Source: Methylococcales bacterium
GTDB lineage: Bacteria; Pseudomonadota; Gammaproteobacteria; Methylococcales; Methylomonadaceae
Assembly: GCA_030753675.1 (NCBI GenBank)
Contig: JASMBU010000003.1
Coordinates: forward strand, 62,001 to 126,000
Direction: 5' to 3'
DNA: 64,000 nt
The position numbers and the translations under genes are program-made. Below, in pieces: positions 1 through 64,000 of the stretch (position 1 is its first letter; every line of letters begins with the position of its first letter). The notes beneath the pieces are model-generated. The model did no database searches. It had not been told where the DNA came from and worked only from the letters and a program-made list of their open reading frames with translations.

Positions 1-433
1 TAGAAATAGACCTATCCGCTGTAATTAAAATATTTTTTAAGCTTCCGATCTCATTTAACGCTAGCTGCAAACTGGTAAATGTGTTCTCAGCGCCACTCTG
101 CTCATCTTTTACCCGATAGATATCCATCAAGGCGTGATAGCTAATTTGATAACGGTAAACAACCTCTGCTATCTTTTTATCCCATATAATCTCACGCGAC
201 TGCCATAGCCGAGCAGTAACAACCCACACCAAAGGAACTCCATTTTTTAGTGCTTTTTCAGCCTCCGCACCTAACTGCACACCCACGTCCGCATCCAAAA
301 CAACGCCTTGCTCACTTGCTCTGATCGCTTTTTTCAAAAACTGGATATTTTTTTGCTCATCCCCTACAGAACATGACAGACACAATAAAACACCCAGTAA
401 AACAACCCCTTTACTGCTTAACAATGACTGCAT
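1..433 (-). CDS. DUF4390 family exported protein (3' part cut by window edge)
   Basis: The reading frame runs from an ATG at 433-431 to the window edge, so about 144 N-terminal residues are visible. The start MQSLLSSKGVVLLGVLLCLS looks like a signal peptide, with cysteines near residues 17 and 20 that could be a weak lipobox. The body contains VVLDADVGVQLGAEAEKALKN, then NGVPLVWVV and a YRYQISYHALMDIYRV stretch, the pattern I associate with the DUF4390 family of exported proteins. The gene starts inside the end of rsmB (23 bp overlap), so it is translated in the same operon. In related genomes a DUF4390 gene often lies between rsmB and an ntrY-type sensor kinase. The biochemical role is unknown. 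Confidence 0.75.
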   Translation of the reverse strand, partial: MQSLLSSKGVVLLGVLLCLSCSVGDEQKNIQFLKKAIRASEQGVVLDADVGVQLGAEAEKALKNGVPLVWVVTARLWQSREIIWDKKIAEVVYRYQISYHALMDIYRVKDEQSGAENTFTSLQLALNEIGSLKNILITADRSIS

Positions 434-1697
434 AAAAAAAACCATCCATCCCATCATCTCCTGTTAAAATCTGGCGCCCACACCGACGCGCCTGGCCCCA
501 AGCCGCAGTAATTGCAACAGAATCAGCATCTTCCTGAGATGCTAAAAACTGCACAACCTGTTCCTCATTCTCCTGCTGCAAAACAGAACAAGTCGCATAA
601 ACAAGGCGCCCACCCGGCTTCAATAATGCCCAGATCGCACACATAATCTTCTGCTGTAGCTCTACAATAGCCGCTATATCTTTCGGCTGCCTCAACCATT
701 TTATGTCTGGGTGTCGCCGCACCACACCGGTTGCAGAACAAGGCGCATCCAATAAAATACGATCAAACAACACACCGTCCCACCAGTCTTCTGGCCGAGA
801 AGCATCACCCCGCACTAACTCAGCATCTAACGCTAAACGCTCCAAATTCTCTTTAACACGCGATAAGCGATTGGCATCAATATCTAAAGCCACAACGGCT
901 GCTAATGCCGGCTCCGTTTCTAAGATATGGGTTGTCTTCCCTCCAGGAGCAGCACAAACATCCAGTACTCGCTGACCCGGCTGCAAATCCAACACTGTAA
1001 CGGCTAATTGGGCCGCACTGTCTTGCACAAAAGAATGCCCCTCTGAAAAACCGGGCAACCGCTCCACAGCAATAGGTTTTTCTAAGACCAAAGCAGATGA
1101 ACAATGCGACACCATTGTGGCATTAATAGCCTGACTAGCTAAAACCGCCTGATATTGTGTTTGAGTATAATATTTTGGATTAACGCGAATAGTCATAGGG
1201 GGCTGCTGATTATTTGCCTTTAAAATAGCGTGCGCCTGATCTGGCCATTGTTCAACTAACATCTCAACCATCCAAACAGGATGTGCTTCTCGAATCGGCA
1301 AGTCTAACGTATTAATTTGTTGATCAAGCGCCTCTTGTTCTCTAAGGTATCTTCTCAAAAGCGCATTCAGTAAAGGCCGTGCCCAACTCTTTTTTCGAAC
1401 CGCTGAAACAGTCTCAGAAACGGCTGCATGAGGCTTAACCCGCATAAACTTAATCTGGTATAACCCGATCAAAGCGAGAATCTTAATATCCAGATCTTTA
1501 ATCGGTTTACGCGTCAAGACTCCTAGTAACGCCTCTAAATAAAAATACCAGCGCATCACACCAAAACACAACGCTTGGATAAAGGCACTATCTTTTTTTG
1601 ATTCCCCCCCCAACAATTCATCCAAAGCTAACGTTAAAGATACGTTATCTTTAAGAACCTTATACAAGGCCTTGGCCGCAATATGCCTAGAATTCAC
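411..1697 (-). CDS. rsmB: 16S rRNA (cytosine-967-C5)-methyltransferase RsmB
   Basis: RsmB uses S-adenosylmethionine to methylate C967 of 16S rRNA in the small ribosomal subunit. The 428-residue protein has the usual length. A NusB-like RNA-binding domain fills residues 1-130 or so. The SAM-binding motif VLDVCAAPGGKT lies at 244-255. The two cysteines needed in C5 methyltransferases are Cys320 (DAPCSATG) and Cys370 (YATCS). The start is a GTG at 1697; an in-frame stop lies just upstream, so no earlier start exists. It lies 61 bp behind fmt in a def-fmt-rsmB order that is standard in gammaproteobacteria, and its end overlaps the DUF4390 gene. Confidence 0.97.
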   Translation of the reverse strand: MNSRHIAAKALYKVLKDNVSLTLALDELLGGESKKDSAFIQALCFGVMRWYFYLEALLGVLTRKPIKDLDIKILALIGLYQIKFMRVKPHAAVSETVSAVRKKSWARPLLNALLRRYLREQEALDQQINTLDLPIREAHPVWMVEMLVEQWPDQAHAILKANNQQPPMTIRVNPKYYTQTQYQAVLASQAINATMVSHCSSALVLEKPIAVERLPGFSEGHSFVQDSAAQLAVTVLDLQPGQRVLDVCAAPGGKTTHILETEPALAAVVALDIDANRLSRVKENLERLALDAELVRGDASRPEDWWDGVLFDRILLDAPCSATGVVRRHPDIKWLRQPKDIAAIVELQQKIMCAIWALLKPGGRLVYATCSVLQQENEEQVVQFLASQEDADSVAITAAWGQARRCGRQILTGDDGMDGFFYAVIVKQ

Positions 1698-1758
1698 AAT
1701 GATTCACGAAAAACCTTCTACTCTAAAATTAATAAATAACGACTGTTCCCTCATAATG

Positions 1759-2688
1759 CTAACCAAACGTAACACCGGTAACATCATGTGCATTTAAAAA
1801 AGCTTCACTCGACATGCGTTTTCCACCCGGAAGTTGCACTTCCAATAATCGCAAAACCCCTTGGCCGGTCACCACTTCTAAAACGCGCTCTTTACTCTCA
1901 CGGACAGCACCTGACGGCTCCCCCTCGACAACCGACTCATACGCACAGGCACGCCAAATCCTTAAGACCTGACCATGGTATAAAGTCTGAGCAACAGGCC
2001 AAGAATTGAAACCTAGGACCTGCCTTGCCAGTATTACAGCTGATTTATTCCAGTCGATGAGCGCCTCATCTTTCTGCAACTTTTTGGCATAACACACGTC
2101 ACTTTCATCCTGTTCAACCCGAATAACATCACCTCGCTCAAGCAAAGGTAAAACCTTCTTAAGCCCAACTGCGCCCAAAACAGCCAATCTATCATGAAGT
2201 TCACTCGCACTTTCTTCAGGAATAATCCGATAGACTTCCTTATGTAGCATAGCGCCAGCATCAAGCTTCAGGGCCATCTCCATAATTGTAACGCCCGTTT
2301 CAACATCGCCTGAAATAATTGCTCTTTGTATTGGCGCCGCACCACGCCAACGCGGCAATAATGAGGCATGAACATTAATACACCCTAATCTTGGGGCATC
2401 CAAAATAACTTGGGGTAACAATAAACCATAAGCCACAACCACCATCAAATCAGCATCTAAACCGACTATTTCTGCCAATGCCTCGGGAGATTTTAAAGAC
2501 TCCGGTTGAAAAACAGGGGTTTGAGCAGATAAGGCTAGCGCCTTAACAGGGCTCATCTTCATTTTACGCCCTCTACCCGAGGGTCGATCAGGCTGTGTAT
2601 ACACCGCACAAACCTCATGTTCTGAATTTAAAATCATTTGCAATGTCGGCACTGCAAAGTCAGGTGTTCCTGCAAAAATCACTTTCAT
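1759..2688 (-). CDS. fmt: Methionyl-tRNA formyltransferase
   Basis: Fmt transfers a formyl group from 10-formyltetrahydrofolate to the initiator Met-tRNA. The 309-residue length is normal. The N-terminal Rossmann-like domain starts FAGTPDFAVPTL. The catalytic triad is visible as Asn105 and His107 in NVHASLLPRWRGAAP and Asp143 in KLDAGAM. The SLLPRWRG segment is the family signature. The C-terminal OB-like tRNA-binding domain begins near residue 205 (INFNSWP-like GFNSWPVAQT). It sits 30 bp downstream of def, so formylation and deformylation of initiator methionine are co-expressed. Confidence 0.98.
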   Translation of the reverse strand: MKVIFAGTPDFAVPTLQMILNSEHEVCAVYTQPDRPSGRGRKMKMSPVKALALSAQTPVFQPESLKSPEALAEIVGLDADLMVVVAYGLLLPQVILDAPRLGCINVHASLLPRWRGAAPIQRAIISGDVETGVTIMEMALKLDAGAMLHKEVYRIIPEESASELHDRLAVLGAVGLKKVLPLLERGDVIRVEQDESDVCYAKKLQKDEALIDWNKSAVILARQVLGFNSWPVAQTLYHGQVLRIWRACAYESVVEGEPSGAVRESKERVLEVVTGQGVLRLLEVQLPGGKRMSSEAFLNAHDVTGVTFG

Positions 2689-2718
2689 AACTGGGCAACC
2701 CTCAACTTAATACACCCC

Positions 2719-3234
2719 TTATTTATTACCGGATCGGTAGGTTTTATGAATTTTCTCCATTTTTTTCTTAATCCGTTGCCGCTTAAGAGGCGATAAATAA
2801 TCCACAAATAATTTACCACTTAAATGATCTATTTCATGCTGAATACAAATAGCTAACATTCCCTCAGCAGATAACTCAAACGCATCACCATCCCGATTAA
2901 GCGCAGAAACAACCACGTTCTCTGCACGCTCAACCTTCTCAAAAAAACCCGGAACAGACAGGCACCCCTCTTCAGAAACCTCCGAACCTTCTTGCTCAAT
3001 GACTTCAGGATTTACCAAACAAAGCGGCGCATCTTTTTCTTCACTGACATCCATCACAATAATCCGCTCATGAAAATCAACCTGTGTAGCCGCCAGACCG
3101 ATCCCATTGGACTCATACATAGTTTCAAACATATCATCAATCAACGTGCTGCGCATCGAATCAATCGCTTCGACTTGTGTAGCTACCTTGCGCAAACGTT
3201 CATCGGGAAATTCAAGAATCGTCAAAATACTCAC
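2719..3234 (-). CDS. def: Peptide deformylase
   Basis: Def removes the formyl group from the N-terminal methionine of new proteins. All three motifs of a type 1 deformylase are present in the 171 residues: GIGLAATQ at 44-51, EGCLSVP with metal ligand Cys91, and QHEIDHLSG with ligands His133 and His137 and catalytic Glu134. The start codon is GTG (3234) with an AAGAAG-like ribosome site upstream. It is the first gene of the def-fmt-rsmB operon and is divergent from the broken dprA. The LysM-domain gene that often lies between def and dprA in related bacteria is absent; only 144 bp separate them. Confidence 0.98.
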
Positions 3235-3378
3235 AACTGTCTTCTTACCTTAATTCTAAAAAAAATATCATTTTATCTGATTTAACCTAAACTTTGAACG
3301 ACCCGACCTAAAAACGCAATTGATTACCTTTATTCATTAACCGTTCCTCGCACGACGCCTAGACCACACCTCATTGCC

Positions 3379-4377
3379 ATGACCTCCAATCACAACATTA
3401 AATTCTGGTGCGCGCTCCTACGCACCCCTAAAATTGGCTATCATACATTCAACAAATTACTTTTAAAAACCACGCACGAAGAATTATTTAGCCATTCATC
3501 GAAAGACTTACGACACTGGGGACTCCACCCTTTAAGCATCCAAGCACTTCAAAATCCTAACTAGACTGATGTTCAAAAAGACTTAGACTGATTAAATCAA
3601 GACGACCCTAAATCACTATGCACCCCTCAATTGGCCATTGTCAGCAGTCGTAACCCATCAATTACAGGTTTAGAAACGGCACATCAATTTTCAAACTCAC
3701 TGGCACGACTAGGATTCACCATAACCAGCGGACTAGCTCTCGGCATCGACGGTGCTTACCACGAAGGAGCACTCAGCGCTCAAAAAGAAACCATCGCGGT
3801 TATGGGAACAGGACTGGATCGTATTTACCCCACACGACACCATGCTCTTGCTAAGAAAACAACAACACTAGGCGTACTGGTTTCTGAATTTCCAATTGGT
3901 ACACCAGCCATGGCCTACCACTTCCCGCAAAGAAATCGCATCATTAGTGGTTTATGTTCAGGGCTTCTAGTCATTGAAGCTACAAAACGCAGTGGTTCAC
4001 TAATAACCGCTAAAATGGCTCTTGAACAAAATCGAGAAGTTTTTACCATTCCTGGTGCAATTAACAACCCATTAGCATAAGGTTGCAACGCACTCATTCA
4101 AGAAGGCGCTAAGTTAACAACCCACTATCAAGATATTCTGGAAGAATTTAACATTCTTCCAGGCCCGACCCCAATCACTTCCCCTCAACCCACCTTAGAC
4201 ACACTTTCCATCAGTCAAAAAAATATTCTAAAAGCCGTATGATTTAATCCCACTGGGATTGATAATATTGTCGAACACACCCGACACCCGACCCATTTAA
4301 TTCTATCAACTTTGTTACAATTGGAAATATTAGGCTTCATTTCATCAGAGAATGGGTTCTATACACGTCTAAAATAA
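3379..4377 (+). pseudogene. dprA: dprA (DNA processing protein A), broken by four in-frame stops
   Basis: DprA loads RecA on single-stranded DNA during natural transformation. One uninterrupted frame of 333 codons covers the gene, with stops at codon 62 (TAG, 3562), 71 (TGA, 3589), 234 (TAA, 4078) and 288 (TGA, 4240) before the natural TAA at 4375. No frameshift is needed. Conserved DprA parts remain: GLALGIDGAYHEGAL, TIAVMGTGLDRIYP, SEFPIGTPAMAYHFPQRN and, after the third stop, GCNALIQEGAKL. A C-terminal winged-helix-like end (NPTGIDNIVEHT) also survives. The gene keeps its usual place in front of smg and topA. It is most likely a recent pseudogene. The stretch between stops two and three could still make a Rossmann-fold fragment, though nothing suggests that it does. 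Confidence 0.9.
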
Positions 4378-4415
4378 CTGAAACGTACTAACAAAAACCG
4401 TGTCATAATGCACCT

Positions 4416-4883
4416 ATGAAAGAAAATATCTTTGAAGTTTTAATGTATTTATTTGAGAACTACCTAGAAGAAGTCGATGATGCTTTAACCAATTCAAACA
4501 AAATAAGAAATGAATTGCTTACCGCGGGCTTCGAACAAAAAGAGGTAGACAAAGCCTTTGAATGGCTAGAATCTCTGTGTGCAGAAAATACAGTTCATTG
4601 CCCAACAAGTTCTTCTTTTCGAGTCTTTAGCACACAAGAAGTCGCCCGTTTAGACACCGAATGCCGTAACTTTATTATTTTTCTAGAACATTCTGGGATT
4701 CTGTCTTCAACTAACCGTGAATTAGTAATAGACCGATTAATCGCACTTGATAATGAAGATATTTCATTAAAAAAACTACAATGGGTCGCGCTAATGGTCT
4801 TGCTGAGTCAACCTGATGAAGAAGTCGCCTTTACCCGGATGGAAAATATAATTTACGAAGATAGCTCTCCCTCTTTGCACTAA
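4416..4883 (+). CDS. smg: Smg family protein (DUF494)
   Basis: Smg is a small acidic helical protein of uncertain role found next to dprA and topA in beta- and gammaproteobacteria. The 155-residue protein begins MKENIFEVLMYLFENYLEE, the characteristic Smg start, and ends with the usual EEVAFTRMENIIYED segment. No catalytic motif can be seen. It lies 38 bp after the dprA relic and 117 bp before topA, in the conserved dprA-smg-topA order. It is intact although dprA is broken, which suggests that it has a separate role or promoter. Confidence 0.93.
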   Translation: MKENIFEVLMYLFENYLEEVDDALTNSNKIRNELLTAGFEQKEVDKAFEWLESLCAENTVHCPTSSSFRVFSTQEVARLDTECRNFIIFLEHSGILSSTNRELVIDRLIALDNEDISLKKLQWVALMVLLSQPDEEVAFTRMENIIYEDSSPSLH

Positions 4884-5000
4884 AAGCATAGTGGGAAATC
4901 ACACACAAACTTTTGTGTTTCCTCAAAAGTCTCTGGACTTTACCCCTTTGAATTCTTTATTATTCAAAAAAACAAACAACGGTCCTTACAGATTATACCC

Positions 5001-7310
5001 ATGAGCAATAATCTCGTCATCGTAGAATCACCGGCAAAAGCCAAAACAATAGAAAAATATTTAGGTAAGGATTTTCATGTCCTCGCCTCCTATGGGCATC
5101 TTCGTGACCTCATTCCTAAAGAAGGCGCTGTTGATACTCAAAATGACTTTGCGATGAAATATGAGGTCATAGAAAAAAATCAACGACACGCCCAAGAAAT
5201 ATCAAAAGCTACCCGCAAAGCAGATGCACTCTATCTGGCCACTGACCCCGATCGCGAAGGCGAGGCCATTGCTTGGCACCTGTTAGAACTGCTACAAAAT
5301 AAAAAAATCATCAAAGAAAAACCCGTCCACCGCATAATTTTTCATGAAATAACCAAAAAAGCAGTCACTGAGGCGGTAGCAACGCCCCAAAAATTATCAA
5401 TAAACATGGTCAATGCGCAACAAGCACGACGCGCCCTAGATTATTTAGTGGGCTTTAACTTATCCCCGTTGTTGTGGAAAAAAATCCGCCGCGGGCTGTC
5501 TGCTGGACGCGTACAAAGTCCGGCGTTACGCATGATTGTTGAACGTGAGCTAGATATTGAAAAATTTGTAAGCCGAGAATACTGGTCTGCAAATGCGGCT
5601 ATAACCAGTGACACACAAGCATTTAAGGCCAAGCTTACCCGCTTCAACGATAACAAAATTACACAATTTAGCATCGAAAACGAAGCACAAGCTCAAGATA
5701 TTCAAACCACCATCCTCCAAGAGGCTAACGGCCAATTATTAATTGACACTGTTGAAAAGAAAAAACGCAAACGAAACCCAGCACCACCCTTCATTACTTC
5801 AACACTGCAACAAGAAGCCGCACGAAAGCTTGGTTTTACCACCAAAAGAACCATGATGATTGCCCAACAACTGTATGAAGGCGTTTCTCTACAGGGTGAA
5901 TCTATTGGTTTAATCAGCTATATGCGAACAGACTCTGTTAATTTAGCCGCAGAGGCTGTGACTGAGATTCGTGAATTAATTAGCAACAAGTATGGCCCGA
6001 GTTACGTTCCTAAACAGCCGCGTCAATTTAAAACTAAATCTAAAAATGCGCAGGAAGCTCACGAAGCCATTAGACCCACTGAATCATCAAGAACACCCGA
6101 TGCTATTAAAAACCACCTAACACCGGATCAAACCAAACTTTATTCACTAATCTGGAAACGGACTGTTGCTTCGCAAATGATCCATGCCACTATCGACAGT
6201 GTCTACGCTGACCTATCTTGTGGTACGCAACACACCTTTCGGGCAAACGGCTCAACCATTGCGAACCCTGGGTTCATGTCGGTCTATTTAGAAGGAACAG
6301 ATGACACTAAAAAAAGCGACGATCAGGAATCATTTTTACCCCCCTTAACCAAAGGTGAATTTGTTCAATTAGACGAAATCATTCTCGGACAGCATTTTAC
6401 TGAACCCCCGCCCCGATTTGGTGAAGCCAGCTTGGTTAAAACTCTAGAAGAATATGGCATTGGCCGTCCGTCCACCTATGCTTCTATTATTTCTACGTTA
6501 CAGAACCGCGAATATGTCACTTTAGAAAAAAAGCGCTTTTACCCAACCGATGTTGGACGTATCGTTAATAAGTTTTTAACTGAACACTTTACCCAATATG
6601 TCGATTACCAGTTTACCGCTAACCTAGAAGACAATCTTGATGCCGTTGCTCGAGGTGAAAAAGAATGGATTCCGCTTATGCGAGAATTCTGGCAACCGTT
6701 CACCAATCTCATTCAAGATAAAGAAGAAAGCGTACAACGTAAAGACGTCACACAAGAAAGCTTAGACGAAAACTGCCCTGAATGTAATAAGCAATTGTCT
6801 ATTCGACTAGGTCGCAACGGTCGCTTTATCGGTTGCACTAATTACCCCGAGTGTTCTTATACCCGTAATTTAAATGATGATGCTCAATCAGCTGAACCTC
6901 AAATTATTGAAGGTCGTTCTTGCCCTAAATGTCAGCAAAACCTGATTATTAAAACCGGTCGATATGGGAAATTTATTGGCTGTAGCAGCTACCCTGACTG
7001 CAAGCATATTGAACCCCTCGAAAAGCCATTAGATACAAAAGTTCACTGCCCTAAGTGCGAAAAAGGTAACATCCTTAAACGTAAATCAAGAAATGGTAAA
7101 GTTTTTTATTCCTGTGAAAAATACCCTAAATGTGACTACGCAATCTGGAATGCACCGGTCCAAGAAAACTGTCCAGAATGTAATTGGCCCGTACTCGCCT
7201 TAAAAACAACGAAAAGACGTGGTACAGAAAAGGTATGCCCTCAAAAAGAATGCAAATTTGCAACCCCTTATGAGGGCGATCCAGAAGATGCAGAAGGCCC
7301 TAAAAGTTAA
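5001..7310 (+). CDS. topA: DNA topoisomerase I
   Basis: TopA relaxes negative supercoils by transient single-strand cleavage. The 769 residues start with the Toprim domain (VIVESPAKAKTIEKYLG, and DPDREGEAI carrying acidic metal ligands). The active-site tyrosine is Tyr307 in GLISYMRTDS. The C-terminus carries four zinc-ribbon units starting near residues 591, 640, 682 and 723, each with CPxC-type pairs. The last (NCPECNWPVL...KVCPQKEC) is diverged but keeps its cysteines. E. coli TopA is 865 residues, so the tail is somewhat shorter. The gene has a 117-bp leader after smg. Confidence 0.98.
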   Translation: MSNNLVIVESPAKAKTIEKYLGKDFHVLASYGHLRDLIPKEGAVDTQNDFAMKYEVIEKNQRHAQEISKATRKADALYLATDPDREGEAIAWHLLELLQNKKIIKEKPVHRIIFHEITKKAVTEAVATPQKLSINMVNAQQARRALDYLVGFNLSPLLWKKIRRGLSAGRVQSPALRMIVERELDIEKFVSREYWSANAAITSDTQAFKAKLTRFNDNKITQFSIENEAQAQDIQTTILQEANGQLLIDTVEKKKRKRNPAPPFITSTLQQEAARKLGFTTKRTMMIAQQLYEGVSLQGESIGLISYMRTDSVNLAAEAVTEIRELISNKYGPSYVPKQPRQFKTKSKNAQEAHEAIRPTESSRTPDAIKNHLTPDQTKLYSLIWKRTVASQMIHATIDSVYADLSCGTQHTFRANGSTIANPGFMSVYLEGTDDTKKSDDQESFLPPLTKGEFVQLDEIILGQHFTEPPPRFGEASLVKTLEEYGIGRPSTYASIISTLQNREYVTLEKKRFYPTDVGRIVNKFLTEHFTQYVDYQFTANLEDNLDAVARGEKEWIPLMREFWQPFTNLIQDKEESVQRKDVTQESLDENCPECNKQLSIRLGRNGRFIGCTNYPECSYTRNLNDDAQSAEPQIIEGRSCPKCQQNLIIKTGRYGKFIGCSSYPDCKHIEPLEKPLDTKVHCPKCEKGNILKRKSRNGKVFYSCEKYPKCDYAIWNAPVQENCPECNWPVLALKTTKRRGTEKVCPQKECKFATPYEGDPEDAEGPKS

Positions 7311-7352
7311 TAGCTAATCTTATTTTTCAATCACTTAATGTCTCATTCTCTG

Positions 7353-7358
7353 TATAAT
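7353..7358 (+). promoter_or_regulatory. Candidate -10 box of the purEK promoter
   Basis: A perfect TATAAT, preceded directly by TG, lies 30 bp before the purE start. The -35 region 17 bp upstream is not recognisable. It overlaps the descending part of a weak AGCTAAT...ATTAGCT pair followed by seven T, which could be the topA terminator. The call rests on sequence only. Confidence 0.4.
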
Positions 7359-7388
7359 TAGCTTTTTTTGATCATCAGGAGGTCTTGA

Positions 7389-7886
7389 ATGACCGTGTTA
7401 ATTGGAATTATCATGGGTTCAACATCGGACTGGGAGACCATGCAACATGCTGTGCAAATACTTGAGAAATTCAATATCCTTCATGACGTAGAGGTCGTAT
7501 CGGCTCACAGAACCCCCGACAAACTTTTTGATTATGCTGAAACGGCTGAATCAAAGGGCATTGAAGTCATCATCGCAGGTGCTGGCGGCGCTGCTCACTT
7601 ACCGGGAATGACTGCTGCAAAAACACATCTACCCGTTCTCGGCGTCCCTATTCAATCCAAAGCATTAAATGGAATGGATTCTCTGCTATCGATTGCCCAA
7701 ATGCCAGCCGGTATTCCTGTTGGAACATTAGCTATTGGTAAAGCCGGTGCCATTAATGCCGCACTCTTAGCAACAGCCATACTGGCAAACAAATACCCTG
7801 AATACCGTACTGCTCTAAAAGCATACCGAACCGAACAAAGCCATACTGTCTTACAATCACCGGACCCTCGACGAGTACAATCATGA
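7389..7886 (+). CDS. purE: N5-carboxyaminoimidazole ribonucleotide mutase
   Basis: PurE converts N5-CAIR to CAIR in purine synthesis, using the product of PurK. The 165-residue class I protein shows GSTSDW at 10-15, the active-site SAHRTPD at 38-44 with the catalytic His40, and [12 protein letters not shown] at 63-74. An AGGAGG-like site (tcaggagg) precedes the ATG. The stop codon overlaps the purK start as ATGA, so the two are translationally coupled. Confidence 0.98.
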
Positions 7887-8974
7887 AAGTAGGTATTTTA
7901 GGGGGCGGGCAATTAGCTCGGATGATAGCGCTAGCTGGCTACCCACTCGGACTTGACTTCGTTATCATTGACCCCAGTAATGTTGCAGGAGCTATTGGCT
8001 TAGCAGACCATCTACACGGCGCCTACGATGACAAAGGCCTGCTACAAGAATTAGCACGCCAAACCGATATTGTGACCTACGAATTTGAAAATGTACCAGC
8101 CAACATTGCTCAATTCTTAGCGCATCACACTCAAATTGCACCTTGTGATCGGGCGCTTGCAATTGCACAAGACCGCTTAATAGAAAAAAAGTTTTTTAAT
8201 AACCTAAATATACCCACGACAAGCTTTGCCGCAGTCAATTCGCTCAATGACCTTGAACAAGCCAACAAAACCATTGGACTTCCAGCTATACTAAAAAGCT
8301 GTCGAATGGGTTATGACGGTAAAGGTCAAGTACCACTACAAGGATCCGAAGACTTGGCAAGCGCCTGGAATTCAATGCGCAACACCCCATCTATCATTGA
8401 AGGGTTTGTCCCCTATACACGGGAAGTATCCATTATTGCCGCACGTCGCCCTTCAGGCGAAACCGTCTATTATCCACTCTCAGAAAACAGTCATAGTCAG
8501 GGTATTTTAAGAGTATCACGTTGTTGTATCGATGACCCTAAGCAACAAGAAGCTGAACAATATCTTTCTCGTATATTGGAAGAACTTGATTATGTCGGCG
8601 TCATCGCTTTAGAGCTTTTCGACGTTCAAGGACAACTGTTGGCCAATGAATTTGCTCCCCGTGTCCATAACTCTGGCCACTGGACTATAGAAGGCTCAGA
8701 AACCAGTCAATTTGAAAACCATCTACGAGCAATATTAGACTGGCCATTAGGCTCTACTCAATCAACCGGCTATTCCGGCATGGTGAATTTTATTGGCGGC
8801 CTGCCCCCAGCAAAACAAGTGTTAGCCATTAAAAATACACATCAGCATCTCTATGCTAAACAACCTCGCCCTGGCCGAAAAGTGGGTCATGCAACGGTTA
8901 GAACTAACGATCAGGCCTTATTTGAATCATCTTTAGACAAGCTCATACAATTAGCAAAACAACACAGCTCCTAA
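7883..8974 (+). CDS. purK: N5-carboxyaminoimidazole ribonucleotide synthase
   Basis: PurK is an ATP-grasp enzyme that makes N5-CAIR from AIR, bicarbonate and ATP. The 363 residues open with [11 protein letters not shown], the family signature. The ATP-grasp core shows [16 protein letters not shown] and the metal-binding [24 protein letters not shown]. The next step is carried out by the overlapping purE. Length and motifs are normal. Confidence 0.98.
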
Positions 8975-9047
8975 GTTGGCGAAGAAGGAAAATCAACAAA
9001 GGTTATTCAACCGCTGACTTTTTTTCACGTTCTAAGCATTAATCACT

Positions 9048-9605
9048 ATGCCATATATTTCATCTTTTAAAACACGACTCTTTACACAACACCTTCTTCA
9101 AGGTCAGGTGATCGCCTACCCAACCGAAGCCGTTTATGGTCTCGGTTGCGACCCACTTAATGGTGAGGCCGTCACCCAATTGCTAACCCTTAAGCAACGC
9201 CCTATAGAAAAAGGACTCATCTTGATCGCCTCATCATTTGATCAACTCATCCCTTACCTTACGCTCGACGATAATGATCGTATTCAACAGATGCTATCAA
9301 CTTGGCCCGGCCCAACCACTTGGGTCGTCCCGGCACAGCATTGGGTTCCACCATGGCTTCGTGGCGAACATTCCAGCTTAGCTGTCCGCGTTACAAGCCA
9401 CCCTATCGCCGCCGCATTATGTAAAGCATTTAATGGCCCTATTGTTTCAACCAGCGCCAATATCAGCGACAAACCTGCTGCAAAAACACCCGTAACCGTC
9501 AAAAAACAATTAGGGCTTTCTGTCCCTATTTTTACTGGTGAGCTCAGCAAACTACAACAAGTCACCCCCATATACGACCTGATAACTGGACAACAATTTC
9601 GTTAA
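9048..9605 (+). CDS. tsaC: Threonylcarbamoyl-AMP synthase (YrdC/Sua5 family)
   Basis: TsaC forms threonylcarbamoyl-AMP from threonine, bicarbonate and ATP for the t6A37 modification of ANN-decoding tRNAs. The 185-residue length fits the short TsaC/YrdC form without the Sua5 extension. The motifs are IAYPTEAVYGLGCDP near residue 20, KQRPIEKGLILIA, LAVRVTSHP and GPIVSTSANISDKPA. It follows purK after 73 bp and ends convergently with the phosphopantetheinyl transferase. Confidence 0.95.
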   Translation: MPYISSFKTRLFTQHLLQGQVIAYPTEAVYGLGCDPLNGEAVTQLLTLKQRPIEKGLILIASSFDQLIPYLTLDDNDRIQQMLSTWPGPTTWVVPAQHWVPPWLRGEHSSLAVRVTSHPIAAALCKAFNGPIVSTSANISDKPAAKTPVTVKKQLGLSVPIFTGELSKLQQVTPIYDLITGQQFR

Positions 9606-9647
9606 ACAATCGACAATTGAGAACCTCTTTTACAGCTAAAAAAATCA

Positions 9648-10328
9648 CTACCAATAACGATAAATCAATTTACACTCAGATCCGTCTGTTGTCATCGCAG
9701 CACTTAACCCCAAAGGAACATTCAGATCAATCACTCGCCAGTCCGATGGTTGACCACAATTATTAGGAACACTCAACACCTTAACAGGTGCCCGAATTGA
9801 CATCTCACATAATTTAAGCCCTAATGAAATACCCCGCCCCACTGCCTTTACAAAAGACTCTTTACGAGTCCAAATACGATAAAACGTGACCTTTTTATCC
9901 TCAGATTCTAATTGTTGCCACTGCCTTAATTCTGAGTCAGAAAAACATTTTTCAGCCAAGGGGTCTAAATTAACCCGTTTGCGACAGACCTCTATATCTA
10001 TGCCAATTTGGCGCTGACACCCTAAAGCAATCACCAGGTGATCACCGGTATGTGATAAATTAAAAACAACTTGCTCGCCCTTTCTTTGCCGTACATAGGG
10101 CTTACCAAAAGGGCCTTGAAACAATTCAACAGCCGCACAATTAACGCCCATGTAGTCCGCCAATAACTGCCTTAAGATAGCTCTCGAAATAACAAACCGT
10201 TGCCGAACCTTAATCACCTTAAGACTTTCTGCCCGGTACCTCTCACTCGGTGACAATAAGGCCCAACTTTTCGAATAATCACCCTGAGTCAAATCTGCAA
10301 ACCATAGTTGAATAATTGATTTTTCCAT
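9648..10328 (-). CDS. 4'-phosphopantetheinyl transferase superfamily protein (Sfp/HetI type)
   Basis: This enzyme moves phosphopantetheine from CoA to a serine of a carrier protein. The 226-residue length is that of the Sfp/Gsp/HetI type rather than the short AcpS. The motifs are FNLSHTGDHLVIAL, the metal-binding GIDIEVCRKRV and WTRKESFVKAVGRGI. It begins 5 bp after the end of the ggt gene, so the two probably share a transcript. The carrier-protein substrate cannot be told, because no polyketide or peptide synthase is nearby. It may serve fatty-acid ACP if AcpS is missing elsewhere. Confidence 0.9.
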   Translation of the reverse strand: MEKSIIQLWFADLTQGDYSKSWALLSPSERYRAESLKVIKVRQRFVISRAILRQLLADYMGVNCAAVELFQGPFGKPYVRQRKGEQVVFNLSHTGDHLVIALGCQRQIGIDIEVCRKRVNLDPLAEKCFSDSELRQWQQLESEDKKVTFYRIWTRKESFVKAVGRGISLGLKLCEMSIRAPVKVLSVPNNCGQPSDWRVIDLNVPLGLSAAMTTDGSECKLIYRYW

Positions 10329-10333
10329 GCCGT

Positions 10334-12028
10334 TTATTTCACCAAAGCTAAACCTTCACCACGAGAATCACTCGCCGCCGTCATAACCTGTTTATCCTTC
10401 TGCCATGACACCGCCTGCATATCGCCATAATGCTTGCTTGTTTCTTCCAAACGGTGCCCACGCAACTGCAGTGCTTTAATTTCAGCTAACGTCAACGCAC
10501 CGGGTTCATACTGCACCTGATCAGGTAAATATTGATGATGAAAACGCGGTGCATCAACCATTGCTTGAACGTCAGCGCCTTGAGTAATCTCTAAAATGGC
10601 CACGACAAGCATCGAAATAATACGACTCCCTCCGGGCGTACCTAAAGCGACAATACGCTGCTTATCCTCAATAAATGTCGGCGTCATACTCGATAACATT
10701 CGTTTACTTGCGACAATTGAGTTTGCTTCTCCACCGGTTAAGCCATAGCCATTCACAGCCCCTATACGGCTCACAAAATCATCCATCTCATTATTTAATA
10801 CCACACCAGTTCCCGGCGCCACAAATCCAGAACCAAATGGAAAATTTATACTTAATGTTGCTGCAACGCGGTTACCTTCATGATCCATAATTGAAAAATG
10901 CGTTGTATCTTCTCCACCGGCTTGAACTGCTAACGGTCCATTTAAAAAAACACTGGGTAATGCTTGGTCAAATTGCATCGATACTCTCAATCCAGCCGCA
11001 TAATCAATACTTAATAATTGCTCGACTGGAATCTTAACAAAATCAGGATCACCTAAATAAACAGCTCGGTCTCTGTACGCTCTTCGCATCGCCTCAATAA
11101 TTAAATGTTTTCGTAGATCAGGTGACATCATTTCTAATGGATAGCCGGATAAAATATTCAGCACTTCAAGCAAAACAATTCCACCAGAAGACGGCGGTGC
11201 TGCACTGGTTATTTTAACGCCTCGATAGCTTCCAAATACCGGCTTACGCTCAACAACGTGATAGGCGTCTAAATCAGCTTGCGTCCAAATGCCCCCACCC
11301 GCCTGAACACCATTGACAAGTAAGCTTGCTACTTCACCTTGATAAAATCCAGCCCAACCAAAAGTCGACAACAAGCGCATGGTTCGTGCCAAATCCTTTT
11401 GCCGTAACAAAAAACCAACTGCCGGTATTTGTCCTTGATCTTTGAAAATAGTCTGCAATGCACTATTAACTGTCATCTGACTTATTCGGAACTGCAATAG
11501 ACGACGAAACCGTTGGCTAACCCTAAAACCTTTTTCCGCCAAATTAATTGCTGGCTGAAGTGTTACTGATAATGGTAAGCGCCCATAGTGCTCAGATAAA
11601 TAAACCAATCCAGCAGGTAAACCTGGCACGCCAGCCGAAAGTGGCCCCTGCGTTGAGGCACCCTTGATTACTTGACCTTGTTCATCTTGAAACATCCTCT
11701 GATAGGCCGCTAGCGGTGCCTTTTCTCGGGCGTCTATCATCACATCAACGTTATCATCTTCCCGATGCAATAAAAAGAAACCACCTCCTCCCAACCCTGA
11801 CCCTTGTGGCTCAACTACAGACAAAACCGAAGCAACCGTAATCGCCGCATCAAAGGCATTCCCTCCTGCATCTAAAATTTCAAGCCCCGCATGAGTGGCT
11901 AATGGATGCGCTGATGCTATTGCCATTGGCTTTGACTGGGCACAACTTATAGAATTAATTACCCCATAAATAACAAAAATAATTACCGTCATAGATGATT
12001 TAAGTTGCCTAACAATTGAAGTAGCCAT
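10334..12028 (-). CDS. ggt: Gamma-glutamyltransferase (glutathione hydrolase)
   Basis: Ggt is an exported N-terminal-nucleophile hydrolase that removes or transfers the glutamyl group of glutathione and related compounds. A signal peptide spans roughly residues 1-31 (hydrophobic VIIFVIYGVINSISCA). The autocleavage site and nucleophile is the first Thr of GEDTTHFSIMD, near residue 375, giving large and small subunits. The PFGSGFVAPGTGVVLNNEMDDF and TPGGSRIISM segments are typical of the small subunit. The start is the ATG at 12028; a GTG one codon upstream is possible. It is divergent from the garR-like gene with little space between. Confidence 0.96.
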   Translation of the reverse strand: MATSIVRQLKSSMTVIIFVIYGVINSISCAQSKPMAIASAHPLATHAGLEILDAGGNAFDAAITVASVLSVVEPQGSGLGGGGFFLLHREDDNVDVMIDAREKAPLAAYQRMFQDEQGQVIKGASTQGPLSAGVPGLPAGLVYLSEHYGRLPLSVTLQPAINLAEKGFRVSQRFRRLLQFRISQMTVNSALQTIFKDQGQIPAVGFLLRQKDLARTMRLLSTFGWAGFYQGEVASLLVNGVQAGGGIWTQADLDAYHVVERKPVFGSYRGVKITSAAPPSSGGIVLLEVLNILSGYPLEMMSPDLRKHLIIEAMRRAYRDRAVYLGDPDFVKIPVEQLLSIDYAAGLRVSMQFDQALPSVFLNGPLAVQAGGEDTTHFSIMDHEGNRVAATLSINFPFGSGFVAPGTGVVLNNEMDDFVSRIGAVNGYGLTGGEANSIVASKRMLSSMTPTFIEDKQRIVALGTPGGSRIISMLVVAILEITQGADVQAMVDAPRFHHQYLPDQVQYEPGALTLAEIKALQLRGHRLEETSKHYGDMQAVSWQKDKQVMTAASDSRGEGLALVK

Positions 12029-12088
12029 CACGAGTTAAATGCTATGTTAAAGTATCATTATTCTAACACCTTGAGTATCAACACAGAT

Positions 12089-12973
12089 ATGCCAAAAAAG
12101 AAACCCACTCTCGGCTTAATTGGTATTGGCTTAATGGGACACCCCATAGCTGTTAATTTTTTAGCTGCTGGTTACACCCTAAACGTTTGGAACCGAACAA
12201 CGGATAAATGCCACTCTCTTGTCGCCGCTGGCGCCCATTTTCAAGCCACTGTTGGTCAACTCACTGAATCCTCCGATATTATTTTATTGTGTTTATCCGA
12301 TACTGATGCTGTTAAATCTATTCTTTGGGACAACAGCGGCATCCTCTCGCACGGTAATCACACTAAACAACTGATTGACTTATCCAGTATAGACCCAGAA
12401 GTAACCGTACAATTAGCCGATGCGCTTAAAGAAAAAACCGACATGACTTGGGTCGATGCACCCGTCTCAGGCGGTGTAAGTGGAGCTCAACAAGGGACAT
12501 TAGCCATCATGGCCGGTGGAACACCAGCGGCCATAAAGACCGCGCAAAATATTTTAAAACCCTTATATTCACAATTCACCCACATGGGAGAAACAGGTTG
12601 CGGGCAAATAACCAAAATATGTAACCAAATGATTGTGAGCTGTAATGTTCTAGTGATCGCTGAAATGATAGCACTCGCACAAAATGCGGGCGTTAATGCT
12701 GAGAAAATTCCAACTGCTCTGACTGGAGGCTTTGCCGACTCAAAACCCCTACAAATCGTTGGCCCTGAAATGGCTCAACAATCCTTTGAACCGGTTAAGT
12801 GGCGCGTCAAAACACTCTTAAAAGACTTACGTCTGGCCAACAAACTGGCAAACCATTACAACAATACTATACCGATGTCCAAACTTGCAGAAACACTGCT
12901 GGCACAACATGGAGAGCGAGGGTATCTTGAGCACGACCCCAGTACACTTATAAAACTATACCGTGACGATTAA
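12089..12973 (+). CDS. garR: NAD(P)-dependent 3-hydroxyacid dehydrogenase, probable 2-hydroxy-3-oxopropionate reductase
   Basis: This family reduces tartronate semialdehyde to glycerate, or oxidises related beta-hydroxyacids. I start it at the ATG that gives MPKKKPTLGLIGIGLMGHP, whose Rossmann GxGxxG is at the usual distance from the N-terminus. An in-frame ATG at 12044 would add 15 unconserved residues and almost abut the ggt start. DAPVSGGVSGAQQGTLAIM is the substrate-binding signature, and the Lys in GQITKICNQM is the catalytic residue. It is followed after 2 bp by hydroxypyruvate isomerase, which supports a role in glyoxylate or hydroxypyruvate metabolism. The substrate is inferred. Confidence 0.88.
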   Translation: MPKKKPTLGLIGIGLMGHPIAVNFLAAGYTLNVWNRTTDKCHSLVAAGAHFQATVGQLTESSDIILLCLSDTDAVKSILWDNSGILSHGNHTKQLIDLSSIDPEVTVQLADALKEKTDMTWVDAPVSGGVSGAQQGTLAIMAGGTPAAIKTAQNILKPLYSQFTHMGETGCGQITKICNQMIVSCNVLVIAEMIALAQNAGVNAEKIPTALTGGFADSKPLQIVGPEMAQQSFEPVKWRVKTLLKDLRLANKLANHYNNTIPMSKLAETLLAQHGERGYLEHDPSTLIKLYRDD

Positions 12974-12975
12974 CG

Positions 12976-14485
<1,510 letters not shown>

Positions 14486-14555
14486 TATACGCACTCAAAA
14501 TCAAAAACAGAGCTACAATTTTAGCCTATAAGTAATCAAAAACGTAGTAAAACCA

Positions 14556-15110
14556 TTACCGCTGAAACTGGAACAATTGATAACGTACATCACCGGCTTG
14601 TTTATCTTTCAATAACTGCCAATTATCGGGGGTATCGGTCAGATCCCAAGACCGTTCCGTTTCAATATAAATCTTAGCCTGATCTTTTAACCATGCCCCT
14701 GCCACCAATTTCTGACAAGTTACTTCGGCAAGACCTTGCCCAAAAGGGGGGTCTAAAAAAACTAAATCAAACAACCCGTGTTCTCTTTGTAAATACTGCT
14801 GAACGTCCAACTCAATAATTTCCAATTCCTGTGCAGCTAACTGCACTTTATTCACTCTCAAACTCTGACAAGCGCCAGCATTCTTCTCTACCTGAATGAC
14901 ATTTCTTGCCCCCCGTGATAATGCTTCAATACCCAAGGCTCCACTACCCGCAAATAAATCCAAACAACGACTACCCATAATGTCATGCTGCAACCAATTA
15001 AACAGGGTTTCCCGAATGCGGACTGGCGTAGGCCGCAAACCCGGTGTATCAGCAAATGTTAATAATCGACTGCGCCACTGGCCTCCAATCACTCTGACCT
15101 TATTCGACAT
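14556..15110 (-). CDS. rsmD: 16S rRNA (guanine-966-N2)-methyltransferase RsmD
   Basis: RsmD methylates G966 of 16S rRNA. The 184 residues show VIGGQWRSRLL and RPTPVRIRETLFNWL at the N-terminus, the SAM-binding CLDLFAGSGALGIEALSRGA, and the catalytic DPPF motif (FLDPPFGQG). The gene overlaps the end of the upstream M16 peptidase gene by 11 bp. It is separated from coaD by 61-70 bp. Confidence 0.97.
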   Translation of the reverse strand: MSNKVRVIGGQWRSRLLTFADTPGLRPTPVRIRETLFNWLQHDIMGSRCLDLFAGSGALGIEALSRGARNVIQVEKNAGACQSLRVNKVQLAAQELEIIELDVQQYLQREHGLFDLVFLDPPFGQGLAEVTCQKLVAGAWLKDQAKIYIETERSWDLTDTPDNWQLLKDKQAGDVRYQLFQFQR

Positions 15111-16422
15111 CTGTTAATCGCTTATCACCTACAGTGACCGTCGTGAGTGATTCAAGAATTATACGTCGCTCAAAGGCTTCCTTAATCTGCGCCGTTGTCA
15201 CCGCTAAAACTTTTTCAGAATATAAGGTTAAATAATTAACTGGCAAATGATGAAAAGCAATCATTGAGATATATTTCAATAATTTCTTATTGGTATCAAA
15301 TCGCATGGGAAAACCACCCGTTATATTTTTCTTTGCTGCTGTTAATTGGGCACTCGAGGGCCCCTGCAAAACGAAATCAGCCACTGTTTTATGCATCACT
15401 GATAGAGTCTCATCAAGTTGATCGTTACGGGTCTGGGCCCCCATAATAAAAGGTCCTTGTCGCGCCATCGGTAAAAAATAGCTGTAGGCACTGTAAGCCA
15501 GTCCTCTTTTTTCACGGACCTCCTCAAATAAAATGGAGACCAAACTCGCTCCACCCAAAATATGATTACCAACCACAAGCGGAAAATAATCCGCATCATT
15601 TCGATCAATTCCAAGCAACCCAGACAACACATGAGTCTGCTTAGAAGGATAATTAACATGAATATTCTGCCCCACCTGTGGACTTACTGCTGGCAACGCT
15701 GGTGCTTTTCTACCGCGTTTGATCTTAGCAATTAATTGTTCCGATATTTTTCGCGCACGATCTTGTGTCAGATCACCCACAATCACAATGGTCGCATTCT
15801 CCGAGACATACCATTGGTTATGAAACGCTTTAACATCATCAACATGCATTCTAGAAACCGCCGCTATTTCACCTAAAGTCGGATATGCATAAGGATGCTG
15901 TCCATATAATGCTTTGTAAAAGGCGTATTTAGCCAAAGCACCCGGAGACTCCTCACGCTGTTTTAAAGCGGTTAACACCCTAGTCTTTTCACGATCAAAA
16001 TCACGGCTATTAAAGGTCGGTTGCGTTAACAACAATTCCAACGCGCCTAAGGCCGGATTTAATAAGTCAGGAGTCGTTAATGAGCGTAAATCCAACCATG
16101 CCATATCAACAGAAATGCCGATGTTCACAACCGCACCCACACGTTCAAATTCTCCCGCTATCTCATCCGCATTAAATTCGCCTGCACCGGTTTCTAACAA
16201 TTGTGCCGTTAATGAAGCCAGTCCTGATTCTTCTACCCCTGAATCGCGAGCACTACCGGCGTCAAACATGACCCTAATATCAACGAGCGGCAATCCTTTA
16301 GTCTTAACAAAAAAAACGGGGGTATGGGTAGTAGTATGCCATTGTTCAATCACCACCCCAGCTTGTAATGAGAAGCATGAAATAATTCCTAAAACTAATA
16401 CCACAGATTGCCTAATGGTCAT
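15100..16422 (-). CDS. M16 family peptidase-like protein lacking the zinc motif (inactive partner)
   Basis: The 440-residue protein has the two-lobe M16 fold and a signal peptide (residues 1-21, VVLVLGIISCFSLQAG). Where active members have HxxEH, it reads GLASLTAQLLETG, so the zinc ligands are missing. The C-terminal lobe keeps the substrate-handling REKRGLAYSAYSYF motif. Such proteins usually pair with an active M16 peptidase to form a heterodimer, as in mitochondrial processing peptidase. The active partner is the gene just upstream, which overlaps it by 11 bp. It is therefore likely periplasmic. The substrate is unknown. Confidence 0.9.
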   Translation of the reverse strand: MTIRQSVVLVLGIISCFSLQAGVVIEQWHTTTHTPVFFVKTKGLPLVDIRVMFDAGSARDSGVEESGLASLTAQLLETGAGEFNADEIAGEFERVGAVVNIGISVDMAWLDLRSLTTPDLLNPALGALELLLTQPTFNSRDFDREKTRVLTALKQREESPGALAKYAFYKALYGQHPYAYPTLGEIAAVSRMHVDDVKAFHNQWYVSENATIVIVGDLTQDRARKISEQLIAKIKRGRKAPALPAVSPQVGQNIHVNYPSKQTHVLSGLLGIDRNDADYFPLVVGNHILGGASLVSILFEEVREKRGLAYSAYSYFLPMARQGPFIMGAQTRNDQLDETLSVMHKTVADFVLQGPSSAQLTAAKKNITGGFPMRFDTNKKLLKYISMIAFHHLPVNYLTLYSEKVLAVTTAQIKEAFERRIILESLTTVTVGDKRLTDVE

Positions 16423-17845
16423 GACTACCTCCTACCAACGCCTGCGCGCCTACTTCTGTATCCAATAATTGAGGTTCCAGAATAGCTACATTCAAATGTT
16501 CCGCAATAAGATATTTTTTGGCCACCGCCTGAATTTGTGCTGCTGTTATTTTATTAATTTGCTCAACATACTCATCAATTTTAGGCCACCCCAAACCCAC
16601 CATCTCAAATATGCCTAATAACATTCCTTGATAAAACATCGAATCACGCTCATAGACTGATTGTGCTAAAACCTGTGCCTTGACACGTTCTAACTCATCT
16701 GGCAACACTAATTTATTTTGCAACCGCATCACTTCTTCTTTCAGTGCCCGTTCCATAATACCGGCTGAAACACCTTCAACAGGCGTTGCTGACAACGTAA
16801 ATAAACTAGCCAAGCGTGCTGACAAATCATAACTCGCACTTGCTGAAACAGCTATTTGCCGCCCCCGAACCAATTGTTTCGAAAATCGAGCACTGTTACC
16901 ACCGTCCAAAATACCCGCTAAGACCTCCAGTGCGTAGGCTTCTTGTTCATCGTCAACAGTATTCAACACCGGTACTTTATAAGCCATTAAAATTGAAGGT
17001 AAATTAGCGCGCAACTTAACTATCATCCTACGCTCACCTTTTTGAGCCATTTCAGTACGCGGCTTCACCATTTCTAATACACTGGGCTTCAATGCACCAA
17101 AATATTTCTTGGCTAGCTGAAAAACATTATCAGGATCAATATCACCAACCACAACCAGCGTAGCATTATTGGGTGCATACCACCGCTCATACCATGCCTG
17201 CAAATCAGCCACCTTATAATTCTCAATATCTGCAGGCCAGCCAATAACAGGGTTTTTATACGGGCTATTTGCATAGGTCATAGCCATCAAATATTCATAC
17301 ATTTTTGCTTGTGGGTTATCTTCTGTACGCATACGCCGTTCTTCAAGAACAACCTGCAATTCTTTTGTTAATTCTTCACTTAACAAGTTTAAATTCCGCA
17401 TTCGATCAGCTTCCATTTCAAAACTAATCGCTAACCGTGATTTATCTAAAGTCTGAAAATAAGCGGTATAATCCCGATTAGTAAAGGCATTTTCATTACC
17501 CCCATTTGCAGCAATAATTCTCGAAAACTCACCAGGCGCATACTGATCTGTCCCTTTGAACATCATATGCTCTAGCATATGAGAGACACCCGTTATACCA
17601 CCGTGTTCATAACTGGATCCCACCTTATACCAAACTTGCGAAACCACAACTGGCGACCGATGATCTTCCTTAACCAGTATTTTAAGACCATTAGCTAACT
17701 TAAATTCATATACGGTCAACGCCTGGCCATAACCTGGTGTTGAAAAAACGACTGCTATTGGCACCATCCAAATAGCTATCCATCCCAGTGGCCGTTGGTG
17801 GTACAATCGGAATATATTCCTTATAATTTCTTTAAACTTAGGCAC
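16412..17845 (-). CDS. Zinc-dependent M16 (pitrilysin family) peptidase
   Basis: The 477-residue protein carries the catalytic HMLEH at 89-93 and a downstream glutamate at about 168-169 (VVLEERRMRTEDNP) as third zinc ligand. A membrane-spanning signal stretch lies at 22-40. The GTG start at 17845 is preceded by AGGAGA at good spacing. The next gene is its inactive partner, so the two form a secreted heterodimer by inference. Members of this group are sometimes labelled PqqF-like, but no PQQ synthesis genes are seen here, so I do not adopt that name. Confidence 0.93.
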   Translation of the reverse strand: MPKFKEIIRNIFRLYHQRPLGWIAIWMVPIAVVFSTPGYGQALTVYEFKLANGLKILVKEDHRSPVVVSQVWYKVGSSYEHGGITGVSHMLEHMMFKGTDQYAPGEFSRIIAANGGNENAFTNRDYTAYFQTLDKSRLAISFEMEADRMRNLNLLSEELTKELQVVLEERRMRTEDNPQAKMYEYLMAMTYANSPYKNPVIGWPADIENYKVADLQAWYERWYAPNNATLVVVGDIDPDNVFQLAKKYFGALKPSVLEMVKPRTEMAQKGERRMIVKLRANLPSILMAYKVPVLNTVDDEQEAYALEVLAGILDGGNSARFSKQLVRGRQIAVSASASYDLSARLASLFTLSATPVEGVSAGIMERALKEEVMRLQNKLVLPDELERVKAQVLAQSVYERDSMFYQGMLLGIFEMVGLGWPKIDEYVEQINKITAAQIQAVAKKYLIAEHLNVAILEPQLLDTEVGAQALVGGSHDH

Positions 17846-17958
17846 TTACATATCTCCTAAAAACATAACATTCAATTAAAACCGACTCACATAAAAAAAG
17901 ACTACTTACACGCTCTATTTTATACGATACCTTTAAAATTGAAACTCAACTTTAATTT

Positions 17959-18840
17959 ATGCCATCTACTCTCATACTCTCCTCTTGGAAAAACTATTTA
18001 GCCCTTTGCAAACCTAAAGTCGTTGCACTGATTATCTTCACAGCAGTTGTTGGCATGCTCCTCGCTACTCCGGGGCTTCCACCCTTCCAACCCCTCTTAT
18101 TGGGTACTCTAGGTATTGGTTTAGCTGCAGCATCGGCAGCCGCTATTAATCACTTTATTGATCAAAAAGCTGATTCAAAAATGGCCCGAACCCAAGATCG
18201 CCCACTCCCTCAAGGCGAAATCAGTGCTCAGAATGTCATTATCTTTGCACTTTCATTGGCCGCTATAGCCATGTTTATTCTGACTTTTGGCGTTAATCCT
18301 TTAACCGCTACACTCACCTTTCTTTCCCTCATCGGTTATGCCATTATTTATACGGCCTTCCTGAAACACGCTACGCCACAAAATATCGTCATAGGCGGCG
18401 CAGCAGGAGCGGCACCACCAGTTCTGGGTTGGTGCGCCATAACCGGTTCGGTTCACCCGCATGCCCTACTTTTATTTCTAATCATCTTTATCTGGACACC
18501 ACCTCACTTTTGGGCTTTAGCCATTGCGAAAAGGGAGGAATACGCTAAAGCATCAATTCCAATGCTGCCGGTCACACACGGTGCTGAATACACACGGCTA
18601 CAAGTATTGCTATACACTATTTTATTACTTATTGTGACCTTATTACCTTACTTAACTGGCATGAGTGGTTTAATCTATTTAGCCACGACTATTCCTTTAA
18701 ACATTGGCTTTCTTTATTTCGCGATTCAAATGATCATTACTAAAGAAGACCGTGTCGCTATGAAAACTTTTGGTTTCTCAATTATTTACCTCACCTGTAT
18801 TTTTTCAACCCTATTAATTGATCATTACTTCCTTCTGTAA
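17959..18840 (+). CDS. cyoE: Protoheme IX farnesyltransferase (heme O synthase)
   Basis: The enzyme adds a farnesyl group to heme b, giving heme O for terminal oxidases. The 293 residues form a multi-pass UbiA-type membrane protein. The aspartate-rich prenyl-diphosphate motif NHFIDQKADSKMARTQDRPL lies near residues 74-93. A second conserved loop reads WTPPHFWALAIAKREEYAKA. It is divergent from the M16 peptidase pair. No cytochrome oxidase subunits adjoin it. Confidence 0.97.
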   Translation: MPSTLILSSWKNYLALCKPKVVALIIFTAVVGMLLATPGLPPFQPLLLGTLGIGLAAASAAAINHFIDQKADSKMARTQDRPLPQGEISAQNVIIFALSLAAIAMFILTFGVNPLTATLTFLSLIGYAIIYTAFLKHATPQNIVIGGAAGAAPPVLGWCAITGSVHPHALLLFLIIFIWTPPHFWALAIAKREEYAKASIPMLPVTHGAEYTRLQVLLYTILLLIVTLLPYLTGMSGLIYLATTIPLNIGFLYFAIQMIITKEDRVAMKTFGFSIIYLTCIFSTLLIDHYFLL

Positions 18841-18907
18841 ATAATCCTATTTGAAAAAAGCAATAAAATAGCCTTATTTCCTAGTCAACCATCATACATA
18901 ATAAATT

Positions 18908-19387
18908 ATGAAAATAACCAATAACAGTGTTGTGTCAATACACTACAAACTCACCAATGATAACAGTACAACCCTAGATCAATCTCCAGAAGATAATCCA
19001 TTAATCTACCTACACGGTAAAGGGAATATCGTACTGGGTCTTGAAAAGACCTTAACCGATAAATCTATAGGCGATGCCTTTGAAGTCACCGTCTCACCTG
19101 AAGAAGGTTACGGTATCCGAGAAGAATATATGGTTGAAACTATCGACCGCAGTATGTTTGAAGGCCTTGATAACATCAGCATTGGCAAACAATTTCATGC
19201 CGAAGGAAATACCGGACCGGTTGTGGTCACTGTAACCAAAATTGAAGGCGACAAAATTACCATCGACGGCAATCACCCTTTAGCCGGTGAAAACTTAAAT
19301 TTTGCCATAGAGGTTATTGCTATAAGAGAGGCAACAGCCGATGAATTAGAACATGGCCATATTCACGGACCTAGTTGTCAACACTAA
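18908..19387 (+). CDS. slyD: SlyD-type FKBP peptidyl-prolyl isomerase
   Basis: SlyD is a cytosolic prolyl isomerase and chaperone, and in E. coli a metallochaperone. The 159 residues show the FKBP start VVSIHYKLTNDN, then LIYLHGKGNIVLGLEKTL and the insert-in-flap region PEEGYGIREEYMVETI. The histidine-rich tail is short (HGHIHGPSCQH), so nickel storage is probably weaker than in E. coli. It is 67 bp after cyoE on the same strand. Confidence 0.93.
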   Translation: MKITNNSVVSIHYKLTNDNSTTLDQSPEDNPLIYLHGKGNIVLGLEKTLTDKSIGDAFEVTVSPEEGYGIREEYMVETIDRSMFEGLDNISIGKQFHAEGNTGPVVVTVTKIEGDKITIDGNHPLAGENLNFAIEVIAIREATADELEHGHIHGPSCQH

Positions 19388-19497
19388 CGCATTCGTCTGT
19401 CATGACACAAGACACTCGTATTGTTTAAAATCAGCATGCACGCCAAAACAAATTACTAAGATTAATTATATCGCCAAAATACAAAGGAATACGCCCT

Positions 19498-19812
19498 ATG
19501 ACATCGTTTAATAACGTCACTATCATAAAAAAAGCCAATGTTTATTTTAACGGGCAAGTTTCTAGCCGAACCATCCAATTCAGTGACGGTTCAGAAAAAA
19601 CACTTGGTTTCATGTTACCGGGAGAATATAAATTCAATACCGACAGCAAAGAACTAATGGAAATACTGGCCGGCAAATTATCACTGCTTCTCCCTGACAC
19701 TGATAATTGGCAAACCATTCAAGCGGGTGATTCATTTGAAGTTCCCGCTAATTCACACTTTATTGTCAACGTTATTGAAAACTGCGACTACTGCTGTTCT
19801 TTTTTAACTTAA
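19498..19812 (+). CDS. ppnP: Pyrimidine/purine nucleoside phosphorylase (PpnP, DUF1255)
   Basis: PpnP is a cupin-fold enzyme that phosphorolyses several nucleosides. The 104-residue length and the segments FNNVTIIKKANVYFNG, GSEKTLGFMLPGEYKF and the ending NSHFIVNVIENCDYCCSFL match the family. It stands alone and is followed directly by a clear hairpin terminator. Confidence 0.95.
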   Translation: MTSFNNVTIIKKANVYFNGQVSSRTIQFSDGSEKTLGFMLPGEYKFNTDSKELMEILAGKLSLLLPDTDNWQTIQAGDSFEVPANSHFIVNVIENCDYCCSFLT

Positions 19813-19820
19813 ATCGATGA

Positions 19821-19848
19821 AAAGCATGGCTCGCCCATGCTTTTTTTC
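19821..19848 (+). terminator. Rho-independent terminator after ppnP
   Basis: A nine-base stem AAAGCATGG / CCATGCTTT with a five-base loop is followed by a run of T. It lies 9 bp after the ppnP stop and reads in the same direction. The next 210 bp up to the convergent gene hold nothing I can recognise. Confidence 0.85.
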
Positions 19849-20060
19849 CTAATGCCTGACCCTTATTTCAATACCCACTCGACACCGTTATCTAGAGCAC
19901 CCATAACACACTAGTTTATTTGTGTGGTCCGTTGAATACTTGAACCAAAGCACTATCCTTAACATAATTGTTAATCCCAAAGGATAGGCTAATAATTACT
20001 ACGCTACAACCTCTTAGCTATAGATTGGATCAATCATAAGTAAATAAGACCTTATCCTTT

Positions 20061-20702
20061 CTAACCCAGCACGTTTACCAGTTTCTTACCTACACGCCCA
20101 AAAAAACTAGGTTCCAATATTTGCTTAGCTTGCAACGTTTCAAGTGCATCTGGGAAATAGTTTTGCAAACCCTGATAAAAAACTTTTGCTAATGTAGTAT
20201 CACCTGAAAAATTAAAATAACAACACATCACTAATGCAAAAGAAGTATATTCTGATGGATGGAAACGATTACGCCGTGGATAGAGTGCCTTTAAATCAAA
20301 CTTATTATCAAAGATCTTCGGTATCTGGTCAAAATGTTTACGCTGAATACATAACTGCGCAAAATGACAACGCGCAATAAGATTATTCGAATTGACCCGG
20401 TAATTGTCTTCAATACAGCGCTCTTGTTGCGCAACATCACTATGACCATAAGCAGCAGATAAATAATTATATAAAGTCGGTACTTTCGGGTACGTATTTT
20501 TCAAGGATTCCAATTCTGGAATAACCAATTCAGCCTCCTTGTCCATTCGCTCATACAGCGCATTAGCTTGTTGTTGAATGGCTTCTGGAAGTTTAAAAAA
20601 CTTAGCGTCCATGACAGCATCGTAACCAATCTCAAATCCAGATTGGGTTATTTTCTTATTTTTATCTGGCGCCCTATGGACATTTTTTTTATTTTTAGCC
20701 AT
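20061..20702 (-). CDS. Uncharacterised helical-repeat (TPR-like) protein
   Basis: I do not recognise this 213-residue protein. The first 20 residues are basic (MAKNKKNVHRAPDKNKK). The middle looks like tetratricopeptide-type helical pairs: a LYNYLSAAYG stretch, then IARCHFAQLCIQRKHFDQIP and FALVMCCYFNFSGDTTLAKVFYQGL. No signal peptide or membrane segment is seen. It follows the DUF2058 gene by 26 bp on the same strand. A scaffold or interaction role is a guess from the repeat pattern. Confidence 0.7.
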   Translation of the reverse strand: MAKNKKNVHRAPDKNKKITQSGFEIGYDAVMDAKFFKLPEAIQQQANALYERMDKEAELVIPELESLKNTYPKVPTLYNYLSAAYGHSDVAQQERCIEDNYRVNSNNLIARCHFAQLCIQRKHFDQIPKIFDNKFDLKALYPRRNRFHPSEYTSFALVMCCYFNFSGDTTLAKVFYQGLQNYFPDALETLQAKQILEPSFFGRVGKKLVNVLG

Positions 20703-20728
20703 TGTAACTCATCATTTTTTACGGTTAG

Positions 20729-21277
20729 TTACCAAATTAAATCATCAGGAATTTTATAGTCAGCGTATACATCTTCATCGTCTGCGGTATTTACTAACAA
20801 ATCCCGTTCATTCGCAATAACGATCAAATGCGCATCACGTTGTCTTATTTTATCCGCAACAACGACAGGAATTACCTCATAGGCTTGACCCGAGCGAACA
20901 ATCGCTAATCGCCCTTTTATTAAGTGTTCACGAACCTTATCAGAGAGATAAAGTGTCTTTACCTTCGTACCATCAGAAAAGTTAAACCCTGTCCCCTCTG
21001 GCTCGTGCGGTAATTTATTCAGCTCAATTAATTGTTTAATTTGAGCCACCACGGCCATTTTTTCCGCCTGCTCCTTGATTTGCCGATTAAGTTCACGGTC
21101 TTTCTCAACTTTGAGTTGTTGCTGCTTTTGAAACTGCTCTTTGGTTTCATTAACCGTTTCAATCTTATGCTTACGTTGTTGCTTTAAATTTTTATGTTTT
21201 TCTGATCGAACCTTTTTAGCTTTAGCATCATTCACCAAGCCGGCTTTTAATAACTGATCACTTAACGAATTTCCCAT
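20729..21277 (-). CDS. DUF2058 family protein (YaiL-like)
   Basis: The 182-residue protein begins MGNSLSDQLLKAGLVNDAKA and continues with a long charged helix rich in Lys, Glu and Gln (about residues 20-75), then a small beta-rich domain (FSDGTKVKTLYLSDKVREHL and GRLAIVRSGQAYEVIPV). This is the pattern of DUF2058, E. coli YaiL. The helix suggests nucleic-acid or ribosome contact, but the role is not established. It lies 55 bp downstream of the small membrane protein gene. Confidence 0.88.
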   Translation of the reverse strand: MGNSLSDQLLKAGLVNDAKAKKVRSEKHKNLKQQRKHKIETVNETKEQFQKQQQLKVEKDRELNRQIKEQAEKMAVVAQIKQLIELNKLPHEPEGTGFNFSDGTKVKTLYLSDKVREHLIKGRLAIVRSGQAYEVIPVVVADKIRQRDAHLIVIANERDLLVNTADDEDVYADYKIPDDLIW

Positions 21278-21332
21278 AATACACCTAACTCATTTCTTAT
21301 CTACGCATTTAAACAACACGAGCTAAACCTTT

Positions 21333-21869
21333 TTAAAAACAATTCGAATAATCAAAGAACATTCCTTGGCAATCAAAAAACACCCGTGGAAATTTAATCC
21401 GAATAAATATTCGGAATCCAAAATCTAAAAAAGCCGCTAACGTTACCAGACGAGCCGCCGCAGACCACATTCGGTGTTTCGTATAAATTGACATACGCCA
21501 CGTTGCTATGGTCCACCAAAAGGTTGTGGTTAGACATGTTAGCAGTAATGTATCCCAACTCGGTACACTAAAAGCTGTATTTCGTACCAACCAATCACCC
21601 CCGGCAAGTAAGACATTCAATACAATACAGAAAGGCCAAAAAACCTGCCACAACGGCAGTCGCCCATACCAAGCATCGTAAAAATAAGGGGCAACACTTC
21701 GAATATGCACAGAGTCTTGATGTAATTTTGTAGGTACCTCTAGATGATATTCACTCAGGGGTGAGCTAATATAAAGAAGTACCAATAGCATTAAAGTAAT
21801 TCCAGACAACAACCAAGGGCTCAAAAAAATAATCTGCTCAGAGATAACGGGGAGAGTAAAAAAAAACAT
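21333..21869 (-). CDS. Small multi-pass membrane protein of unknown function
   Basis: I do not recognise this protein. Using the ATG at 21869 (a TTG two codons upstream is possible) it has 178 residues and probably four membrane segments, near 10-33, 72-90, 103-122 and 138-155. A conserved-looking soluble loop (VAPYFYDAWYGRLPLWQ) separates the first two. The C-terminus ends in a cysteine- and aromatic-rich tail. It lies 36 bp after the coiled-coil gene and is probably the third gene of the same operon, so it may be a membrane partner of that system. Confidence 0.7.
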   Translation of the reverse strand: MFFFTLPVISEQIIFLSPWLLSGITLMLLVLLYISSPLSEYHLEVPTKLHQDSVHIRSVAPYFYDAWYGRLPLWQVFWPFCIVLNVLLAGGDWLVRNTAFSVPSWDTLLLTCLTTTFWWTIATWRMSIYTKHRMWSAAARLVTLAAFLDFGFRIFIRIKFPRVFFDCQGMFFDYSNCF

Positions 21870-21904
21870 AATCAAGTATGATAAAAAAGTTTTTAAAAAA
21901 TTAT

Positions 21905-23260
21905 TTAGCTATTATGGTCTTCTTTAATAAACTCCACCTGTTGTTCTAATTCGGCCCGTTGTTTTTCCAAAACTAACAATTCAATTTCGCGCAGTAAAAA
22001 TTCGTCTGATTGCTTTGTCACTTCAAATCGTTTTCTTTGCTCCTCTTGCTTTGCTTCCAATTCAAGATCAAGTAACCGTGAATCATGTTTTAATTGCTCA
22101 ATTTGTATTCTCTCATCCAACTTCTGCTTAGCAACCATCCTGAGTTCTTGCTCGGCAATCTCTTTTTCTAATTGCTTCTCTTTAAAATGATTTTCTTGGA
22201 TGATTTTTTGTTCCTGAATTTCTGCATCCGCTTCCATCCGACGCAACTGTCTCTTCTCATGTTCTTGAAGATCGAAAACTAACTGTTTTTCATTAATACG
22301 CTCGGTATGGATAAAGCCTATTTTTTGCCTCTTTTTCTCAGCTGTGTGCTCAACTTCCTGCGCTTCAGACAGGCGATCAGAATCGGCCTTAACTTCAAGT
22401 TGCTTAATTGCCGTTTCATGTTTTAATTCACGCTCACGAAGCTCTCTTTCAACAACAAATTGTGCTTCTTTTTGTTGCCCCCATTCCACTAGCTGACGTT
22501 TTAAACTGTCTGAATTTTGTTCTTGATGCTGACTTCTAAAATCTGCCTCTTCAGAAAACTGATCTAACTTCATCTGCTTTTGTTCCATTTTGATTTCGTG
22601 CAACAACTCCTCTTCACGCAATAATTCTTCCTTCTTTTTAACGGTGAATTCGAAATTTTTACGCATCACTTCTAAATACTGTACCTGATAAACAAATCGA
22701 TGATCAAAAACATGATCTTCTTCTAATTCCTCAAACAACGGTTCTAATTTGCAAACTGCACGGCATTGAATATCTTGTACCATTAATGTTTCTTGAATAA
22801 TATTTTCAACTTCTTTCTCAGTATCCTCTAACCCAAAAGCTATCCACTGACCATCTTCTAATTTCCGTAACTCACCTGCCAAGATATCCAATACCAATCC
22901 TTGATAACTCTGCTTAATTAATGCCGTCAGTTGTGGGATAAATTCCATATTTAAACGTGCAAATTCATAGCTTGCCTGAAAACGCAATTGTAAAATGATA
23001 TTCACTGTGCAAAAACCACCAAACAAAACACAGGTTTCATGTAACTCCCAATCTTCAATAGGTAATGGGTAAGCCTTTCTATAAAACCGTTGGACATACT
23101 TCTCTGGCTTGGGATAACAACGTAAATAAGGGCCTATCTTAGCCACCACCATTTGTCTTCCCGCAGAAAAACCAGGGTCCCAAACAACGCTATTAGAGCT
23201 TTTTTTATCTTGTGTCAGTCCGGCGATAATTTCATCCAAAGGAAATAATTGATCGGTCAT
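21905..23260 (-). CDS. Coiled-coil protein with an SPFH-like N-terminal half, function unknown
   Basis: The 451-residue protein has a compact N-terminal region (1-195) and then an almost unbroken charged coiled coil (about 200-445, rich in Glu, Gln, Lys). Within the first part, CTVNIILQLRFQASYEFARL followed by helices and ENIIQETLMVQDIQCRAVC resembles the beta-strand then helix layout of SPFH (stomatin/flotillin) domains. This is my reading of the pattern, not a proven match. No membrane segment is visible, unlike usual stomatins. Its start overlaps the stop of the upstream membrane protein as ATGA, so the two are coupled and probably interact. Confidence 0.7.
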   Translation of the reverse strand: MTDQLFPLDEIIAGLTQDKKSSNSVVWDPGFSAGRQMVVAKIGPYLRCYPKPEKYVQRFYRKAYPLPIEDWELHETCVLFGGFCTVNIILQLRFQASYEFARLNMEFIPQLTALIKQSYQGLVLDILAGELRKLEDGQWIAFGLEDTEKEVENIIQETLMVQDIQCRAVCKLEPLFEELEEDHVFDHRFVYQVQYLEVMRKNFEFTVKKKEELLREEELLHEIKMEQKQMKLDQFSEEADFRSQHQEQNSDSLKRQLVEWGQQKEAQFVVERELRERELKHETAIKQLEVKADSDRLSEAQEVEHTAEKKRQKIGFIHTERINEKQLVFDLQEHEKRQLRRMEADAEIQEQKIIQENHFKEKQLEKEIAEQELRMVAKQKLDERIQIEQLKHDSRLLDLELEAKQEEQRKRFEVTKQSDEFLLREIELLVLEKQRAELEQQVEFIKEDHNS

Positions 23261-24510
23261 AACGATTGCTCATCCACAGGACCTGAACCCAAGTTATTAT
23301 TCTCAAGCCCTTTCAATTTAACACCTAAACGATCTACAATTAACGGGTATAGGTTAGGGGCAAACTCTACGGTTCGCCGATCAATTTTGCGTAAAAAACC
23401 TCGGCTTAACAAAAAACCCACCGCAAACATTCGAGACCAATCCGAATAACGCCGTGCTTTTTCTATCGGACTCTTTTCTATGATCATTTCTAGTTCATCA
23501 TTCTCATTAATCCTAAATTCATTAAACTCACGAATACATTGAAAAACCAAATCTTCTTCTTGTTCTGTCAACGGTGCAGGCGCTTTAAACTCAAGTCGAT
23601 AAGAAAGTAAAACGGTAAAAAAATCGACCATGGCTGCACACACTAATGCAAAAATAGACAACCCCCCCTCCCACATTGCAAAAGAAGGCTTAACACCCTG
23701 CGTATACTCCCCATAGGTCATTAATACCGGCGCTTGTGGAATAACATGACCGACTTGGAAAGCAACCTGATGAAAACTCAACTGTACGGTTTGTAAACTC
23801 CTCTGAACCGACTGATACTTGTTTTCCATCGGCATGGATTGCACCATCCCCAAAGAATTTAAATTAGATTGCATTTCCCTAATGCCCTCATCTAATAAAA
23901 TAAAGGTTTCTTCTAATCGTTTATTTTCCTCTTGCTTGTTCTGATAAAGCTCATTAAAGCGTTTCCAAAAAGGACCTTGCCCCACTTGATTTTTATAATG
24001 TCTAGATATATCAGGATGGGTGCCAAAATACGCCGCTGAAACTTCCTTTGAAGCCTGAGCCAGTTCTGCGCGTTTTTGTTCAAAAATATCAGTCTTCAAA
24101 CTGACAATACTATTAATATAATCTTCAACTTGTTGGCGCACTTCGACTAATTTGTTGTTTTGTAGCGTTTCGCGCTCTGAAACTTCGTAAAATTTAAAAT
24201 ATGAAAAAGAAATCGATGCTGCCAGCGAAATAACCAAGGACAGTAAGACAGAAAAATACCTGAAGCGATTTGCGCGCCAATGAATACCGGCTAATTCCAG
24301 CGAACAAATAACAATAATAGATTGAATGGCGATGGTTATCACCAAGGCGATCCAGGGAATAATAAAATGGGACATCCCATAAAACGTGGTAAACCCAGAG
24401 GCAACACTTAACATCAAAACAATAGGAATTGTCCAGATTCTTAATGACGACACAAACAAGGTCTGAATCTGATTAATGACTACGCCAAAAGTACTCTGGT
24501 TTCTGCTCAA
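23257..24510 (-). CDS. Membrane protein with large extracytoplasmic helical loop, function unknown
   Basis: I do not recognise this 417-residue protein. Four membrane segments are seen near 25-46, 48-72, 84-105 and 283-304. Between the third and fourth lies a 175-residue helical, coiled-coil-like region that should be periplasmic if the N-terminus is inside. The 110-residue cytoplasmic tail contains a helical part and a winged-helix-like end (FLLSRGFLRKIDRRTVEF). The layout recalls DUF4407-type proteins, without firm motif support. The start is TTG (24510) with GGGGT upstream. It is the first gene of a three-gene operon with the coiled-coil and small membrane proteins. Confidence 0.7.
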   Translation of the reverse strand: MSRNQSTFGVVINQIQTLFVSSLRIWTIPIVLMLSVASGFTTFYGMSHFIIPWIALVITIAIQSIIVICSLELAGIHWRANRFRYFSVLLSLVISLAASISFSYFKFYEVSERETLQNNKLVEVRQQVEDYINSIVSLKTDIFEQKRAELAQASKEVSAAYFGTHPDISRHYKNQVGQGPFWKRFNELYQNKQEENKRLEETFILLDEGIREMQSNLNSLGMVQSMPMENKYQSVQRSLQTVQLSFHQVAFQVGHVIPQAPVLMTYGEYTQGVKPSFAMWEGGLSIFALVCAAMVDFFTVLLSYRLEFKAPAPLTEQEEDLVFQCIREFNEFRINENDELEMIIEKSPIEKARRYSDWSRMFAVGFLLSRGFLRKIDRRTVEFAPNLYPLIVDRLGVKLKGLENNNLGSGPVDEQSL

Positions 24511-24567
24511 AACGTCTACCCCAAAATATCAACTGATCCAATTATAACTGCTCGTAACCATATTAAA

Positions 24568-26064
24568 CTAAAACCTAGGTAAATCTTTATGCGGTAACTC
24601 GCCATGATGCACATGCATTGCCCCAAACTCAGCACAACGACGCAAAGACGGTAGCCCTTTCCCTGGATTTAACAGGCCTTTTTCATCAAAAGCCTCCTTA
24701 ATTGCATGAAACTGATTTAATGTTGCTAATGAAAACTGAACACACATATGATTTATCTTTTCAACACCCACACCGTGCTCACCCGTTATAGTGCCACCCA
24801 TGCGTATACTTAACAATAAAATATCACTGCCCAGTTTTTCTGCCTTCCCAAAATCTCCCGGTACATTGCCATCATAGAGTATCAAAGGGTGTAAGTTTCC
24901 ATCTCCGGCGTGAAACACATTAGCAACGGGTAAGCCGTATTTGATAGATAATTCAGCAATAGTCTTTAATACTGCACCTAACTGATAACGTGGAATCGTG
25001 CCATCCATACAGTAATAATCCGGTGAAATTCGTCCTACTGCAGGGAAAGCGGCTTTTCGGCCCGCCCACATCTTTTTTTGTTCTAATTCATCGCGCGCTA
25101 TTTCTACTGCTTGAGCCCCCAAACGCAATAATAACGCATAAAGTTGCTCTGATTGCTCTATCACTTGCTCAGCCGTCCCATCGATTTCACACAATAAAAT
25201 TGCCTGTGCGGTCACGGGGTAACCTGCATGACAAAAATCTTCAGCCGCACAAATAGCCGTATTATCCATCATTTCCAATCCTGCTGGAATTAGACCTGCA
25301 GCAATAACCCCAGCAACTGCCTCACCTGCAGTCTCAACACAGTCAAAAACCGCCAACATCACCTGACATGATGGAGCCTGTGGTAGTAACTTAACAGAAA
25401 CCTCAACAATAATGCCAAGCATACCCTCAGAACCCGTCAAAATAGCTAAAAGATCATAGCCCTCACTCTCAAAACCATGACTGCCAATCACCAGCAATTC
25501 ACCGGTCATCGTGACCACTTTCAATCGTAGAATATTATGTGTCGTCAACCCGTATTTAAGACAATGCACTCCACCTGAGTTTTCTGCAACATTACCGCCA
25601 ATCGTACAGGCAATTTGCGATGATGGATCCGGAGCATAATACAACCCGTCTACCACTACTTTTTTGGAAATAGCTAAATTAGTAACACCAGGCTCAACCA
25701 CTGCCACTAAATTTTCACCATCAATGGCTCGAATGTTATTAAACTTCACCATTGAAATTAAAACCCCATTTTCTATAGGCAATGCCCCTCCCGACAATCC
25801 CGTTCCTGCCCCTCTTGCAACCACAGGAACACCATACTGATGACAAAGCCTTAAAATACTTTGAACGGCTTCTACTGTATCAGGAAGTACAACCACCCAC
25901 GGCAAGACCTGATAAGCGGCTAATCCATCACATTCATAGGGCTTGAGCGTTTCTGGTTCAAAAAGAATCGCTTCTGTTGGTAAAAAAGCACGCAGTGCAT
26001 CCAATAACTCAGATTTTTCCACGCAGTGGGTGATTCTCTCAGCAGGATGAATTGGTGGTATCAT
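24568..26064 (-). CDS. glcD: FAD-linked 2-hydroxyacid oxidase, GlcD type
   Basis: GlcD-type enzymes oxidise glycolate or D-lactate, passing electrons to a partner chain. The 498 residues show the FAD-binding PCMH motif VARGAGTGLSGGALP near 82-96, the segment GGNVAENSGGVHCLKYG, and the C-terminal NVFHAGDGNLHPL and GEHGVGVEKI. GlcE and GlcF are not adjacent, so the substrate is uncertain. Glycolate would fit the hyi/garR glyoxylate genes 11 kb away. D-lactate is the main alternative. It is divergent from the YigZ-like gene with a 23-bp gap. Confidence 0.88.
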   Translation of the reverse strand: MIPPIHPAERITHCVEKSELLDALRAFLPTEAILFEPETLKPYECDGLAAYQVLPWVVVLPDTVEAVQSILRLCHQYGVPVVARGAGTGLSGGALPIENGVLISMVKFNNIRAIDGENLVAVVEPGVTNLAISKKVVVDGLYYAPDPSSQIACTIGGNVAENSGGVHCLKYGLTTHNILRLKVVTMTGELLVIGSHGFESEGYDLLAILTGSEGMLGIIVEVSVKLLPQAPSCQVMLAVFDCVETAGEAVAGVIAAGLIPAGLEMMDNTAICAAEDFCHAGYPVTAQAILLCEIDGTAEQVIEQSEQLYALLLRLGAQAVEIARDELEQKKMWAGRKAAFPAVGRISPDYYCMDGTIPRYQLGAVLKTIAELSIKYGLPVANVFHAGDGNLHPLILYDGNVPGDFGKAEKLGSDILLLSIRMGGTITGEHGVGVEKINHMCVQFSLATLNQFHAIKEAFDEKGLLNPGKGLPSLRRCAEFGAMHVHHGELPHKDLPRF

Positions 26065-26087
26065 ATTTTCTTTTACAGAGGTAAACC

Positions 26088-26648
26088 ATGTATTGTGTCA
26101 AAACCCAATCTATCATAGAAGACACGATTAAAAAATCACATTTCATTGGAATTATTACGCCTTGTCATACCCCCAACGATATAAATCACCAGTACCAAAA
26201 CATTCAACAACAACATCCTAGTGCCAATCATATTGCCTTCGCCTACCACCTAAGGAATAAAGGTCAAATATTAATTCGTTGCCATGATGCTGGGGAACCC
26301 AGTGGTACAGCAGGAAAACCCATTTTAAATCATCTGGAAGGCAATCAACTGATCAATGTCCTCATCTTAGTCGTCCGTTATTTTGGCGGTATCAAATTAG
26401 GTGCAGGCGGACTAAGTCGTGCCTACGGAAACATGGCGAAAGGTGCCATTGCTAACGCCCAACTCATTGAATTTATTGATTATGAATCGCTATCCTTTAC
26501 CCTTCCATACGACCAACTGAACAATTTTAAATACCAACTAAAACAAGTTAACGGCACCATCATAGAACAATCATTTACCGAAATAATTACGCTCAAAATA
26601 AGACTTCCAACAAAACACTGCCGTGAATTTCAGAACTTATTTTCTTAA
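26088..26648 (+). CDS. YigZ/IMPACT family protein
   Basis: This family of small proteins has an RNase PH-like S5 fold. The 186 residues hold RCHDAGEPSGTAGKPIL and VVRYFGGIKLGAGGLSRAYG, the two conserved blocks of UPF0029. A shorter C-terminal ferredoxin-like domain follows. The bacterial role is unclear; the eukaryotic relative IMPACT tunes translation control. A GAGGTAA ribosome site precedes the ATG. It stands ahead of rapA by 79 bp. Confidence 0.93.
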   Translation: MYCVKTQSIIEDTIKKSHFIGIITPCHTPNDINHQYQNIQQQHPSANHIAFAYHLRNKGQILIRCHDAGEPSGTAGKPILNHLEGNQLINVLILVVRYFGGIKLGAGGLSRAYGNMAKGAIANAQLIEFIDYESLSFTLPYDQLNNFKYQLKQVNGTIIEQSFTEIITLKIRLPTKHCREFQNLFS

Positions 26649-26727
26649 CAGTGAGTGCTTAAACAATTAACCACCGCTTTTTATTTTTATAGGATAATAC
26701 CTCCATTTCACAAAACTCGAAAACACA

Positions 26728-29511
26728 ATGGAAAACTGCTACCCCGAGCAACGTTGGATTAGCCATGCCGAGCCCGAACTTGGTCTCGGCATTATTCTTG
26801 ATGTAACCGCCCATCGCATTACCGTATCATTTCTCGCTATCCAAGAAAAACGCGTGTATGCCCGACTCAATGCACCGTTAACACGCGTCCAATACGTCTG
26901 TGGGGATACGATTAAAACAATTGACCAACAATCACTTAGCGTCCAAAAAGTTCAAACCATTGAAAATATTCTGTATTATCATTGTTTAAATAAACAACAA
27001 GAAAAAATCACCGTAAAAGAAACATCTCTCAGTCACTACTTACAATTTAACAAGCCCCAAGACCGGCTATTTACCTATCAAATAGACACCGGAAAATGGT
27101 TTGAATTGCGCTATGAAACATTACGACACAGTAACCGCCTACAACAACTAAAAGCCCGAGGGCTCATTGCGGGTCGCACCTCGTTAATGCCACACCAACT
27201 CTACATTGCCCATGAGGTTGCAAACCGTGACTGTTTTCGTATTATTCTTGCTGATGAGGTGGGACTTGGCAAAACGATTGAAGCCGGACTCATTCTTAAC
27301 CACCGCATACTCACCGGTCGGTCCGGACGAACTTTAGTCATAGTCCCCGAACCCTTGTTACACCAGTGGCTGGTAGAAATGCTACGTCGTTTTAATCTAA
27401 AATTCAGCTTATTTGATGAAGAACGCTGTCTTGAGTTTCCAGATGAAAACCCCTTCCTGAGTACACAATTAATCTTATGTAGTCCAACATTATTTACCGA
27501 CAACCCCCAACGCCAACAACAAGTACTGGCGACTGACTGGCACACTCTGATCGTTGACGAAGCACATCATTTACATTGGAGTGAAACCGAAAGTAGCTCT
27601 GAATACCAATTAGTCGATAAACTCAGCAAAAAAACAATTAATGTTTTATTACTGACAGCCACACCCGAACAACTGGGTATTCAAAGTCACTTTGCCCAAT
27701 TACGACTACTGGACCCAAACCGCTTTTTTTCCCTGAATGAATTTATTCAAGAAAAAAAATTCTTTCAGCCGGTCGCTGATGCTGCAGCTCACTTAATTGC
27801 TGGACAGTCACTACCTGAAAGCTTAATTCAACAACTACAACCACTATTAAAACAAGACCAAACAGAAATACTCGTCAGTCAGGCAAATAACCATGATGCG
27901 GACGCTCAAAAGGAATTACTCAGCATTCTATTAGACCACCATGGAACCAGTCGTGTTTTGTTCAGAAACTCGCGCCAAACTATCGGCGGTTTCCCTTTAC
28001 GCCTGTGTCACGCCTACCCACTGGATGCACATCCAGAACAACAACCTTACTTGAATGATTTAAGTCAAGAAAAAAGCCCTTATTTCATCTGGCTCGTTGA
28101 TAAACTAAAAACACTGGCCTCAGAGAAAGTACTCCTGATCTGCCATCAGGCTAAAACAGCTATTGCACTCGGACAGCAATTAAAAAATCGCACAGGCATC
28201 AAGCTTGCTGTTTTCCATGAACGGCTCAGTATAATTGAGCGTGACCGCGCCGCCGCCTATTTCTCAGATCCTGACAGCCCTGCCAATATTTTACTGTGCT
28301 CTGAAATTGGTAGTGAAGGCCGTAACTTTCAATTTGCTAAACATTTAATCTTACTGGATTTGCCTGATAATCCGGATTTATTACAACAACGTATTGGCCG
28401 CTTAGATCGCATTGGACAGAAGCATATTATTCAAATACATATCCCCTACCTGATCCATAGTTCACAACATGTTCTTTATAGCTGGTATAACGATGGTCTC
28501 AATGCCTTTGAACAAAACTGTTCGACAGGTGCCCAAATATTCCAGCGGTTACATAACACACTAAAAGATCTTATCAATAATTTCTCAACTGAGGAATTAG
28601 ACCGTGTAATTACCGAAACAAAACAATTACGTAAAACCATTGAAATAGAATCACAACACGGGCGTGACCAATTACTCGAAATAAATTCTTGTCGAGAAGA
28701 ACAAGCCCATGCCATCGTTGCTGAGATTGTCGACCTAGAGCAACAAAACAACTTATGGCCCTATATGGAGGCCTTATTTGATTGTTATGGCGTTAACACG
28801 GAATTTCATTCCCCTGATTGCTATATCATTACCCCAGGTAATCACTTGCGCATTGCCCATTTCCCAGAACTTCCCGAAGATGGCTTAACCATTACCACAC
28901 AACGGGCACAAGCATTAATTCGTGAAGATAGACAATTCTTAAGTTGGGAACACCCCATGACAACAGCAGCTATGGATTTAGTCTTATCAAGTGATACCGG
29001 TAATGCCACCATCAGCATCATCAAACATCCGACTTTAGCCCCGAATCAATTTCTCATTGAAACACTTTTTATTATCGAATGCAGCGCACCCAAAGAATTA
29101 CAAATTAGTCGGTTCTTACCGCCAACACCCATCAGAATATTGATTGACCAAAAACAAAATAATATTTCTCAAATAATATCCCACAACAGCTTAATCGAAG
29201 TACACCCTCCCGTTGAACCCAAAAAGTTCAATTCATTTGTTACCAGTCAACGAAAATTAATTGAGCACCTTATTCAATATGCTCATACTGAAGCCGAGCA
29301 ACAATTACACACGCATTGCCAAAAAGCCCATCAGGCTATGGAGAAAAGTCTGAATCATGAAATAAACAGACTCATAAGACTGCAACGTTCTAACCCTAAC
29401 ATAAAACCTGAAGAAATTAGTTATCTTACAAGATCTAAAACTTTTTCCGGCCAATGTATTGAGTCATCAGAACTTAAATTAGACGCCATACGCTTATTAA
29501 TCACTCAATAA
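26728..29511 (+). CDS. rapA: RNA polymerase-associated ATP-dependent helicase RapA
   Basis: RapA is a SWI2/SNF2 ATPase that recycles RNA polymerase. The 927 residues (968 in E. coli) start with the RapA-type Tudor-like domains (PEQRWISHAEPELGLGIIL). Walker A is ADEVGLGKTIEAG near residue 175 and the DEAH box lies near 276-279. The helicase C-terminal motif QQRIGRLDRIGQKH is clear. The C-terminal domain (about 640-927) is complete. The IS relic begins 95 bp after its stop and does not interrupt it. Confidence 0.97.
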   Translation: MENCYPEQRWISHAEPELGLGIILDVTAHRITVSFLAIQEKRVYARLNAPLTRVQYVCGDTIKTIDQQSLSVQKVQTIENILYYHCLNKQQEKITVKETSLSHYLQFNKPQDRLFTYQIDTGKWFELRYETLRHSNRLQQLKARGLIAGRTSLMPHQLYIAHEVANRDCFRIILADEVGLGKTIEAGLILNHRILTGRSGRTLVIVPEPLLHQWLVEMLRRFNLKFSLFDEERCLEFPDENPFLSTQLILCSPTLFTDNPQRQQQVLATDWHTLIVDEAHHLHWSETESSSEYQLVDKLSKKTINVLLLTATPEQLGIQSHFAQLRLLDPNRFFSLNEFIQEKKFFQPVADAAAHLIAGQSLPESLIQQLQPLLKQDQTEILVSQANNHDADAQKELLSILLDHHGTSRVLFRNSRQTIGGFPLRLCHAYPLDAHPEQQPYLNDLSQEKSPYFIWLVDKLKTLASEKVLLICHQAKTAIALGQQLKNRTGIKLAVFHERLSIIERDRAAAYFSDPDSPANILLCSEIGSEGRNFQFAKHLILLDLPDNPDLLQQRIGRLDRIGQKHIIQIHIPYLIHSSQHVLYSWYNDGLNAFEQNCSTGAQIFQRLHNTLKDLINNFSTEELDRVITETKQLRKTIEIESQHGRDQLLEINSCREEQAHAIVAEIVDLEQQNNLWPYMEALFDCYGVNTEFHSPDCYIITPGNHLRIAHFPELPEDGLTITTQRAQALIREDRQFLSWEHPMTTAAMDLVLSSDTGNATISIIKHPTLAPNQFLIETLFIIECSAPKELQISRFLPPTPIRILIDQKQNNISQIISHNSLIEVHPPVEPKKFNSFVTSQRKLIEHLIQYAHTEAEQQLHTHCQKAHQAMEKSLNHEINRLIRLQRSNPNIKPEEISYLTRSKTFSGQCIESSELKLDAIRLLITQ

Positions 29512-29606
29512 CAATGCGCTCAACTTATTGGATATAACGCGTGTTAAGAACCGCTATAAATTCAATGATATTTTTATTTGACATGGATCCCCCTTAGCCA
29601 TGGGGT

Positions 29607-29632
29607 TGTAGTGGTCAAGTAAATTTAGCCAC
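29607..29632 (+). repeat. Left terminal inverted repeat of the IS3 relic
   Basis: Starts TGTAGTGGTCAAGTAAATTT and matches the reverse complement of 30507-30532 at 22 of 26 positions. The orfB stop codon (29615-29617) lies inside it, as is usual in this family. Confidence 0.9.
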
Positions 29633-29746
29633 GGTATTAGAGACAAGGTCATACTTAGCCCCCACTTTATTTGGTGACAAGCCACCGTTATGTTGATGCG
29701 GCCTGTGCTGGCTATAATACCTAACAATATATTGGGTAATTGCAGC
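29615..29746 (-). pseudogene. IS3 transposase orfB, C-terminal end fragment
   Basis: The frame reads AAITQYIVRYYSQHRPHQHN then GGLSPNKVGAKY and stops in the terminal repeat. This is the usual C-terminus of an IS3 OrfB transposase. It is on the minus strand, in the same orientation as orfA, but is separated from the rest of orfB by the inverted segment. Confidence 0.85.
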
Positions 29747-29750
29747 CTGA

Positions 29751-30491
<741 letters not shown>

Positions 30492-30506
30492 AACATCTCT
30501 TGTTAG

Positions 30507-30532
30507 GTGGCCAAATTCACTGTACCACTACA
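30507..30532 (-). repeat. Right terminal inverted repeat of the IS3 relic
   Basis: Read on the minus strand it starts TGTAGTGGTACAGTGAATTT. The base just outside begins the GGT target duplication shared with the left side. Confidence 0.9.
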
Positions 30533-30857
30533 GGTTACTCTCCTTCGAAGTAAAGGGTTTGCTCCTCGTTGGCACCATTGGGGTAATAATGTATCCATTA
30601 GCCCGTTCTTCCGGAATTAGCCCGCCGTTATTACACCCACCCCCTGACGATTTGCAAAAGCGATGATAAAATCAGCCTATGTTGCGGATAGCATTAATGA
30701 CATTAAAAATTCGTCTTTAATTATCTATTTCGCTTACAGGCTTCAGCGCATAAAAACCCACCCATTTAATTTTGAACAACAAGATTACTTTTAAGTCTAA
30801 GCAATAGTAGCGAGAATTTTGCAATTATCGTTGTCTGGATAAAATGGAGGGGTGATA
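30533..30857. other. Intergenic stretch between IS relic and fadE, with a possible gene remnant
   Basis: About 325 bp without an intact gene. The minus strand at 30538-30627 reads NSGRTG, a stop, then WIHYYPNGANEEQTLYFEGE, which resembles a MORN/YwqK-type repeat. The frame is full of TAA stops and I cannot prove that it was a gene. The rest up to the fadE ribosome site (GGAGG at 30846-30850) shows nothing recognisable. Confidence 0.4.
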
Positions 30858-33296
30858 GTGGCTATTCTACTGATCGTTATCCTTGTTGCAATAGGATTGA
30901 GTTATTGGCATAAAAAAGTAAAAAACCTATTAACTTCGGTTTTTATACTAATTACACTTTTAGTATTTTATAGTTCTATTTTTAAGCTCACTCAACTGGA
31001 TTTTGTTTTTATTTTTCTGACCTTAATCCTGTCAGTCATGCTTGTCATCAAACCGCTCAGACAACAACTATTAACCCGCCATTTATACCGCTATCTAAAG
31101 AAAATGTTACCTACCATCTCCAATACGGAACAAGTTGCATTAAACGCCAGTGATACATACTGGGATGCTGAATTATTTTCTGGCAACCCTAATTGGGAAT
31201 TGTTGCAACAACAGAAAAAATGCTTATTAACCGAAGAAGAACAAGCCTTCTTAGATGGCCCCACTGAAGAACTCTGCCGTTTGCTTGATGATTGGAAAAT
31301 CACATTCATCCAACGAGATCTATCAGAAGAAATCTGGCAATTTATTAAAAATAATAAATTCTGTGGCCTTATTATTCCTAAAAAATACCATGGCCTAGAA
31401 TTTTCTCATTATGCACATTCTGCAATCGTCATGAAACTCTCTAGTCGTTGTGCCTCTGCTGCTGTCTCGGTCATGGTTCCTAATTCACTCGGACCTGCCA
31501 AGCTACTACTAAATTATGGTACTGAACAACAAAAAAATTATTTCCTTCCTCGCTTAGCAACTGGCCAAGAGCTCCCCTGTTTTGCGCTAACCGGACCTCA
31601 TGCTGGCAGTGACGCAGGGTCTATGCCAGATCATGGTATTGTTTGTTATGGATCCTATCAAGGCAAGAAAAACATTCTCGGCATTAAATTAAATTGGGAA
31701 AAGCGATATATCACACTGGGCCCAATTGCTACTCTCATTGGATTGGCTTTCAAACTCTATGACCCAGATAAATTAATAGGCGATAAAGAAAATATTGGCA
31801 TCACAGTAGCTCTATTACCATCTGACTTACCTGGTATTTCCATTGGTAAACGCCATTTTCCGTTAGATGCTGCATTCCAAAATGGGCCTAACTGGGGGCA
31901 CGATGTCTTTATTCCCATTGACCATATTATTGGTGGTGTTGAACAAGCAGGAAATGGATGGAAAATGCTTATGGAATGCTTAGCTATTGGCCGCAGCATT
32001 TCCTTACCGTCATTAAGTGTGGGTGCTGCTAAATATACTTGTCGCAACATTGGGGCCTATGCCCGAATTCGTAAGCAATTTAATATTCCTATCGGTGACT
32101 TCGAGGGCATCAAAGAACGACTGAGCAGCATGGCCGGCGAAACGTATATTATGGATGCGGCACGTCATCTCACCCTTTCAGCGTTAGATAATGGTTACAA
32201 ACCCACTATCATTTCTGCCATCGTTAAATATGAATTGACTGAACGAATGCGTCGCATTGTCAATGACGGCATGGATATCCAAGGCGGCGCTGGTATCTGT
32301 TTAGGGCCTACCAATATTATGGGTAGAATTTATCAATCAATCCCAATTAGTATCACGGTAGAAGGTGCGAATATTTTAACTAGGACGCTAATCATTTTTG
32401 GTCAAGGCGCTATTGTTTCGCACCCTTATATTCAACAAGAACTGCACTTACTCCAGGATCAAGAAGACCCTAAAACAATACAAAAATTTGACTCCCTTTT
32501 ATTTCAACATATAGGTTTTATTTTACACAATATAGTTGCTACCATCTGGTATGCCATCAGTAACGCTCGATTCCTTAAAGTCCCGGGCAAGCAATCAACT
32601 CGCAAATACTACCAACGAATTACCCGCCAAAGTTGTCTATTCATCTTATTTACCGACATTGCTTTATTGACACTTGGCGGATCATTAAAACGCCGAGAAA
32701 TAATCTCAGGTTTTTTTGCTGATGCCTTAAGTAACCTTTATTTAGGCTCTGCTGTACTGAAGCATTTCCATGACCAAAGCCAGCCTAATGAAGACCTACC
32801 GTTAATGCATTGGTCTTGTCAGCAAACGACCTTTAAAACAAACCAAGCCTTTTTGTCACTTATCAATCAAATTCCTTATCCAATTATTTCATGGTTTCTA
32901 AAACAGCTATTATTAAGAAACTATAGTCCGCCCGATAACCACTTAATTCATTCGGTTTCAGATCTTTTGTTATCAGATAATGACAGTCGAAATAGACTCA
33001 CTGAGGGTATATATATTAACCATCAACCCCATGATGCCACCGGCAGAATAGAAAATGCATTTAATGCCGTGATTAAAGCTGAAGTCCCAGAGAAGAAAAT
33101 TCTTCAAGCACAGCGATTTAAAAAATTAAAACATGGCACTTTAAAATCAATTGTAGAACAAGCACTATCCGAGAGCATTATTTCAAAAGAAGAAGCCCTT
33201 CTAGTATTTGCTGCTGAGGATGCAAGAACGATAGCAATCAGTGTTGATTATTTTAATCCAGAACAATTAACTGACCCAAACTATAAGACCCCATAA
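30858..33296 (+). CDS. fadE: Acyl-CoA dehydrogenase FadE
   Basis: FadE does the first, FAD-dependent step of fatty-acid beta-oxidation. The protein has 812 residues, as in E. coli (814). Two membrane segments occupy the first 70 residues, so it is attached to the inner membrane. The acyl-CoA dehydrogenase core shows CFALTGPHAGSDAGSMPD, SLPSLSVGAAKYT and DIQGGAGICLGPTN, and the long FadE-specific C-terminus is complete. I start it at the GTG at 30858, 7 bp after GGAGG; the GTG at 30852 is too close to that site. It precedes a GST gene; the other beta-oxidation genes lie 6 kb away on the other strand. Confidence 0.95.
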   Translation: MAILLIVILVAIGLSYWHKKVKNLLTSVFILITLLVFYSSIFKLTQLDFVFIFLTLILSVMLVIKPLRQQLLTRHLYRYLKKMLPTISNTEQVALNASDTYWDAELFSGNPNWELLQQQKKCLLTEEEQAFLDGPTEELCRLLDDWKITFIQRDLSEEIWQFIKNNKFCGLIIPKKYHGLEFSHYAHSAIVMKLSSRCASAAVSVMVPNSLGPAKLLLNYGTEQQKNYFLPRLATGQELPCFALTGPHAGSDAGSMPDHGIVCYGSYQGKKNILGIKLNWEKRYITLGPIATLIGLAFKLYDPDKLIGDKENIGITVALLPSDLPGISIGKRHFPLDAAFQNGPNWGHDVFIPIDHIIGGVEQAGNGWKMLMECLAIGRSISLPSLSVGAAKYTCRNIGAYARIRKQFNIPIGDFEGIKERLSSMAGETYIMDAARHLTLSALDNGYKPTIISAIVKYELTERMRRIVNDGMDIQGGAGICLGPTNIMGRIYQSIPISITVEGANILTRTLIIFGQGAIVSHPYIQQELHLLQDQEDPKTIQKFDSLLFQHIGFILHNIVATIWYAISNARFLKVPGKQSTRKYYQRITRQSCLFILFTDIALLTLGGSLKRREIISGFFADALSNLYLGSAVLKHFHDQSQPNEDLPLMHWSCQQTTFKTNQAFLSLINQIPYPIISWFLKQLLLRNYSPPDNHLIHSVSDLLLSDNDSRNRLTEGIYINHQPHDATGRIENAFNAVIKAEVPEKKILQAQRFKKLKHGTLKSIVEQALSESIISKEEALLVFAAEDARTIAISVDYFNPEQLTDPNYKTP

Positions 33297-33333
33297 TCAA
33301 TAATGACACCCAAAACCTTTAAGGCGTTAAGTT

Positions 33334-33936
33334 ATGAGACTCTATCATTGCCCTGGTACACGATCATTTAGACCGTTATGGTTACTCGAGGAGTTAGGGG
33401 TCTCCTATGGAATAACTTTTACCGATGTATTTAATAATCAAGGTCAACAGCCATCCTACTTAAACATTAACCCTCTCGGTACTGTACCCACCTTAATTGA
33501 TGATGATATAACTTTATATGAAGCAGGGGCAATTTGCCTGTACCTCGCAGATAAGTACACGCATCATAATCTAGCCCCTCAAATAATCGCACCCAACCGA
33601 GGCTATTATTATCAATGGATGTTTTTTGTACCGGGAACCATGGAACCCCCTTTAGTTAATATTTTCTTACATACCCAATTACTGGAGGTCTCTAAGCGCC
33701 GCCAATCAGTGATTGATGACAGCAAAAAACGCTTTGAGCGCATTGCTGCCGTATTAGAACATTCCTTACGCAATAAAACGTATATTCTGGGTGAACAATT
33801 CTCTGCTGCTGACATTATGATCGCCTCAACCTTAGACTGGTTTCCTGAATTAATTAGTAACTTTGAAGCCTTAAGTCATTATCATCAAACTCTCTCTCAA
33901 CGACCTGCATTCAAAAGAGCCTTGCTTCAAAAATAA
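33334..33936 (+). CDS. Glutathione S-transferase family protein
   Basis: The 200-residue protein has the thioredoxin-like N-terminal GST domain (MRLYHCPGTRSFRPLWLLEE, and the GSH-binding TVPTLIDDDITLYEAGAICL with the cis-Pro and the Glu-Ala/Ser pair) and an all-helical C-terminal domain with the N-capping FSAADIMIASTLDW. It lies 37 bp after fadE and 49 bp before putA on the same strand. The substrate is unknown. A detoxification or thiol-transfer role is inferred from the family only. Confidence 0.92.
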   Translation: MRLYHCPGTRSFRPLWLLEELGVSYGITFTDVFNNQGQQPSYLNINPLGTVPTLIDDDITLYEAGAICLYLADKYTHHNLAPQIIAPNRGYYYQWMFFVPGTMEPPLVNIFLHTQLLEVSKRRQSVIDDSKKRFERIAAVLEHSLRNKTYILGEQFSAADIMIASTLDWFPELISNFEALSHYHQTLSQRPAFKRALLQK

Positions 33937-33985
33937 TACTTAAGACTGACAACTGATGCACAACGCAACTCTTAATTAAGCAACT

Positions 33986-36900
33986 ATGGCACCACACACC
34001 CCTTCAGAATACTATAACGTTATCGGTCAACAGTATCTCTGTGATGAAAGTCAATCTATCAAAGAATTTTCAAGCTATTTAAATAATTACGATCTATTAT
34101 CAATAAATGAATCGGCCAAAGCTCTAGTGACGGCCATACGAGGAAAAACAAAAAAACAAAAGGTTACCGAAGCCTTTTTACATGAATACCAACTCAATTC
34201 CAAAGAGGGTATTATTTTAATGGTAATGGCAGAAGCCTTGTTACGTATTCCTGATCCAGCAACCCAAGATCTTCTGATTAGAGAAAAGCTAACCAGTGCT
34301 GAGTGGCACAAGCATCTTAACCATAGCCCATCATTTTTAGTCAATTGTGCAACACAAGCGTTATCACTCAGTGGCCAATTTGAAGAACAAAGACTTGCCA
34401 CAGTGACAGAATGGTTACCCATATTTAATAATCTAACCATACGCTTAGGGAGTCCATTAATCCATGCCGCTATAAAAAAGGCCATGCGCCTTTTAGCTTA
34501 TCGATTTATTTTGGCTCAATCTATGAACGCAGCACTTAATTACTGCCAACGACATAAAAACTACTTATATTCATTTGACCGACTCGGTGAAGCGGCCTTA
34601 ACAACCATCGATGCCGATCGCTATTATGAAGACTATCTCGATGCTATCGAACAACTAAACCAGCAACCCAGTAACGCCAACCTCATGAGGAACCCAAACA
34701 TCTCCATTAAACTTTCCGCACTTTATCCCCGTTATGAACCTAGCCATTACCATCAAGCTATTAAGTCACTCACCCAGCAGTTACTAACCCTTGCCCATAA
34801 AGCAAAACATGCGCAGATCACATTAACTATCGATGCTGAAGAGTCAAAACGGTTAATGATGTCACTGGCAATATTTTCAAACGTTTTCAACCATCCTGAC
34901 CTGAAAGACTATCAGGGACTTGGGCTTGCCATTCAGGCTTATCAGAAACGATCTATTGCTGTCATCCACTGGCTCAGCGCTTTATCCCAACACCGACATA
35001 AAATAATCCCCATACGCCTTGTGAAGGGCGCCTATTGGGATTATGAGATCAAGCAAGCCCAGCAACAAGGCCTAATCGATTATCCTGTTTACACTGAGAA
35101 GATAATGACCGACTGTTCTTATCTAGCCTGCGCTCAACTTATTTTATCGCAACCTAAGGTTTTTTACCCTCAATTTGCCACCCATAATGCCCACACCATC
35201 GCTGCAATTCATTCATTAGCGAAAAAGCATACCAACTATGAATTCCAACGTTTATACGGGATGGGTGAGCAACTGTACGATGAAATCATGACCGTTAAAC
35301 GGTGGCCAGTACCTTGTCGAGTCTATGCTCCTGTGGGCTCTTATAAAGATCTTTTACCTTACTTGGTGAGAAGACTACTCGAAAATGGTGCTAATACATC
35401 ATTTATCAGTCTTTTAGAGAACCCTGACATCCCGATTGATGATGCTATCGCTGACCCTATTGCTACACTAAAAACAGAGCCATCCCCTGTTAGCACGAAA
35501 CTACACCCTCCTCCCAAATTATTTGGAGAAAAACGGAAAAATTCACACGGCTTAAATTTAAATGATATTGACGTTATTAATACCATTCAACAGCAATTAA
35601 AAGCAATTGCAAAGACTCAATACACAGCAGCACCCTTAATTAACGGTCAATACTACGATGGCCTTAACAAAACCATACTCAATCCAGCCGATTCAAACGA
35701 TACCGTTGGCCTAGTCACTTATAGTAATACTATCGCTATAACAGCAGCCATAAATGATGCCTCTAATGCCTGTTTTCAGTGGCAAAAAGTCTCCATCGAA
35801 GAAAAAGCAAAATACCTTTTAAAAGCCGCCCAGTTACTCGAACAAAACCGTATTGAATTGGTATCAATCTGTATTCGCGAAGGCGGACGAACATTAATTG
35901 ATGCCCTTAATGAAATTAGAGAAGCTGTCGATTTTTGTCGTTATTATGCTCAAATAGCCCGCGAAAAATTAAATACCCCAGTTTCACTAGCTGGTCCCAC
36001 AGGAGAAACCAATAGCTTATCCCAAATGGGTCGGGGTGTTTTTATCTGTATTAGTCCATGGAATTTTCCCATTGCAATATTTATCGGTCAAATTACTGCT
36101 GCATTAGTGACTGGTAATACCGTCATTGCCAAACCGACGCAGTTAACTTCACTGACAGCAATGAAATGTATCCATATTCTTCATGAATCCGGTATCCCAA
36201 AATCTGTATTACACTTCTTACCAGGACCTGGTGGTTCGATTGGTCAACAGTTATTACAAGACCCGAATATTGCTGGCGTTGCCTTCACCGGATCAACTGA
36301 AACTGCTCAAATCATTAACCAACAACTTGCGAATCAGCACAAAAAAATCATCCCTTTTATCGCTGAAACCGGCGGACAAAATGTCATGATAGCTGACAGC
36401 TCAGCACTCCCAGAACAAGTCACACATGATGCTATTAATTCAGCATTTAATAGTGCAGGGCAACGTTGTTCTGCGCTTCGGGTCTTGTTTTTGCAAGAAG
36501 AAATTGCGGACACCATGATTGCCTTATTAATAGGCCATATGAAGACACTCACCTTAGGTAACCCAATGCAATTTCAGACTGATATTGGTCCGGTTATTTC
36601 AAATAAAGCATTCATTAAATTATCCGATCACATTAAAAACATACAACAACAGGCAACACTCCTTTATCAAATTACCGTTCCTGAACATCTACACAAAGGA
36701 CATTTTTTTGGTCCTTGCCTTATTGAAATAAAGTCATTAAAACAATTAAAAAGCGAAGTCTTTGGGCCTGTTCTCCATATAATCCGCTATCAATCGGAAC
36801 GATTAGATCAAGTCATTACAGAAATCAACGAAACAGGTTATGGGCTTACACTAGGCATTCATAGTAGAATTGAATCAACCATTGATCACATTATCCAACA

Positions 36901-37102
36901 TACGCATGTTGGTAATACCTATGTTAATCGCAATATAATTGGTGCCGCTGTCGGTACTCAACCTTTTGGTGGCATAGGTCTTTCAGGAACGGGACCCAAA
37001 GCTGGAGGCCCTTTATACCTTGATCGTTTTACCATCGAAAAAACTCTTTCAATCAACACTTCAGCCATTGGAGGAAATATTGATTTACTGACTCAAAAAT
37101 AG
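33986..37102 (+). CDS. putA: Bifunctional proline dehydrogenase / P5C dehydrogenase PutA (no DNA-binding domain)
   Basis: PutA oxidises proline to P5C (FAD) and then glutamate semialdehyde to glutamate (NAD). The 1038 residues hold the proline dehydrogenase barrel (about 120-460; SIKLSALYPRYEP, RLVKGAYWDYEIK, FQRLYGMGEQLYDE) and the aldehyde dehydrogenase domain (about 530-1010; SPWNFPIAIFIGQITAAL, GFTGSTETA, Glu794 in AETGGQN, Cys828 in GQRCSAL). The N-terminal ribbon-helix-helix repressor domain of enterobacterial PutA is missing, and so is the C-terminal extension of the longest forms. It is thus an enzyme only. The arginase and ornithine cyclodeaminase nearby supply its proline. Confidence 0.96.
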   Translation: MAPHTPSEYYNVIGQQYLCDESQSIKEFSSYLNNYDLLSINESAKALVTAIRGKTKKQKVTEAFLHEYQLNSKEGIILMVMAEALLRIPDPATQDLLIREKLTSAEWHKHLNHSPSFLVNCATQALSLSGQFEEQRLATVTEWLPIFNNLTIRLGSPLIHAAIKKAMRLLAYRFILAQSMNAALNYCQRHKNYLYSFDRLGEAALTTIDADRYYEDYLDAIEQLNQQPSNANLMRNPNISIKLSALYPRYEPSHYHQAIKSLTQQLLTLAHKAKHAQITLTIDAEESKRLMMSLAIFSNVFNHPDLKDYQGLGLAIQAYQKRSIAVIHWLSALSQHRHKIIPIRLVKGAYWDYEIKQAQQQGLIDYPVYTEKIMTDCSYLACAQLILSQPKVFYPQFATHNAHTIAAIHSLAKKHTNYEFQRLYGMGEQLYDEIMTVKRWPVPCRVYAPVGSYKDLLPYLVRRLLENGANTSFISLLENPDIPIDDAIADPIATLKTEPSPVSTKLHPPPKLFGEKRKNSHGLNLNDIDVINTIQQQLKAIAKTQYTAAPLINGQYYDGLNKTILNPADSNDTVGLVTYSNTIAITAAINDASNACFQWQKVSIEEKAKYLLKAAQLLEQNRIELVSICIREGGRTLIDALNEIREAVDFCRYYAQIAREKLNTPVSLAGPTGETNSLSQMGRGVFICISPWNFPIAIFIGQITAALVTGNTVIAKPTQLTSLTAMKCIHILHESGIPKSVLHFLPGPGGSIGQQLLQDPNIAGVAFTGSTETAQIINQQLANQHKKIIPFIAETGGQNVMIADSSALPEQVTHDAINSAFNSAGQRCSALRVLFLQEEIADTMIALLIGHMKTLTLGNPMQFQTDIGPVISNKAFIKLSDHIKNIQQQATLLYQITVPEHLHKGHFFGPCLIEIKSLKQLKSEVFGPVLHIIRYQSERLDQVITEINETGYGLTLGIHSRIESTIDHIIQHTHVGNTYVNRNIIGAAVGTQPFGGIGLSGTGPKAGGPLYLDRFTIEKTLSINTSAIGGNIDLLTQK

Positions 37103-37132
37103 CCTATAAAAAGCCGTTCCATTTTAGCATTG

Positions 37133-37148
37133 CCTTAAGGCCTTAAGG
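37133..37148. repeat. 16-bp perfect palindrome downstream of putA
   Basis: Two head-to-tail copies of the palindrome CCTTAAGG form CCTTAAGGCCTTAAGG, 31 bp after the putA stop and 58 bp before the next start. It could be an operator for the MORN gene and arginase. It has no T run, so it is not a terminator. Confidence 0.6.
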
Positions 37149-37206
37149 TCAAAATATTCATGGAATTATTGCTTGACTGGCGAGTCTACTTTATAGGAGG
37201 TGACTG

Positions 37207-37626
37207 ATGAAATTCATACCGGTTTTAACTGATTTTAATCAACTAGAACATTGTTGCACTGATGATCTTTATTACTTTAATCAAAAACCGTTTTCTGGGG
37301 TAATCCTCACCTATCATAAAAACAAGATTAAACAATCACAAACAACCTTGAGTCATGGCCATGTCCAAGGTCGCTACCGGGCCTGGTATCAAAACGGTTG
37401 CCTTAAAGTCATGGGTCAATATCAAGACCACCAAGAAACAGGGTTATGGACTTTTTATCATGAAAATAATGCCATCGCCCGAACAGGTCATTTTTATCAT
37501 GGACTTCGAGTGGGTTACTGGCGAATATGGAATAAGCAGGGGGAAATTATTTGGTCTGGTGAGTTTCATTCACACAACACTAATAAAAGAACATCTCACC
37601 CAAAAAACTTTCAATCCTTTAATTAA
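37207..37626 (+). CDS. MORN-repeat (YwqK-like) protein
   Basis: The 139-residue protein contains three or four repeats of the MORN type, for example GRYRAWYQNGCLKVMGQYQD, TGLWTFYHENNAIARTGHFY and GYWRIWNKQGEIIWSGEF, each a beta hairpin with W/Y-x-x-x-G. There is no signal peptide. A very strong ribosome site (TAGGAGGTGA) precedes the ATG. It lies between putA and arginase, 24 bp before the latter. The YwqK name was given to a family first seen near toxins, but nothing here suggests a toxin-antitoxin pair. The role is unknown. Confidence 0.8.
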   Translation: MKFIPVLTDFNQLEHCCTDDLYYFNQKPFSGVILTYHKNKIKQSQTTLSHGHVQGRYRAWYQNGCLKVMGQYQDHQETGLWTFYHENNAIARTGHFYHGLRVGYWRIWNKQGEIIWSGEFHSHNTNKRTSHPKNFQSFN

Positions 37627-37649
37627 TATCAAAACGTCCTTTTCCGATC

Positions 37650-38519
37650 ATGGCTGTCATTCAAGCACTCGGTATTGCATCAAGTCTTGGCGGACCTAAT
37701 AACCCGCATAGTAATGCCGCAGAATTAATACGGGATCATCTTCGTTATTATGCAACTAAATTGAAACAACCTCAGTTACAGTGGCATATGGTCTATCCCA
37801 AAAGAAATGGTACAAAAGATGCAGAACTTCAACGCCTTAATCAGAGAATCAGTCAATTTACGCGCTATTGGGCGCAATCCGACACCCCTTTTCTAGCCAT
37901 AGATGGTGATCATTCTTGTGCTATGGGAATCTGGTCTGGTGTCTTGCAGAGCCTAAAAAAAGACCAACGCTTCGGCTTAATTTGGTTAGATGCGCATATG
38001 GATGCACATACATTTTGTACTTCACCCACACAAAACATTCATGGAATGCCTATTGCTGCCTTATTAGGAACGACTGACAAGCAGTTGGCTCACCTCTATC
38101 CGGGTAATAAATTTATAAAACCAGAGCACTTAATTTTAATGGGAATACGTAGTTTTGAAACGCAAGAATATACGTTACTTAAAACACGGGGTATTAAAAT
38201 TATTTTTTCAGATAGCATTAACGATTTTTCACAAAACTTATTATCTGTTGCGCAACAGCTTAGTCTAAAAACAGAGGTTATGGGTATCAGTATTGATCTG
38301 GACTTCATCGAACCCTTAGAAGCACCTGGCGTTGCCACACCGGTAGCACACGGCATTAAAGCCCAAGAACTTATTAACTCCCTTAAACTTATCTGTCATT
38401 GGCCTAAAGTAGTTGGTTTAGAACTCAGTGAATATTATCCACAAAGTGATCAAAAAAATAAAACCTTAGAGCTGATGGAAAAAATAATTTTCACCTTCTA
38501 TCAATGTAAAACCCCATAA
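37650..38519 (+). CDS. rocF: Arginase (ureohydrolase family)
   Basis: Arginase splits arginine into ornithine and urea with two Mn ions. The 289 residues show the metal ligands in IDGDHSCAMG, WLDAHMDAHTF, NIHGMPIAALLG and SIDLDFIEPLEAPGVATP, the last being the arginase rather than agmatinase form. The PG of the C-terminal loop (GVATPVAHG) also fits arginase or formimidoylglutamase. The convergent neighbour is ornithine cyclodeaminase, with a 19-bp overlap of the two ends, and putA lies upstream. This context favours arginase. Confidence 0.92.
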   Translation: MAVIQALGIASSLGGPNNPHSNAAELIRDHLRYYATKLKQPQLQWHMVYPKRNGTKDAELQRLNQRISQFTRYWAQSDTPFLAIDGDHSCAMGIWSGVLQSLKKDQRFGLIWLDAHMDAHTFCTSPTQNIHGMPIAALLGTTDKQLAHLYPGNKFIKPEHLILMGIRSFETQEYTLLKTRGIKIIFSDSINDFSQNLLSVAQQLSLKTEVMGISIDLDFIEPLEAPGVATPVAHGIKAQELINSLKLICHWPKVVGLELSEYYPQSDQKNKTLELMEKIIFTFYQCKTP

Positions 38520-39508
38520 AGATTCTTCGGGTCATCAAGTTCGGGTAATAATTCAAAATCAGTTCCAAGCTGATATTCATGGGCTAAATCGTACATCATC
38601 TTAAGTATTGAAAAATCCTCTAAAGCAAAACCAACAGAATCAAATACTGTTATTTCAGTATCATTTTCACGCCCGGTCTTAATCTGACAAACCAACTGCC
38701 ATAATTCTGCATAAATATCAGCAACACTACACTGCTGAATATCCCCTTCCACTATGCTTTGCGGTATATGTTCTACCACGACTTTTACATTCTCCATTAA
38801 TTCACGACTCAATTCTGTTTTTCCAGGGCAATCACCACCAATTCCTTGTATATAAGTCCCCGGTGACAACTGATCGAGTGTAAATAAACATTGTTTTTTT
38901 TTAGCTGCAGTTGCCGTCACAATCATAGCAGCACCATGAATCGCTTCAGCAATATTTCGACACGGCTTAAGTACAAAAGGATACCCTGAGAGATTAGTTG
39001 CAAACTTGATCATAGCCTTGTCATCAGTATCATAGTACCGTACTTCCCGCACCGGGAATAACTGCGCTAAAACGATTGTCTGAAATTCAGATTGCACCCC
39101 ATTACCAATAATTGCCAGTGACTGAGAATCATCTCGCGCTAAATATTTTGCCGCCACCCCACCTGTTGCTGCTGTCCTGAGTGCGGTCAATACAGTCATC
39201 TCACTTATCATTAATGGATAACCTGTCGCCACTGAACTTAATTGACCAATAGCGACAACATTTAGTTTCCCGTGGGCCGTATTTCCAGGATGCCCATTAA
39301 CATATTTAAAGGTATAAAACTCTTGATCTGAACAGGGCATCAATTCAATCACCCCATGTGCGTAGTGCGTCGCCTGCCGGACTGATTTTTGAAATTCAGG
39401 CCACCGACGAAAATCTGTTTCTAAAGTCGCCACTAAACGCCGCAAAAAACTTTCTAACCCCAAAATATTTATGATTGTCTGAACATCTGAAATGGTAAGA
39501 ATTTTCAT
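38501..39508 (-). CDS. Ornithine cyclodeaminase
   Basis: This enzyme turns ornithine into proline and ammonia, with bound NAD. The 335 residues carry VNGHPGNTAHGKLNVVAIGQ, the substrate-binding TVLTALRTAATGGVAAKYLA and the Rossmann motif LAIIGNGVQSEFQTI, then the conserved QGIGGDCPGKTELSREL. This is the long Arg/Pro catabolism type rather than the lysine cyclodeaminase or Mu-crystallin type. Together with arginase and PutA it completes arginine to glutamate. The 107 bp upstream hold no clear site. Confidence 0.92.
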   Translation of the reverse strand: MKILTISDVQTIINILGLESFLRRLVATLETDFRRWPEFQKSVRQATHYAHGVIELMPCSDQEFYTFKYVNGHPGNTAHGKLNVVAIGQLSSVATGYPLMISEMTVLTALRTAATGGVAAKYLARDDSQSLAIIGNGVQSEFQTIVLAQLFPVREVRYYDTDDKAMIKFATNLSGYPFVLKPCRNIAEAIHGAAMIVTATAAKKKQCLFTLDQLSPGTYIQGIGGDCPGKTELSRELMENVKVVVEHIPQSIVEGDIQQCSVADIYAELWQLVCQIKTGRENDTEITVFDSVGFALEDFSILKMMYDLAHEYQLGTDFELLPELDDPKNLYGVLH

Positions 39509-39615
39509 TGTGCCGCCTGAGCCCTGTTAAGAGTCATAACAAAAATCCTTACTGAACTTTCTATTGAGTCAATCAACTTAACGGTAAGTGATGCCATACG
39601 TCATCCTTAAATCCT

Positions 39616-41931
39616 TTAATTTCTTAACGGTTTACCGACACTTAACATATGTTCTAATCGAGATTGCGTTTCACCCTGTTTAACCAATGCCATAAAGCCT
39701 TTCATTTCTAAATCTAGAACCTGTTTTTCTGTAACTATTCCAGTGATATCGCAATCGTCTCCTGTGAAAACTTTTGCTAATTGATTGCCGATAACCACAT
39801 CATAATGACTTGCTTTACCCACTAATTGAAAACCTCTTAGAGCTATTCCAAGAGTAACCTTGGCGCTTAATCCAGGCAATGAAAATACCGGTGGTTCAGA
39901 TTGCAGATAACCCTCAATCAGAGCTAGAGCTTTAACCTTGGCATTATTTAATAGCCGTTGCCTGTTGGGTGTAATGCCGTCTGTTGACGACAAAAACAAA
40001 CGCTCTTGAGCCTCGATTGCAGACCTAGAAACCTCGGCCATAGCAACTGTATTAAAGCCCTTAATAATTGCAGGCATAGGCCCCATTGTCTTTCTAGTTT
40101 TATGCAAACACCGGTATAAATATTCTTTACACCCTCCCCACCCTGGAATTAAGCCAACACCCACCTCAACCAGCCCCATATAAAGTTCACTGTGTGCTTC
40201 TATCGCATCACAATGTAATAACACTTCGCAACCCCCTCCTAGCGCTAACCCTGAAGGTGCTCCAACGACAGGGAACGGTGCATATTTAAGCGCACCAAAG
40301 GTTTCTTGCCCTTCAGTTATCATCACTTCAATTTCATGCCAGGATTGACGATTAATTGCTGTCGTCAAAAGTTTTAAATTAGCGCCGACAGAAAAGTTAT
40401 CTGCCTCGTTATAGATGACTAAAGCAACAAATTCCTGTCTTATTTTGTCGATACTTTGTCGTATTAAAGATAGCGTATCAAAATCCAATGCATTCATTTT
40501 GCTATGGAATTCTAAACAAACAACCCCATCACCTACATCCCATAAACTCGCCGAACTATTTTCTAAAACAGCACTGTTTTGTTGTTTAGCATCGCTTAAG
40601 CTTAATATCCCAGGTGGCGTTATCATGGCCTTATACTGACCAGATGATATTAAGTAACTGCTCGTTCTTTTAGAACGGTCATATAAAGCAAGTTTTTGTT
40701 TGAGTAGTTCAGGAACCGCTCTACCTTCTGATTCAAGACGCTCAACAAACCAATCAACGTGTAATTCATCAAGTAATTCAAAAGGCCCCCATTGCCAGTG
40801 ATACCCCAAAATCATCGCTTTATCAATATCGGTAATATTATTGGCAATGTCTGAGAAAATTTCAGCACAGTAACACAGTGTTTTAGAAAGCACTTGCCAA
40901 CGATAATCTCCGATAACATCATCATCTAATAATAATGCCTGAAGTGATACACAGGTTATCTCTGAATCATCCGCATCCAACGATTTAATGCTTGTGTGAT
41001 AATCCCCAGTTTTCAAATCAATAGACTCTTTAATACGTTTACCACCCGCCGTATTTAACCGATAAAAGCCCCCTTTTCCCTTACGTCCGGTATACCCCTT
41101 AGCAATCATTTTATTGACCAGCTCCGGTATATGACTCATCTGCTGAAAAGCATCTGCCTCAGGTAGAGCTTTTTTCATACTGACCATAATAACTGGCATC
41201 AAATCCAGCCCCACAAGATCCAGAAGCGCAAATATGCCAGTTTTAGGTATTCCAAACGGTTGTAGTGCCGCATCGGCTTGTTCAATTGTCAACCCCATCG
41301 CCATTGCATGGGTTATGCCGCACTGTAACCAATAAATACCGATACGATTAGCAATAAATCCGGGTGTATCTTTGCAATAGACAAGACCTTTACCTAGTTG
41401 ATAATCTGCAAATTTTAAAACCGGTTTAACAATCTCTGATTCCGTCATTGAACCCAGAACAACTTCCAGTAATGGCATATAACGGGGAGGGTTAAAAAAA
41501 TGACTGATAAAAAATCGTCGTGTGAATGTTTCAGGTAGACCATCAATCAATACTGACAGTGGCAATGTTGAGGTATTTGATGAAATCACTGTATCCGATG
41601 CACAGAGCAAATTTAATTTCTGGTAAAGATTTTTTTTAATGACAGGGTCTTCAACAACCGCTTCAATAACCCAGTCTACTTCTGCCACTTTATCTAAATG
41701 ATCTTCTATATTCCCCGGGGTAATTAACCGAGCATTTGCAGGTCTCATAAATGCTGCAGGTTGAACTAATGTTAATTGTTTAATCGCTGTCTCGGCAACC
41801 TGATTTCTATTACGGTTATTTTTTAACACCACATCCAACAAATACACAGAAATGCCAGCATTACTTATATGCGCGGCAATTCTTGCTCCCATAACACCAG
41901 CTCCAATAACAACTACTTTTGAAATAGCCAT
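39616..41931 (-). CDS. 3-hydroxyacyl-CoA dehydrogenase / enoyl-CoA hydratase, FadN type
   Basis: The enzyme hydrates enoyl-CoA and oxidises the 3-hydroxyacyl-CoA to the 3-keto form. The order is dehydrogenase first (VVVIGAGVMGARIAAHISNA at residues 5-24, then FFISHFFNPPRYMPLLEVV), a second dehydrogenase domain, and the crotonase domain last (NALDFDTLSLIRQS, PVVGAPSGLALGGGCEVLL, GWGGC), as in Bacillus FadN and unlike E. coli FadB. I use the ATG at 41931, with GGAGG 8 bp upstream, because an earlier in-frame ATG would add 16 unrelated residues. It overlaps the fadA stop as TAATG, so it is the last gene of the beta-oxidation operon. Confidence 0.94.
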   Translation of the reverse strand: MAISKVVVIGAGVMGARIAAHISNAGISVYLLDVVLKNNRNRNQVAETAIKQLTLVQPAAFMRPANARLITPGNIEDHLDKVAEVDWVIEAVVEDPVIKKNLYQKLNLLCASDTVISSNTSTLPLSVLIDGLPETFTRRFFISHFFNPPRYMPLLEVVLGSMTESEIVKPVLKFADYQLGKGLVYCKDTPGFIANRIGIYWLQCGITHAMAMGLTIEQADAALQPFGIPKTGIFALLDLVGLDLMPVIMVSMKKALPEADAFQQMSHIPELVNKMIAKGYTGRKGKGGFYRLNTAGGKRIKESIDLKTGDYHTSIKSLDADDSEITCVSLQALLLDDDVIGDYRWQVLSKTLCYCAEIFSDIANNITDIDKAMILGYHWQWGPFELLDELHVDWFVERLESEGRAVPELLKQKLALYDRSKRTSSYLISSGQYKAMITPPGILSLSDAKQQNSAVLENSSASLWDVGDGVVCLEFHSKMNALDFDTLSLIRQSIDKIRQEFVALVIYNEADNFSVGANLKLLTTAINRQSWHEIEVMITEGQETFGALKYAPFPVVGAPSGLALGGGCEVLLHCDAIEAHSELYMGLVEVGVGLIPGWGGCKEYLYRCLHKTRKTMGPMPAIIKGFNTVAMAEVSRSAIEAQERLFLSSTDGITPNRQRLLNNAKVKALALIEGYLQSEPPVFSLPGLSAKVTLGIALRGFQLVGKASHYDVVIGNQLAKVFTGDDCDITGIVTEKQVLDLEMKGFMALVKQGETQSRLEHMLSVGKPLRN

Positions 41932-43073
41932 TAGATTGCCTCCAAAATGGTTGCAATTCCCTGCCCACCCCCAATACATTGGGTTGCTAGTGCATAACGC
42001 TTATTTTCACGTTGCAATAGACTGGCAGCTTTTCCTGTTATACGGGCGCCGGTCGCGCCTAAGGGATGACCCAATGCAATGGCACCGCCATCAATATTTA
42101 AATTATTTTCCGGAATTGATAAATGTTCTAATACTGCTAATGCTTGTGACGCAAAGGCCTCATTTAATTCCACAACCCCCAAATCATGGGATTCTAACCC
42201 CGCACGTTGGAGTGCTTTTTTTGTTGCGCCGACAGGGCCAATCCCCATGATCTCAGGGGCACACCCTGAAACTGCTGTACTTCTAATGCGGGCCATTTTA
42301 GGTAAATGATTTTGGTCAGCATACTGTTCACTGCAAACCAGTACGGCCGCCGCGCCATCGGTCATAGGAGAAGATGTCCCCGCCGTAACACTTCCTTTTT
42401 TCAGAAAAGCCAAGGGTAATTCAGACAATATACTTTCAGTGGTGTCAGGGCGAATACAACCATCCTGATTAATAGAGGTTGCCTGTGACGTTGTCATAAT
42501 GGGAATTATTTCATCTTGAAAAAATCCTTTTTGTTGTGCAATAGTGGCTTTTGCATGACTTTTTACGGAAAATTGTTCTTGAGTCTGGCGTTGGATCTGA
42601 TACTCCGTCGCTAAATTCTCAGCAGTTTCCCCCATACTGATATAGGCTTCAGGGTAACGCTCATAAAGCGTAGGATTAGGGAGACAATTAAATCCACCCA
42701 TTGGAATACGAGTCATCGACTCAACACCGGCACAAATAAACACCTCGCCAGCATTCATTTCAATAGCCCCTGCAGCAATATGGATAGCTTGCATTGAAGA
42801 ACCACAGAAACGATTAATTGTCACCCCAGAGACTGAATGCGGTAATTTAGCTAAATGTACGACAATACGCGCTAAATTCAGCCCCTGCTCGCCCTCAGGG
42901 AAAGCACATCCTAAAATCAAGTCTTCAATATCAGCCACATTCACAGCTGTCTTATCGACTAATCCCGTGACCACTTGTGCAATCAAGTCATCTGGTCTAA
43001 TAACCGCTAATTGACCTTTGGATGCTGGTGTAAAAGGTGATCTACAGTAGCCCGCAATAATTGCTTTTTTCAT
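41931..43073 (-). CDS. fadA: Acetyl-CoA acyltransferase (3-ketoacyl-CoA thiolase)
   Basis: The thiolase cleaves 3-ketoacyl-CoA to acetyl-CoA and a shorter acyl-CoA. The 380 residues carry the nucleophile Cys90 (NRFCGSSMQ), the ELNEAFASQALAVLE block, the His of GGAIALGHPLGATGAR and the second Cys of TQCIGGGQGIA. It follows fadD by 17 bp and is coupled to the FadN-type gene by TAATG. Confidence 0.96.
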   Translation of the reverse strand: MKKAIIAGYCRSPFTPASKGQLAVIRPDDLIAQVVTGLVDKTAVNVADIEDLILGCAFPEGEQGLNLARIVVHLAKLPHSVSGVTINRFCGSSMQAIHIAAGAIEMNAGEVFICAGVESMTRIPMGGFNCLPNPTLYERYPEAYISMGETAENLATEYQIQRQTQEQFSVKSHAKATIAQQKGFFQDEIIPIMTTSQATSINQDGCIRPDTTESILSELPLAFLKKGSVTAGTSSPMTDGAAAVLVCSEQYADQNHLPKMARIRSTAVSGCAPEIMGIGPVGATKKALQRAGLESHDLGVVELNEAFASQALAVLEHLSIPENNLNIDGGAIALGHPLGATGARITGKAASLLQRENKRYALATQCIGGGQGIATILEAI

Positions 43074-43090
43074 ACCTGTTTCTCCTTTTA

Positions 43091-44764
43091 TTAATGGCTC
43101 AGGCTGCGACGTAAAATTTTCCCGACAGCCGTTTTCGGCAACGATGATTTAAACTCAATCGCTCGGGGCAACTTGTAATCCGTTAAATGATGTTGGCAAT
43201 AATCCATTAACTGATCTTTATCTAGTAAGGGATCCTTCCTAACGACAAAAATCTTAACAGCTTCACCAGAATGTTGGTTCGGTATTCCTATAGCTCCACA
43301 TTCACTCACTTGTGGATGTGCACAGACCACTGACTCAATTTCATTCGGATAAACATTAAAACCAGAAACTAAAATCATATCTTTTAAACGGTCGACTAAA
43401 TATAAAAACCCTTTGCTGTCAAATTTTACAATATCACCGGACTTAAGCCAGCCGTGTTCAGAAAGTGCCCACTGCGTTTCATCAGAATGCTGCCAGAAGC
43501 CAACCATAACTTGTGGCCCACGAATATATAATTCACCTTTTTCACCGATGGGGACAAGTTGATTATTTTCATCACGAACCTCACATTCGGTAGAAGGCAA
43601 CGGTTGACCAATACTGTTTGAAAAATCAGGCCCCTTTAATGGATTAATAGTAACCGCAGGTGATGCCTCAGTGAGCCCATATGATTCAACTAAATTACAA
43701 CCCGTGTGTTTTTTCCATTGCCGTGCGATATGCTCCCGTGTTGCCATGCCTCCAGCGACACTTAATTTTAAAGCCGAAAAATCAATTTGTTTAAAACCAG
43801 AGGCCTGTAAAAGCGAATCAAATAAGGTATTAACGCCGGTAATACAGGTAAATTTTTTCGACTTAATGCTTTTTATCAAGAAAGAAATATCACGTGGATC
43901 ACTGATTAAAACATTCTCAGCACCTAATTTCAGGAAACACAATAAATTCGCGGTTAATGCAAAGATATGATAGAGCGGCAATGCCGTAATTACAATTTCA
44001 GTTCCGGAAATTAATGCCTTTTCACCCTTATTTTGTTGAGTAATCCAAAGGTAAATCTGCTCTAGGTTACTGAGCATATTTGCATGACTTAGCATAGCGC
44101 CTTTTGAGACACCAGTTGTCCCGCCTGTATATTGTAAAAATGCGATATCGTTTAAACCAATGGTCGGCCTATCAAAGACCTGTTGTTCACCTGAATTCAA
44201 TGTGTCATTTAAAAAAATAGCTGTTGGTAAATTAAAATCCGGAACCTTCTTTTTAATATATTTAAGGGTAAAATTAATAACCCCTGATTTAGGCCAAGAA
44301 AAAAAATCACCCATTTTGGTAATGACCACATGCTTTACCGACGTCTGTGAAGCAATACCCTCAAAGAGATGCCCTATACTCTCGAATAAAACCACGACTG
44401 TTGCGCCAGAATCATTCAACTGATTTTTTAATTCTCTTGCACTATAGAGCGGGTTCGTATTAACGACAATATGCCCTGCCCTGAGAATCCCAAACAACAC
44501 AACTGGGTATTGCAAACAATTAGGCAGTATGATTGCAATGCGCGAGTGGCTTTCTAATTTTAATGATAATAAATAGTGAGCAAAATAACGGCTGTTTTTT
44601 TCAAGATCAACATAATCAAAGTCCAAACCCATATGAGAGAATGCGGTAAGGTCTTTATACTGCTGGGTTATTTGCTCTAAAAAATCTACCAAGGACGTAT
44701 ATTCCAGAGGCTTAATAAATTCCGGAACTCCATTGGGATAATGTGCTAACCATGGCTTAACCAT
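43091..44764 (-). CDS. fadD: Long-chain fatty acid-CoA ligase
   Basis: FadD activates free fatty acids with ATP and CoA. The 557 residues have the AMP-binding signature LQYTGGTTGVSKGAMLSH, the motif ESYGLTEASPAVTINP, the GELYIRGPQVMVGFW block and the C-terminal catalytic Lys of LPKTAVGKILRRSL. The start is the ATG at 44764, which overlaps the stop of the preceding fusion gene as TGATG; a GTG one codon upstream is also in frame. The overlap shows that it is translated together with the acyltransferase-hydrolase. Confidence 0.96.
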   Translation of the reverse strand: MVKPWLAHYPNGVPEFIKPLEYTSLVDFLEQITQQYKDLTAFSHMGLDFDYVDLEKNSRYFAHYLLSLKLESHSRIAIILPNCLQYPVVLFGILRAGHIVVNTNPLYSARELKNQLNDSGATVVVLFESIGHLFEGIASQTSVKHVVITKMGDFFSWPKSGVINFTLKYIKKKVPDFNLPTAIFLNDTLNSGEQQVFDRPTIGLNDIAFLQYTGGTTGVSKGAMLSHANMLSNLEQIYLWITQQNKGEKALISGTEIVITALPLYHIFALTANLLCFLKLGAENVLISDPRDISFLIKSIKSKKFTCITGVNTLFDSLLQASGFKQIDFSALKLSVAGGMATREHIARQWKKHTGCNLVESYGLTEASPAVTINPLKGPDFSNSIGQPLPSTECEVRDENNQLVPIGEKGELYIRGPQVMVGFWQHSDETQWALSEHGWLKSGDIVKFDSKGFLYLVDRLKDMILVSGFNVYPNEIESVVCAHPQVSECGAIGIPNQHSGEAVKIFVVRKDPLLDKDQLMDYCQHHLTDYKLPRAIEFKSSLPKTAVGKILRRSLSH

Positions 44765-47109
44765 CACACGACCTTCTTCAACTCCGTTACCGTTGCCATT
44801 TTTTCTGAATTATGACTGTCTTTATAAACCCAGGCATCGTGGACAAAATCTTCAATCCGATTCCAAATATTTTCGCTGTTTTGATATAAAATCCCGTGAT
44901 GATCAGCATCAAGAATATGTAATGCCTTCTCATCGGTTATTAATTTATTTAAAACAACATCTGCACTTTTTATGGCAACAACAGGATCATTTTTAGAATA
45001 GATAAGTAAGACAGGGATCTTTATTTCCGCGAGCACGATTAATAACTCATGAATCAAACGCCTCAATTCATACAAACTACGCACGGGAATTGAACGATAG
45101 TTAACCAAAACATTCTCGGGTTCATTAGGTATAAAAGGTTTAACTCCCTCAAGACTTGAAACCCAGCTAACTAACTGATTAGTCCCATGTAATAAAGAAG
45201 CTAGCATCATCTCTGAATTTACAAAATGAACGGGTACAGAAACAGCGACGACAGCAATAACATACGGTTTTTGTTCAGCTGCCAGTTTGAGTGCCAAAGC
45301 GCCTCCCGTTGAGAAGCCAATGACTACAATTTGATTGACTAAATATTCTAAAATATCATGCGCTTGAATCACTGAGTCAAACCAATCTTCAGCAGTTCGC
45401 GTTCTTAAATCATGAGGTGACGTTCCATGACCTTTAATACAAACACCTAAAACCGTATAGCCTTGTTTATAGAGATGCTCACCTAAACCACGGACTTCCG
45501 CGGGTGAAGCCAATAAACCATGAACCAATAAAACACCACAACCATTTTTATGCTCAGGCATCAGTAAAAAAGGACTGACATCGGCCTCGATGTTTTCATA
45601 TTGATTAACATCATCAAATTGTGGCTTTGAAAAATAATTCTTATCCCATTGCCAGGATACACAGTGATCATCAAATAAAGCCAAGGCTAATTGCTTATTA
45701 GAAATATTTTTTGCATCTTTAAATGCTTTTCTAACCGTTTTTACAACCGTGGTAATCGGTGCAACTTCATTATAATAAACGGCGATCAGGTTCTCCATTC
45801 GGATAGTTAATAAATCATGGGAAGCATTTAATTTTTCCTTTAAAAAATAAGTTGTGTTGTCTTCTTCGATTAAGTTCTGTCTTTTTGCAACGGCAAAGAA
45901 ATCCAGTAATCGGGCATCTCCTCCGCTGAGTAATTTTTGATATTCTTCGGTATTCAATAAGCTAGCATGTAAGCGTAAACCATCGTGTTTCTGTAGTGCT
46001 TTAATGCTCAGATATAAGACCTTATAGAACTGTTCTTTTTTAACTTCAAATTGACCTTTCTTATAATAATAAATAATCAGTGTCGCCGCCAAATGACTTA
46101 AGTTAACGGTCACATTGATATAGATTATTTTCATATATTGATTGCGCGTTGTCTTAGCATTCTTTCTGAAATACTGGCCTAATACTTTTTGTTTGAAATT
46201 CTCAGGTTCTTGATGCAATGCAAACACATCGTCAAGTGAATTAAATTCAGAAGAAACCCATTCCAATAGACTTTGATTCCATGGGTGCCAAGCCTGATAA
46301 GGGTCAACCATTTGACCCATCGTGATATCCATATCAGTATCTCTAGAAATAATATTACCTTCTACTAATAACTCCTCTGTTTTTTTTAGCGTTAATCCAC
46401 CAGAAATAAACTCAACCGCTTTTAACAATAGGTTTTCAGAAGACCGAATCGGATAAAAAGTTATGTTAGAAGGGACTATTAAGGTTGGCTTGGCTACTGA
46501 CACAAGTAACGCATTGATATTTTCAAACTCTAATGTTTCTTGCCAAGAGATTAATTTATTGATATTTTTTTTCCGATAAGCATTCCTAACGGTGGCTTTA
46601 AATGCTTCAATGCCTTGAGCCAAAACCGCAGCACCGGTATGTTGTTTACGAATAACGCCAGACATTTGGTCAAGCATCTGAAAGGCCCCAGAATTATCCA
46701 TAACTTGGTGGTCTTTAACCATCCCTCCCTCGGGGAAAATGATAACTTTTTTTCCGTGTAATATCTGTTTAGCCAATAGAGGAAATAACCGTTGGTGATC
46801 ATGCGGTATGACCCCTAATTTTTCTAAATAGGTTGAAAAAATACTGTCATCGTTAAAAAATTCACTTGAGGCTATCGAACAACAATAATCTCCTGTGGTT
46901 TCATGGATAAGGTACTGGGGGATAAATGTTTCAATACGTGAAAAGTGATTAAATAGGAAGATACTCCCTTGCTGAATTTGGTCACTATCTGCATGAAGTT
47001 TAATATTGACTTTCAACATCTTTCTAAGCGTACGAAAGGCCTTTATTGACCAATCGTAAGTGGTCTTATCCATCTTGGACCATTGATCTTCATATTTCCG
47101 CCCATTCAT
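44764..47109 (-). CDS. Acyltransferase and alpha/beta-hydrolase fusion protein
   Basis: The 781-residue protein joins two enzymes. Residues 30-270 look like a PlsC-type glycerolipid acyltransferase with the HX4E motif (NHFSRIET) and the FPEGGMVKD substrate motif. Residues about 530-770 form an alpha/beta hydrolase with VLLVHGLLASPAEVRGLGEH, the nucleophile in GFSTGGA, an Asp in YSKNDPVV and a His in DADHHGILY. The middle (about 290-520) is helical and unknown. As the first gene of the operon with fadD, fadA and the FadN-type gene, it likely supplies or traps fatty acids from lipids. The substrate is inferred. Confidence 0.85.
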   Translation of the reverse strand: MNGRKYEDQWSKMDKTTYDWSIKAFRTLRKMLKVNIKLHADSDQIQQGSIFLFNHFSRIETFIPQYLIHETTGDYCCSIASSEFFNDDSIFSTYLEKLGVIPHDHQRLFPLLAKQILHGKKVIIFPEGGMVKDHQVMDNSGAFQMLDQMSGVIRKQHTGAAVLAQGIEAFKATVRNAYRKKNINKLISWQETLEFENINALLVSVAKPTLIVPSNITFYPIRSSENLLLKAVEFISGGLTLKKTEELLVEGNIISRDTDMDITMGQMVDPYQAWHPWNQSLLEWVSSEFNSLDDVFALHQEPENFKQKVLGQYFRKNAKTTRNQYMKIIYINVTVNLSHLAATLIIYYYKKGQFEVKKEQFYKVLYLSIKALQKHDGLRLHASLLNTEEYQKLLSGGDARLLDFFAVAKRQNLIEEDNTTYFLKEKLNASHDLLTIRMENLIAVYYNEVAPITTVVKTVRKAFKDAKNISNKQLALALFDDHCVSWQWDKNYFSKPQFDDVNQYENIEADVSPFLLMPEHKNGCGVLLVHGLLASPAEVRGLGEHLYKQGYTVLGVCIKGHGTSPHDLRTRTAEDWFDSVIQAHDILEYLVNQIVVIGFSTGGALALKLAAEQKPYVIAVVAVSVPVHFVNSEMMLASLLHGTNQLVSWVSSLEGVKPFIPNEPENVLVNYRSIPVRSLYELRRLIHELLIVLAEIKIPVLLIYSKNDPVVAIKSADVVLNKLITDEKALHILDADHHGILYQNSENIWNRIEDFVHDAWVYKDSHNSEKMATVTELKKVV

Positions 47110-47659
47110 AACAACCCCCTCACATTATGAAGTGAAACTATCAATATTTATAAATCAATCTAGTGCACATATTACTTGGATCAACACCAATACTTATAGT
47201 TCAAATTTAGTGGTTCAAAATATTCTACATAAATACAAAAAATGACCTAAAAAGCTACTTTCAACCAAAGGTTCATGCCCCTAAAATAAGGTAGTGTCAG
47301 TAATAAAAACGCTACCCTTACAGCACTAACGTAACGGTACTCTTAACCCAAACATAATAAACTTAAACAATAAAAAAAGGCGTAACCATTTACAATCTGG
47401 TTACGCCTTAAAACGATTGTAAAAAGGGAGTGCTCGCAATTCTACATTAGCTATTATGCTAACAAAGTAGAAAAACAAGGCTCAATTTATTCCAAAGGCT
47501 TTCAAATAGACCAAGGCTATACTGAAATAAATAATAACCTTCAATTAACTTATCAAAGATCCACTCATCCACACTAACTTGCTAAACCCAAAGCGCATTA
47601 TTCCAATCCTTTTCAATTCAGCACCGTATTACTGTGCAAAAGATAACGGCCTCTATTAG
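47110..47659. other. 550-bp intergenic region with one hairpin and a possible tiny ORF
   Basis: There is no gene of normal size. A strong minus-strand terminator hairpin lies at 47377-47409. On the minus strand an 18-codon frame at 47545-47598 (MRFGFSKLVWMSGSLIS) has an AAGGA site upstream, but it may be chance. The 267 bp from the hairpin to 47109 show nothing else, though they must hold the promoter of the lipid operon. Confidence 0.5.
47377..47409 (-). terminator. Hairpin terminator on the minus strand
   Basis: A perfect 12-bp stem AAGGCGTAACCA / TGGTTACGCCTT with a 9-base loop. Read on the minus strand it is followed by a T run, so it ends transcripts coming from manC, about 250 bp after the manC stop. 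Confidence 0.85.
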
Positions 47660-49117
47660 CTAGGTTTCAACCGTTGCGTTAACACGACCATATTGATCTT
47701 CAAAACGTACAATATCGTCATCACCCAGATAGCTGCCACTTTGAACTTCAATAATTTCCAACAATTCACGACCGGTATTAGCCAGTGAATGCTTAATGCC
47801 TAAGGGGATATAAGTTGACTCATTCACATTGACGTTGAAAATCTCATCCCCACAGGTAACGGTTGCGACTCCAGCGACGACCACCCAATGCTCGGCACGT
47901 TGATGGTGTAACTGCAACGATAATTTTGCACCCGGCAATACTTTAATGTGCTTCACCTTAAAAGTGGCAGTCTCATCAATACTGTCATAAGTCCCCCACG
48001 GCCGGTGCACTTCTCGATGCAAACTACTTTCTTCTCGGCCTTGAAGTTTGAGTTGTTCAACCACTTCTTTCACCCGTTCACTTTCTGATAACGGCGCCAC
48101 CAACACGGCATCTGCCGTATTGACAACGAGCATATCGTTAAGGCCTACGGTGGCAATTAAACCCTGACTGGAATGTAATAGACAATCCTGGCTATCTATC
48201 GCCATCACGTCCCCTTGAGTGCCATTACCCTGCCTATCCTTAGGGATAACCTCAAGCAAAGAATTCCACGACCCCACATCGCTCCACCCGGCCGCCATCG
48301 GCACGAGCTGTACTGGGATACCCAAGCCGATGACTTTTTCCATCACCGCATAGTCGATCGAATCAGCGGGGCACTGCTCAAAGAGTTGCCGGTCAGGTCG
48401 TACAAAGTCTCGATCCTGCTCAGACTTCTCCATGGCCGCCACACAGCCTTGATACATGGAAGATGCGGTAAGTTGTAGCGCCTTGGAATAACTTTCAGCA
48501 CTAAATAAGAACATACCACTGTTCCACAAATAACGGCCCTCAGCAACATAGCCTTCCGCCGTTTTTTGATCCGGCTTTTCCACAAAGGAGTCGACCGATA
48601 CCACACCCGATGGGTTGGTCGTAGCAACCTCACTCGATCGGATATAGCCAAACCCAGTAGCTGGATGCGTAGGGACAATACCAAAGATACACAAAGACCC
48701 CGTACTGGCCGAAGACATCAATTTTGCAACAGCACTGTGAAAGGCTTCGACTGACTTAATCACATGATCGGCCGGTAATACCAACATCAATATGTCTTCA
48801 GCGTGATGCTTTTTCAGATGGGCTGCTGCCAACATAATGGCCGGTGCCGTATTTTTACCACACGGCTCAAGCAAAATACCAGAATGGTCAAAGCCAGCAT
48901 CTTGTAATTGTTGTGCCACTAAAAAACGATGCGCTTCATTACACACCACTAATGGTGGTAGTGTTTCCAACGCCAATCCACTGATGCGGGAGACTGTCTC
49001 AACAAATAAACTCTGCCCAGAAACAAGATTTAAAAACTGTTTAGGGAAAAGTGTACGGGAAAGCGGCCATAACCGGGTACCGGCGCCTCCGGAAAGAATA
49101 ATGGGACAAATTTTCAT
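47660..49117 (-). CDS. manC: Mannose-1-phosphate guanylyltransferase / mannose-6-phosphate isomerase
   Basis: This enzyme makes GDP-mannose for exopolysaccharide or LPS and, in its C-terminal cupin, isomerises mannose-6-phosphate. The 485 residues show the pyrophosphorylase motif ILSGGAGTRLWPLSR, the FVEKPD and YLWNSGMFLF blocks, and the isomerase motifs HRPWGTYDSID and LSLQLHHQRAEHWVVVAGVA. It is full length. No other sugar-nucleotide gene adjoins it, so the polymer it serves cannot be told. The terminator some 250 bp downstream suggests a single-gene transcript. Confidence 0.97.
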   Translation of the reverse strand: MKICPIILSGGAGTRLWPLSRTLFPKQFLNLVSGQSLFVETVSRISGLALETLPPLVVCNEAHRFLVAQQLQDAGFDHSGILLEPCGKNTAPAIMLAAAHLKKHHAEDILMLVLPADHVIKSVEAFHSAVAKLMSSASTGSLCIFGIVPTHPATGFGYIRSSEVATTNPSGVVSVDSFVEKPDQKTAEGYVAEGRYLWNSGMFLFSAESYSKALQLTASSMYQGCVAAMEKSEQDRDFVRPDRQLFEQCPADSIDYAVMEKVIGLGIPVQLVPMAAGWSDVGSWNSLLEVIPKDRQGNGTQGDVMAIDSQDCLLHSSQGLIATVGLNDMLVVNTADAVLVAPLSESERVKEVVEQLKLQGREESSLHREVHRPWGTYDSIDETATFKVKHIKVLPGAKLSLQLHHQRAEHWVVVAGVATVTCGDEIFNVNVNESTYIPLGIKHSLANTGRELLEIIEVQSGSYLGDDDIVRFEDQYGRVNATVET

Positions 49118-49194
49118 GTTCTTTTCATTTAGCCTAGTAGAAAACGTAAGCGGCTACCGACTTTTAAACTCCTGTTATTAATAAAATATAATCT

Positions 49195-49644
49195 TTAGCG
49201 ATGATCAACTTGAAGTTTAGTTTTAATATAGTCCATATGTGATATATGCAATAAATCAGCTATTTTACGTACTAGATGTTCTTCATAAATATCAAGTTCC
49301 CCATCAGCAAAAGCAATTTCCCAGAGCAACTTGATCACTGTTATTTTTTGCTCCTGAGAAAAACCTTTATTGATTAATGATGTAAATTGATAATAATCGA
49401 TTGCCTGCGTTCTTTGCTCTTCTGCCAATGCAATTACAGTATTCGCTGCCTCGTCAGAAAGTACAAAATGTTCCTTAATACGATGCACAATCATCGCTTT
49501 TTCTTCGGGTCGAACGACATCATCCATATGCATCATTTCTATTAATAATGCAGCACACGCAAGGTGTAGTTCTTCATCCTCAACCTGTACCGACTCACTC
49601 GGTGCTATATGTTGATCAAAAAAGGACTTAATTTTATTTAACAT
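49195..49644 (-). CDS. TerB-like family protein
   Basis: The 149-residue helical protein carries two acidic repeats typical of TerB domains (MMHMDDVVRPEEKAMIVHRI and EIAFADGELDIYEEHLVRKI), each with a D-x-x-x-x-E pattern that may bind metal. It begins MLNKIKSFFDQHIAP. No other tellurite genes (terC, terD) are adjacent. Stand-alone TerB-like proteins are common, and their role is unknown. It is 77 bp upstream of manC on the same strand. Confidence 0.85.
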   Translation of the reverse strand: MLNKIKSFFDQHIAPSESVQVEDEELHLACAALLIEMMHMDDVVRPEEKAMIVHRIKEHFVLSDEAANTVIALAEEQRTQAIDYYQFTSLINKGFSQEQKITVIKLLWEIAFADGELDIYEEHLVRKIADLLHISHMDYIKTKLQVDHR

Positions 49645-49747
49645 GTGAATAACCCATCTTCGAAATGTAATATACCAAACTTAACAGACCTTTAAACCAC
49701 TTAACCATAACATTCACACAAACGCTATAACACACTTAAAAAAATAC

Positions 49748-50242
49748 TCAACTGACGTTTCTAGATAATTGTTTTTCTAAAAAAATAGCATTCCCTAAAG
49801 TCGGGTCAAGCTGATAACCGCTAAACCCAAACTTACCGTATACTTCACGGGCTATTTCATTCCCGTATAAAACTTCTAAGGTCAGTTTGCAACAGCCGCG
49901 TTCTATTGCTAATTCCTCGACACGTTTAATTAACTGCGTTGCTAAACCTTGCTGCCTGAAATCTGCGTGTACAACAAAATCATGAATATTCAATAACGGC
50001 TTGCATTGAAATGTTGAAAAACCCTCAAAGCAATTAATTAACCCTACGGGGGTTTCATCAAGATAAGCCAATACCGTTAATACATCTTGACGTTGAGCTA
50101 GTTTTTCAACCAAATGTTGCTTTGCATATTCAGATAACGTTTCGCCACCCCCCATAGGATCACATGCATAATGCTCTAATAATGCCATCACCGCTGAGGC
50201 ATGCTGAGCATTGTTAAAATCAACCGTGACTAGTTGCAACAT
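49748..50242 (-). CDS. GNAT family N-acetyltransferase
   Basis: The 164-residue protein shows the GNAT acetyl-CoA site HADFRQQGLATQLIKRVEEL and the downstream YGNEIAREVYGKFGFSGYQL. Its substrate is not evident. It begins 3 bp after the membrane protein gene, and that gene begins 2 bp after trpS, so the three form one transcript. Such enzymes may modify small molecules or proteins. Confidence 0.9.
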   Translation of the reverse strand: MLQLVTVDFNNAQHASAVMALLEHYACDPMGGGETLSEYAKQHLVEKLAQRQDVLTVLAYLDETPVGLINCFEGFSTFQCKPLLNIHDFVVHADFRQQGLATQLIKRVEELAIERGCCKLTLEVLYGNEIAREVYGKFGFSGYQLDPTLGNAIFLEKQLSRNVS

Positions 50243-50245
50243 AAC

Positions 50246-50965
50246 CTATGAATTATATCGACTAATATCAGCAAAAGAAACGTACAGGAACACACCAACA
50301 ACAAGATAAATAAGGGGTGTCAACAAGGGGAAAAGTCCCGTTCCAACAATAGCCAAGAAAAATGAAAAAGCCAATTGCTTTTGGCAAACACCATAAAAGG
50401 CTTGTGTCATCGCTTTTCCACGTTGCTTCGCTTGAACCCAATTAGAGCCCTGACAAACCATTAACGGATAACTAAACCAACTCACAAAAGACGTCAACAT
50501 TAGAACCAGAAAAATCAAAGTCACAATAGCCGCACGAAAAAGCCAGCCTAAATATTCACGCACCCCTTGATCCAAAATACTCTGATCAACTAATTGCCAA
50601 TCAAAGAAAAAAGACATTATTTTCTCAGGCTCACCGCTATAAACATTAAAAACAACCCTAAAAGCCAGCCAACACAAGGCAAGCATGACTGCCATAGAAA
50701 ATGCAACCGGTATATGTGACCGCATCATTTTTATAAATACCTTACAGGATTGATTTGACTGCTCTGGATCAACATAAGAGGCCATTGACACTGTCATCAA
50801 AAAACTAACTGTTGACAGTATAATTCCCAATGCTAACGATATACGCCCAACCGATAGCAACACAGTCATGACTAGGACGTAACTCAACCAAACCCCAGGT
50901 CGACACCATAACAATCGTAAACCGGCTTTAACCCAGTTCGAGAAAGTGACCTCTGATCGTTTCAC
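50246..50965 (-). CDS. Uncharacterised multi-pass membrane protein (BPSS1780-like)
   Basis: This 239-residue protein has about six membrane segments, starting after NWVKAGLRLLWCRPGVWLSY near residue 20. It resembles the hypothetical membrane family that includes BPSS1780, by the N-terminal GLRLL-RPGVWL pattern. This is a weak match. The start is GTG (50965). It lies between trpS and the GNAT, with 2- and 3-bp gaps. The function is unknown. Confidence 0.7.
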   Translation of the reverse strand: MKRSEVTFSNWVKAGLRLLWCRPGVWLSYVLVMTVLLSVGRISLALGIILSTVSFLMTVSMASYVDPEQSNQSCKVFIKMMRSHIPVAFSMAVMLALCWLAFRVVFNVYSGEPEKIMSFFFDWQLVDQSILDQGVREYLGWLFRAAIVTLIFLVLMLTSFVSWFSYPLMVCQGSNWVQAKQRGKAMTQAFYGVCQKQLAFSFFLAIVGTGLFPLLTPLIYLVVGVFLYVSFADISRYNS

Positions 50966-50967
50966 TA

Positions 50968-51984
50968 TTATAGCGATCTAATTTTCTGTATCCCTACTGA
51001 AGCTCGAATCTTCTGCATAAAAGGAACACTCACTTCCCGTGCTCTCACAGCCCCTTCAATCAACGCCTGCTCTATGACATCTGGCGATTGAATGAGCTCA
51101 TCATAATGTGCTCTGGCCGGCCCAATCTGATCATTAATATATTCAAATAAATGTTTTTTCATTTCACCCCAAGCAATCCCCTCCGCGTAGCGTACCCGCA
51201 TAGCATCAAGTTCAGCAGGTGTTGCAAAGGCTTGGTAAATACTAAATAAAGTGCAGTTGTCTGGATCTTTCGGCTCGCCTGGTTCTAAAGAATTAGTTTT
51301 AATTTTATTAATCATTTTACGAAATTTCTTTTCTGGGGCAAACAATGGAATCGTATTATTATAACTTTTACTCATCTTTCGACCGTCTAATCCAGAAAGT
51401 GTAGCCGCATTATTATCTACCACTGCTTCAGGTAAAACAAAATGCTCACCAAAAATGTGATTAAACCGACCGGCAATATCACGTGCCATTTCAATGTGTT
51501 GGATTTGGTCTTTGCCGACGGGAACTTTATGGGCATTGAACATTAAAATATCTGCAGCCATTAAAACGGGATAGCTAAAAAGCCCCATGGTTATCCCTTT
51601 ATCGGGATCGGCTCCCCCTTCCTGTTCATTTTCATCCACCGATGCTTTATAAGCATGCGCTCTGTTCATTAATCCTTTCGAAGTCACACATGTTAACATC
51701 CAAGTTAATTCAAGAATTTCTGGAACGTCTGATTGTCGGTAAAAGATTGCATTTGAAGTATCAAGACCCAGCGCCATCCAGGTGGCGGCAATTTCTAAAC
51801 TTGACTGCCTAACCCGCTCTGGCTCATGGCATTTAATTAGAGCATGATAATCAGCCAAAAAATAATAAGGGGTGACCTGAGCATCATTACTCGCAATAAT
51901 CGCAGGCCTAATAGCCCCCACATAATTGCCAAGATGCGGCGTCCCTGTTGTTGTAATACCGGTTAGAACGGTTTGTTTACTCAT
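50968..51984 (-). CDS. trpS: Tryptophanyl-tRNA synthetase
   Basis: TrpS charges tRNA-Trp. I use the ATG at 51984, which gives MSKQTVLTGITTTGTPHLGN; an earlier TTG would add 10 unconserved residues. The HIGH-like TPHLGNYVGA lies near residues 14-23 and the KMSKS loop is DGRKMSKSYNNTIPLF. The length of 338 residues is normal. It is the first gene of an operon with the membrane protein and the GNAT. A structured region lies upstream (52020-52110). Confidence 0.97.
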   Translation of the reverse strand: MSKQTVLTGITTTGTPHLGNYVGAIRPAIIASNDAQVTPYYFLADYHALIKCHEPERVRQSSLEIAATWMALGLDTSNAIFYRQSDVPEILELTWMLTCVTSKGLMNRAHAYKASVDENEQEGGADPDKGITMGLFSYPVLMAADILMFNAHKVPVGKDQIQHIEMARDIAGRFNHIFGEHFVLPEAVVDNNAATLSGLDGRKMSKSYNNTIPLFAPEKKFRKMINKIKTNSLEPGEPKDPDNCTLFSIYQAFATPAELDAMRVRYAEGIAWGEMKKHLFEYINDQIGPARAHYDELIQSPDVIEQALIEGAVRAREVSVPFMQKIRASVGIQKIRSL

Positions 51985-52019
51985 GGGCCTAAAATCCACT
52001 TTAGTACTAGCCAACGGCT

Positions 52020-52110
52020 AACTGTTTAAAAAATGACCCTGTCCATGACAGCGCCCGATGCAAAGGGCTAGTCCTGAAATCCATCAGCCACTAGCTCTAA
52101 TTAAACAGTT
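52020..52110 (+). ncRNA. Candidate structured RNA between trpS and the PilZ-like gene
   Basis: A 91-nt block is closed by a perfect 10-bp stem (AACTGTTTAA at 52020-52029 with TTAAACAGTT at 52101-52110). Inside are a small hairpin (CTGTC-CAT-GACAG, 52039-52051) and a long one (52065-52097) built of an outer 8-bp stem and an inner CTGA/TCAG pair around a 6-base loop. The outer stem has a G-U pair on the plus strand that would be a C-A mismatch on the minus strand, which hints at a plus-strand RNA. It has no T run and matches no class I know. Confidence 0.4.
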
Positions 52111-52261
52111 TAATATGCCACAGTCTAACTTGAATAGCTATATTTCAAGGTCACTCACCTTAGAATTAAGACCACCAAACGCAAAATATTTTTTTATAGT
52201 AAACTGATTAGTACCTAATCTACACTAGCGCCTCAAATTACAAAAACAAAGCAACTAAGCC

Positions 52262-52546
52262 ATGTCCTTACCTATTAATGAGCTCTCGACAACAATTCCT
52301 ATCAGTTATCGCTTCTTTGACAAAAATCAACAGTATCAGGGTATATGCACAACATTGACTGATAATAAGTTAATCTTTAACACCGACTCAAGCATCAAGA
52401 CAGGATGGGCATTAGAAGTCACCTTATCTCCACAACAATTATCTGGCGTTTCTTTTACCGCACTGATTGAAGTAGAATCGAGCACACGCATTGATCACCA
52501 ACACTTTGAAATTAGTGCTATTATCAGCACCATTAAAGCGCATTAA
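52262..52546 (+). CDS. PilZ-like domain protein
   Basis: The 94-residue protein is mostly beta strands: a first stretch IPISYRFFDKNQQYQGICTT, then GWALEVTLSPQQLSGVSFTA and the closing IEVESSTRIDHQHFEISAII. This resembles a small PilZ fold, but the RxxxR and (D/N)xSxxG motifs for cyclic di-GMP are missing, so it may not bind it. It lies 44 bp before the QueD-like gene on the same strand. Its role is unknown. Confidence 0.65.
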   Translation: MSLPINELSTTIPISYRFFDKNQQYQGICTTLTDNKLIFNTDSSIKTGWALEVTLSPQQLSGVSFTALIEVESSTRIDHQHFEISAIISTIKAH

Positions 52547-52590
52547 AGACCGCCATTACAGACTCGCTCAATCTGTCAATAAACTGAATT

Positions 52591-52995
52591 ATGTACTCAA
52601 TCACCAAAGAAATTTATTTTTGCTACGGTCACCGACTAATGAACCATGCCGGTAAATGCCAACATCTCCATGGCCACAGCGTAAAGGCCGCTATTACCGT
52701 TGCCGCAGATGAACTTAATAATCACGGAATGGTTTGTGATTTTTCAGACATCAAAGCCAGTGCCAGTGCCTACATAGAAGAGCAATTAGACCATAATTTT
52801 TTAGTCTATCAAGGTGACCCTATCATCCCATGGCTTACACAAAATAACGAACGATTCATGGCTTTAAACGAACACCCAACCGCTGAAGTTCTTGCCAAAA
52901 TGATTTTTTTTCACATGAAAGAACAGGGCTTTAAAATTGAGCACGTTGTACTCTGGGAAACGGCGAGTTCATCTGCTTGCTACCGTGAATCCTAA
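52591..52995 (+). CDS. queD: 6-carboxytetrahydropterin synthase QueD-like
   Basis: QueD makes 6-carboxytetrahydropterin on the queuosine path; relatives make pyruvoyltetrahydropterin. The 134 residues show the zinc ligands in YGHRLMNH and HLHGHS (His residues near 13, 28 and 30), LDHNFLV and the Glu of NPTAEVLAK. The usual catalytic Cys is represented by the Cys of GKCQHLHGH. Two genes after it is recQ. No queC or queE is adjacent, so the QueD assignment rests on similarity. Confidence 0.88.
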   Translation: MYSITKEIYFCYGHRLMNHAGKCQHLHGHSVKAAITVAADELNNHGMVCDFSDIKASASAYIEEQLDHNFLVYQGDPIIPWLTQNNERFMALNEHPTAEVLAKMIFFHMKEQGFKIEHVVLWETASSSACYRES

Positions 52996-52997
52996 CA

Positions 52998-53447
52998 ATG
53001 TCAAAACTACAGCTTGTCAATAAATCGTTTTGCCTAGAAAAAATATGCGAATCTAATTATCAAAAACTCTTCACCCTGATACCGCAGATCACCCAAATCA
53101 AAGAATCCGCTATAGGTGCCGCTAACGCCCCCTTAGCTTTACATTTATCAGTCATTGATCGCGCGCCATACACCTTAACACTAGAACTCAGCCACTGTTT
53201 TGAGCAACATAAAACACACGCTTTTGAACCCGCCGTCAACATCAAAGTTTACTTAGATGCCCAAATGGTCGAAGTCATTCGTCACCACGAACGGCCTCAT
53301 GTCTTTCAAACCATCAAGAGCGCCCGGCACTCCATTGCTATTAGGGACTACAAGTGGTCTTTAAATTATTTCTTGGGTCAGTGGCTCGATCATTGCTTAA
53401 AAAATAACTATCATTTCAACAACACCGAACAACCTGCCAATATATAA
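52998..53447 (+). CDS. DUF1249 family protein
   Basis: The 149-residue protein shows the family pattern: YQKLFTLIPQI near residue 20, LHLSVIDRAPYTLTLELSH in the middle, VKVYLDAQMVEVI-like IKVYLDAQMVEVIRHHERPH, and the ending KWSLNYFLGQWLDHCL. It is found widely in gammaproteobacteria near parE or nudF and has no known function. It lies 2 bp after queD and ends convergently with recQ. Confidence 0.92.
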   Translation: MSKLQLVNKSFCLEKICESNYQKLFTLIPQITQIKESAIGAANAPLALHLSVIDRAPYTLTLELSHCFEQHKTHAFEPAVNIKVYLDAQMVEVIRHHERPHVFQTIKSARHSIAIRDYKWSLNYFLGQWLDHCLKNNYHFNNTEQPANI

Positions 53448-53448
53448 A

Positions 53449-55608
53449 TCAATCCACCAATGCTCTTTGTAAAGCGGCCTTAACACAACGAATTACACCG
53501 TAACTGTAAGCCCCATCTAATGCATCATAAACTCCACGCAATGTCTGATTATGTTCATTAGAGGACTCTAAAATAGCGTGTTCAATCACCATGACTTCTT
53601 GTTCTGAAACAGGTACAACTTCGATTAATTTAACCACCCCTGAAATTACCCCTTCAGCTAAATGTGCGTAAACCGTATCCAAAGTAATCTCTCTTCTTTG
53701 TGAAATTGCCTCAACAGTCAGACCTGCCGTAAAAAAATCCAATGTTGTAACAACTGTTTCGGTCATCCGTTTATCATCCGGCGACTTAACAAAACGCTCA
53801 ATAACAGCTAGGAATTGATCGCCGTAGAGCGCCAACTTACGATCCCCAACCCCTGATAACGCCTTAAATTGCTCATTACTTCTGGGCAACCGGTCTTTCA
53901 TCTGAACCAATGTTGCATCATGAAAAATTTGATATGGTGGGACTTTCTGCGATTCTGCGATCTCCCAACGTTTGGCCCGCAGAGCCTCCCAGAGTCGTTT
54001 CTCACGACGCCCCACGCTTCCTGAACGAAAAGTATTACCCACGTAAGCTTGTGGAACCCGCTGTTCTTTTCGTAGAACCAACGTAAGCTCACCGCGTAAA
54101 ACAGGTCGACATCGTTCGGTTAATTGATAACTCCCATGCCCTTCTAAATCAACCGTTATTAAGCCTCTAGCCAAAAGTTGCCGATAAATTGATCGCCATT
54201 GGCTTCGCGTTCTATCCACGCCTAACCCATACACAGATAACTTATTATGGCCAAAACGAGTAATCCTCTCGGTTACTTTACCTTGAAGCACATCGACCAA
54301 ATACTCTACGCCAAAACGTTGTCCGGTACGATAAACACAAGAGAGTGCTTGTTGCCCTGCAATAGTACCATCCCATGTTGCTACTGGCTCTAAACAGGTA
54401 TCACAATTATTACACCCCTGATGCTCAATCGGCTCACCAAAATATTCCAATAAAACCTTACGCCGGCATTCTATTTGCTCACATAAGGCCAACATTGCAT
54501 CGAGTTTATGTCGCTCAACTTGTTTTTGAACATCACCCAACGTGAGTGACTGACTCACCATCTGGCGTAAGGTCACCACATCTTGCAACCCATAGACCAT
54601 CCAGGCATTCGCTGGTAAACCATCTCTCCCTGCCCGACCGGTTTCCTGATAATAAGATTCAATACTCTTAGGTAGGTCAAGATGCGCTACAAATCTTACA
54701 TTGGGTTTATCAATGCCCATACCAAAAGCAATAGTCGCCACCATGATCACCCCTTCTTCCCGCAAAAACCGCAATTGATTGTTTTGTCTTTCTTCAGGCA
54801 ACATTCCTGCGTGATATGGTAGGGCAGCAATCCCTTGACTGGTTAAGCGACTCGCTGTTCGCTCCACTTTTTTTCTGGATAAACAATAGATAATGCCAGA
54901 ATCTCCACGATGCTCTTGTTGAATAAAAGCCGATAATTGATCATGGGGCTTTTGTTTTTGCAAAATTCGATAGCGAATATTAGGACGATCAAATCCCGCC
55001 TTAAAAACCTGCTCGCTACCAATCGATAACCGGTCAATAATCTCCTGTTGGGTTCGAGGATCAGCTGTTGCCGTCAAGGCCATAATTGGCACCTGTGGAA
55101 AATACTCTGCCAACATCGATAACTGCAAATAACTTTCTCGGAAATCATGCCCCCACTGCGACACACAATGCGCTTCATCAACAGCAAACAAGGTTACCTT
55201 AATGGTTTTGAGAATTGTCAAAAGCCCGGCTGACAGTAACCGTTCAGGGGTAATGTAAAGTAATTGTAATTCATTGCGCTGTAGCGATGCTTCTATCGAC
55301 TGCGACACTACCGCTGTCTGGGTAGAATTTAACGTTTCCGCCTTAACACCAGCCTGGTGTAGTGCAGTGACCTGATCTTGCATTAATGCGATTAACGGCG
55401 ATACAACCACACCGACCCCGCCATCAACCAAGGGAGGAATTTGATAACACAACGACTTCCCACCACCGGTGGGCATTAGCACGAGGGAATTTTTCCCCTT
55501 CAATGTGTGAGCGATAATGGCTTCTTGATGCCCTCGAAAACTGTCGTAGCCAAAAACAGTCTCAAGAACTAATCGTGCCTTTTCAAGATGATTATTATTT
55601 TCGGTCAC
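53449..55608 (-). CDS. recQ: ATP-dependent DNA helicase RecQ
   Basis: RecQ unwinds DNA 3' to 5' in recombination and repair. The 719 residues hold Walker A ([16 protein letters not shown]), the DEAH box with the aromatic loop ([17 protein letters not shown]), the zinc-binding region [12 protein letters not shown]...CNNCDTCL, the winged helix (RQC) and an HRDC domain near 530-600, followed by a further C-terminal helix-rich end. The start is GTG at 55608. It is convergent with the DUF1249 gene (1-bp gap) and divergent from gshA. Confidence 0.97.
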
Positions 55609-55714
55609 ATCAAGGTTTTTTTTAATTTGTATTTCAATCTATAATAGGAAATCATTATAACTGTATTGCAACACATACAGACATCCACGACTATTTTTAC
55701 AAGGATCTTGTATT

Positions 55715-57292
55715 TTGGATAATCTAACGCCAAAGCGTTTCAGCCAATTAATCGACTCCGGCCAAGAAAAACTCATTATAGGCGGACTAAAAGGTATTGA
55801 AAAAGAAAACCTAAGATTATCCCAAACAGGTTTTATCGCTCAAACACCACACCCCAAGGCCTTTGGAGCAGCCCTAACGCACACCAGTATTACCACCGAT
55901 TATTCTGAAGCCTTGATGGAACTCATAACACCGCCTTCTGCGCAAATCACTGATTCGTTAAATTATCTGAATAAGATTCATCAATTTGTCTATGACCATC
56001 TTCCTAATGAATTTCTACTTGCCGCAAGCATGCCCTGCGGTATTGATGGTGACAAAAGTATTCCTATTGCCCAATATGGCACATCCAATATTGGTCAAAT
56101 GAAACATATCTATCGCCAAGGCCTTGGCCATCGTTATGGACGCACGATGCAGGCTATAGCCGGCATCCATTTCAATTATTCTATCCCCGAACAACTGTGG
56201 CCAACATTACAGGCCTTAAATAAGAATTCACAACCCGCACTAGACTTCATTGCCGATCAATACTTTAATCTTATTAGAAACTTCTTAAATCAAGGCTGGT
56301 TACTACTTTATTTATTCGGCGCCTCACCCGCCATTTGCAAGAATTTCTTTAAAGATCGCCCTTTGACCCATAATACTTTTGAGTCTTTTGACAACCATAC
56401 CTTTTATCTGCCGTATGCAACGTCACTTAGAATGAGTGATATCGGCTATAAGAGTGACAACCAAGCCGACCTGGAAATTGATTACAATAGCTTAATCGGC
56501 TACGTCAATAGTCTCACTGCAGCGATTGAAACACCTTATGCAGATTATAAAAAAATTGGCCTTAAAAACAACGGTGAATATAAACAACTCAACACCAATA
56601 TATTGCAAATAGAGAATGAATTTTATAACACGATACGTCCTAAGCAGATTAGTGCTTCTGGTGAAAAACCTACCTTGGCATTACAACGCCGAGGCATTCA
56701 ATACGTGGAAATCCGTTCGCTTGATCTTGATATTTACCACCCGAGCGGAATCGATACCCATACCGCTCACTTTTTAGAAGCTTTTCTACTGACTTGCTTA
56801 TTTCAAGAAAGCCCCAAAAGCACCCCAAAACAACAACAGATTAATAATCAGAACTTATCAACTGTTGCCCATAAAGGTCGCCGTCCTGACTTATTACTCA
56901 ATCATAATGGCAAAAAAACAACCCTCACAGAATGGGCGACTAACATCCTAGAAAGCATGACTCCAATCTGCCAAACCTTGGACCAAGGTCAAATCGGCAA
57001 TCCGTATCAAAATGCCTTAACACAACAAATCAACTGCACCACTCAACCTGAGCAGACCCCTTCGGCTAAAATAATAGCGGATATGCAAAAAAACCAACAA
57101 CCTTTTGCTCGATTTGCCATTGAACAATCACGCCTACACGAACAGCATTACCGTCAACAACAACTCAACACAGAAGAAACTGACACATTCACTAAAATGT
57201 CAACCTTATCAAAAAAACGCTTAGCCGAAATTGAAGCAAGTGATCATATAAGTTTTGATGATTTTCTGGCACAATATTTCCAACAACACTAA
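55715..57292 (+). CDS. gshA: Glutamate-cysteine ligase
   Basis: GshA joins glutamate and cysteine, the first step of glutathione synthesis. The 525 residues are of the gammaproteobacterial GshA type. The start region GGLKGIEKENLRLS holds the ATP-grasp-like Glu residues, followed by TDYSEALMELITPP, SMPCGIDGDKSIPIAQYGTS and the QYVEIRSLDLDIYHPSGID block. The start is TTG at 55715, after an AAGGA site. It fits the ggt and GST genes in the window. The cysH gene begins 20 bp after its end. Confidence 0.95.
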   Translation: MDNLTPKRFSQLIDSGQEKLIIGGLKGIEKENLRLSQTGFIAQTPHPKAFGAALTHTSITTDYSEALMELITPPSAQITDSLNYLNKIHQFVYDHLPNEFLLAASMPCGIDGDKSIPIAQYGTSNIGQMKHIYRQGLGHRYGRTMQAIAGIHFNYSIPEQLWPTLQALNKNSQPALDFIADQYFNLIRNFLNQGWLLLYLFGASPAICKNFFKDRPLTHNTFESFDNHTFYLPYATSLRMSDIGYKSDNQADLEIDYNSLIGYVNSLTAAIETPYADYKKIGLKNNGEYKQLNTNILQIENEFYNTIRPKQISASGEKPTLALQRRGIQYVEIRSLDLDIYHPSGIDTHTAHFLEAFLLTCLFQESPKSTPKQQQINNQNLSTVAHKGRRPDLLLNHNGKKTTLTEWATNILESMTPICQTLDQGQIGNPYQNALTQQINCTTQPEQTPSAKIIADMQKNQQPFARFAIEQSRLHEQHYRQQQLNTEETDTFTKMSTLSKKRLAEIEASDHISFDDFLAQYFQQH

Positions 57293-57311
57293 TGGATTAA
57301 ATACCATCATC

Positions 57312-58034
57312 ATGATTGACACTTCACTCAACACTGCACAATTACAAATAGAACTGGCTGATAAATCACCTCGCGCTATTCTTAAGCATGCATTGGAACA
57401 ATTTGATCACATCGCCTTGTCATTCAGTGGCGCTGAAGATGTCATCCTCATTGATATGGCACTGAATATTAAAAAAGATATTCAAGTATTTTCACTGGAT
57501 ACTGGACGCCTACACCCTGAAACCTATCAATTTATTGAGCAAGTTCGCAACCATTACCAACTCAATATTGAATTATTAACGCCAGACTTTAAGACACTAG
57601 ACCATTTTGTACAGCAAAAAGGCCTGTTTAGTTTTTTTAAAGACGGCCACCAAGAATGTTGTGGTATCAGAAAAGTCCAACCCTTACAAAGAAAACTGCT
57701 TAACCTTGATGCTTGGATAACGGGGCAACGCATGGATCAAAGTTTAGATACACGGCAAAACTTACCGGCTATACAAGAAGACGAAGTCTTCTCAACTCAA
57801 AATCATAACCTTATAAAATTCAATCCATTGGCCAAATGGAGCTCACAACAAGTTTGGGATTATATCGAAGCCTATCAGGTCCCATTCAACACACTCCATA
57901 GCAAAGGTTTTGTCAGTATTGGTTGTGAACCCTGCACGCGTAGCATTACCCCTAATCAACACGAACGCATTGGTCGTTGGTGGTGGGAAACAGATCAAAA
58001 AGAATGCGGCCTTCATGCTGGAAACCTTAAATAA
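57312..58034 (+). CDS. cysH: Phosphoadenylyl/adenylyl-sulfate reductase, iron-sulfur type
   Basis: The enzyme reduces APS or PAPS to sulfite in sulfate assimilation. I start it at the ATG giving MIDTSLNTAQLQIELADKSP (57312); an in-frame ATG within gshA would add 19 odd residues. Two cysteine pairs, ECCGIRKV near residue 115 and GCEPCTRSI near 205, are the [4Fe-4S] ligands of APS reductases. Plain PAPS reductases lack them. The final ECGLHAG carries the catalytic Cys. The 241-residue length fits. It shares the strand and operon with gshA, linking sulfide supply to glutathione. Confidence 0.93.
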   Translation: MIDTSLNTAQLQIELADKSPRAILKHALEQFDHIALSFSGAEDVILIDMALNIKKDIQVFSLDTGRLHPETYQFIEQVRNHYQLNIELLTPDFKTLDHFVQQKGLFSFFKDGHQECCGIRKVQPLQRKLLNLDAWITGQRMDQSLDTRQNLPAIQEDEVFSTQNHNLIKFNPLAKWSSQQVWDYIEAYQVPFNTLHSKGFVSIGCEPCTRSITPNQHERIGRWWWETDQKECGLHAGNLK

Positions 58035-58078
58035 AAAAATTAACTTCACTCACCAAACCTAGCCCTCAAAGAAATATC

Positions 58079-58453
58079 ATGCCTGATAAAAACCTAACCC
58101 TTCACCACGTTAGCCTATTGGTTCAAGATACCGAAACTTCCGCTACCTTCTACCAACGAATGCTAAATCTAGAGCGCATTACTCGCCCTGACTTTGAGTA
58201 CCCAGGCGCTTGGTTTCAGATCGGCAACCAACAACTACACCTTATTGAACTCAGCAACCCAGACCCAATTACTGATCGGCCTAAACACGGCGGTCATGAT
58301 CGCCACGTTGCATTCACAGTGAGTAATATTGATCTCATCGTAGAAAAACTTGATGAAAATAATGTTGGCTATAGCGTAAGCCGTTCAGGACGGCGTGCAC
58401 TATTCTTCCGTGACCTTGATGCTAATGCGATTGAAGTTTTTGAACAACCCTAA
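58079..58453 (+). CDS. Glyoxalase/bleomycin-resistance (VOC) family protein
   Basis: The 124-residue protein has the VOC fold with two beta-alpha-beta-beta-beta units. The metal ligands are plausible at LTLHHVSLLV (His) and QLHLIEL, HDRHVAFTV, and a final Glu in DANAIEVFE. It resembles the small VOC proteins annotated as fosfomycin-resistance or dioxygenase-like, and the substrate cannot be told. It lies 45 bp after cysH. A hairpin follows its stop. Confidence 0.88.
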   Translation: MPDKNLTLHHVSLLVQDTETSATFYQRMLNLERITRPDFEYPGAWFQIGNQQLHLIELSNPDPITDRPKHGGHDRHVAFTVSNIDLIVEKLDENNVGYSVSRSGRRALFFRDLDANAIEVFEQP

Positions 58454-58467
58454 AATTAAATAATACC

Positions 58468-58498
58468 GAAAGTTGTGGCCATTCTAGCCACAACTTTC
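58468..58498. terminator. Bidirectional terminator between the VOC gene and bcp
   Basis: A perfect 12-bp stem GAAAGTTGTGGC / GCCACAACTTTC with a 7-base loop lies 15 bp after the VOC stop and 18 bp before the end of the convergent bcp gene. The A-rich side and T-rich side can serve both strands. Confidence 0.75.
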
Positions 58499-58516
58499 TC
58501 TTAAACAACAATTACC

Positions 58517-58993
58517 TTAAGGCCGATAATGCAATTGCTGCACTCGCTCTAGAATCGCTTCGGCATGACCTTCATGATTCACCCCATAGTAAGCTTCAAC
58601 CAGTTCACCGGCTTTATTAATAATAAAGGTTGACCGAAGGATTGCCATTGACGTCACACCCGCTCTTACTTTTTCTCGCCAGACATCATAATCCGCACAC
58701 AACTTACCACTAACATCAGACAATAAGGCAATATTTAACTTAAATTTATTAATAAAATCCTGATGGCTTTCGCAGCTATCTTTACTGGCTCCTAATACAA
58801 CCGCATCAAAACCAGAGAATTCATCTGCCAAACGAGTAAAATCATTCGCCTCAATCGTACATCCCGGCGTATCATCTTTAGGATAAAAATATAACACCAC
58901 ATTACGTTTACCTTGATAATCATCAAGACTAATACTTTTACCGGCTTCATTCTCGACAGAAAATGCCGGTGCTTTTTGACCCTTTACTAACAT
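58517..58993 (-). CDS. bcp: Thioredoxin-dependent peroxiredoxin, Bcp/PrxQ family
   Basis: Bcp reduces peroxides in the cytoplasm. The 158 residues show LYFYPKDDTPGCTIEANDFT with the peroxidatic Cys, and VLGASKDSCESHQDFINKF. The second Cys five residues after the peroxidatic one, the resolving Cys of E. coli Bcp, is replaced by Asn (CTIEAND). The protein could act as a 1-Cys peroxiredoxin or use another Cys, for example that of KDSCES. It stands alone, convergent with the VOC gene. Confidence 0.94.
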   Translation of the reverse strand: MLVKGQKAPAFSVENEAGKSISLDDYQGKRNVVLYFYPKDDTPGCTIEANDFTRLADEFSGFDAVVLGASKDSCESHQDFINKFKLNIALLSDVSGKLCADYDVWREKVRAGVTSMAILRSTFIINKAGELVEAYYGVNHEGHAEAILERVQQLHYRP

Positions 58994-59122
58994 ACCCCCC
59001 CTTTTTTGTTTTTTAAACCAACCTTTTGCAACGGTTATAGCCTCAAACCGTCACACTTCTTTTCCTTGACTCAAAACATGCCGCACCCAAATAGCACCCT
59101 ATTAATCACCTCCGAAAACTTT

Positions 59123-59803
59123 TTATAAGCGCCTTAATTCTTCCACAACACCGTCAGCGCCGATATAAACAACAGAAGCTAAATCACGAAAAATACCATG
59201 CTCAATAACCCCAGGCATCGCATTTAAAGTCGTGTCTATTTGTTCAGCCGTTAACAAAGATCCAAAATCAACATCTAAAAGCAAGTTACCATAACTGGTC
59301 ACAGCAAGCCCACTGTTATTGGTATTAGGCCTTAACACAGCTTGGCCACCGACCCCTTGTAATGCCTTCACAACCAATTGCCATGAAAAAGGAATCACCT
59401 CGACAGGAACAGGAAAACGATCACCGATCTGCCGAACACGTTTACTCTCATCAATCAAAACGATGAACTTATCAGCTGCTGTTGCTAAAATCTTCTCCCG
59501 CACCAAGTCCGCACCTTGTCCTTTAGATAAAACTAAATCATCGGTCACCTCATCAGCACCATCGACATAATAATCAAGTTGATTCAAGTGTTCTATCGCC
59601 ATCATCGGCAACCCTAATTGTTGAGCCTTTTGCATACTGACAATTGAACTGACAACGGTTTGCACAGCCAATCCTTCTTGATGATGCCGTTGAGCCAAGG
59701 CTTCAATAAAACAATCTGCACTGGAACCTGTTCCTAACCCAACAACCATACCTGAGCTGACTTCCATCGCCGCCTTTTTTGCCACTCGCTCTTTATCGTT
59801 CAT
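59123..59803 (-). CDS. rpiA: Ribose-5-phosphate isomerase A
   Basis: RpiA interconverts ribose-5-phosphate and ribulose-5-phosphate. The 226-residue length is normal. The motifs are VVGLGTGSSADCFIEAL near residue 21, DYYVDGADEVTDDLVLSKGQ with catalytic Asp and Lys, and VIEHGIFRDL near the C-terminus. It lies 35 bp downstream of the SoxYZ-like gene on the same strand and could be co-transcribed with it. In a methylotroph it would also feed the ribulose monophosphate path, but that is inference. Confidence 0.97.
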   Translation of the reverse strand: MNDKERVAKKAAMEVSSGMVVGLGTGSSADCFIEALAQRHHQEGLAVQTVVSSIVSMQKAQQLGLPMMAIEHLNQLDYYVDGADEVTDDLVLSKGQGADLVREKILATAADKFIVLIDESKRVRQIGDRFPVPVEVIPFSWQLVVKALQGVGGQAVLRPNTNNSGLAVTSYGNLLLDVDFGSLLTAEQIDTTLNAMPGVIEHGIFRDLASVVYIGADGVVEELRRL

Positions 59804-59838
59804 AAGTACTTCACAACGCCATTTTCAACAACACTCAC

Positions 59839-60633
59839 TCAAGGTTTAACTTGATATGTTTGTGAAAAAACCTTGCCATCAGTATCAATCACTTCGGCAC
59901 GTAATTCACCGGCTGACTGAGGCACAAAATAAAATCTAAAATTAGGATCTGCACTGATTGCAATATCCGTCTTAGCCGTCAGCACCGGCTGACCATCAAA
60001 CGTTACCTTTACTTTTTCCACATAATAAGCAGGACGTATAAAGCGACTGACTTGATCCATTTGCATCCCGGTAATATTAGGGTGACTGATTAATAATTGC
60101 GCCAAATTGGGTTCATTGGGCTGTACGCTGCTGGGGAACTTAAATTTCATTCGTCCTAATCGCTGCATCGCTGCATCTAAATCTGCTCCAATCGGGGCAG
60201 AACAACCACCACTGGCCTTAACAAACTTTTTCACCATAAAAAGTTGACCATCATTCATTTCTGCAATAGCACGCACATAGCTATAGGTATTAACGCGAAG
60301 ACGCATTGCAACATCCGCTTTACCACTTAAGGGCGTAAAATTAAACTCAGCGGCAAAAGGTATCGGATTCTTATCCACAATCAAGGTGATTTTTTTTATA
60401 TATTTCTCATTTGTCTGATTAATCTTACTGGTCACCCTAATCGGAACCAAGGCTGCATCTTCTGCACGGTAAGGTGCCTCAATAGCAATAATATTTTCAG
60501 CTTTACTGATCGTACGCCCTGAAAAAAACTGCCCCTTCAATGTGTTTTGCCAAACCGTTTCATCAACACCGGCAGAAGCAACGTTAATCAAAGACACTAA
60601 ACATAAACTCAAAATCACTCTACTTATTCTCAT
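59839..60633 (-). CDS. SoxYZ-like carrier protein (quinoprotein-dehydrogenase associated)
   Basis: The 264-residue protein has a signal peptide (about 1-21, ILSLCLVSLINVASAG) and two domains: a SoxY-like part ending in FVKASGGCSAPIG, whose Cys is the expected carrier residue near 145, and a SoxZ-like part (from about 165; SHPNITGMQMDQ and KVTFDGQPVLTAKTDIAI). Such SoxYZ fusions are found beside PQQ alcohol dehydrogenases in methylotrophs, where their cargo is not established. It lies 18 bp after the metallo-hydrolase gene, its usual partner. Confidence 0.88.
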   Translation of the reverse strand: MRISRVILSLCLVSLINVASAGVDETVWQNTLKGQFFSGRTISKAENIIAIEAPYRAEDAALVPIRVTSKINQTNEKYIKKITLIVDKNPIPFAAEFNFTPLSGKADVAMRLRVNTYSYVRAIAEMNDGQLFMVKKFVKASGGCSAPIGADLDAAMQRLGRMKFKFPSSVQPNEPNLAQLLISHPNITGMQMDQVSRFIRPAYYVEKVKVTFDGQPVLTAKTDIAISADPNFRFYFVPQSAGELRAEVIDTDGKVFSQTYQVKP

Positions 60634-60651
60634 AAAGAACCTCTTATCCTA

Positions 60652-61584
60652 TTAATCTTCCCACTCTAATTCAGCAAAAACGAATGTTATATTTTTTTTA
60701 TGAAAAACATCAAACAAGGCCCACTGCCCTGATGAATTTTGACCCACCTCAGCAATAGCTTGTTCAATAAACTTCCCCTCTTTTATCATTGCCCGCACTT
60801 CTCTCAATAACATTGTCAAATATGACTCTTGACGTTGCAATGCGACTCGCCAATTATCAAGAACCGGCCCATGCCCTGGAACCACATGCTTAATCTTTAA
60901 ACGTGATAATTCTTTTAATTCTTTTAACCACCCCTTAAGACTGCCATCAACCACAGGTAGATGCTCAACAAACAACAAATCTGATAACCATAAAGTCTGA
61001 CTGTTCTCATCAAGCACAGACAAATCACTGTCTGTATGGGCACTACCGTGTGCTGTAATTGTCAATACTCTGCCACCTAAATCCAACTTTAAAGAATCAG
61101 TCACCGCAATATCTGGCAGTACTATATCTTGCAACGTTAATTTAATTCCTAACTGCTCCACAGAGCGTTGAGTATAAAAAATCGCTCGCGCTTGCAGAGC
61201 ACGCGCAAGATTCTTATGGCCGATAAATTGTACGCCGCTCTCTTTAAAACTACGATTACCAAAAATATGATCAGGATGTACATGACTATTTATGACATAA
61301 CAAATCGGCACATCAGTAATTTTCTCAATTGCCTCTTTCAGCAATCGACCTTGTTCTGGATTAGCCCCTGAATCCAAAACAGCGACACATTGCTTACCAA
61401 CCACAAACCCAATATTAGCTATCGCACCATGATTGGTTCGATTAGGTAGTTCATGGCTGCCTAAATGAAAAAACAATCCTGATGCGACCTTCTGTACCGT
61501 AAAAGCCTCCTTTATCTTGGCTTGGCATTGCACAGTGAAAAAACCCAACCATAGGCTTAAACTGACTACCCAAAAAGATTTCAT
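60652..61584 (-). CDS. Metallo-beta-lactamase fold hydrolase, quinoprotein relay type
   Basis: The 310-residue exported protein (signal peptide near 1-22) carries the zinc motif NSHVHPDHIFGN (HxHxDH), a second His in AHGSAHTDSDL, the Asp in LWLSDLLFVEHL and a final His in VVPGHGPVLDN. Families named SoxH or quinoprotein relay zinc metallohydrolase match this with the SoxYZ-like neighbour. Its start overlaps the LysR stop by 4 bp, and it sits in the same operon as the carrier gene. The substrate is unknown; a thioester or persulfide on the SoxYZ Cys is a possible guess. Confidence 0.88.
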   Translation of the reverse strand: MKSFWVVSLSLWLGFFTVQCQAKIKEAFTVQKVASGLFFHLGSHELPNRTNHGAIANIGFVVGKQCVAVLDSGANPEQGRLLKEAIEKITDVPICYVINSHVHPDHIFGNRSFKESGVQFIGHKNLARALQARAIFYTQRSVEQLGIKLTLQDIVLPDIAVTDSLKLDLGGRVLTITAHGSAHTDSDLSVLDENSQTLWLSDLLFVEHLPVVDGSLKGWLKELKELSRLKIKHVVPGHGPVLDNWRVALQRQESYLTMLLREVRAMIKEGKFIEQAIAEVGQNSSGQWALFDVFHKKNITFVFAELEWED

Positions 61585-62486
61585 TTCAAACCACTCTCCT
61601 TCTGATCACATAATTCTAAAAAAGCTTTCACTGCACGCGACTGAATAGCGACTTTCGGTGCAATAATATTCAAATGCCACAACAACCCATTGGTTGAATT
61701 TAATCGACGAGCCACTAAACCTTCGCGCTCATAACGCAAAGCCTGAGAAGAAGAAAAACCAATACCTAACCCGGCTCTCACAGCCTCTTTAATACCAGAA
61801 ACACCCATGACTTCTATATTAACAGGAATCTCTAATTTCGCTTTTGCTAACGCTCTTTCTAAAACCTGACGCGCTCCTGATTCAGGCTCACGCCAAATCA
61901 CCGGGTAATTAAGTAACGCATGAAGCGGTACCGACTCAGAATACATATGGGCAAGCTCATGGCCTTCCGGTAAAACCAACACAATTTCATCCTCTTGCCA
62001 CGGTATTAATTGATAATTCTTAGGTAATAATTCTCGGTCAATTGGTCCTTCAATAAAGCCTAAATCGAGACTACTCAGGTTTTTCAGGATTTCATGGGTA
62101 TTTCCCGTTTTCATAAAAACTTGCACACCGTGATGCAGCGTTTGTAATTGCACAACATATTTAGGTAAATAAAAGCTAGCTATGGTCATGGTTGAGCCAA
62201 TCCGAAGCGTCCCTGCATTGATTTCCTGTAAACAACGAACAAACTCATTGGCTTCATTAAAACTTTTATCAAAATTACTCGCATACTCCAACAAGCTTTC
62301 CCCAGCCGGCGTTAAGACAATACGATGCCCCTCACGCTCATACAACGGCTCACCCACAGCGCCTTGCAATAATTTCAATTGCCCAGATACCGCCGGCTGA
62401 CCAATATTTAACGACTGTGCCGCACGGGTTATACTACAAAACTTAGCGACGACACAAAAAGTCAGTAAATGCTGTGGATTCAACAT
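61581..62486 (-). CDS. LysR-type transcriptional regulator
   Basis: The 301-residue protein has the N-terminal helix-turn-helix (FCSITRAAQSLNIGQPAVSG QLKLL near residues 16-42) and a substrate-binding domain. It is the first gene of the minus-strand operon with the metallo-hydrolase and SoxYZ-like genes, and it is divergent from the formate dehydrogenase gene. It therefore probably controls one or both sides, with operators in the 182-bp gap. The effector is unknown; formate or a C1 intermediate is a guess from context. Confidence 0.92.
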   Translation of the reverse strand: MLNPQHLLTFCVVAKFCSITRAAQSLNIGQPAVSGQLKLLQGAVGEPLYEREGHRIVLTPAGESLLEYASNFDKSFNEANEFVRCLQEINAGTLRIGSTMTIASFYLPKYVVQLQTLHHGVQVFMKTGNTHEILKNLSSLDLGFIEGPIDRELLPKNYQLIPWQEDEIVLVLPEGHELAHMYSESVPLHALLNYPVIWREPESGARQVLERALAKAKLEIPVNIEVMGVSGIKEAVRAGLGIGFSSSQALRYEREGLVARRLNSTNGLLWHLNIIAPKVAIQSRAVKAFLELCDQKESGLK

Positions 62487-62500
62487 AAAAGTGTTTCAAA

Positions 62501-62515
62501 TAAGAGTAACTCTTA
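62501..62515. promoter_or_regulatory. Dyad near the LysR start, possible operator
   Basis: TAAGAGT-A-ACTCTTA is a perfect 7+1+7 dyad, 15 bp upstream of the LysR start codon. It may be an autoregulatory site; a leader hairpin is also possible. Confidence 0.4.
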
Positions 62516-62537
62516 ATAAATAATTGACCTCTAACTA

Positions 62538-62554
62538 TATCATTTTTAATGATA
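62538..62554. promoter_or_regulatory. LysR-type operator candidate (ATC-N9-GAT)
   Basis: TATCATT-TTT-AATGATA is a 7+3+7 dyad whose core is ATC-N9-GAT, a form of LysR-family box. It lies between the divergent LysR and formate dehydrogenase genes, 115 bp before the latter. A third, smaller dyad GTAAA-G-TTTAC is at 62598-62608. Confidence 0.55.
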
Positions 62555-62668
62555 GAAACGTCACAAATAATGACTTGAAAGCAATGTATGATCTACTGTA
62601 AAGTTTACCCATTTTTTAGCATAAGTCATTAAATTTGCTAATCATTTCATAACTATTAGGGGACCTGA

Positions 62669-64000
62669 GTGGCAACCATACATATTGATGCAGACCAAAT
62701 CGTCAAAAAAAAACGCAAAGGCCGAAAAGGCCATTCCGTTGACTTAACGACCCTCAGAGAAATTCAAGACCTTTTAGGCAATGAACCACGTCGCGCCGAC
62801 CTGTTGATTGAGCATTTACATAAAATACAAGACCGGTACCATCATCTTTCTGACCAACACTTAACCGCTTTAGCGCACGAAATGAACCTATCGGCGGCTG
62901 AAGTTTTTGAGGTTGCCAGTTTCTATCATCACTTTGATGTTGTTAAAGCAGGAGAAAATCCACCGCCAAACTTAACGGTTCGAGTCTGTGAATCTGTTTC
63001 TTGTGAACTTGCCGGTGCTAAAGACTTACTCAGTACGCTACAAAACACTCTAGGAGACACTGTCCGCCTACAACCGGTTCCTTGTGTCGGTCGCTGCCAA
63101 GAAGCGCCTGTTGCTGTTGTCGGTCAAAACCCAATTGCCCACGCAACAGTAGATAAAACCGTTTCCGCTATTGAAACCAAGCAAATTAACGCGCCAATAG
63201 CAAACTACATAAATCGTGACCAGTATGAGCAAGCAGGTGGCTACCAAACATTGCAAAGTTGTCTCGATGGCGACCGTGATGCCGAACAAATCATCATGCT
63301 CATGGAGAATTCCGGCTTACGCGGTTTAGGTGGTGCAGGTTTTCCTGCAGGCAAAAAATGGCGCATTGTCAATGGTTACTCAGGCCCTAGAATGATGGCC
63401 ATTAATATCGATGAAGGCGAACCTGGAACCTTTAAAGATCGTCATTATCTTGAACAAGACCCACACCGTTTTCTTGAAGGCATGTTAATTGCGGCCACTA
63501 TAGTTGATTGCGCTGAAATATATATTTATTTACGCGACGAATATGCCGGTTGCCGAGAAATTCTGACCCGTGAACTTCAGAATTTAATAAACAACCCACC
63601 GTCTACATCCCATCAACTGCCTAATATACAACTGCGTCGCGGAGCGGGTGCTTATATTTGTGGTGAAGAATCTGCCATGATCGAATCTTTAGAAGGTAAA
63701 CGCGGTATGCCGCGTCTACGCCCTCCTTATTTAGCCGAAATTGGTTTATTTAACCGGCCCACGCTTGAGCACAACATGGAGACTGTTTACTGGGTTCGAG
63801 ATATTATTGAAAAAGGCCCTGAATGGTTTAGTTCGCACGGCCGTCATGATCGTAAAGGCTTACGCTCTTTTTCCGTTTCCGGACGCGTCCAGAAACCCGG
63901 TGTTCACCTTGCCCCAGCCGGGATCACCATTAAAGAACTTATTGAAGAATATTGTGGTGGGATGCTACCCAGCCAACAATTTTATGGTTACTTCCCCGGC
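62669..64000 (+). CDS. NAD-dependent formate dehydrogenase beta subunit, NuoE-NuoF fusion (3' end cut)
   Basis: The frame runs from a GTG (62669, with AGGGG 7 bp upstream) to the window end, 444 residues. Residues 25-170 are a NuoE/FdsG-like thioredoxin-fold domain with a [2Fe-2S] set: Cys107 and Cys112 (VCESVSC) and a later CVGRC. Residues about 185-444 are NuoF-like: GLGGAGFPAGKKW for NAD, NIDEGEPGTFKDRHYL for FMN and RRGAGAYICGEESAMIESLE. The 4Fe-4S ligands and alpha subunit lie beyond the edge. The layout is that of the Fdh1B subunit of Methylorubrum extorquens FDH1. It would oxidise formate to CO2 with NAD. Confidence 0.92.
   Translation, partial: MATIHIDADQIVKKKRKGRKGHSVDLTTLREIQDLLGNEPRRADLLIEHLHKIQDRYHHLSDQHLTALAHEMNLSAAEVFEVASFYHHFDVVKAGENPPPNLTVRVCESVSCELAGAKDLLSTLQNTLGDTVRLQPVPCVGRCQEAPVAVVGQNPIAHATVDKTVSAIETKQINAPIANYINRDQYEQAGGYQTLQSCLDGDRDAEQIIMLMENSGLRGLGGAGFPAGKKWRIVNGYSGPRMMAINIDEGEPGTFKDRHYLEQDPHRFLEGMLIAATIVDCAEIYIYLRDEYAGCREILTRELQNLINNPPSTSHQLPNIQLRRGAGAYICGEESAMIESLEGKRGMPRLRPPYLAEIGLFNRPTLEHNMETVYWVRDIIEKGPEWFSSHGRHDRKGLRSFSVSGRVQKPGVHLAPAGITIKELIEEYCGGMLPSQQFYGYFPG

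Follow-up and report, generated by a model that had tools for sequence, protein, structure and literature searches.

Three adjacent genes on the minus strand of a 1.7-Mb Methylococcales genome raise the question of whether they form a single undescribed system and, if so, what such a system might do. The genes, designated A, B and C in their order on that strand, lie in a window of 64,000 nucleotides, which is the whole stretch of DNA analysed (Table 1). The bin OPU3_GD_OMZ is a relative from the same genus. An earlier sequence-only reading had taken the three genes for one operon encoding two membrane proteins and a soluble coiled-coil protein.

Gene content and extent of the conserved unit

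All three open reading frames proposed by the sequence-only reading were found on the minus strand, and within the genus each showed purifying selection (dN/dS of 0.06-0.13 for A, 0.10-0.21 for B and 0.09-0.12 for C). They are therefore genes and not chance reading frames. The coupling of A and B through an ATGA overlap was likewise seen. The spacing between B and C is 35 bp if C starts at the ATG at 21869, which its relatives favour, and 29 bp if it starts at the TTG at 21875. The strand continues downstream of C with a DUF2058 gene and one that is TPR-like (window positions 20061-21277). None of the three products had been recognised at the outset, and searches of Pfam, NCBIfam, PADLOC and the sequences in the PDB gave no noteworthy match either.

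Table 1. Coordinates in the window of the three genes and of the segments discussed in the text
Feature	Position	Strand	Basis and remarks
Gene A	23257..24510	(-)	membrane protein, 417 aa, TTG start; ORF list and AlphaFold2 model
A residues 153-184, predicted periplasmic hairpin tip (AYFGTHP..VGQGPFW)	23959..24054	(-)	conservation exceeds that of the stems
A residues 286-308, predicted TM4	23587..23655	(-)	near-invariant D296 and T299 within the helix; SYRLE after it
A residues 309-395, predicted cytoplasmic winged-helix-like domain	23326..23586	(-)	conservation 0.81
A stop/B start overlap, ATGA	23257..23260	(-)	sequence
Gene B	21905..23260	(-)	soluble protein, 451 aa, predicted SPFH fold and long coiled coil
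B residues 27-178, predicted SPFH domain	22727..23182	(-)	AlphaFold2, pLDDT mostly 83-93 over residues 31-170
B residues 189-450, predicted coiled coil	21911..22696	(-)	AlphaFold2; C-terminal segment 421-440 conserved
Gene C	21333..21869	(-)	about 178-180 aa, hydrophobic, about 4 TM; outside the conserved unit

A and B co-occur. Of 101 relatives, 72 carried A and 73 carried B; the sole discordant genome (G097) has only a B fragment, which runs from base 3 of its contig. In 79 independent loci (genome_contigs), B came immediately after A 77 times, with an overlap or a gap no larger than 10 bp; the larger negative gap values arise from the choice of the longest reading frame. The surroundings of these 79 loci varied from genus to genus, and their partly annotated neighbour clusters contained no recurrent third gene and no pspA operon. 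C was not conserved with the other two. Judged by its hydrophobicity it has about four TM helices; it matched no Pfam family, and its own family has invariant C-terminal residues (C169, Q170, D175 and C179). This family occurred in 50 of the 101 relatives, sometimes in two copies and mostly unlinked to A-B, and was also present in genomes that lack the pair (for example G011, G017 and G018). Because C adjoins A-B only in this genus and in one other lineage (L051 and L144), a conserved three-gene system was rejected and the three-gene operon does not stand as a system. The conserved unit consists of two genes, A and B, and C is an independent family that happens to be their local neighbour. The combination to which the sequence-only reading had drawn attention, a putative membrane anchor together with an SPFH-like coiled-coil protein, is conserved across Methylococcales.

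Within this order A was found in 138 of 201 genomes, a count that includes one marginal match which is probably not real (G082, E 9.9e-4). Sampled gammaproteobacteria outside Methylococcales yielded no A except for one marginal match of 41 residues, and a wider sample of the phylum yielded no clear full-length relative of A. Among the sampled genomes the A-B pair is thus confined to Methylococcales. About 30% of Methylococcales genomes lack it, and it is therefore not essential. The identity of A was 89-96% within the genus, mostly 57-65% within the family and 46-54% to other families; this fall with taxonomic distance agrees with largely vertical inheritance accompanied by repeated losses. 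Searches of mobile elements revealed no relatives of A (plasmids, phages and viral contigs), of B (phages) or of C (plasmids). In PADLOC no defence family was matched with any weight, the only match of A being a partial one of 39 residues to PtuA (E 0.0013), which we read as noise from helical composition. A mobile or defence system was rejected on these results and because identity tracks taxonomy.

Predicted structures of A and B

B was modelled with AlphaFold2 from 40 homologues (mean pLDDT 79). The model comprises a strand-rich alpha/beta domain (residues 36-176) followed by long helices (residues 189-314 and 323-450), and B has neither a TM helix nor a hydrophobic N-terminal segment. When the model was compared with the PDB by Foldseek, all of the 32 best matches were SPFH proteins, among them flotillin (9l3g, the best match, E 7.5e-6), erlin, prohibitin, HflK/C, stomatin and QmcA. 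Several of them share with B the order of an SPFH domain followed by a long helix. VIA-align gave Z scores of 8-10 for prohibitin (10.4), flotillin (9.5) and erlin, but unrelated entries reached 7.6-8.8 (ribosomal proteins up to 8.8, FliL about 8), so this comparison alone is not decisive. Sequence comparisons gave no such signal. Band_7 (PF01145) did not match B at E<=1 or any of the 40 homologues at E<=0.1, hhalign against alignments of HflK, HflC, stomatin and QmcA returned a probability of about 1%, and a search of the sequences of solved structures produced only V-ATPase coiled-coil noise. As there was no Band_7 match and no significant hhalign result, the assignment rests on the predicted fold, by which B is predicted to be a divergent SPFH-fold protein. 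The SPFH-like front that had been suspected from the sequence was thus borne out by the structure prediction (AlphaFold2, Foldseek and VIA-align) and not by profile comparison, and the supposed coiled coil of 245 residues came close to the modelled length of about 260.

It might be argued that B resembles SPFH proteins in topology only, that it derives from some other family combining an alpha/beta domain with a coiled coil, and that A-B is an unrelated lineage-specific system. The absence of a sequence or profile signal to Band_7 would fit this, as would the ribosomal proteins and FliL in the VIA-align results. However, the uniform top of the Foldseek results and the shared domain order speak against it, and we consider it quite improbable. 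The same genome carries two recognisable Band_7 genes, which are adjacent on one contig (C22) and correspond in size and order to HflK and HflC. As an SPFH protein, B would be the product of a third, cryptic SPFH gene and would illustrate that Band_7 models undercount such proteins.

The length of B homologues varies between 328 and 570 aa, which would suit a coiled coil that acts as a spacer and tolerates changes in length. Near its end conservation is 0.70 (block 421-430) and 0.66 (block 431-440). The coiled coil grows by internal tandem duplication, with 58-residue repeats at one locus (L108, 48 of 60 positions identical) and a 98-residue repeat at another (L105, 52 of 60).

The AlphaFold2 model of A (mean pLDDT 75.8) contains helices at residues 5-44, 52-75, 82-162, 180-219, 228-253 and 286-308, followed by a small mixed C-terminal domain with the DSSP order H-E-E-H-H-E-E-H. 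The predicted topology is three TM helices, a periplasmic helical hairpin, TM4 and a cytoplasmic winged-helix-like domain. Helix 82-162 would represent TM3 continuing into the periplasm, from which helices 180-219 and 228-253 return. The loop that connects TM2 to TM3 is basic (HWRANRFR), so that by the positive-inside rule both termini are placed inside and the hairpin outside. Some 54 residues of the hairpin extend beyond the membrane, which at a calculated 1.5 Å per residue corresponds to about 80 Å. Conservation is highest in TM2 (0.90), TM1 and TM4 (0.87 each) and the cytoplasmic domain (0.81). In the hairpin the normalised conservation of the tip (0.66) exceeds that of the stems (0.51 and 0.48), and A153, A160, Y161, G163, V176, G177, G179 and W182 of the tip are invariant or nearly so.

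A belongs to an unknown family. No sequence of a solved structure was matched, and in Pfam and NCBIfam there was no match to NfeD and none above cut-off to a channel or transporter family. Foldseek found no significant match to the model in the PDB (all E > 0.07); the best, though non-significant, matches of the C-terminal domain were winged-helix regulators, including those of the CRP/FNR and MarR type. VIA-align returned mostly helical bundles, which are little informative, and the sensor domains of TorS and McpZ were among the top matches of the hairpin. A could accordingly be imagined as a membrane signalling protein or one-component regulator whose hairpin senses a ligand or the state of the wall, whose winged helix binds DNA or a regulator, and for which B is a cofactor or a sequestering scaffold. 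The fold of the C-terminal domain, the conserved tip and the sensor-domain matches speak for such a regulator, although long helical bundles match easily and no regulator was matched significantly. Moreover, the helix that would serve for recognition (DWSRMFAVGFLLSRG) is hydrophobic and resembles a protein-protein surface, and a regulator would leave unexplained why A is strictly paired with an SPFH protein. We think a regulator unlikely.

The TM helices of A contain conserved polar residues (T59, Q63, E72, S99, D296 and T299). Together with the very high conservation of these helices, this may suggest a channel, a transporter or an ion-coupled protein that is regulated or clustered by B as channels are by stomatins. 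Each chain has only four TM helices, however, and the family searches lend the idea no support, so that we hold a channel or transporter to be rather improbable. Outside the order, a distant relative of A was seen in an 822-aa protein from another proteobacterial bin (L173, positions 100-2568), which matched in the membrane core (E 1.4e-7) and has a TM4-like segment with an Asp. Its contig, 3 kb long, shows no recognisable partner of the B kind, and the protein has no relatives in its own order. Given this protein, A may be part of a wider undescribed superfamily.

Genomic context in methanotrophs

In one genus, Methylomonas, A-B is tied to the sigma-E cluster: the gene order there is rpoE-rseA-rseB-mucD-cysM-A-B-DUF4136, and the pair lies at the end of the cluster. 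Four genomes of the Methylomonas group were examined at this place. One has cysM-A-B-DUF4136 (G752); in two others mucD-cysM is kept and A, B and the DUF4136 gene are missing together (G771 and G820); the fourth has no A-B and no cysM there either (G831). At one Methylomonas locus (L068, positions 3500-10993) a DUF4136-like lipoprotein gene follows B. A sigma-E-like promoter upstream of A was found at 1 of 75 loci, against a mean of 2.0 in shuffled sequences. There is thus no enrichment, sigma-E control of A-B cannot be general, and a general sigma-E promoter was rejected.

Methylococcales is an order known for its internal membranes. SPFH proteins organise membranes and A-B is restricted to this order among the sampled genomes, which might suggest that the pair shapes the intracytoplasmic membranes carrying particulate methane monooxygenase (pMMO). 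However, in at least 19 genomes reported to be 95-100% complete pmoA is present and A is absent (examples of this combination are G018, G025, G029, G052, G769, G771, G773, G792, G820, G821 and G831), and at the A-B loci examined we noticed no linked pmo genes. A-B is therefore not required for pMMO. These genomes weaken its interpretation as a component of pMMO or of the internal membranes, and we regard it as very improbable.

A putative membrane scaffold and its nearest known counterparts

On balance, and with moderate confidence, we favour the view that A and B are the two components of a membrane scaffold specific to Methylococcales, with B as the SPFH component, A as its anchor and a role in envelope stress. 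B would have lost its own membrane anchor or never had one, and probably oligomerises in the cytoplasm through the SPFH domain and the long coiled coil in a flotillin-like manner. A would be the dedicated integral-membrane partner that holds B at the inner membrane, with the contact probably made by its highly conserved cytoplasmic winged-helix-like domain. The helical hairpin of A would project about 80 Å into the periplasm, where the conserved tip may dock to or sense something. The likely role of such a scaffold would be to organise or protect the inner membrane under envelope stress. The binding of A to B, the assembly of B into a ring or cage, sensing and the function in envelope stress are what we infer. 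Sensing of force or stress, which had already been proposed from the sequence, can only be conjectured; the conjecture draws indirect support from the position of the pair in the sigma-E cluster of Methylomonas and from the conserved periplasmic tip of A. The best reading of A-B is a new SPFH subfamily, specific to this lineage, and its own transmembrane partner, which together probably act as a scaffold in envelope homeostasis. A bolder and tentative version, which we hold possible at most, is that an unanchored new SPFH subfamily is wired through the four-helix protein A to a periplasmic sensor tip about 80 Å away, and that the two form a scaffold of the flotillin type through which, in methanotrophs, the inner membrane is coupled to the condition of the cell wall or periplasm.

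SPFH proteins occur throughout life, and their membrane recruitment and role are often unclear. If the favoured interpretation is correct, A-B adds to them a subfamily missed by sequence models, together with a dedicated partner in the membrane that belongs to no recognised family, and offers in cultured methanotrophs a simple two-gene system for the recruitment of a soluble SPFH scaffold and possibly for reading the periplasm. A literature search, which was not exhaustive, found no paper connecting SPFH proteins with methanotrophs.

The nearest published logic is that of YdjI of Bacillus subtilis, which is encoded in the pspA-ydjGHI operon (sigma-W). This SPFH protein depends on the integral membrane proteins YdjG/H to localise to the membrane, and under stress it recruits PspA (PMC8581546). 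Both cases have an anchorless SPFH protein encoded beside integral membrane proteins, although recruitment by A is presumed here, and both have a context of envelope stress (sigma-W there, the sigma-E cluster in Methylomonas here). In contrast, A-B lacks a recurrent pspA-like third gene and belongs to a different phylum, and A is a single 4-TM protein of no recognised family with a predicted periplasmic helical hairpin.

Of the features of the SPFH superfamily B has the predicted fold and the coiled coil that follows it but not the N-terminal TM helix or hairpin that most, though not all, subfamilies carry; this is also absent from YdjI (PMC8581546) and from SPFH8 and SPFH9 (PMC2636767). These two of twelve prokaryotic subfamilies are predicted to be soluble, as B is; compared by description only, they differ in that the portion of the classification consulted here describes no conserved membrane partner for them (PMC2636767). 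Flotillins (SPFH2) resemble B in that a long coiled coil comes after the SPFH domain and there is no conventional TM helix (PMC2636767; cage structure, PMC11260169), and a flotillin is the best Foldseek match of B. They differ in that B has no detectable sequence homology to them and would have a separate membrane partner that is not NfeD. The SPFH-NfeD pairs (QmcA-YbbJ, PDB 8z5g) likewise join, in a two-gene unit, an SPFH protein with a small multi-TM protein. Proteins of the QmcA type, however, have their own N-terminal TM helix, and in place of NfeD similarity A has the large periplasmic hairpin and the winged-helix-like domain. The SPFH genes of Pseudomonas aeruginosa have a patchy, lineage-specific distribution, and their phenotypes are subtle (PMC13086221); this, together with the soluble subfamilies mentioned above (PMC2636767), fits the pattern of A-B.

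The layout of A is also similar to that of another family. DUF4407 (PF14362) proteins consist of TM helices, a long helical extracytoplasmic loop and a last TM helix; we know of no winged-helix domain among them. A scored 13.4 bits against this model (gathering cut-off 31.3) with a match confined to the helical loop, 14 of 40 A homologues gave weak matches (best 4.6e-6), and hhalign of A against three DUF4407 members returned a probability of 1.4%. Membership of A in DUF4407 is thus not supported by the Pfam score or by hhalign. At one locus (L174, positions 313-4539) a DUF4407 gene is accompanied, in the same run of genes, by two more multi-TM proteins that have long helical loops.
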